IMG/VR virus record: IMGVR_UViG_3300023198_000904
Coordinates: 1-22,005 of that record
Reading direction: 5' to 3' (one strand)
Source: a virus
DNA: 22,005 bases
Shown here in pieces: positions 1 to 22,005 of the stretch. The position numbers and the translations under genes are program-made. Positions within the stretch are counted from its first letter, which is position 1. Every line of letters starts with the position of its first letter. The notes under the pieces are model-generated. The model ran no database searches, was not told the DNA's origin, and was given only the letters and a program-made list of their open reading frames with translations.

Positions 1-1352
1 GACATAGACTTAGCTACATCACCAAATGGAGTAGTAGAACCAGCAACGTGCCACATGGCATTATCACTATTCTTCTTAACAACCTTACGGATGTTAGACT
101 TGCCATTCTTACGACCAAAGTTTAAAATTGTGAATCTGTATGATTCAATAGGCTTCTTGGAAACAGGGTGTAACTGACGATTTCTTACGATATCATCATA
201 CTCAGGGAATTCCTTCACTGTCAATTCGATTCCGTTGAGGAATTTAACTGAGGTGAATTGTCCTTGGAATGTTAACTCTTGTCCAGAACCACTAATGAAT
301 GTACCATGATCTGTTACTGTAACTCCCAGTGCATTTTGTTCTGCAACAATTGCTCTGTGGAATTCACGCATACCCATCTTACCGGTTAAGGCTACAAATT
401 TATGATCTCCGCCCCAGCGATTAGCTGAATAAGATAAATCCAAAAGGAAGTTATCCAGGATCTCATAAGTAAGTTTTGAGTAATAGCGAATGTTAGCAGG
501 TGAAATCTGCTGACGTAATCCAGCGCCATGATAAACAGGTCGCTTGTTTTCTCCTTGCAGAGTAACATGACCTTGTGCATTTTTATTGTAGATGCTATAA
601 AGCATAGACCTATCAATTTCCTTGTACCATTGAGCAAGAGCAGTCCACTCAGCTAACTTGGTCCAAAGACGTGTTTTTTGACCATCATCTGCAGTCATCT
701 CTATGATCATAACGTCAGTAGCAGCACTACGAGTAACAGTGTACTCTTTACGTAATGTGGTTAACTGATTGGTCAGAGTCATAGGAGCTGTGAAGTTAGT
801 TCCACCACCCTTGGCAGAAAATTCTTCAACAGAAGAGAAGTCTTTACTAAACCTGGCGCCAACTGCTATATCCGCAGTATCGATAAACTTGGATCCATCT
901 GGGTCAGTCAGTACCAACTCATAAATCCAATCGCTACCCTCTGGCTGAGGTTCTGATTGTACTCGAACTAACGTACCTGAGTCAGAGACCAAGTTGTCAG
1001 TTACTGCAAAATGTTTGTCACCAAACTTTACTTTGAAAGGTTGTCCACCTAGTCCAGGAGTCACACTTGATCCAACTGGAGCAGAAGAGATAGGAATCGA
1101 TTGCTCGTTCATACCATGTAGGTCCCACTTGTACTCTCTATTAGAGATAGTCTTTGTGTTTCCAATTCCACCAGTTAACATCGAAAGTACGGTCTTGTTC
1201 TGTGTACCAAACGCGTAAGCCAAAACAGAGTCCATTTTTTCAGGTTCTGTTAGGTATGCATTTGATAGGTGAGAACTTTCAGTCATACCTACGGGTAATC
1301 TACGTAATTGTAGTAATTGTAGGGGGCTCACGCCTGCTTGTTCCATTGCCAT
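1..1352 (-). CDS. Major capsid protein, HK97-fold type (partial, C-terminus beyond left edge)
   Basis: Reading leftward from the ATG at 1352-1350, the frame stays open for 450 codons to the window edge. The protein begins MAMEQAGVSPLQLLQLRRLP and is rich in short beta strands, without membrane segments or catalytic motifs. It forms the icosahedral shell. The assignment rests on size, on position as the last gene after terminase, portal and scaffold-like genes, and on overall resemblance to crAss-like capsid proteins. The segment near residues 215-330 (TRLWTKLAEWTALAQWYKEI, then YSANRWGGDHKFVALTGKMG) fits the helical and A-domain part of an HK97-type subunit. The second ATG, two codons in, is an alternative start. 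The leader is AT-rich (TTTTATATATATT) with no clear ribosome site, as usual in Bacteroidota phages. It lies 29 bases after the scaffold gene. Confidence 0.85.
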   Translation of the reverse strand, partial: MAMEQAGVSPLQLLQLRRLPVGMTESSHLSNAYLTEPEKMDSVLAYAFGTQNKTVLSMLTGGIGNTKTISNREYKWDLHGMNEQSIPISSAPVGSSVTPGLGGQPFKVKFGDKHFAVTDNLVSDSGTLVRVQSEPQPEGSDWIYELVLTDPDGSKFIDTADIAVGARFSKDFSSVEEFSAKGGGTNFTAPMTLTNQLTTLRKEYTVTRSAATDVMIIEMTADDGQKTRLWTKLAEWTALAQWYKEIDRSMLYSIYNKNAQGHVTLQGENKRPVYHGAGLRQQISPANIRYYSKLTYEILDNFLLDLSYSANRWGGDHKFVALTGKMGMREFHRAIVAEQNALGVTVTDHGTFISGSGQELTFQGQFTSVKFLNGIELTVKEFPEYDDIVRNRQLHPVSKKPIESYRFTILNFGRKNGKSNIRKVVKKNSDNAMWHVAGSTTPFGDVAKSM

Positions 1353-1381
1353 AATATATATAAAATTTAAATCGTTACTAA

Positions 1382-2644
1382 TTAATCGTCCTCAGGAGCC
1401 CTGTTAAACATGCTAGGGATATTGAGTCCTTGTTCTTCGGGATTAAGATCCTTTTCTTGGACCGGTACTCCCTTAGTTTTTGTAGTGGTATCTTTGTACC
1501 TACTTAGTATTTTACTGAAATCTTTAGACTTCTTTGTAGTTACTGCTCTTTCCATATCGTCAAAGTTGTAACCAACAAAATCCATAAAATACAAATTTAT
1601 TCTGTTGTCTGTCTTCTTAGAAGCTTTGCTTGCTGCAGTTTCGCCTTCTGCGTCTGTCTCAAACAAGTACTTCTTAAAAGCTTTTCTTCTGGCTTTAGTT
1701 ATTTTAAAGCCTGCTATCTCGTCCAGTTTATCAATCTCAGCAGACAAGTCTGCTATTTCTTTATCATCTGCCTCTTCCTGGGCCTTCAATGCATCTGCGA
1801 TACTCTTATCGTATGCAGTAACTCTAGCATCTTGTTGCTTTGAAAAAAGCTTAGAAGCTCTTATAGCTTCCTTTTCTGATTTCTCCAGATCTCTAAAGTC
1901 CTGGATCTTCTCGTCGATATCAGTTTGCTCGTATCCTTGTTGACGTAAGTCTTCTCGAATCAGAGCGTCTTGAACTTCAGGCTTTGTTGTATCTAAACCT
2001 TCATAGTCAATCCTTGCTTTAGACTGAAGATACTGTGTCGCATCACCTCCTGTACGCATAAAGTCGATAATGTTTTTATACTCATCTGGAATTTCCGCCA
2101 GGTAGTCATCAACTTTCTTATCTACAGTTTTAGTAATAACAGATGAAAAGCTTTCCTGGGTGTCTTCAAGTTCTTCTGAATCTTCCAAGATACCTTCTTC
2201 TATTAAGGTCTTAGCTAAAACATCGTAACCTGCTTTCTCTCCTTTTTCCTCTTCTTCTGGTTCCTTCTTGTAATCCTTAAGAGTACCAGCTTCGTAGTCA
2301 GTTAGGAACTGCTTTTCGTCATCTTCAAGCTCCTCTGCTTTTTTCTCTTTAAGAGCTGCAGCTGTAGCTTCGATGTCTTTTTGCGTAGTATCCTCTTCTT
2401 CCTCTTCTTCCTCTTCAGGCTTTTTCTTACCTTCTTCTTCTTTCTTAGCGGCCTCAGCATCTAGCTTGGCTTGCTTTTCTTCTGGAGTTTCTTCTTCGTC
2501 TTCTTCCTTTTTAACAGAAGTCTTAGGCTTTACAGTGCCTTCTTCTTCTGGAGTAAACTGAAATGTATCAAAGAACGTTCCTTTTAACTCAGTAGAGAAT
2601 TCATCCTTCTCCTCTGGAGTCTTTTTTTCATCTTTTTTTTTCAT
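1382..2644 (-). CDS. Acidic coiled-coil protein, probable head scaffold
   Basis: This 420-residue protein is extremely rich in Glu, Lys and Asp. Residues 1-130 are low-complexity and acidic, with an eight-Glu run near residue 78. The middle and C-terminal parts are predicted mainly helical coiled coil, and the last 40 residues are more polar (GVPVQEKDLNPEEQGLNIPS). It has no enzymatic motif. Its position directly before the capsid gene and after the portal is where tailed phages encode the scaffolding protein, an internal core that guides shell assembly and then leaves; that role is inferred from place and composition. The start codon runs into nine A residues (ATG then AAA AAA AAA), a slippage-prone tract. 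A -7-like box lies about 20 bases upstream, so this gene and the capsid gene may have their own promoter. Confidence 0.65.
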   Translation of the reverse strand: MKKKDEKKTPEEKDEFSTELKGTFFDTFQFTPEEEGTVKPKTSVKKEEDEEETPEEKQAKLDAEAAKKEEEGKKKPEEEEEEEEDTTQKDIEATAAALKEKKAEELEDDEKQFLTDYEAGTLKDYKKEPEEEEKGEKAGYDVLAKTLIEEGILEDSEELEDTQESFSSVITKTVDKKVDDYLAEIPDEYKNIIDFMRTGGDATQYLQSKARIDYEGLDTTKPEVQDALIREDLRQQGYEQTDIDEKIQDFRDLEKSEKEAIRASKLFSKQQDARVTAYDKSIADALKAQEEADDKEIADLSAEIDKLDEIAGFKITKARRKAFKKYLFETDAEGETAASKASKKTDNRINLYFMDFVGYNFDDMERAVTTKKSKDFSKILSRYKDTTTKTKGVPVQEKDLNPEEQGLNIPSMFNRAPEDD

Positions 2645-2663
2645 CGTTGTTTGTTATAAAGTT

Positions 2664-2671
2664 CAAATATA
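2664..2671 (-). promoter_or_regulatory. Candidate Bacteroidota -7 box (TATATTTG) before the scaffold and capsid genes
   Basis: Read on the minus strand, TATATTTG matches TAnnTTTG, the -7 consensus of the Bacteroidota primary sigma factor, and ends 20 bases before the scaffold ATG at 2644. No clear TTG or TTTG lies about 19 bases upstream, so the -33 half is weak. It sits in the only gap over 100 bases in the minus-strand unit, which fits extra transcription of the two most heavily needed head genes. Confidence 0.4.
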
Positions 2672-2748
2672 GAAAATCTATTATAAAGCATCATAATCTT
2701 TGTGACACTTTTGTGTAGTATTTCACTTGTTCTTGGCCCTAAAAGGGA

Positions 2749-3231
2749 TTACTTAATTCTTCTACCTTTATTACCTCGAGTTCTTCCTCCTCGATTACTA
2801 CCAGGTCGTTCACCTGTAGCACTAACTCTACCAATAAATCTGTTATTTACAATCCCTATACCAGAGTTTCTTCTTCTTCTGGAAGCTTTTAACTTAGCTG
2901 CAGTATTTACTACAGGGGGGATTACAGGTTCAATTGCAGGGTTAGGTATTACACCCGGTCTTTTCTTTATTATACCCAATTCAGGTATTGCAGAAGTACG
3001 TGGTGTAAGCCTAGCTCTACGCGTGCCTACACTTTTATCTATGTTAGCAGCATAAGACTTACCTTCATAGTCAAAAGGATCCTCTCCTTGAAATTCTGCT
3101 AAACGCAGTCTTCTCTGAAAAGGTGTATCCTGTCCTTCTAATCTTCTTTGCCTACCTAAGTCAGCGCGGTTTTTAAATACTCTCCCTGGTTTTTTAGGGT
3201 CTTTAGTTTTCTTTGGGTCTGTTCGGGCCAT
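2749..3231 (-). CDS. Arg/Lys-rich small protein of the head module
   Basis: This 160-residue, strongly basic protein starts MARTDPKKTKDPKKPGRVFK and ends in a Gly/Arg-rich tail (GGRTRGNKGRRIK). A Pro/Ile-rich stretch (GVIPNPAIEPVIPPVV) lies near residues 93-108. No catalytic motif, membrane segment or clear domain is visible. Its start shares one base with the portal stop, so the two are translationally coupled. Position between portal and scaffold suggests a virion-associated or DNA-binding head protein, possibly injected or neutralising packaged DNA; this is inference. The adjacent strongly acidic scaffold-like protein raises the possibility that the two interact by charge. I do not recognise the family. 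Confidence 0.6.
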   Translation of the reverse strand: MARTDPKKTKDPKKPGRVFKNRADLGRQRRLEGQDTPFQRRLRLAEFQGEDPFDYEGKSYAANIDKSVGTRRARLTPRTSAIPELGIIKKRPGVIPNPAIEPVIPPVVNTAAKLKASRRRRNSGIGIVNNRFIGRVSATGERPGSNRGGRTRGNKGRRIK

Positions 3232-5711
3232 TATTTCTTTGGTTTAGATTTTTCGCCAACTACTTTGTTTTTCATGGCGGTTTTATTATTGTCTTTAGAT
3301 ATTCGTTCTTTAGACTTGATGTCCTTCTCTTTAATATCTAATTCTCTAGATTTTAACTTAGCATCTGATTTGTCTTTCGATACCTGAGCACCAAGTTTGT
3401 TTTGTTCTATGAATTGGTTAAATGAGTCTCGTCCTTGTTCTAGATGTATTTTACTGTATTCTAATACATCCGGAACTTGATTATCATTGATGTCAGTATC
3501 CTGAGAAAAGCCCATAGCCTTAACAGTTTCTACTTTAAGCTTGTTCTCTCGATCAAGTTGCTTATCCATCAAGTTATCTTCATGCTGCTCTCTTTCCCAG
3601 GCTTCAGTTTTATCTGCAGCTGCTTGCTCAACTTTCTGAGCTTGCTCAACAGCTGCTATTTGTTTCTGTTCAAATTCACTTTCAGAACTAACAATTTCAC
3701 CTTCGATCTCAGAGATACTTTCTGACTTGTAAATCTTAATAAGATCAGACAAATTAACTTTTTCTTGTTGTAATGCAATCTGTGCAAGACCCTCAAGCTT
3801 CTGCTTAATCCTAGCGTCCTTGATACTATCAGTTACAAACACGTTGTAATTAGTATCATCAAACTCAGTACCATCTACTTCTAGAATAGCAGTTTCGATA
3901 TCGTTTACAATGTATTGGAGTTTCTTATTTCCATAAGATGATTGCCTAAATGTTTGTATGTAGGCTGTAAGTACTTTTTGTTTAACCTGATTGTGGTAGA
4001 AGAACCAAGGTTCTGTAATACTAGTAGATTGTTGTACTGCTCTTTCTATTCCACTTGCAGTTTCTGAGGCTTTAACATCTGCCTCACGTTGACGAGAGAT
4101 ACCGGTAATTCTATCTACCTGGGCCTCCAATTCGCGCAACACTTCTAAGTATTGTCCTACTATTTGAGATAAGGATAAGTCAACACCTTTCATCTCATTC
4201 ATTGCTTGAGTTACACTATTAGGATCACCTTTCTTACCTTCTTCCATAGAATTCACCCAGATGATACCGGTGTTGTCAAAATGGTAAATCCATTCATCCA
4301 TGTCCATCCCCATGGACTTAGGCATCTTAGCGTAATCCATTATGAGTTTTCTACCCTTAGCTTTAGCTAGTTCCTGTTCAAGTCTCCACCATACAGTCAT
4401 ATAAGTGTACTGATGTGGCTTTACTAGGTCTATTAACGAAGTAGCCATAGAGTTTACTGAGTTGAACACATATCCAATATAAGGGAGACTACACTCTCCA
4501 GGATTGTTCATATCCCTGAATTGGTTGTGTAGAGGTCTAACATTTACATAAATGTCATCACCAATTCTAGTACCTTCCCAGACTTCATTGATCCACTGCC
4601 ACCTTAAAGTACCACCAGCATCTTTGATATCCTGGGACATTTCAAAATCTTCTGAAACAATAGTTTCTGCTTCTTTACCTGAACGAGGATCCATATAGGT
4701 TAGGAAACCTACCTTTCTCAAACTCTTCCATACTACGTTAGCTACATATACATGTGAACTGGAACCAGCAGAGGATTGCCCCTGCATTGTATTTGTATTA
4801 ATGACATTACCTTGTATCTCACTCTCTGCATATGCAAAGCCTGGGTAATACTGCATCTTATTACTTGGATATCCTATTTCACCTTTATCAAGGCGATCTA
4901 TCTCAGCATCTGTTAATCCGTCACTGTAAAGGTCTATAACTTCTCCTATAGAGAGCCAGCGTTCTTCTTTGGCCCACTGGGCATCTTCTATAGAGCGTAG
5001 TTCAATTGTCTTGTCGTAATCAAAGTTTAATGGGTTTACTACACGTACCTTTGGTTCATTATTATGGGTACCAACATAAAATACCTCTTCTGAGGATATC
5101 AAGGCGTGTTCCCATCCAGCGTTAAACTTACGTTTAAGCTCTTCAGCTTGTACTCCATATTCGAGGATCTGATTAGCAGTTACCTCTCTAGGATGTATGT
5201 ACTGGGACTTAAAATATTTTTGTATTGAATCCAGGGGCTGAGGTGGCTCTTGTCCTTCCTCTTGTGGTCCTTGATCCTGTACCATTCTAGCTTGTAAATG
5301 TTCTAAAATAGCTTTTCTCTTTTCATCCTGTTTCTGAGAAACTACTTCTCCGCTAGTAGCTCGAACCCTGAAAGAGAAAGGTCTCTGCATTTCCTCTCCT
5401 TTTAACAACTCTATCTTGGGACGGATGATGTTATAATTCTTCATCTTCGTGGCAACCTTACTATAATTGCCTTTTAGACCCATAGGGTTTAGAACGTAAT
5501 TAAAGTCCTTTTCATTAAAGATCGAATTATAAAGGTTATAGTTGATTTGCTTATTAAACTTACTAGACCTGTTATTTTGCAAGGTTTGAGAAGATAAGTT
5601 AATAATAGCATCTACAGAGTTCTTTTGCCATTTCTCACCTTTACGTGTACGCGAGATTTTCTGAGGTGGAAGGCTGTAATTGTACGGAGTATCTTTTACT
5701 GGATATGACAT
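3231..5711 (-). CDS. Portal protein
   Basis: This 826-residue protein follows the large terminase by 13 bases. Length and sequence style (N-terminal YNSIFNEKDFNYVLNPMGLK, then RPKIELLKGEEMQRPFSFRV) fit the crAss-like portal, the dodecameric ring at the capsid vertex through which DNA enters and leaves. The long mixed alpha/beta central region (about residues 90-670) carries typical wing and stem features, including LVKPHQYTYMTVWWRLEQEL and DRITGISRQREADVKASETA. From about residue 676 the C-terminus is a charged coiled coil rich in Gln, Glu and Lys. It is interrupted near 738-751 by DTDINDNQVPDVLE, which resembles calcium-binding DxDxDGxxD repeats. No signal or membrane segment is present. The start has no strong ribosome site. 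Confidence 0.87.
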   Translation of the reverse strand: MSYPVKDTPYNYSLPPQKISRTRKGEKWQKNSVDAIINLSSQTLQNNRSSKFNKQINYNLYNSIFNEKDFNYVLNPMGLKGNYSKVATKMKNYNIIRPKIELLKGEEMQRPFSFRVRATSGEVVSQKQDEKRKAILEHLQARMVQDQGPQEEGQEPPQPLDSIQKYFKSQYIHPREVTANQILEYGVQAEELKRKFNAGWEHALISSEEVFYVGTHNNEPKVRVVNPLNFDYDKTIELRSIEDAQWAKEERWLSIGEVIDLYSDGLTDAEIDRLDKGEIGYPSNKMQYYPGFAYAESEIQGNVINTNTMQGQSSAGSSSHVYVANVVWKSLRKVGFLTYMDPRSGKEAETIVSEDFEMSQDIKDAGGTLRWQWINEVWEGTRIGDDIYVNVRPLHNQFRDMNNPGECSLPYIGYVFNSVNSMATSLIDLVKPHQYTYMTVWWRLEQELAKAKGRKLIMDYAKMPKSMGMDMDEWIYHFDNTGIIWVNSMEEGKKGDPNSVTQAMNEMKGVDLSLSQIVGQYLEVLRELEAQVDRITGISRQREADVKASETASGIERAVQQSTSITEPWFFYHNQVKQKVLTAYIQTFRQSSYGNKKLQYIVNDIETAILEVDGTEFDDTNYNVFVTDSIKDARIKQKLEGLAQIALQQEKVNLSDLIKIYKSESISEIEGEIVSSESEFEQKQIAAVEQAQKVEQAAADKTEAWEREQHEDNLMDKQLDRENKLKVETVKAMGFSQDTDINDNQVPDVLEYSKIHLEQGRDSFNQFIEQNKLGAQVSKDKSDAKLKSRELDIKEKDIKSKERISKDNNKTAMKNKVVGEKSKPKK

Positions 5712-5724
5712 TTAGTTATGTTTA

Positions 5725-7926
5725 TTATTGGAAAAATCCCCTTTCAAAGTAAGGGTCTCGTTCTATTTCTGTTTTCTCTTCGATGGCTACATTATACATC
5801 TGTTCTCTTTGCGCTACTGCGAGCATTAAAGCTATGATTCTATCATAGTTACCTACATCATTATATGAGATGAGCTCCTTAACAATAGGTTTAGAGTAGA
5901 TGAAGTGTAGCTGCATCTTCCCTTCTCCAACGTTCTCTTGTAGCCAATCCCTTAGGAAAACTTCGAGCTCAGCCTTAGGGCCTTTGCTCTTACCGTCTTT
6001 CCCAACAGTCTTATGCATGTTCTGTCCATACACTCTACTGACTTTAGAAGACTGGTTGGCCTTAAGGACTGTAGGGGTATAGGCTAGCAAAGATAGTGAA
6101 TGTTTTTGTTCAAAGTAAGTCTTAATACCAATTTTTTCATTTTCATACAAACAAAGGGCTCCATAGTATATAAGAAGTCTCCTGGCTTGCTCGTAGTAAG
6201 TCTTAGCAGATTCGGGCCTGGCTGTATACTCAGCAACGATTTTATCGTGATTACCGGAACCTATCGTAGCTCTTCTTATTAAGATAAGAGATCCTAAAGA
6301 AGAGCTGTTCACAGCTTCATCTAAATCGTAAGGGTCATTACCTGCAATGTACCATCCATACTGTGAGTTCTCTGCTGGGTGTTCCCAGATCTGTATTGCT
6401 CCTGTAGCGTCTGCACCCTTCTTGACAGGGTAGTCGCAAGGGATAGGATCCGTTTTCTTTAAGTAAGGCTTAAATTTAAACCTATCTTCTCCAGCCTCTA
6501 AGTCTACAACCATCTCACCAGCCTGTCCTATGACGTCTCCATCAGTGGAAGTTTCCAACCAGGCTAGATGATCTATGAGTTCTCCTATTGGGAAGATATT
6601 ACCAGTTGTAAGTAAGAATGCTTCACTAGGGACAATAGGACGTTGTTGGAGTTCATCATTGTGTGCTTGCTTGTCCTTACCTTGGGCTGCCTTATCCCTG
6701 GCCTTTTCTAAGAATTTAACAGCTGGCTCTCGTACTGTGTTACCTTTCTCATCCTTGTACTGGTTGAGTGTCTTCCAGGCAGGCATGAACATTCCTATCT
6801 TAAAAGGACTATTCTCGTATTCATCAGTAAAGGCTATGCAATCATATTTTTCTGGGTTGTAGAACACTTCCTTAGCAGCCTCCGTAGCACCACCAACCAT
6901 GTCACCACCTGTACCAGACATCCAGATAGAACCAAACTTAACAGCACCATCGGCTGTAGCTTCCTTCATCTGACCTAAGGCTTCTATTAGATTATCAAAG
7001 AAACCTATCTCCTCAAAGCAAGACCATCCCGGTCTGGTACCATTACCCGCATAAGGGTTATCCTTAAATGATCTGTGTTGTATCTTAGAACCAGAACCCT
7101 TTCGCTCCCAGTTGCCACCAGTCTTTACATCAACCATGGCTTCTACGAACTTACCTGAAGTCCAGGATCCAGAGAAGGCTTTAGATAAAGGAGAGGGGTG
7201 ACTCTTTCCTGCATACGTTAAATGCCCTCTTAGGTTGTTTAAACCAAGGCGTACTTTATGTAATAAGGTGTTGGAGTAGAAACTGTCAATCGCCCCTACT
7301 AAGGTTTCAGAAGTAAAAGGCTCTTCAGATTCTTTACCGTCTACGTATTCTTTATAATTCGTAGCCCCATCCATAAGGAAATTGTGAGCTACTGTAACAC
7401 TCATCCAGAAAGATTTACCACCACCACGAGCCTCAATGTCAATAACATTCATGGCCTCGTTCTCAAAGAGAGGATCTCCTAGATCACTGGTGTGGGTTTT
7501 AAATAAATACTCCCGGGCATCAACAAATCGTTTTAATGTCTTACCATCCTCTTTATAACAAGAAGGAGGCAGAACATTCCAGTCTCCCTCTTGATAATCT
7601 ATTCCTGCTCCTCTATGACACGTCACATCTGGATCATCCATAAACCCAGAAAATCCTCTAGCTTCAATCGTATAGATAGCACGTTCCCACTCCAAGTCTC
7701 TCAAGAAGGGTTGTCCTAAAGTCTTCACTTTAGCTGTGGCTGTCTTATTTAATTCAATGGTCCAATAGTTGATAAAGAAGTACAAGATACCAGGCATATA
7801 CCTGCCCTCTATCCAAATTCCATTAATGCATTTCTTTTTTTCTGCTTTCCAGAATTCTTTAAAGTCCCTTGAATAAGGGTTCATTGATGGGATTATTGTT
7901 TTCTTATACGACTTGTAACCTACCAT
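5725..7926 (-). CDS. terL: Terminase large subunit (packaging ATPase and nuclease)
   Basis: This 733-residue motor protein drives DNA into the prohead and cuts concatemers. The N-terminal ATPase has a Walker A-type loop (EARGGGKS, residues 165-172), a Walker B with catalytic acid (WSCFEEIGF, 301-309) and a coupling-type motif (SGTGG, 337-341). The C-terminal RNase H-like nuclease shows its acidic residues in order: D531 in GNDPYD, E595 in LYENEK and D694 in NYDRIIALMLA. All key residues are present, so it should be active. The start overlaps the preceding stop as TAATG. The next gene is the portal. Length agrees with crAss-like large terminases. Confidence 0.95.
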   Translation of the reverse strand: MVGYKSYKKTIIPSMNPYSRDFKEFWKAEKKKCINGIWIEGRYMPGILYFFINYWTIELNKTATAKVKTLGQPFLRDLEWERAIYTIEARGFSGFMDDPDVTCHRGAGIDYQEGDWNVLPPSCYKEDGKTLKRFVDAREYLFKTHTSDLGDPLFENEAMNVIDIEARGGGKSFWMSVTVAHNFLMDGATNYKEYVDGKESEEPFTSETLVGAIDSFYSNTLLHKVRLGLNNLRGHLTYAGKSHPSPLSKAFSGSWTSGKFVEAMVDVKTGGNWERKGSGSKIQHRSFKDNPYAGNGTRPGWSCFEEIGFFDNLIEALGQMKEATADGAVKFGSIWMSGTGGDMVGGATEAAKEVFYNPEKYDCIAFTDEYENSPFKIGMFMPAWKTLNQYKDEKGNTVREPAVKFLEKARDKAAQGKDKQAHNDELQQRPIVPSEAFLLTTGNIFPIGELIDHLAWLETSTDGDVIGQAGEMVVDLEAGEDRFKFKPYLKKTDPIPCDYPVKKGADATGAIQIWEHPAENSQYGWYIAGNDPYDLDEAVNSSSLGSLILIRRATIGSGNHDKIVAEYTARPESAKTYYEQARRLLIYYGALCLYENEKIGIKTYFEQKHSLSLLAYTPTVLKANQSSKVSRVYGQNMHKTVGKDGKSKGPKAELEVFLRDWLQENVGEGKMQLHFIYSKPIVKELISYNDVGNYDRIIALMLAVAQREQMYNVAIEEKTEIERDPYFERGFFQ

Positions 7927-8516
7927 TATATTTCTCCAGTGTCAGATAAACTTAGTGTTTGCCCACCCTTAACCTGCTGATCTTCATCTTCTTCAGCTAA
8001 GGACTTTTGGATCTGATGATACATATCGTAAATTGCTTTAGTATTTTTCATCATATCATCCAGGACTTTGGCATTCCCTGGTATTTTCATCATGGTTCCT
8101 TTCGCAGGATCCATTTCATAAGTATCCATTGTATAAGGAGTATCTCTAATAAAGATAGCCCTCTGTGTCAACTTTTCATTCATTTCCTCCAATGATTTCA
8201 ATGCAGGTGTAGTATGTAATGTGTGATACATTTCGAACAAAGGTAGTAATTTTTTCTCATTCTTATCATAGTAGTCAGGATCGCCCATGAAGTCTTTAGA
8301 TAATAACCCTATGCGCTCATGATACTGAACATTACGAAATACATTCTCTTTACCACTCTCCTGGATCTGGGCTACGTACCACATGATCTTTGAAGAGGTT
8401 ATTTTGTTTCTGCTCTTATCAGAACTCCAGAGACCCTTAAAGGGTTGAATGTTTTTGAACTGTGGGTTTACCACCCAAAAGCTATCGTCTGTGTTAAAGG
8501 ATTTCGTTAAACTCAT
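7926..8516 (-). CDS. Protein of unknown fold just before terL; candidate small terminase
   Basis: This 196-residue mostly helical soluble protein has an N-terminal aromatic-rich part (SFWVVNPQFKNIQPFKGLW) and a C-terminal helical region ending in an acidic patch (AEEDEDQQ). Its stop shares a base with the terL start (TAATG), so the two are coupled, and it overlaps the HU/IHF-like gene by 23 bases. In many tailed phages this slot holds the small terminase, which recognises the packaging site. No recognisable helix-turn-helix is visible, so the role is inferred from synteny only; it could be another conserved packaging-module protein. Confidence 0.45.
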   Translation of the reverse strand: MSLTKSFNTDDSFWVVNPQFKNIQPFKGLWSSDKSRNKITSSKIMWYVAQIQESGKENVFRNVQYHERIGLLSKDFMGDPDYYDKNEKKLLPLFEMYHTLHTTPALKSLEEMNEKLTQRAIFIRDTPYTMDTYEMDPAKGTMMKIPGNAKVLDDMMKNTKAIYDMYHQIQKSLAEEDEDQQVKGGQTLSLSDTGEI

Positions 8517-8742
8517 CTGTTTTACTTTTAATAAATTCTTTTCTGTCCTCAGGGAGGTATTGCAGTCTTCCAGGTTTCACCTTAAAGACCCCAAAATACT
8601 GTAAGCGTACGTCGTTTAGATCTTGCTCTTGCATCGTTTTTGATACAAAGACAAATTGGGACTCAGCAATTGAACGTATCTCTCGTCTGCTAAGCCCCAT
8701 CTCTGTTGCAATTTCTTGGTATACTTTCTCTAGATTATCCAA
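8494..8742 (-). CDS. HU/IHF-like DNA-binding protein
   Basis: This 82-residue protein has the HU/IHF layout. An N-terminal helical part (EIATEMGLSRREIRSIAESQ, residues 10-29) corresponds to the dimerisation helices. It is followed by VRLQYFGVFKVKPGR (45-59), close to the family's 'V.L.gFG.F.v..r..R.GRN' signature, where the beta arms begin. The arm and C-terminal helix are short, so it is at the small end of the family. Such proteins bend DNA. Crassvirales genomes are known to encode IHF-like proteins near the packaging genes, which supports both the call and the phage assignment. It overlaps both neighbours. Whether it assists packaging, replication or transcription cannot be read from sequence. 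Confidence 0.7.
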   Translation of the reverse strand: MDNLEKVYQEIATEMGLSRREIRSIAESQFVFVSKTMQEQDLNDVRLQYFGVFKVKPGRLQYLPEDRKEFIKSKTDEFNEIL

Positions 8743-9088
8743 AGCTAAACCCTATTTCTTTCCTAGGTATTAAATTAGGATTGAATACGTACAATCCATG
8801 GCCCAGAGCACTAAGACATCCTTTCTTTACTACAGCAGAAACGATGTTCTGAAAGTATTGAGCATTTATGTCCATACTCTTCTGAACTTCTTTCTTTGTT
8901 TCTGTTGAAAAAACAAACTTAGAAAGGAAGGGTTCTTTCAAACCCTGCCCTCTAAATTCAAGATATTTGTCAAGTAGTAAAGAAAGTAAATCCAGTTCTC
9001 TTTCTGTTAGCTTCAAGCTTCCATTAAAGAGAGTGAGATAGGCCCTACTTAAACCTAGTTCAGCTGTATTTACTTTTACTATTTCCAT
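8735..9088 (-). CDS. Winged-helix DNA-binding protein, likely regulator
   Basis: This 117-residue protein has an N-terminal helical part (LSRAYLTLFNGSLKLTEREL). It then shows a winged-helix pattern: a helix ending in KKEVQKSMDINAQYFQNIVS (about 67-86, the helix-turn-helix), VVKKGCL, and a wing leading to GHGLYVFNPNLIPRKE. The closing 'Y.fNP.LIPR' is common in small winged-helix proteins of Bacteroidota phages and replicons. It is probably a DNA-binding regulator, target unknown. It overlaps the HU/IHF-like gene by 8 bases and starts at the stop of the GroES-like gene (TAATG). Confidence 0.6.
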   Translation of the reverse strand: MEIVKVNTAELGLSRAYLTLFNGSLKLTERELDLLSLLLDKYLEFRGQGLKEPFLSKFVFSTETKKEVQKSMDINAQYFQNIVSAVVKKGCLSALGHGLYVFNPNLIPRKEIGFSFG

Positions 9089-9438
9089 TATGCCTTGATT
9101 ATGAGTTTTACATAAGGAGTGGCTACTAAACCAACTGCATAGCCTTCCGGAGCTATGTCCATTTCTTCTACACCGCTTTTGTCAGTAAAGGCTGTTACTT
9201 GTCCTTGTGTGAACACCTTATCATGAGGCGCAATGTAATCGATACCATGCCCAACCTTGAGGACAGTCATAAATGCCTCTAGTTTGTCTACTTCATCCTG
9301 GAGAGCTTCATCTCCTTTGATGATCCCAGAATCTGTCGTCTCAGACGGAACCGGTACCGCTACAAGGATATAGTTTTCCATGGTTTCAATTTTCTCCAGA
9401 CCTGCAATGAGGTCGTCAATTTCTACTTTTGTTATCAT
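9088..9438 (-). CDS. GroES-like co-chaperonin candidate
   Basis: In this 116-residue protein, residues 21-47 (ENYILVAVPV, then ETTDSGIIKG) look like the first GroES strand followed by the mobile loop that contacts GroEL; in bacterial GroES this is 'vLVk..e.E.kT.GGIvl'. Residues 58-81 (TVLKVGHGIDYIAPHDKVFT) match the later 'G.V.AVG.G....vkvGD.V.f' strands, and the C-terminus (YVKLIIKA) resembles the final strand. Some phages encode GroES substitutes (T4 gp31) so host GroEL can fold the capsid protein, and this gene is in the head-gene operon. I see the pattern by eye only; overlap with both neighbours shows it is a real gene. Confidence 0.5.
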   Translation of the reverse strand: MITKVEIDDLIAGLEKIETMENYILVAVPVPSETTDSGIIKGDEALQDEVDKLEAFMTVLKVGHGIDYIAPHDKVFTQGQVTAFTDKSGVEEMDIAPEGYAVGLVATPYVKLIIKA

Positions 9439-9716
9439 GCTTTTCTGTTTTTAATTCGTTCTTTAGTTAATACGTACTGGAAGGAATAGGGAGATTCTTC
9501 GTTCTCACCTATTGGACTTCTGTTATTACAATTTTTATCTCTCTTGAGATATTCAACTCTCTCCATTATCTCGTTTAACCGGACAGTGAAGAGCATTCTT
9601 CTTTCTCCACTCATATCAGGATACTGCTTATGAAAGGATAAAATTCTTTTCGCTTTAGCCTTAAGGCTCCGCAACTCTACTTTATTAGCGGTACATATTC
9701 GTTTACTTACTCCCAT
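9435..9716 (-). CDS. Small basic protein of unknown function
   Basis: This 93-residue protein is helical and basic through residue 60 (VELRSLKAKAKRILSFHKQY), with a polar C-terminus ending KERIKNRKA. It contains two Cys, at residues 8 and about 63, but no zinc motif. It overlaps the downstream GroES-like gene by 4 bases (ATGA) and the upstream gene by 10, so it is part of the operon. No family recognised. Confidence 0.55.
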   Translation of the reverse strand: MGVSKRICTANKVELRSLKAKAKRILSFHKQYPDMSGERRMLFTVRLNEIMERVEYLKRDKNCNNRSPIGENEESPYSFQYVLTKERIKNRKA

Positions 9717-9946
9717 TTTAACATTGTTTTATGGCGTTCAATACTCTTTAAATTTTTTAACTCTTCGGCTGTTTCAATTATATAATCAAGTCTTTCATCA
9801 TACTCAAAAGGACGTCCAGGAATCATTTCCTCTTCAGGCCCGTAGTAAATGAAATCTGAGCAATGTAGTACTTTACCCTCTGGATTTCTAGGACCAACTC
9901 TCTCCCCACCACTATAATATACAAACCTGTATTTCTCTAGAGCCAT
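9707..9946 (-). CDS. Small protein, tandem paralogue B
   Basis: This 79-residue protein is clearly homologous to the gene just upstream (9937-10158). Both begin EKYRF(V/I)Y(Y/F)(S/T)G after one to three residues, then share LHC at the same relative place, an acidic YDE.LD block, an ET.E helix and a KSI..H C-terminus. This copy has an insertion (YYGPEEEMIPGRP) before the YDE block. The pattern suggests a small beta-then-helix domain of unknown role. It overlaps both neighbours by 10 bases. Confidence 0.6.
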   Translation of the reverse strand: MALEKYRFVYYSGGERVGPRNPEGKVLHCSDFIYYGPEEEMIPGRPFEYDERLDYIIETAEELKNLKSIERHKTMLKWE

Positions 9947-10158
9947 GCTGTTGTTTGATTTCCGTGTGATACGATTGATTTGATTGTGTTCATTTGCTCT
10001 TGAGTCTCTACTTGCAGATCCAACTGCTCGTCATATTCATAGTTAGCATTAGGATGAAAGATAGCATTTACACAATGTAGTTCCCGGGAACCTCTCCCAT
10101 TTTTAGGTTCTAGTATTGTAGCTTCTCCTGTGAAATAGATAAATCTATACTTTTCCAT
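9937..10158 (-). CDS. Small protein, tandem paralogue A
   Basis: This 73-residue protein is the upstream member of a tandem pair with 9707-9946. It shares EKYRFIYFTG, LHC, YDEQLD, VET and the C-terminal KSI.SH. The pair arose by duplication and has diverged to perhaps 40 percent identity by eye, while keeping both reading frames intact. It overlaps the nuclease gene by 14 bases and the paralogue by 10. No known family recognised. Confidence 0.6.
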   Translation of the reverse strand: MEKYRFIYFTGEATILEPKNGRGSRELHCVNAIFHPNANYEYDEQLDLQVETQEQMNTIKSIVSHGNQTTAWL

Positions 10159-10861
10159 TCTTCATAAAATTAAATAACATGAAATTTACAAACATTTTAA
10201 ATTTAGTATAAGGGACATTATACGGTACTTTTATCCCTGTTCTATCAATATGAACCATAGTCAAGGTTCCTATTTTATAACCTAGTTCCTCCAGCATCAA
10301 AGCGTAAAGTCCTAGTTGTATTCCTGCGTGATTGTAGTTGCAGTCCTGAAGTCCATGCAAGGGAGTCTTCATCATAGTCCATCCACCTTTCCTGGGGTTG
10401 TAAAATGATTTAAGATCTACTTTCTTGTACGTCTTATAATCAGTTATGTCAACTCTTCCATCGGTTACTACCACTTTATCTACCTGGCCTGCTATCATAT
10501 ACTTGTTAGACCATATGAGTAACTCGGGGTACTCTCCGTTCGGTAACTTCTCTAGAGACTCTAAAGACCTAATAGTATTAAAGTCTACCTGAAAGGATCC
10601 ATCTTTAAAAGCATCACAGGCTCTCACCTTATCTTCCTCTTCCTTATGAACTGCAGTCCCATGATCAGCTGCTTCTTTACCTATCTTCTCCCACTCGGCT
10701 ATCCAGCCAGCTGCATCCTTCTCAGGGTGCTTAAGGGCATAGGCTTTAGCTACCTTATCTCTATCAAAGGTCTTATAGTCCTTAATCACTGTAGTAACAG
10801 AGGTATAACAACTGCCATCCTTATTAGTGTACTTATGATCGTCTACTGTAAACTTTACCAT
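10145..10861 (-). CDS. PD-(D/E)XK nuclease, RecB/Cas4-like type
   Basis: This 238-residue protein shows the ordered motifs of RecB-like PD-(D/E)XK nucleases: GTAVHKEEE with His72 (motif I), Glu113, GQVD (125-128, catalytic Asp), ITDYKT (139-144, with the D-Y-K pair) and Q182..Y186 in QLGLYALMLEE. It should need Mg2+ and cut DNA, most likely as an exonuclease in recombination, replication or host DNA breakdown. There are no four-Cys iron-sulphur ligands, which separates it from true Cas4. Nucleases of this group are known in crAss-like phages. It overlaps the winged-helix gene upstream by 7 bases. Confidence 0.85.
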   Translation of the reverse strand: MVKFTVDDHKYTNKDGSCYTSVTTVIKDYKTFDRDKVAKAYALKHPEKDAAGWIAEWEKIGKEAADHGTAVHKEEEDKVRACDAFKDGSFQVDFNTIRSLESLEKLPNGEYPELLIWSNKYMIAGQVDKVVVTDGRVDITDYKTYKKVDLKSFYNPRKGGWTMMKTPLHGLQDCNYNHAGIQLGLYALMLEELGYKIGTLTMVHIDRTGIKVPYNVPYTKFKMFVNFMLFNFMKNGKV

Positions 10862-11142
10862 TCCAAATACTCTTTATTAATTTCGTAGACTCCTCTACTT
10901 GTATTACTTATAAATCCCAGCTTATTTAGCTGTCCTATCGCATACTTAACTGTAGATACAGACATCTGCCATCTCCAGGCTACTGCTGCTATAGTATCTT
11001 TATTCGAATACCAGATAGCCTCCTCAGTACAACTAGATACTAAAGCTACAAACACTCTAATCAAAGACATCTGGTTTAACTCCGGGAACACCTTGTCCCA
11101 AAGTATTAATCTGTTTCTATAATTGCTTTCATAAATTATCAT
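10855..11142 (-). CDS. Winged-helix DNA-binding protein
   Basis: In this 95-residue protein, residues 47-79 (KDTIAAVAWRWQMSVSTVKY, then AIGQLNKLGFI) form a good helix-turn-helix. SRGVYEINKEYLEW provides the wing and final strand. The N-terminal 45 residues are helical. It resembles small replication-initiator or repressor-type winged helices more than enzymes. Target unknown. It overlaps its neighbours by 4 (ATGA) and 7 bases, so it is co-transcribed with the nuclease. Confidence 0.6.
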   Translation of the reverse strand: MIIYESNYRNRLILWDKVFPELNQMSLIRVFVALVSSCTEEAIWYSNKDTIAAVAWRWQMSVSTVKYAIGQLNKLGFISNTSRGVYEINKEYLEW

Positions 11143-11591
11143 AATGTAAGTTCTTTTTCTATTGATGCAATCCAGTTACTTTCCTCATACTCCCCATCTT
11201 CCAACGCTTCAATCTCTAGATCATGCTCTCTATTCTCTTCCAACCTCAGCATACTCATACGCATATTAGTACCCAGGAACTTCCCTTCATAATGAAAGGT
11301 TGTATACCCTCTAACCCAAATCGTCAGTTTAAACTCCTCTTCACTATCTATTTCAGTAAAAGGAATTCTAACATCTCCACAATGGTCAGACCTGAAGGTG
11401 TAGGAATAAAGAAGGCTACCAGGATCTAACTGGTCTCCATCTCTTAAATTCTTAGAAGTACTTAAAGGTTTCTTAGTAAGTAGGGTAATACTATTGTCGT
11501 ATATCGGTATATCGGAGATGTGTAACTCTAACCTCCTACGACCTCGGGTATTCCCATACAATCCTTGTTCTACTGCTTGTTCTGATGTCAT
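11139..11591 (-). CDS. Protein of unknown function
   Basis: This 150-residue protein has a beta-rich core (YSYTFRSDHCGDVRIPFTEI, then FKLTIWVRGYTTFHYEGKF), suggesting a small beta barrel. The C-terminus is acidic (HDLEIEALEDGEYEESNW). There are no membrane or catalytic motifs. It is coupled at both ends, sharing a base with the zinc-ribbon stop and ATGA with the next gene. No family recognised. Confidence 0.55.
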   Translation of the reverse strand: MTSEQAVEQGLYGNTRGRRRLELHISDIPIYDNSITLLTKKPLSTSKNLRDGDQLDPGSLLYSYTFRSDHCGDVRIPFTEIDSEEEFKLTIWVRGYTTFHYEGKFLGTNMRMSMLRLEENREHDLEIEALEDGEYEESNWIASIEKELTL

Positions 11592-11809
11592 TATTTATCT
11601 TCTTTAAAAGGTTCACAGTTTGGGCAAGTCTTGAGATCAGGACGAACACCCAGTCCGCAGTTAGGACATTTCCACCCGGTACCCAGGAATCCAGACTTAG
11701 GTTCACACCTACAAACCTTTGGTTGATAAGTAGTGGGGAAGTACAAAGGAGTTAAATCCCCCTTATACCCTCCGCACTTGTCGCAATACTCATATTTATG
11801 CTTAGTCAT
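11591..11809 (-). CDS. Double zinc-ribbon protein
   Basis: This 72-residue protein has eight Cys in four pairs: C9/C12 (CDKCGG), C33/C35 (CRC), C48/C51 (CPNCG) and C62/C65 (CPNC). These can bind two zinc ions as two rubredoxin-like knuckle pairs. Such small zinc ribbons often bind nucleic acids or proteins in transcription complexes. It is second in the minus-strand unit, so an early regulatory role is plausible but unproven. It starts 27 bases after the first gene. Confidence 0.6.
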   Translation of the reverse strand: MTKHKYEYCDKCGGYKGDLTPLYFPTTYQPKVCRCEPKSGFLGTGWKCPNCGLGVRPDLKTCPNCEPFKEDK

Positions 11810-11836
11810 TTTGAGTAAATTTAAAAACTCAACACC

Positions 11837-12070
11837 TTATATCTTCTTTGGCAATGGGAATTTGGTGTTGAGTTCGATAGCTTGTACATTTCCCGGATAC
11901 TTAGGGGAACACATACTAATAATAATTGCTTCTTCTCCACTTTCAAATCTGATAACATCATTCACTTTATATTGAACAATACCGCCACCCATGAAAATGT
12001 TAAAAATGGCCTTTGGTCTAAAAATTCTGTAGTACCAAAGTCTAAACCAGTTTTTGAGTTTTTGTTTCAT
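11837..12070 (-). CDS. Small basic N-terminal, beta-rich C-terminal protein; first gene of the minus-strand unit
   Basis: This 77-residue protein has a strongly basic aromatic N-terminal helix (MKQKLKNWFRLWYYRIFRPK) that could lie on a membrane or nucleic acid. The small beta domain (VQYKVNDVIRFESGEEAIII, then CSPKYPGNVQAIELN) is of the kind seen in SH3-like or YopX-like folds. It lies about 34 bases downstream of a good Bacteroidota promoter. Function unknown. Confidence 0.5.
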   Translation of the reverse strand: MKQKLKNWFRLWYYRIFRPKAIFNIFMGGGIVQYKVNDVIRFESGEEAIIISMCSPKYPGNVQAIELNTKFPLPKKI

Positions 12071-12103
12071 CTTTTGTTAGTTGAAGTACATTCTTTTGTA
12101 CTA

Positions 12104-12133
12104 CAAATATAATACATTATACTAACTATGCAA
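12104..12133 (-). promoter_or_regulatory. Bacteroidota-type promoter for the minus-strand unit
   Basis: Read on the minus strand: TTG (12133-12131), exactly 19 bases, then TATATTTG (12111-12104). This matches the TTTG...TAnnTTTG -33/-7 arrangement of the Bacteroidota primary sigma factor. The start of transcription would be near 12097, about 27 bases before the first ATG (12070). It is the best promoter match I found and probably drives the 12-kb unit. Confidence 0.65.
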
Positions 12134-12311
12134 GGAATTATAACAAATATTTACTAAATTTGTTACGAAGGTCGTGGTTAAAGTCCTCTGTAATTGAATG
12201 GGATTACCTGCGCTTTGCTGTAGTAGCAGTTTGGTTCTACCCTTGAAACTCCCTTCTTTCTGTAAACCTATACCTTTACTTTTATACATATATGTAAACT
12301 TATAACCTGAC

Positions 12312-12346
<35 letters not shown>

Positions 12347-12422
12347 GTATATAATAACTATAATTTCTGGAGAATAAGTACTTTTTATACTAGTACGTGT
12401 ATAAACTGTAAATAATTTATTG

Positions 12423-12430
12423 TACCTTTG
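12423..12430 (+). promoter_or_regulatory. Candidate -7 box (TACCTTTG) for the plus-strand unit
   Basis: TACCTTTG matches TAnnTTTG and lies 20 bases before the ATG at 12450. No TTG is at the expected -33 place (around 12401), so it may need an activator, perhaps a phage protein. Confidence 0.45.
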
Positions 12431-12449
12431 AGGTTAAACCCCTTAAGAT

Positions 12450-12908
12450 ATGCTCGTAACATTCCCCGATAAGATAGCACGACAAAATGGCGCTTCTAAA
12501 AACAGCGTTGACGTCCTTCCCAATGATATAAACGAATTAAAAAAAGTTATAAACACTAATGCTTTATCTGCTCCAGTACCTATTGGAGGTGTCTTCACTA
12601 GTACTGATACAACAGAACCTACTACTTATTTACTACCGGTAGATTATACTACAATAGTTATAGAGGCAGGATCACAAATTAATATTCTTAGTGTTGAACT
12701 TCACGCAGATGCTGCACCAAATACAATAATAAGAATAGTGGCGCCAGCTACAGGTGCTAATGTTAGTGCAGGAGCCGGTGGAACAATTAATGGAGGAGGA
12801 ACTACACTTGCAATAACTGCTGGTCATGTAGTAACACTTATAAAAATTGCTGCTACTAATACCTGGGTAGGATCTTCTGTAGCTAAGTCTACTTTAACTG
12901 CTGGATAA
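12450..12908 (+). CDS. Beta-rich virion-type protein (head fibre, decoration or tail-adaptor like)
   Basis: This 152-residue protein has an N-terminal polar helix segment (DVLPNDINELKKVINTNA, about 21-38) of the sort that anchors phage fibres and adaptors. It is followed by Thr/Val/Ala/Gly-rich beta strands (TTIVIEAGSQINILSVELHA, then GGTINGGGTTLAITAGHVVT). The last part ends TWVGSS, a pattern common in distal beta domains of phage virion proteins. No enzyme motif. It stands alone, with a promoter box before it and a terminator formed over its stop codon, so it is a single-gene unit facing away from the other head genes. Head-fibre or decoration protein is a reasonable guess, not a proven call. 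Confidence 0.6.
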   Translation: MLVTFPDKIARQNGASKNSVDVLPNDINELKKVINTNALSAPVPIGGVFTSTDTTEPTTYLLPVDYTTIVIEAGSQINILSVELHADAAPNTIIRIVAPATGANVSAGAGGTINGGGTTLAITAGHVVTLIKIAATNTWVGSSVAKSTLTAG

Positions 12909-12924
12909 AATATATCCAGTTTTT
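12901..12924 (+). terminator. Intrinsic terminator overlapping the stop codon
   Basis: CTGGATA pairs perfectly with TATCCAG (7 bp, loop AAATA), followed by TTTTT at 12920-12924. The TAA stop of the gene at 12450 (12906-12908) lies inside the hairpin, so a ribosome finishing the gene would cover the stem. Confidence 0.8.
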
Positions 12925-12945
12925 ACATACGTGTATAATCTAGGT

Positions 12946-13122
12946 TGTCGCAAATTGTTACAATATGTGCGACATGAATGTCCAGTTAATTCTAGTAAAA
13001 ACTGGACACAGTGTCTATGTAACTGTCTATGTCTCCTATCCTTACAAGCCAACACCCCTGCGCTTATTTTACTCAGGGTGCGCTCACTTTTCTCAGAGGT
13101 TCTATTTAGGGTTTAGAACTCT
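12946..13122 (+). other. Gene-free block with four consecutive hairpins
   Basis: Hairpins in order are: TGTCGCA/TGCGACA (12946-12974, with inner ATTG/CAAT); TGTCCAGT/ACTGGACA (12979-13008); CACC(c)CTG/CAGGGTG (13053-13080, overlapping an alternative GCGC stem); and AGAG(g)TTCTA/TAGAACTCT (13095-13122). A 9-bp direct repeat TGTCTATGT occurs at 13012 and 13024. A T-rich tract (13131-13152) follows. This reads as a structured RNA or stacked processing signals between a terminator and the next gene. I see no convincing gene in 12909-13269. Confidence 0.55.
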
Positions 13123-13269
13123 AGAGGGGTCTTATTTTATTTTTATTTTTTTTGAACCTATAAAAATATTTGTCAGAGTATGACTATAGGTGTGATATAA
13201 CGAATCTCCCCCTCTTAAGTTCGCAGTCTGGGTACCCCCCCATAGGTTTTTCCCGACTGCTCTTAGATT

Positions 13270-13515
13270 ATGGATGATTCTAAATCTATTATCTCTTATT
13301 CGCTTACAGTAAGTGAATTGAAGGGACGTGCTGACTCTGACGAAATTAGAGTGTTGAATGCTGGTAACGGAGACTTTTGGGTCTGTGGTGCCGAGCAAGG
13401 GCCAGTAGCAAAGAAGTACGACAACTCTAAGGAGGCACAATTTGCCGTCTTTGATGATGGTACTGCTGTCCTCTGCAACGTTGGTGATGGTGCTAAGCTG
13501 AAGTTCACCCTTTAG
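13270..13515 (+). CDS. Small beta-rich protein of unknown function
   Basis: This 81-residue protein begins MDDSKSIISYSLTVSELKGR and continues with alternating beta strands (GDFWVCGAEQGPVAKKYD, then EAQFAVFDDGTAVLCNVGDG), ending LKFTL. Composition and codon choice (GGT, CTC, GCC) are richer in G and C than the surrounding AT-rich DNA, which suggests high expression or separate origin. An overlapping open frame on the other strand is an antisense shadow of this one. Leader TTAGATT shows no Shine-Dalgarno. Family not recognised. Confidence 0.6.
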   Translation: MDDSKSIISYSLTVSELKGRADSDEIRVLNAGNGDFWVCGAEQGPVAKKYDNSKEAQFAVFDDGTAVLCNVGDGAKLKFTL

Positions 13516-13532
13516 AGCACTGTCATGGTTAC

Positions 13533-13559
13533 GCCCCCTCACCCACTTGAGCAGGGGGC
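13533..13559 (+). other. GC-rich hairpin after the 81-residue gene
   Basis: GCCCCCT pairs with AGGGGGC (7 bp) around a 13-nt loop. An alternative inner TCA/TGA pairing is possible. No T tract follows, so it is not a simple terminator; it may stabilise the upstream message or separate it from the micro-gene downstream. Confidence 0.6.
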
Positions 13560-13583
13560 ACCACCTATGTAACCACTACTGGT

Positions 13584-13649
13584 ATGCGTAAGGTTCTTAT
13601 TGACGGTCGTTGGTTTGACCCAGTTACAGGCGTAATGCTTGTGGACTGA
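13584..13649 (+). CDS. 21-residue micro-gene, MRKVLIDGRWFDPVTG type
   Basis: The frame ATG to TGA encodes 21 residues, MRKVLIDGRWFDPVTG followed by VMLVD. The composition (Trp, Asp-Pro, Gly turns, balanced hydrophobics) looks like a folded peptide, not random translation, and G/C-rich codons continue the style of the 81-residue gene. It lies between two strong hairpins. It may be a real micro-protein or the remnant of a longer beta-hairpin domain. Confidence 0.4.
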   Translation: MRKVLIDGRWFDPVTGVMLVD

Positions 13650-13668
13650 GTAAGCCCACTCCAACTCG

Positions 13669-13692
13669 CAGGTGCACTTCGTGTGGCACCTG
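13669..13692 (+). other. Strong hairpin after the micro-gene
   Basis: CAGGTGC pairs with GCACCTG (7 bp), with CAC/GTG able to pair further inside around TTC. It has no T tract and precedes the 21-bp tandem repeat. Confidence 0.6.
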
Positions 13693-13698
13693 TTAGAT

Positions 13699-13740
13699 TT
13701 GCCCACAGCTGTATATAGTTTGCCCACAGTCGTATATAGT
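13699..13740 (+). repeat. Two tandem 21-bp repeats
   Basis: TTGCCCACAGCTGTATATAG plus T (13699-13719) is followed immediately by TTGCCCACAGTCGTATATAG plus T (13720-13740). The copies differ only by CT against TC in the middle. Each contains CCCACAG and TATATAG. They lie just before the block of structured RNAs, so a protein-binding operator or a doubled promoter element is possible. Confidence 0.85.
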
Positions 13741-13752
13741 TAAATTAAAGAC

Positions 13753-13815
13753 ATTAACACTTAGAGGTAGGATGGTAAGGAGAGGTAACATAATGGTTGC
13801 ACGCTAAGTGTTGAT
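13753..13815 (+). ncRNA. Structured RNA candidate with 12-bp closing stem
   Basis: ATTAACACTTAG pairs with CTAAGTGTTGAT (12 pairs, one T-G wobble, nine central pairs perfect) around a purine-rich 39-nt loop (AGGTAGGATGGTAAGG first). Located directly after the 21-bp repeats. It does not match a family I know. Confidence 0.45.
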
Positions 13816-13926
13816 TTAAAAACATCGATAGGTCGTTCTATACCTACATAAATAGGACTAAGGTATCATTAAAGTTGTTCAGGTGATACTGGAGAGAACT
13901 GTGCTACGTTCTAATACACACTCTTT

Positions 13927-14048
13927 TATCAACTAGCACTAGGTAAAAGGAGAACATCTATAGGCACTTTATAAAGAACTGCGACCCGGTAGAAGAGAAT
14001 GCCCTCTGCATTCTACCATTAAGGTATTAAGTCTCATGCTAGTTGATA
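13927..14048 (+). ncRNA. Structured RNA candidate with perfect 12-bp closing stem
   Basis: TATCAACTAGCA (13927-13938) is perfectly complementary to TGCTAGTTGATA (14037-14048). Inside, GGTAGAA (13988-13994) pairs with TTCTACC (14011-14017), or alternatively GAATGC with GCATTC around CCTCT. A perfect 12-bp match at this spacing is unlikely by chance in a block this size. The 3' strand could also refold locally (GCTA/TAGC), giving a switch-like alternative. Confidence 0.5.
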
Positions 14049-14074
14049 GCAAGTATGAGCTGAATAGTAAGAAG

Positions 14075-14132
14075 AAGTGAAGTCTATAGTCATCTAAGGT
14101 GATAGTTAGTATGTTCTATAGACTTTGCACTT
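14075..14132 (+). ncRNA. Structured RNA candidate, long hairpin
   Basis: AAGTG, one unpaired base, then AGTCTATAG pairs with CTATAGACT, three unpaired bases, then CACTT: 14 pairs with a small internal loop. The apical part TCATC/GGTGA can form an inner hairpin. It is followed by CTTTTTAGG. Lies 170 bases before the next gene. Confidence 0.45.
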
Positions 14133-14300
14133 ACTTTTTAGGTTGAGAAGACTGAGAGAGAGCCGTGGCCACATTGAAAGTAGCCTAAATCTCATATCCT
14201 CAAATACCTCAATTGCCCAAAGTAGTATATGTATAGCTCTAAAGAGCAATCACTATTCAGAAGGACTGAGTAGATATTCAATCAAATAACACTTCGTAAG

Positions 14301-14696
14301 ATGAGACAACTCACCATTAAGGAAGCATACAAGATCATTGATAAGATATGTAAGCTAGACATTACTCTTGAGGATATAGGCTTTCTAGAGACTAATGAGT
14401 TTAGGAAAGAACTCTCCTTGAAGATAGGTAACCTTCATGATCTCTTAGTAAGCCTTGAGGCTGAAAAAGCTAAGAAACCCAAGCCTAAGCCTGGTGTACC
14501 ATTGTGGTATGATATGAAACTTAAGAGGTACATGAAGTTAACAGACATGCACACTTATCACTTACTCAATGCTAAAAGAGCAATGAAGTATAGTAACAAC
14601 CCAATGGTTGATCATATTAACAATGAGTTAGAGTCTAGACATCCAAACTTACCTAACCTGGATGGTGCTCCAAATCTCTTATCACGTCGTGTTTAA
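14301..14696 (+). CDS. Helical basic protein of unknown function
   Basis: This 131-residue protein is helical at the N-terminus (MRQLTIKEAYKIIDKICKLD). A Lys/Pro linker follows (AKKPKPKPGVPLW, about 56-68), then a helical C-terminal part rich in His and Asn (MHTYHLLNAKRAMKYSNNPM). No known motif. It is the first gene of a run of small coupled genes and follows the structured block, so that block may be its long leader. Confidence 0.6.
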   Translation: MRQLTIKEAYKIIDKICKLDITLEDIGFLETNEFRKELSLKIGNLHDLLVSLEAEKAKKPKPKPGVPLWYDMKLKRYMKLTDMHTYHLLNAKRAMKYSNNPMVDHINNELESRHPNLPNLDGAPNLLSRRV

Positions 14697-14707
14697 ATAA
14701 CATACAC

Positions 14708-14905
14708 ATGAAACATGTTTACATTGTTATGGTATATTCAGACACTGGTACTGTATGTTCAGATCATAACATCGACAAGCTATTAATAATAGCTGACTCA
14801 TTAGGTTATCTTGACATGAGACTTAAAGAATACTATGGTAAGGCAACTTACTGTGTTAAGTCAATAGAGTTAGATGACTCATTTGATATCGTCCTCTATC
14901 CATGA
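14708..14905 (+). CDS. Small protein of unknown function
   Basis: This 65-residue protein begins with a beta strand (KHVYIVMVYSDTGTVCSD), then a helix (IDKLLIIADSLG) and a second strand segment (YCVKSIELDDSFDIVLY). The compact alpha/beta pattern looks like a folded domain. It is 11 bases after the previous gene and overlaps the next as ATGATG. Confidence 0.55.
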   Translation: MKHVYIVMVYSDTGTVCSDHNIDKLLIIADSLGYLDMRLKEYYGKATYCVKSIELDDSFDIVLYP

Positions 14906-15129
14906 TGAGTACTGATGAGAGTACGATTCATGGACAGTTGATTACCATTAAGTATATCAATGGTAAAATAAGTAGCTATTGGTTTGGAGAATCAGAACCA
15001 TATCACTTGTTCCTCAGTTTATGTGAGGGTGAAGTGTTAAGTGTAAGTGATTGCACTTTAAGGGAGTATCGTGTTCGCATGAATCCCGATAAGCAATGGA
15101 TTACAGACACATTAAATAATAGAAACTAA
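14902..15129 (+). CDS. Small protein of unknown function
   Basis: This 75-residue protein is beta-rich (HGQLITIKYINGKISSYWFG) with a basic C-terminus (LREYRVRMNPDKQWITDTLN). The start overlaps the previous stop by 4 bases, and its TAA shares a base with the next ATG, so it belongs to a tight cluster. MM at the start leaves two possible initiation codons. Confidence 0.55.
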   Translation: MMSTDESTIHGQLITIKYINGKISSYWFGESEPYHLFLSLCEGEVLSVSDCTLREYRVRMNPDKQWITDTLNNRN

Positions 15130-15230
15130 TGAAGAAAGTAAATTGGATTAATGTAGTAATAGGCACATGGTTTACACTTGTAGTCATATTATGCATTACA
15201 CTCGCAGCTCATGCTTATTTAACTGTATGA
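15129..15230 (+). CDS. 33-residue single-pass membrane peptide
   Basis: TAATG overlap with the preceding gene. The peptide is MKKVNWINVVIGTWFTLVV followed by ILCITLAAHAYLTV, one membrane-spanning helix of about 22 residues after a short basic N-terminus. Such phage peptides may be holin- or lysis-regulator-like, or modulate host envelope proteins. The precise overlap with both neighbours is the main support. Confidence 0.5.
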   Translation: MKKVNWINVVIGTWFTLVVILCITLAAHAYLTV

Positions 15231-15346
15231 GAAGAATTAACGATTTCATAGACAGCTCACCTTTATGTATCTGGATCCTGCAAACAGTAGGAACCAGTGC
15301 ATTGGTGTGTTACTTGTTGTATATCTCTTGGTTATTCATTAAGTAA
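15227..15346 (+). CDS. 39-residue single-pass membrane peptide
   Basis: ATGA overlap with the previous membrane peptide. It begins MRRINDFIDSSPLCIWILQT and continues as one hydrophobic helix (ALVCYLLYISWLFI) ending in Lys. The two adjacent coupled peptides may act together in the membrane. Function unknown. Confidence 0.5.
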   Translation: MRRINDFIDSSPLCIWILQTVGTSALVCYLLYISWLFIK

Positions 15347-15405
15347 TAAACCTTGAGACATACTTAAACAAACTTGAGTATACTCCTTGTACAAACCCCA
15401 ATCAA

Positions 15406-15684
15406 ATGAAACAATTGTTACAGAGTTACACTGATGAAGAGTTAGAACAAACTAGGACATCTATGATTAACAGTGGTAAGCCGGATAATTATCTCTTACA
15501 ACTAGTGATAGAAAAAGTAGTAAACGATATCAATGAGATATTAAGAGAAAGAGTAAGTATACATGTGTGCTCCTTTGATACCTTTGTTAACCAAACATGT
15601 GCTAACAAAGATTTAGAATACACAATGGTATTCAAATGTAAGTGTGGTTCTTTAAAACACACACATCATTATTTAAAGACTTAA
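15406..15684 (+). CDS. Small helical protein with C-terminal Cys/His cluster
   Basis: This 92-residue protein is helical up to residue 50 (LLQSYTDEELEQTRTSMINS), with Cys55 and Cys64 in HVCSFDTFVNQTC. It closes with FKCKCGSLKHTHHYLKT, whose two Cys and three His could bind a metal ion. No family recognised. It follows a 59-base gap and precedes a hairpin with T-rich end. Confidence 0.55.
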   Translation: MKQLLQSYTDEELEQTRTSMINSGKPDNYLLQLVIEKVVNDINEILRERVSIHVCSFDTFVNQTCANKDLEYTMVFKCKCGSLKHTHHYLKT

Positions 15685-15704
15685 AGATTCATAATAGGAG
15701 GTAG

Positions 15705-15759
15705 AAAAGAGAGGTTGGAGGATTACTCCTGGCAAGATGCAAAGACACACCTCTCTTTT
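15705..15759 (+). ncRNA. Structured RNA or terminator with 11-bp closing stem
   Basis: AAAAGAGAGGT pairs perfectly with ACCTCTCTTTT (11 bp) around a loop that itself contains GGAG/CTCC (15717-15729). The 3' arm merges into a T tract, so it can terminate transcription of the gene cluster ending at 15684. The 33-nt loop with an inner hairpin is larger than a usual terminator. Confidence 0.55.
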
Positions 15760-15818
15760 TGTTTAAAGACCTAAATCCTGTCAGACCTTGTACATGCATG
15801 TGCAGTAACTTGACGGGT

Positions 15819-15907
15819 CTTCGAAGGATACACACTTGCAACTGAACTAACAGATAGTCTTATAAAGTAAGAGGTCTTGTTAGTAATAGGCAAGGTGTGT
15901 ATCGAAG
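15819..15907 (+). ncRNA. Structured RNA candidate with about 17-bp bulged stem
   Basis: CTTCGA, a 4-nt bulge, TACACAC, then TTGC pairs with GCAA, one bulged G, GTGTGTA, then TCGAAG. Inside, ACTAACA pairs with TGTTAGT (7 bp). Just upstream, CCTGTCA (15777) pairs with TGACGGG (15811) around an ACATGCATGT palindrome. Long nested pairing supports a real folded RNA. Confidence 0.5.
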
Positions 15908-15992
15908 AAGAAAGAAACTAATCCTGCAGTTATCCGTTATAGATGACTTCCTGACCGAGATGCCTGAAGAGGGTCAATACAGTTAGGACTAC

Positions 15993-16060
15993 AAGGGAAT
16001 ATAGGTTCAATGTGCAACTAGAATAATTACCTAGATAAAAGTCATTGACTAAATTTCCTT
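15993..16060 (+). ncRNA. Structured RNA candidate
   Basis: AAGGGAAT pairs with ATTTCCTT (8 bp, one wobble), and nested inside it TAGGT pairs with ACCTA. The support is weaker than for the longer-stem elements. Confidence 0.3.
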
Positions 16061-16150
16061 AGCAGGTAAACATTATACACATACATTTAAGAAGTGCTAG
16101 CTGCGGTCTAATAAACTACAGGCGATAATGCTCTGCTCTTATTTGTTTAC

Positions 16151-16214
16151 AGCTGTAACGTGGGCAGGTTAGTCATGAGATACTAACTGGAGGTTCGACT
16201 CCTTATACAGCGCA
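16151..16214 (+). ncRNA. tRNA-like element with T-arm and anticodon-like arm, no normal D-arm
   Basis: GCTGTA (16152-16157) pairs with TACAGC (16206-16211) as an acceptor-like stem. GTTAGT pairs with ACTAAC around an 8-nt loop CATGAGAT (16168-16187). GAGG-TTCGACT-CCTT (16190-16204) has the invariant T-loop pattern TTCGANT. Only about 10 nt separate the acceptor from the second arm, too few for a D-arm, and the whole is about 62 nt. The 3' end reads GCA, not CCA. GCTGTA is also part of the palindrome TTACAGCTGTAA, so a different fold is possible. Confidence 0.4.
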
Positions 16215-16316
16215 ATGTCCTCAAGTTGAATATAGTCTTAGCGCAAGTGCACTTGGACAGCCAAGTAAAAATACTTGGGGACACCCTTAATAAATTATCC
16301 ACTTAAATTAAACACA

Positions 16317-16646
16317 ATGAAACGATTATTTGTACTACTCTTAAATGAGTTTAAAACGTGTTCTCTATTAAAAGGGGATTTAGATTTATATCCTTTAGCA
16401 GAGAAATACTCTGGTTTATGCATAGTTGTTCATAGATTAGAGATAAATGGAGATATTACTAGACTAGAGAGTGATTTCTTAATTGATACAATACAGCTTA
16501 AGCTTAGTAAAAAGTTTATAAGATACTCTGCTAGTGAGTGGCATATTAATGGACAAGGTGGATATATTTGGAAACCTTATGCTATTAAGCCTAGAGTTAA
16601 ATGGCTTACGAAAATGATTAGAATGGAGCACAATATTCATTATTAA
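16317..16646 (+). CDS. Protein of unknown function
   Basis: I take the ATG at 16317 (after AAATTAAACACA) as the start, giving 109 residues. A possible TTG start 14 codons upstream lies in a hairpin. The N-terminal half is hydrophobic-helical (MKRLFVLLLNEFKTCSLLKG). The C-terminal half is basic and aromatic (KFIRYSASEWHINGQGGYIW, then KPRVKWLTKMIRM). No known motif. The AT-rich leader without Shine-Dalgarno is typical here. Confidence 0.55.
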   Translation: MKRLFVLLLNEFKTCSLLKGDLDLYPLAEKYSGLCIVVHRLEINGDITRLESDFLIDTIQLKLSKKFIRYSASEWHINGQGGYIWKPYAIKPRVKWLTKMIRMEHNIHY

Positions 16647-16657
16647 CCCATAATAGT

Positions 16658-16768
16658 ATGAAACGTAAAACTAGTAAACGTAGGAAGAATCCATATCATG
16701 TGGAGAACAATGTACCACGTACACGAGTCCGTAAGATTAAGAATGGACTAAAATGCTTCAGGAAATGA
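16658..16768 (+). CDS. 36-residue highly basic peptide
   Basis: The frame from ATG at 16658 reads MKRKTSKRRKNPYHVENNVP then RTRVRKIKNGLKCFRK and stops with TGA at 16766. About 40 percent of residues are Arg or Lys, so it should bind nucleic acid. It starts 11 bases after the previous stop and ends with an ATGA overlap with the next gene. Confidence 0.5.
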   Translation: MKRKTSKRRKNPYHVENNVPRTRVRKIKNGLKCFRK

Positions 16769-17031
16769 GAATGAAAGTATTTGTACTGGAAATGCAATTA
16801 GCTGAGACTACTGTCACAAAGGCAGTAGTTCTAGCTAATGGGCTTGTCGAAGCTTCTCTAATATTAAAGAGAAGTGTTCCAGCATTAGCTGGTATACATC
16901 CTGTTAAGATAGCGAAACATGTTACACCGTATAGTCTTGATTGGAATGAAGCACAATTAGTATTATTAACTCACGAACAAATAACTCATGAAGAAGTTAC
17001 AAAGACAAATCACAACAGCCTGGAAGCGTAA
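16765..17031 (+). CDS. Small protein of unknown function
   Basis: I choose the ATG at 16765 (ATGA overlap with the stop of the basic peptide); an ATG at 16753 would add four residues. The 88 residues begin MRMKVFVLEMQLAETTVTKA, then a helix (VVLANGLVEASLILKRSVPA) and a His/Glu-rich end (LTHEQITHEEVTKTNHN). The pattern is alpha/beta and soluble. No family recognised. Confidence 0.55.
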   Translation: MRMKVFVLEMQLAETTVTKAVVLANGLVEASLILKRSVPALAGIHPVKIAKHVTPYSLDWNEAQLVLLTHEQITHEEVTKTNHNSLEA

Positions 17032-17149
17032 GCCAGAAGGGAGAAATATGCAACAAATAGTGCATATAGAAACAGAAGGTGGTAAGACATTTACTAGAAC
17101 TACTCACGAAGTAGCAAAGGTAAAGAAGAAACCTGCAGAAAATAAATAA
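16988..17149 (+). CDS. 53-residue basic protein
   Basis: The frame starting MKKLQRQITTAWKRKPEGRN and ending KVKKKPAENK overlaps the previous gene by 44 bases. A second ATG at 17048 would give 33 residues and avoid most of the overlap. Basic, polar and probably nucleic-acid binding; no motif. The overlap lowers confidence in the longer start. Confidence 0.4.
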   Translation: MKKLQRQITTAWKRKPEGRNMQQIVHIETEGGKTFTRTTHEVAKVKKKPAENK

Positions 17150-17305
17150 CTCCAAACCTGGTCCGGACCGGAGGAGACTTGACATTCTCAACCATAAATA
17201 ATGTCCTGCAGTATATTACGAACGTTGGATGGGCTGAATACCCATTTTGGCTGTAATGATAGCGAGAGAAGAAGCAAACATCAACGGCTCTCAAACATTA
17301 AGATT
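17150..17305 (+). other. Gene-free stretch with palindromes and a tmRNA-like 5' segment
   Basis: The perfect palindrome GGTCCGGACC (17159-17168) comes right after the stop of the previous gene. GACATT/AATGTC follows (17181-17186 with 17208-17213), then TGGG/CCCA near 17228-17243, and CGTTG/CAACG. GACCGGA followed by TTGACAT (17166-17185) echoes the 5' end of the tmRNA downstream. No gene seen. Confidence 0.4.
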
Positions 17306-17400
17306 AGAAGGAAGGTAAGATGATTAGGTCTCCATCTAGAGGAGTACACTCGCTGTTGGGCAGTGACCAATCGAGGCACAAGTACAGTGTCCTTCCTTCT
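17306..17400 (+). ncRNA. Structured RNA candidate, three-way junction closed by a perfect 10-bp stem
   Basis: AGAAGGAAGG (17306-17315) is perfectly complementary to CCTTCCTTCT (17391-17400), followed by TTT. Inside are two arms: CTCC/GGAG (17330-17344, loop ATCTAGA) and ACACT/AGTGT (17346-17350 with 17386-17390) containing TTGG/CCAA. The nested layout argues for a stable folded RNA. The end could terminate transcription. It precedes the gene at 17427. Confidence 0.55.
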
Positions 17401-17426
17401 TTTACCATATATTTAAACTTAAAACT

Positions 17427-17765
17427 ATGTTATTATTAGAATTAGATGCACAACCAATTACTATTCAAGCTGAGAGATTTAAAGTTATTATGGATAGTAA
17501 ACAAGTAAAAGTAGTTGATATAAATACTACTGAGGTAACAATAATTGAAGCTAAAGCTTTTAAAGTACCGGGTTCGCCTACTAAATTACCTTTTGAACTG
17601 TTACCAGAAATATTTGATAAAGCATTCTTGAAGATTCTTGCTGAAAAGAATAGATTAGGTCTTTCAAGAGACCAAATATCTGGTTCAGTAGCTAGTTGGG
17701 TTAGAAAAGGTCAATTAGATAATGAGAATGGTGTATACTCAAAGACTAAAGTTATATCTTTGTAA
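17427..17765 (+). CDS. Protein of unknown function directly before the tmRNA
   Basis: This 112-residue protein has an N-terminal beta region (LLELDAQPITIQAERFKVIM, then KVVDINTTEVTIIEAKAFKV). A helical part follows (LPFELLPEIFDKAFLKILAE), with a short C-terminal tail where GLSRDQISGSVASWVRKGQL looks like a weak helix-turn-helix. It ends 10 bases before the mature tmRNA. Its last codons contain the candidate tmRNA promoter box. Confidence 0.55.
   Translation: MLLLELDAQPITIQAERFKVIMDSKQVKVVDINTTEVTIIEAKAFKVPGSPTKLPFELLPEIFDKAFLKILAEKNRLGLSRDQISGSVASWVRKGQLDNENGVYSKTKVISL
17755..17762 (+). promoter_or_regulatory. Candidate -7 box (TATCTTTG) for the tmRNA
   Basis: TATCTTTG matches TAnnTTTG exactly and ends 13 bases before the tmRNA 5' end (17776), leaving a short leader for RNase P to remove. 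It lies within the last codons of the preceding gene. The -33 region has no clear TTG. Confidence 0.4.
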
Positions 17766-17775
17766 ACTAAGATCT

Positions 17776-18192
17776 GGGGCTGACCGGATTTGACATAATG
17801 ATAGATGATAAATATGCAAGTATGTGATGATATGAGACACATTAAAAACGTATCAACCCAATAAATAACACAGAGAAATCTACTGTTATGTTTGTAAATC
17901 GTGAGGGCGACCTCATTGATACACGAACTGAGTTAAAGGTAGCTGCGTAGCTTATTAGAATTATAGCGCAGTTCTTGGAAACAGAATATCTTTAAATAGT
18001 ATTGCTATAAAACTGTGTCTAACCTCTTGAGGAGCATTGATGTCAGAGGATGCTCCATAGCAATTTTTAGTAAGTTTGTTAGAACTATAAACTAACTGGT
18101 GGTAGTTGACTTAAGTTGAGTCGACCCCTAAACTTGTATATCATATTTATTAGATACATTGATGGACGAGGGTTCGAATCCCTCCAGCTCCA
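17776..18192 (+). ncRNA. ssrA: Transfer-messenger RNA (tmRNA), phage-encoded
   Basis: The 5' end GGGGCTGACCGGATTTGACA is the classic tmRNA start. The 3' end has a perfect T-arm (GAGGG-TTCGAAT-CCCTC, 18168-18184), then CAGCTCC (18185-18191), which pairs with GGGGCTG (17776-17782) with the usual G-U third pair, then A. CCA is not encoded. Length is 417 nt. The tag frame ends at TAG 17948-17950, and its last codons read GAG TTA AAG GTA GCT GCG (ELKVAA). UAAAU at 17895-17899 matches the spacing of the element that sets the resume codon, which points to CGT at 17900 and a 16-residue tag REGDLIDTRTELKVAA; a GGC start would give 14. CTGCG/CGCAG (17943-17973) encloses the tag stop like helix 5. It rescues stalled ribosomes and marks their products for degradation. 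Confidence 0.92.
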
Positions 18193-18251
18193 CTCGTACG
18201 TCAGCTTTGTCTTTGTGCTGTGAATGACTTAGGTCTGTAAACAAAAATATT

Positions 18252-18345
18252 AATAAGTAGTGAGAGGTGAAATCCCTGTTGCATGAAGATTATGGTAAGT
18301 TCTTCCTAGCTCTGAATGACCTAACGTGAGGTGCCACTACTTATT
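18252..18345 (+). ncRNA. Structured RNA candidate with perfect 11-bp closing stem
   Basis: AATAAGTAGTG (18252-18262) is perfectly complementary to CACTACTTATT (18335-18345), enclosing 72 nt. Possible inner pairing is AGGT/ACCT near 18265 and 18319. It lies between the tmRNA and the next gene, with the same long-stem design as the elements at 13927 and 17306. Function unknown. Confidence 0.5.
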
Positions 18346-18381
18346 TACCCTTAAATAAATGTTCAACTTAATCCAAACAAA

Positions 18382-18648
18382 ATGAATTGGAGAAAAAGAG
18401 TCAAGGTTTGTAAACTACAAGTCTGGGCAGTACAACAATTTGAAAATCATCCAATAGGTGGTGTTCAAGTGAGAAACTCACAAGGTAATATAGAATTCTT
18501 AAACTCACATCCTAAAACAGATTGGGAGAAAGAATTATATTTAGCTGAAGTTGAGTTGTTAAAAGAAGTAGCAGCTATAAATGCAGCCGCTATTGTTAAG
18601 AGAGGTACTCGTATTCCATATAAAGCACCTCCAGCTAATAATGTATGA
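18382..18648 (+). CDS. Small protein of unknown function
   Basis: This 88-residue protein has a basic start (MNWRKRVKVCKLQVWAVQQF), then HPIGGVQVRNSQGNIEFLNS, then a helical Ala/Glu-rich part (AEVELLKEVAAINAAAIVKR). Probably a small soluble helical protein. The A-rich leader (CCAAACAAA) is typical. Its end overlaps the next gene by 8 bases. Confidence 0.55.
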   Translation: MNWRKRVKVCKLQVWAVQQFENHPIGGVQVRNSQGNIEFLNSHPKTDWEKELYLAEVELLKEVAAINAAAIVKRGTRIPYKAPPANNV

Positions 18649-19186
18649 TCCAAAGTATTCTAAGCATGGTGCCAAGGGTACATCTAGAGAAATGGTCATA
18701 CGTCATATTCCAAAAATACCTGGAATAGCTGTAACAATGCCTTGTAAGGATACTACTCTAGAGAATGAACTAGAGAGACTTAAATGGAAATTACGCTTTA
18801 TTGAGAGAGATAAGAAAGTATTTGAATATCAGCATTTATTGCACAAGTCAAATAAGAATATTAAACTCTATAATACTACCACTGCTCAATATTTCATTAA
18901 CAATAGACATGCAGACTTTGCCTGGTTAGATTATACCGGTAATATATGTGAGTCTACAATTACAACACTAATGAGTACTAGTACTCCAGTGTTAGCCATT
19001 ACATTGTTAATGAGAAGAGAGAGTATGTTCAAAGAGATATTTAATATGATGGGCCGTGATGGTGCTCTTAAACATCTCTTTGCTATTGCTAGGTATAAAG
19101 AAGTCGAACGCCTCGCCTATCACAATGAAGATACTGGTTCACCGATGTGTACTTTTATTCTCCATAAAATGAAATACAATGCCTAA
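18641..19186 (+). CDS. Protein of unknown function
   Basis: I choose the ATG at 18641 (ATGTATGATCC), giving 181 residues. An upstream ATG at 18581 lies deep inside the previous gene. The protein begins MYDPKYSKHGAKGTSREMVI, continues with a charged helix (LENELERLKWKLRFIERDKK) and a Thr/Ser-rich hydrophobic stretch (ITTLMSTSTPVLAITLLMRR, around 105-125) that is not clearly a membrane segment, and ends CTFILHKMKYNA. No motif recognised. It overlaps the following gene by 8 bases. Confidence 0.55.
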   Translation: MYDPKYSKHGAKGTSREMVIRHIPKIPGIAVTMPCKDTTLENELERLKWKLRFIERDKKVFEYQHLLHKSNKNIKLYNTTTAQYFINNRHADFAWLDYTGNICESTITTLMSTSTPVLAITLLMRRESMFKEIFNMMGRDGALKHLFAIARYKEVERLAYHNEDTGSPMCTFILHKMKYNA

Positions 19187-19448
19187 GAATAAACATACAA
19201 CAAGACGTTCTTCTCGAAGGAGACAAGAGATAATGTCTGGACCTTCTAAGTTATTCACTGAAGAATATTTTACTAAAACTGCTAAACGTCGTATAGACAC
19301 TTTAGCTGACAGAGGTAAGATGACAAAAGAGGAGGAAGTAAAATTTGCAGCACAGACTGCACCAAAGAGACGTTATAGAAAGAACCCTAAAGCAGTATTG
19401 TTCAGAAAAAAGAATCGAACCCGAACAATAATGCATCTTAGGTATTAG
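19179..19448 (+). CDS. Arg/Lys-rich small protein
   Basis: This 89-residue protein is very basic at both ends (MPKNKHTTRRSSRRRQEIMS and KNPKAVLFRKKNRTRTIMHL), with an amphipathic helical middle (EEYFTKTAKRRIDTLADRGK). Likely binds nucleic acid or ribosomes; no defined domain. It is the last gene of a three-gene coupled run. Confidence 0.5.
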   Translation: MPKNKHTTRRSSRRRQEIMSGPSKLFTEEYFTKTAKRRIDTLADRGKMTKEEEVKFAAQTAPKRRYRKNPKAVLFRKKNRTRTIMHLRY

Positions 19449-19502
19449 TGGCATGCTGAGCGACTGTCATAAAACGAAAAGATAGCTCCTGGTTTTTTAA
19501 GT

Positions 19503-19560
19503 CTACGACTTGCCTCAAAGGTAATTGGTTTCAACCATATACACAAGAGGTAGGTTGTAG
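19503..19560 (+). ncRNA. Structured RNA candidate with 13-bp wobble-containing stem
   Basis: CTACGACTTGCCT pairs over its full length with AGGTAGGTTGTAG (three wobble pairs). Inside is the hairpin TGGT-TTCA-ACCA (19526-19537). The 3' side is followed by ATTTTC. Just upstream, GAGC/GCTC (about 19453-19485) followed by TTTTTT may be a separate weak terminator for the genes ending at 19448. Confidence 0.5.
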
Positions 19561-19587
19561 ATTTTCATATATTCATCTTATAATACT

Positions 19588-19695
19588 ATGCCTGAAAGGA
19601 AAATTACAACTTATAAGTTTAGCAATATCATATGGATTGCAGTGTTATCGTTAGTCACTGCCAGTTCATTATTAATACTGACGTACATATATTAA
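19588..19695 (+). CDS. 35-residue single-pass membrane peptide
   Basis: MPERKITTYKFSN followed by one hydrophobic helix, IIWIAVLSLVTASSLLILTY. This would place a positively charged tail in the cytoplasm. Starts after an AT-rich leader. One of three adjacent tiny membrane genes. Confidence 0.45.
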   Translation: MPERKITTYKFSNIIWIAVLSLVTASSLLILTYIY

Positions 19696-19705
19696 ACTAT
19701 TCATA

Positions 19706-19828
19706 ATGAAAGAGTTTATTCAAAACAATGACTTCACCACAATAGATGGTGTAGTACATATTACAATGCCAGCTTGGTGGCCATTAGCTACCTTAGGAGC
19801 GATTTACTTTTTAATTTCACTGATATGA
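19706..19828 (+). CDS. 40-residue single-pass membrane peptide
   Basis: MKEFIQNNDFTTIDGVVHIT followed by a hydrophobic C-terminal helix (AWWPLATLGAIYFLISLI). The stop overlaps the next start as ATGA, 10 bases after the previous peptide. Arrangement and size suggest a membrane-acting set; function unknown. Confidence 0.45.
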   Translation: MKEFIQNNDFTTIDGVVHITMPAWWPLATLGAIYFLISLI

Positions 19829-19989
19829 GGATCACAGCAAGAGTAATGTTAGTTCTTTTATATGTATTCCTTTTCTTTGTATACGTAGGTGATCCTTCAA
19901 AGGATATGTTTATAGGAGTTGCCTTCTTAGTTGCATTTACTGTACCAGCATTTATAGTCGTTTGGAAAGATGAAAAGCAAGATAAATAA
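19825..19989 (+). CDS. 54-residue two-helix membrane protein, holin-like
   Basis: I choose the ATG at 19825 (ATGA overlap); a longer upstream start would run through the previous gene. Two membrane helices (VMLVLLYVFLFFVYVG and FIGVAFLVAFTVPAFIVVW) are separated by a short loop DPSKDM. A charged tail KDEKQDK closes it. Two-helix layout and basic/acidic tail fit a small holin, but no lysozyme or spanin genes are visible nearby, so this stays a guess. Confidence 0.5.
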   Translation: MRITARVMLVLLYVFLFFVYVGDPSKDMFIGVAFLVAFTVPAFIVVWKDEKQDK

Positions 19990-20236
19990 GAATAGCACAC
20001 GTATACCAAAAGAATTTAACTTCTTTGTAGGTGACTTCAAAGGAGAAGTACGTAGAGCACGAGCAGTTTGGAGTAAATGTCTCAAACTAGCCGATGGGAA
20101 TCAAGTGGACTCAAAGATGGTAAAACAGATTTGTGCCCCTATTCCAAAGAATCAGGATGCCTTAGTAGCAATTGCTAAGGGAGAGCGTCCTGAGGCTGAT
20201 CTCAGCACCCATATCTTATATATTAAGTATCCATGA
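19970..20236 (+). CDS. Small basic protein of unknown function
   Basis: This 88-residue protein begins MKSKINKNSTRIPKEFNFFV, followed by a helix (GEVRRARAVWSKCLKLADGN) and a helical C-terminus (QDALVAIAKGERPEADLSTH). It overlaps the membrane protein by 20 bases and the next gene by 4. No motif. Confidence 0.5.
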   Translation: MKSKINKNSTRIPKEFNFFVGDFKGEVRRARAVWSKCLKLADGNQVDSKMVKQICAPIPKNQDALVAIAKGERPEADLSTHILYIKYP

Positions 20237-20484
20237 GTGGAATAGGAAGAATAGTTGTACACTCTCGCTATGGTAAAGCGAAGGTAGTACAGACCTGGAG
20301 AAAGTTAATTGATCCGGTTAAGAGAGTTACGAAACTTGATGGTCTAACCATGGAGTTGTTAACAAAAGAGGGTAAAGCATTATTTAGGAGAGATAGGAAA
20401 ATATTCTATCTCGCTGAAGAATCTTTACCCAGGTGCTACGAGGGTAATCTAGATAAGATTACATTGTATGAGCCTGAAAAATAA
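20233..20484 (+). CDS. Small basic protein of unknown function
   Basis: This 83-residue protein (MSGIGRIVVHSRYGKAKVVQ, then WRKLIDPVKRVTKLDGLTME) has an alternating strand/turn pattern consistent with a small beta domain, ending LPRCYEGNLDKITLYEPEK. Overlaps the previous gene by 4 (ATGA) and the next by 17. Confidence 0.5.
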   Translation: MSGIGRIVVHSRYGKAKVVQTWRKLIDPVKRVTKLDGLTMELLTKEGKALFRRDRKIFYLAEESLPRCYEGNLDKITLYEPEK

Positions 20485-20638
20485 ACTCTACACGATAGAG
20501 TGGAGAATAGATGGTGAACTAATAGATACTTTTAATGCCTTTAATCCTAGACCTATAGCTATAACAGAGGGCTGGATAGAGTATCTACGCGTAAACTATT
20601 GTAAGGAGGGATCCTTAACTCCAGTATTAGTTAAATAA
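20468..20638 (+). CDS. 56-residue protein of unknown function
   Basis: The frame from ATG at 20468 gives MSLKNKLYTIEWRIDGELID, then TFNAFNPRPIAITEGWIEYL and a C-terminal tail ending TPVLVK. The beta-then-helix pattern looks real. The start overlaps the previous gene by 17 bases. Confidence 0.45.
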   Translation: MSLKNKLYTIEWRIDGELIDTFNAFNPRPIAITEGWIEYLRVNYCKEGSLTPVLVK

Positions 20639-20665
20639 TAATAATCATAAAACAAAAGAACAATT

Positions 20666-21187
20666 ATGAAAACATTGCAAGTAATAGCAGTAGAAGAAGG
20701 TCTTGTAGACAAAAGAGATAATGTTTATAACAAGATCATGCTTTCAACTCCAAATTTTGTTGTTCAGGGTGGCATGAAGCTACGTATTGAACCAAAGACA
20801 CAGAATGTAATTAAGTACCCTAAGTCTTATTTACCTGATAATCGACCACAGTTTGGTCATGATGCTAAAGAAGGTGAATTCATCGCAGGTGACATTGTTA
20901 CTGTAGGTGGTTTACTTCCATATCCTATTACAGACCCTAAGGGTGTTGTGACTCGTATGGCTACTTCTGCATCTCACGTAGTTCTTGGTAACTCTGATGA
21001 TGAGGATGCATTTGCTGAGCTTACACGTCGTGAGTTTGAGAGTAGAGGTAAATTCAAAGCTGATGCAGCTGATGCAACAGAGAAATACTTCGAACACTGG
21101 GGATATGCTCCAGAGACTATCGAAACCGGTGAAGTTCCTGCAACGGAAACTTCTGAAGGTGAAGCGGTATTGAAACAAGTATTATAG
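20666..21187 (+). CDS. 173-residue protein with acidic C-terminus; possible single-stranded DNA-binding type
   Basis: The first two thirds are beta-rich (NFVVQGGMKLRIEPKTQNVI, then GEFIAGDIVTVGGLLPYPIT). The last third is helical (FAELTRREFESRGKFKADAA) and ends in an acidic tail (TIETGEVPATETSEGEAVL). A beta core followed by an acidic tail recalls phage single-stranded DNA-binding proteins, but I see no OB-fold signature clear enough to claim it. It has its own strong terminator and an A-rich leader with good spacing, which points to a highly expressed gene. Otherwise function unknown. Confidence 0.55.
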   Translation: MKTLQVIAVEEGLVDKRDNVYNKIMLSTPNFVVQGGMKLRIEPKTQNVIKYPKSYLPDNRPQFGHDAKEGEFIAGDIVTVGGLLPYPITDPKGVVTRMATSASHVVLGNSDDEDAFAELTRREFESRGKFKADAADATEKYFEHWGYAPETIETGEVPATETSEGEAVLKQVL

Positions 21188-21195
21188 TATAATAG

Positions 21196-21222
21196 TCCCC
21201 TGGTATAGGACAGGGGATTTTT
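21196..21222 (+). terminator. Strong intrinsic terminator
   Basis: TCCCCTG pairs perfectly with CAGGGGA (7 bp, loop GTATAGGA), followed by TTTTT (21218-21222). It ends 9 bases after the 173-residue gene begins its 3' flank, and separates it from the secreted protein gene. Confidence 0.9.
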
Positions 21223-21252
21223 AAATACCTTCAAAGTAATAAAACTGAAAAA

Positions 21253-21669
21253 ATGAAAGATAAAAGAGTAATATTATTAGTAATTGCCCTGTTATTTATA
21301 GCAGGATTATGCAGTGCACAACAACTCAACCCTGAGTCACTACGCATTAAAGAACAGTTCCCGGTAGTATATGAAACTATCGAGCACCATGCCATACAGG
21401 TATGGGGAGACTATGAGCCCATGGTCAACAGGTATATGAATACCCAAATTCAAGCTCTCTTAACACTGGAGAACATTGATTACGAGAGTGATGATAGAAA
21501 ACAAGATATAATTATTGGTGCGATAGACACAGCAAAGTATGAAGGATGTCCATCAAGAAAGAAAGTTATGAAAGGTGATGATCCTTTAGCATTCTATAAG
21601 CTACATGTCGATTGGCATATGGTATTACATATCTATTTAATCAAAGTTAGAGATTTAAACGAAAGATAA
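21253..21669 (+). CDS. Secreted or periplasmic protein of unknown function
   Basis: This 138-residue protein has an N-terminal signal: KDKR, a hydrophobic core VILLVIALLFIAGL and a CSA-QQ cleavage site near residue 22. The Cys is not in a lipobox. The mature part is helical, acidic and rich in His/Tyr (VVYETIEHHAIQVWGDYEPM, then LAFYKLHVDWHMVLHIYLIK), with one Cys. Possible periplasmic inhibitor or exclusion protein, or a lysis-associated factor; no enzyme motif seen. Confidence 0.6.
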   Translation: MKDKRVILLVIALLFIAGLCSAQQLNPESLRIKEQFPVVYETIEHHAIQVWGDYEPMVNRYMNTQIQALLTLENIDYESDDRKQDIIIGAIDTAKYEGCPSRKKVMKGDDPLAFYKLHVDWHMVLHIYLIKVRDLNER

Positions 21670-21671
21670 TT

Positions 21672-22005
21672 ATGGGAATTGGTAATAGCATCATAAGAGG
21701 TGCAGCAACTCAATTTGGACGCGAGTTTGGACGTGCAGGTGCAAATAGTATTTTAAAAGGAGCTAATTCTTATACAGTTAACTCTGATTATTCTAGTAGA
21801 ATTAAACCTTCTGATAGTGAACTTGTACGAGCAATTAAAGAAGTTAAAAAAGTAAAATTTACTTCAGCTGATAAATCAAATGTAATAAAACTACTAGATT
21901 TAAATATGATATTGCTTCCATTTCTTTCTTTTAAAGGAGATGAAACCATAGAAAATATAGATGAAATTCAGCTTTTAATAGCAGAATGGCAGCAAAAGTT
22001 TGCGT
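21672..22005 (+). CDS. Protein of unknown function (partial, C-terminus beyond right edge)
   Basis: The frame from ATG at 21672 stays open for 111 codons to the window end. It starts with a Gly/Ala-rich helical part (MGIGNSIIRGAATQFGREFG, then RAGANSILKGANSY) and continues DYSSRIKPSDSELVRAIKEV and helical Leu-rich segments. The N-terminal Gly/Ala pattern could be a membrane-interacting helix. It follows the secreted protein by two bases. Confidence 0.55.
   Translation, partial: MGIGNSIIRGAATQFGREFGRAGANSILKGANSYTVNSDYSSRIKPSDSELVRAIKEVKKVKFTSADKSNVIKLLDLNMILLPFLSFKGDETIENIDEIQLLIAEWQQKFA

Follow-up and report, generated by a model that had tools for sequence, protein, structure and literature searches.

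Does the DNA at 17776-18192 of this phage fragment encode a working tmRNA and, if so, at which codon would translation resume and which tag would be added to the rescued peptide? tmRNA is the RNA by which bacteria free stuck ribosomes. When found in phages, tmRNAs usually receive one line in an annotation table, and are explained as spare copies of host genes. Phage tmRNAs are already known (PMC4131195; PMC9004378; PMC7474061) and have been reported in 402 of 18,146 phage genomes (PMC9004378); a search of the open-licence literature found no paper discussing tmRNAs of crAss-like phages. In what follows, the window is the whole stretch of DNA analysed (22,005 nucleotides).

The Carrier Phage and Its Sister

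The source record is a 22-kb IMG/VR fragment. Judged by the matches of its terminase large subunit (TerL) and portal protein (Table 1), the carrier is a crAss-like phage (Crassvirales), and the closest named relative of its TerL is that of Cellulophaga phage phi14:2 (Crassvirales, Steigviridae; 33%). The crAss-like phages infect Bacteroidota. Near the terminase gene, positions 8494-8742 encode an 82-aa HU/IHF-like DNA-binding protein (PF00216, 22.6 bits, cut-off 22.4).

A sister contig, IMGVR_UViG_3300023198_000559 (80 kb), has a TerL that is 89% identical, and carries a tmRNA (locus L006; 82.8 bits with RF00023) flanked by the same two neighbour genes, with 81% nucleotide identity over a stretch that includes the upstream gene. 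The upstream 112-aa protein has no match in Pfam or PHROG, and a search with it as query found no relative; the downstream 88-aa protein has no match in Pfam. A search by TerL alignment added distant loci only, and exact patterns (the DNA of the tag, pseudoknot 1 and the sister tag) retrieved from IMG/VR either the sister alone or nothing.

Table 1. Positions of the tmRNA gene, its parts and nearby or diagnostic genes, in coordinates of the window
Feature	Position	Strand	Evidence or remark
Portal protein, crAss-like type	3231..5711	-	phrog_6547, E 3.9e-127
Terminase large subunit, crAss-like type	5725..7926	-	phrog_6681, E 9.2e-104
Upstream neighbour, 112-aa protein	17427..17765	+	Ends 10 nt before the tmRNA; conserved in sister
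One-piece tmRNA gene (ssrA)	17776..18192	+	RF00023, 79.3 bits; syntenic tmRNA in sister (L006)
Acceptor stem, 5′ strand GGGGCTG	17776..17782	+	Sequence; G3 of G3-U70 at 17778; one compensatory pair change against sister
Helix P2, 5′ strand TAAATATG CAAG	17809..17820	+	Two compensatory pair changes against sister
Pseudoknot 1 (PK1)	17822..17855	+	Stem a 17822-17826/17838-17842, stem b 17828-17834/17849-17855; every letter the same in sister
Spacer, 11 nt, ACCCAATAAAT	17856..17866	+	U and A at -5 and -4 relative to the resume codon; same length in sister
Tag frame (probable), AAC 17867-17869, NTEKSTVMFVNREGDLIDTRTELKVAA, stop TAG 17948-17950	17867..17950	+	Frame position; Ala-Ala end; likeness to L125
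PK2-like helix GCGCAGTT 17966-17973 / AACTGTGT 18011-18018	17966..18018	+	Single-sequence pairing only
PK3-like pseudoknot	18023..18056	+	CCTCT 18023-18027/AGAGG 18045-18049; GGAGCAT 18031-18037/ATGCTCC 18050-18056; single-sequence pairing, hairpin present in Rfam alignment too
PK4-region hairpin GTTGAC/GTCGAC	18105..18125	+	Against sister, two pairs with compensatory and two with one-sided changes
Helix P2, 3′ strand	CTTG 18133-18136, CATATTTA 18142-18149	+	Pairs with 17809..17820
T-arm GAGGG-TTCGAAT-CCCTC	18168..18184	+	Sequence, perfect; one compensatory pair change against sister
Acceptor stem, 3′ strand CAGCTCC, and discriminator A	18185..18192	+	Sequence; U70 at 18189; sister comparison
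Downstream neighbour, 88-aa protein	18382..18648	+	Conserved in sister; ortholog in L006

The tmRNA Gene and Its Structure

A complete phage tmRNA with both ends had been proposed in a first-pass annotation of the window, together with full acceptor complementarity and a perfect T-arm, and all of this was borne out. The Rfam model RF00023 matches 17776-18195 (+) over its whole span with 79.3 bits (E 1.3e-29), well above the gathering cut-off of 47 bits, the threshold beneath which that annotation would have abandoned its claim. The gene begins with G 17776 and ends with the discriminator A at 18192, which is followed by CTC, i.e., the 3′ CCA is not encoded. The order of its parts is that of a one-piece tmRNA, and neither the window nor the sister (G001) contains a match to RF04321, the model of permuted two-piece tmRNAs. 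When phage and plasmid records were searched with the nucleotide sequence of the tmRNA region, there were zero matches. ARAGORN does not call the tmRNA of the window, although it calls that of the sister; thus, standard phage annotation would miss the gene. At the level of sequence, 17776-18192 (+) is confirmed as a real and complete one-piece tmRNA.

The tRNA-like domain comprises the acceptor stem, the T-arm and a D-loop without an anticodon arm. All seven pairs of the acceptor stem are formed, including the G3-U70 wobble, which is the mark of an alanine tmRNA. Between the window and the sister there are six compensatory double changes (one in the acceptor stem, one in the T-stem, two in P2 and two in the PK4 region) and none of the pairs in the compared helices is disrupted; PK1 is identical. 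In the PK2 to PK4 part, compensatory changes occur only in the PK4-region hairpin, the PK2 and PK3 pairings being read from one sequence. This pattern of change indicates that the structure of the tmRNA is under selection. The idea that a structured stretch on the 3′ side belongs to the gene was discarded, as this stretch is located beyond the acceptor stem.

The Resume Codon and the Tag

The first-pass annotation had placed the likely start of the tag at a CGT codon, giving about 14-16 residues ending in ELKVAA. The ending stands, as the frame closes with ELKVAA-TAG, and the start and the length are here revised. In both the window and the sister, PK1 and the resume codon are separated by a spacer of 11 nt that closes with AATAAAT; in E. 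coli the spacer is also 11 nt, and A86 at position -4 sets the frame (PMC2481249). Because of this shared spacer, and of the U at -5 and the A at -4, the resume codon is probably AAC 17867, an unusual one, and the tag probably the 27-aa peptide NTEKSTVMFVNREGDLIDTRTELKVAA. The resume offset of 92 falls within the span of correctly called Bacteroidota tmRNAs (90-103). With the frame preset 11 nt after PK1, an Ala-Ala-stop ending arose in 0.07% of dinucleotide shuffles, and a frame of at least 20 codons ending in hydrophobic-Ala-Ala in 0.01%. The codon CGT 17900-17902 lies in the same frame and is likewise preceded by U at -5 and A at -4 (GTAAAT), and in E. coli mutants the distance from PK1 was not critical (PMC2481249), so that resumption there, with the 16-aa tag REGDLIDTRTELKVAA, can be entertained. 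However, CGT lies 44 nt after PK1, at an offset of 125. The sister and E. coli have a spacer of 11 nt, and the offsets of related phages and hosts span 84-103, which renders this start unlikely.

In the sister, a frame that starts equally far from PK1 stays open and would encode GETKVISIAPVAQYEMRIAA (20 aa). The first-pass annotation had named a disrupted frame in relatives as evidence against the tag; the frame and its hydrophobic-Ala-Ala end are kept, whereas the body of the tag is not conserved. The tag of the window resembles AEKSDSYVDENGFLVFADEELKLAA, from the unrelated phage contig L125 (reached in 4 of 2000 shuffles; best of 22 tags), but this likeness is a hint only, because L125 has nothing else noted in common with the window.

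Tags of Hosts and of Other Phages

How unusual is a tag of 27 aa? A tmRNA above the cut-off is present in 60 of 61 Bacteroidota genomes sampled throughout the phylum. Of 72 tags given by ARAGORN for Bacteroidota and near relatives, 70 have 9-10 aa (e.g. GENNYALAA, ANDYSYAMAA), the number of independent, unbiased host tags being somewhat below 70 because some genomes are repeats and some loci were chosen by tag pattern. Two loci (L226 and L243) were excluded from the host count as their starts look wrong; one of these two tags also has 10 aa. Long tags thus occur in none of the 70 host tags counted and in eight of the nine one-piece tmRNAs of related phages, and the claim that the tag of the window is unlike those of Bacteroidota holds.

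A scan of IMG/VR for the tmRNA 3′ end gave at least 120 loci. ARAGORN called a tmRNA in 76 of the matches listed, some of these being one gene repeated, and tag frames were extended to the start proximal to PK1 where ARAGORN began far downstream. Among the matches listed, tags of at least 20 aa were found in 21 of 34 one-piece viral tmRNAs vs 3 of 39 permuted ones. For the crAss-like or TerL-related phages examined, eight of nine one-piece tags have 20-38 aa: window 27, sister 20, L043 33, L049 23, L078 30, L097 35, Fpv3 35 (the records of Fpv-type phages do not class them in Crassvirales), phi14:2 38 and, as the exception, cr106_1 only 8. On the tags read here, the extended tag is a general habit of the one-piece tmRNAs in these phages.

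Two of these phages show what annotation can overlook. The tmRNA of phi14:2 (L152 1501-1970, corresponding to NC_021806.1 4031-4502) is not annotated in its GenBank record; by the PK1 rule its tag is GNDTDNTQLKANMTVVHNILNGSDALIGSSVQKLAMVA (38 aa, beginning with GNDTDNTQLKANM and ending in LAMVA), of which ARAGORN gives the last 11 aa only. The tmRNA of Flavobacterium phage Fpv3 (L150 1501-1915, minus strand, corresponding to NC_031904.1 82006-82420) is both unannotated and missed by ARAGORN; its tag is GNTNNSVVSLEDNAQVEANMNMAFSLIREDVAVAA, and a tmRNA was found in FPSV-S29 too. The tmRNA of cr106_1 is annotated in GenBank, with the short tag DNTYRVAA.

Several of the long tags fall into families, for example that of Fpv3 with L075, L097 and L078; that of phi14:2 with L045 (42 aa); and STMTFEDAMAFVGADYAVAA, present in six viral contigs (L039, L046, L059, L072, L073, L115) among the matches listed. 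The last family has a strong third-position excess of substitutions, and over seven non-overlapping pairs of long tags from other phages the substitutions at codon positions 1, 2 and 3 number 45, 38 and 95. This excess at position 3 implies that selection acts on the peptide in some long-tag families of these other phages.

Viral tags that are otherwise unlike one another (L006, L043, L045, L128, L032) share the motif APVA close to their ends, in the contexts IAPVAQ, VAPVAT, APVAMAA and APVAV. The gut crAss-like phages cr124_1 and cr10_1 (L180, NC_055899.1; L181, NC_055875.1) have permuted tmRNAs (RF04321, 63.3 and 49.6 bits) with the tags GNVNNIVDYTNVA and GNNFVTDYTQLAVA, respectively; thus, both tmRNA architectures occur within Crassvirales. 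A permuted tmRNA is also present in phage contig L009 (5658-5875, minus strand; RF04321, 63 bits; tag GEQVELAMAA), which at its 5′ end shares GGATTTGACAT with the window.

Proposed Function and Alternatives

The RNA of this crAss-like phage is likely to function as a one-piece tmRNA. After processing by RNase P and addition of CCA, it would be charged with alanine by the alanyl-tRNA synthetase of the host and, with host SmpB and EF-Tu, would during infection enter ribosomes that have stalled on broken mRNA. Translation would resume at AAC 17867, the tag NTEKSTVMFVNREGDLIDTRTELKVAA would be added, and the tagged product would be degraded by a host AAA+ protease, so that ribosomes would be kept available to the phage while mRNA breaks down. 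SmpB was found in none of 13 tmRNA-bearing phage records and ClpP and Lon in none of 14, some of the records being fragments. Trans-translation would thus need these partners from the host, and their absence from those phage records, together with the hydrophobic-Ala-Ala end, makes trans-translation with host partners the likely role.

An Ala-Ala carboxyl end is what ClpX-type unfoldases read. The first-pass annotation had suggested that a tag of its own could let the phage redirect rescued peptides away from or towards particular host proteases, or compete with the host rescue system. Since the Ala-Ala terminus is retained in VAA, the tag is unlikely to let peptides escape degradation by the host, and the sequence lends no support to redirection away from host proteases; redirection towards a particular protease is possible, and putative competition of the phage tmRNA with the host system is possible too. 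By comparison with the Mycoplasma tag and Lon, the added length would most likely provide a longer grip for the protease or further contacts. Tentatively, the long tags of phage one-piece tmRNAs might be selected signals in which, beyond the Ala-Ala end, a lineage-specific segment engages a particular host protease, adaptor or other target and gives phage tagging during infection another outcome than host tagging, a reading that is possible rather than probable.

Perhaps rescued peptides are directed by the extended tag to one particular protease or adaptor, so that phage and host tagging differ in outcome; this is compatible with a working tmRNA. Phage tags are two to four times longer than those of hosts, conserved tag families of other phages are under selection at the peptide level, and the extended Mycoplasma tag read by Lon (as cited in PMC3985003) is a precedent; on the other hand, the window tag retains the hydrophobic-Ala-Ala end used by ClpX, proteases of the ClpP and Lon families were not found in the phages, and tag bodies are unlike even between close relatives, which leaves rerouting less likely than not. 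Mycobacteriophage DS6A has a molecule consisting of the tRNA-like domain only, which was proposed to inhibit trans-translation (PMC4131195). The window gene might likewise be in decay or yield a decoy that captures SmpB and inhibits trans-translation of the host; in favour of this, ARAGORN misses the gene and the body of its tag is poorly conserved. The full-length structure, the compensatory changes, the identical PK1 and the intact tag frame with a proper end make such a decoy very unlikely. Lastly, tmRNA genes are known as integration sites (as cited in PMC11590407), so that the gene could be a host tmRNA fragment left as a copy of an att site. The gene is, however, complete, a second phage carries a diverged version of it in the same position, it has no nucleotide similarity to the phage or plasmid records searched, its tag is unlike every sampled host tag, and there is no integrase among ten genes scanned with Pfam. 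An integration-site remnant, the least probable of all these readings, was rejected on account of the complete gene, its synteny in the diverged sister and the distinct tag.

Returning to a working tmRNA, a mere spare copy of a host gene is argued against by the length of the tag (27 aa here, reaching 38-42 aa in phages related or similar to this one, vs 9-10 in hosts) and by tag families that are kept by selection. As phi14:2 and Fpv3 are cultured isolates with tmRNAs unannotated in their records, they offer a direct test. Since ARAGORN missed or shortened several of the genes, published counts of phage tmRNAs and of their tags are probably too low.

Other Structured Stretches in the Window

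Between the tmRNA and the next gene, 94 nt (18252-18345) are closed by a perfect 11-bp stem (AATAAGTAGTG/CACTACTTATT). In the sister, the corresponding stretch (L006 1382-1501, minus strand) is also closed by 11 bp, although the sequence of this stem is quite different. The stretch looks like a second structured RNA; it has no match in Rfam, and the folding z-scores are only -1.25 and -1.53. Perfect stems of 10-12 bp also close three further stretches (12915-13006, 13927-14048, 17306-17400), which measure 92-122 nt and lie outside the large open reading frames listed. Such inverted repeats number six in the window vs 2.45 expected from block shuffles. Possibly, the stem-closed stretches form a family of structured RNAs.

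Comparison With Known tmRNAs

The long-tagged phage tmRNA is ordinary in kind, and long tags are usual among the related phages examined. With the tmRNAs of Bacteroidota (RF00023), that of the window shares the tRNA-like domain, PK1, the spacer with UA and the hydrophobic-Ala-Ala end of the tag, and the sister tag opens with GET, as do host tags such as GETNYALAA. It differs in its tag of 27 aa rather than 9-10, roughly three times the length found in its likely hosts, in its probable resume codon (AAC, vs GGN, GCN or GAN) and in its RF00023 score (79 bits, below the 106-198 of the hosts). The one-piece tmRNAs of phi14:2 and Fpv3 are like that of the window, but the long tags that they encode are of a different family (..ANM..V...).

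In other phage lineages (Bxz1, Wildcat, phage G and Melnitz), ssrA is phage-encoded as it is here. In mycobacteriophage Wildcat, the tmRNA is strongly expressed and is the top lytic gene (PMC7474061). The tag of Bxz1 has 25 aa in the tag list of ARAGORN and that of Bacillus phage G has 13 aa, whereas the tmRNA of Methylophilales phage Melnitz is two-piece.

The built-in list of ARAGORN contains 598 unique tags, and the strings read from it measure 8-31 aa. Those of at least 18 aa are mostly from Mycoplasma, Chlamydia and Anaplasmataceae, and the list also holds tags of 25 aa from Bxz1-type phages and of 27 aa from the Bacteroidota endosymbiont Cardinium; thus, both a tag of 27 aa and a long phage tag have a precedent. 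The extended tags of Mycoplasma, Chlamydia and Anaplasmataceae have 20-31 aa, and the window tag likewise exceeds about 20 aa. Lon recognizes the extended Mycoplasma tag (Ge and Karzai 2009; Gur and Sauer 2008; both as cited in PMC3985003). Mycoplasma tags mostly end in FA or similar, i.e., without Ala-Ala, whereas the window tag ends in VAA and does not have an end of that kind. What is new, by comparison with these systems, is the regularity of long tags in these phages, their conserved families and their lengths of 33-42 aa.
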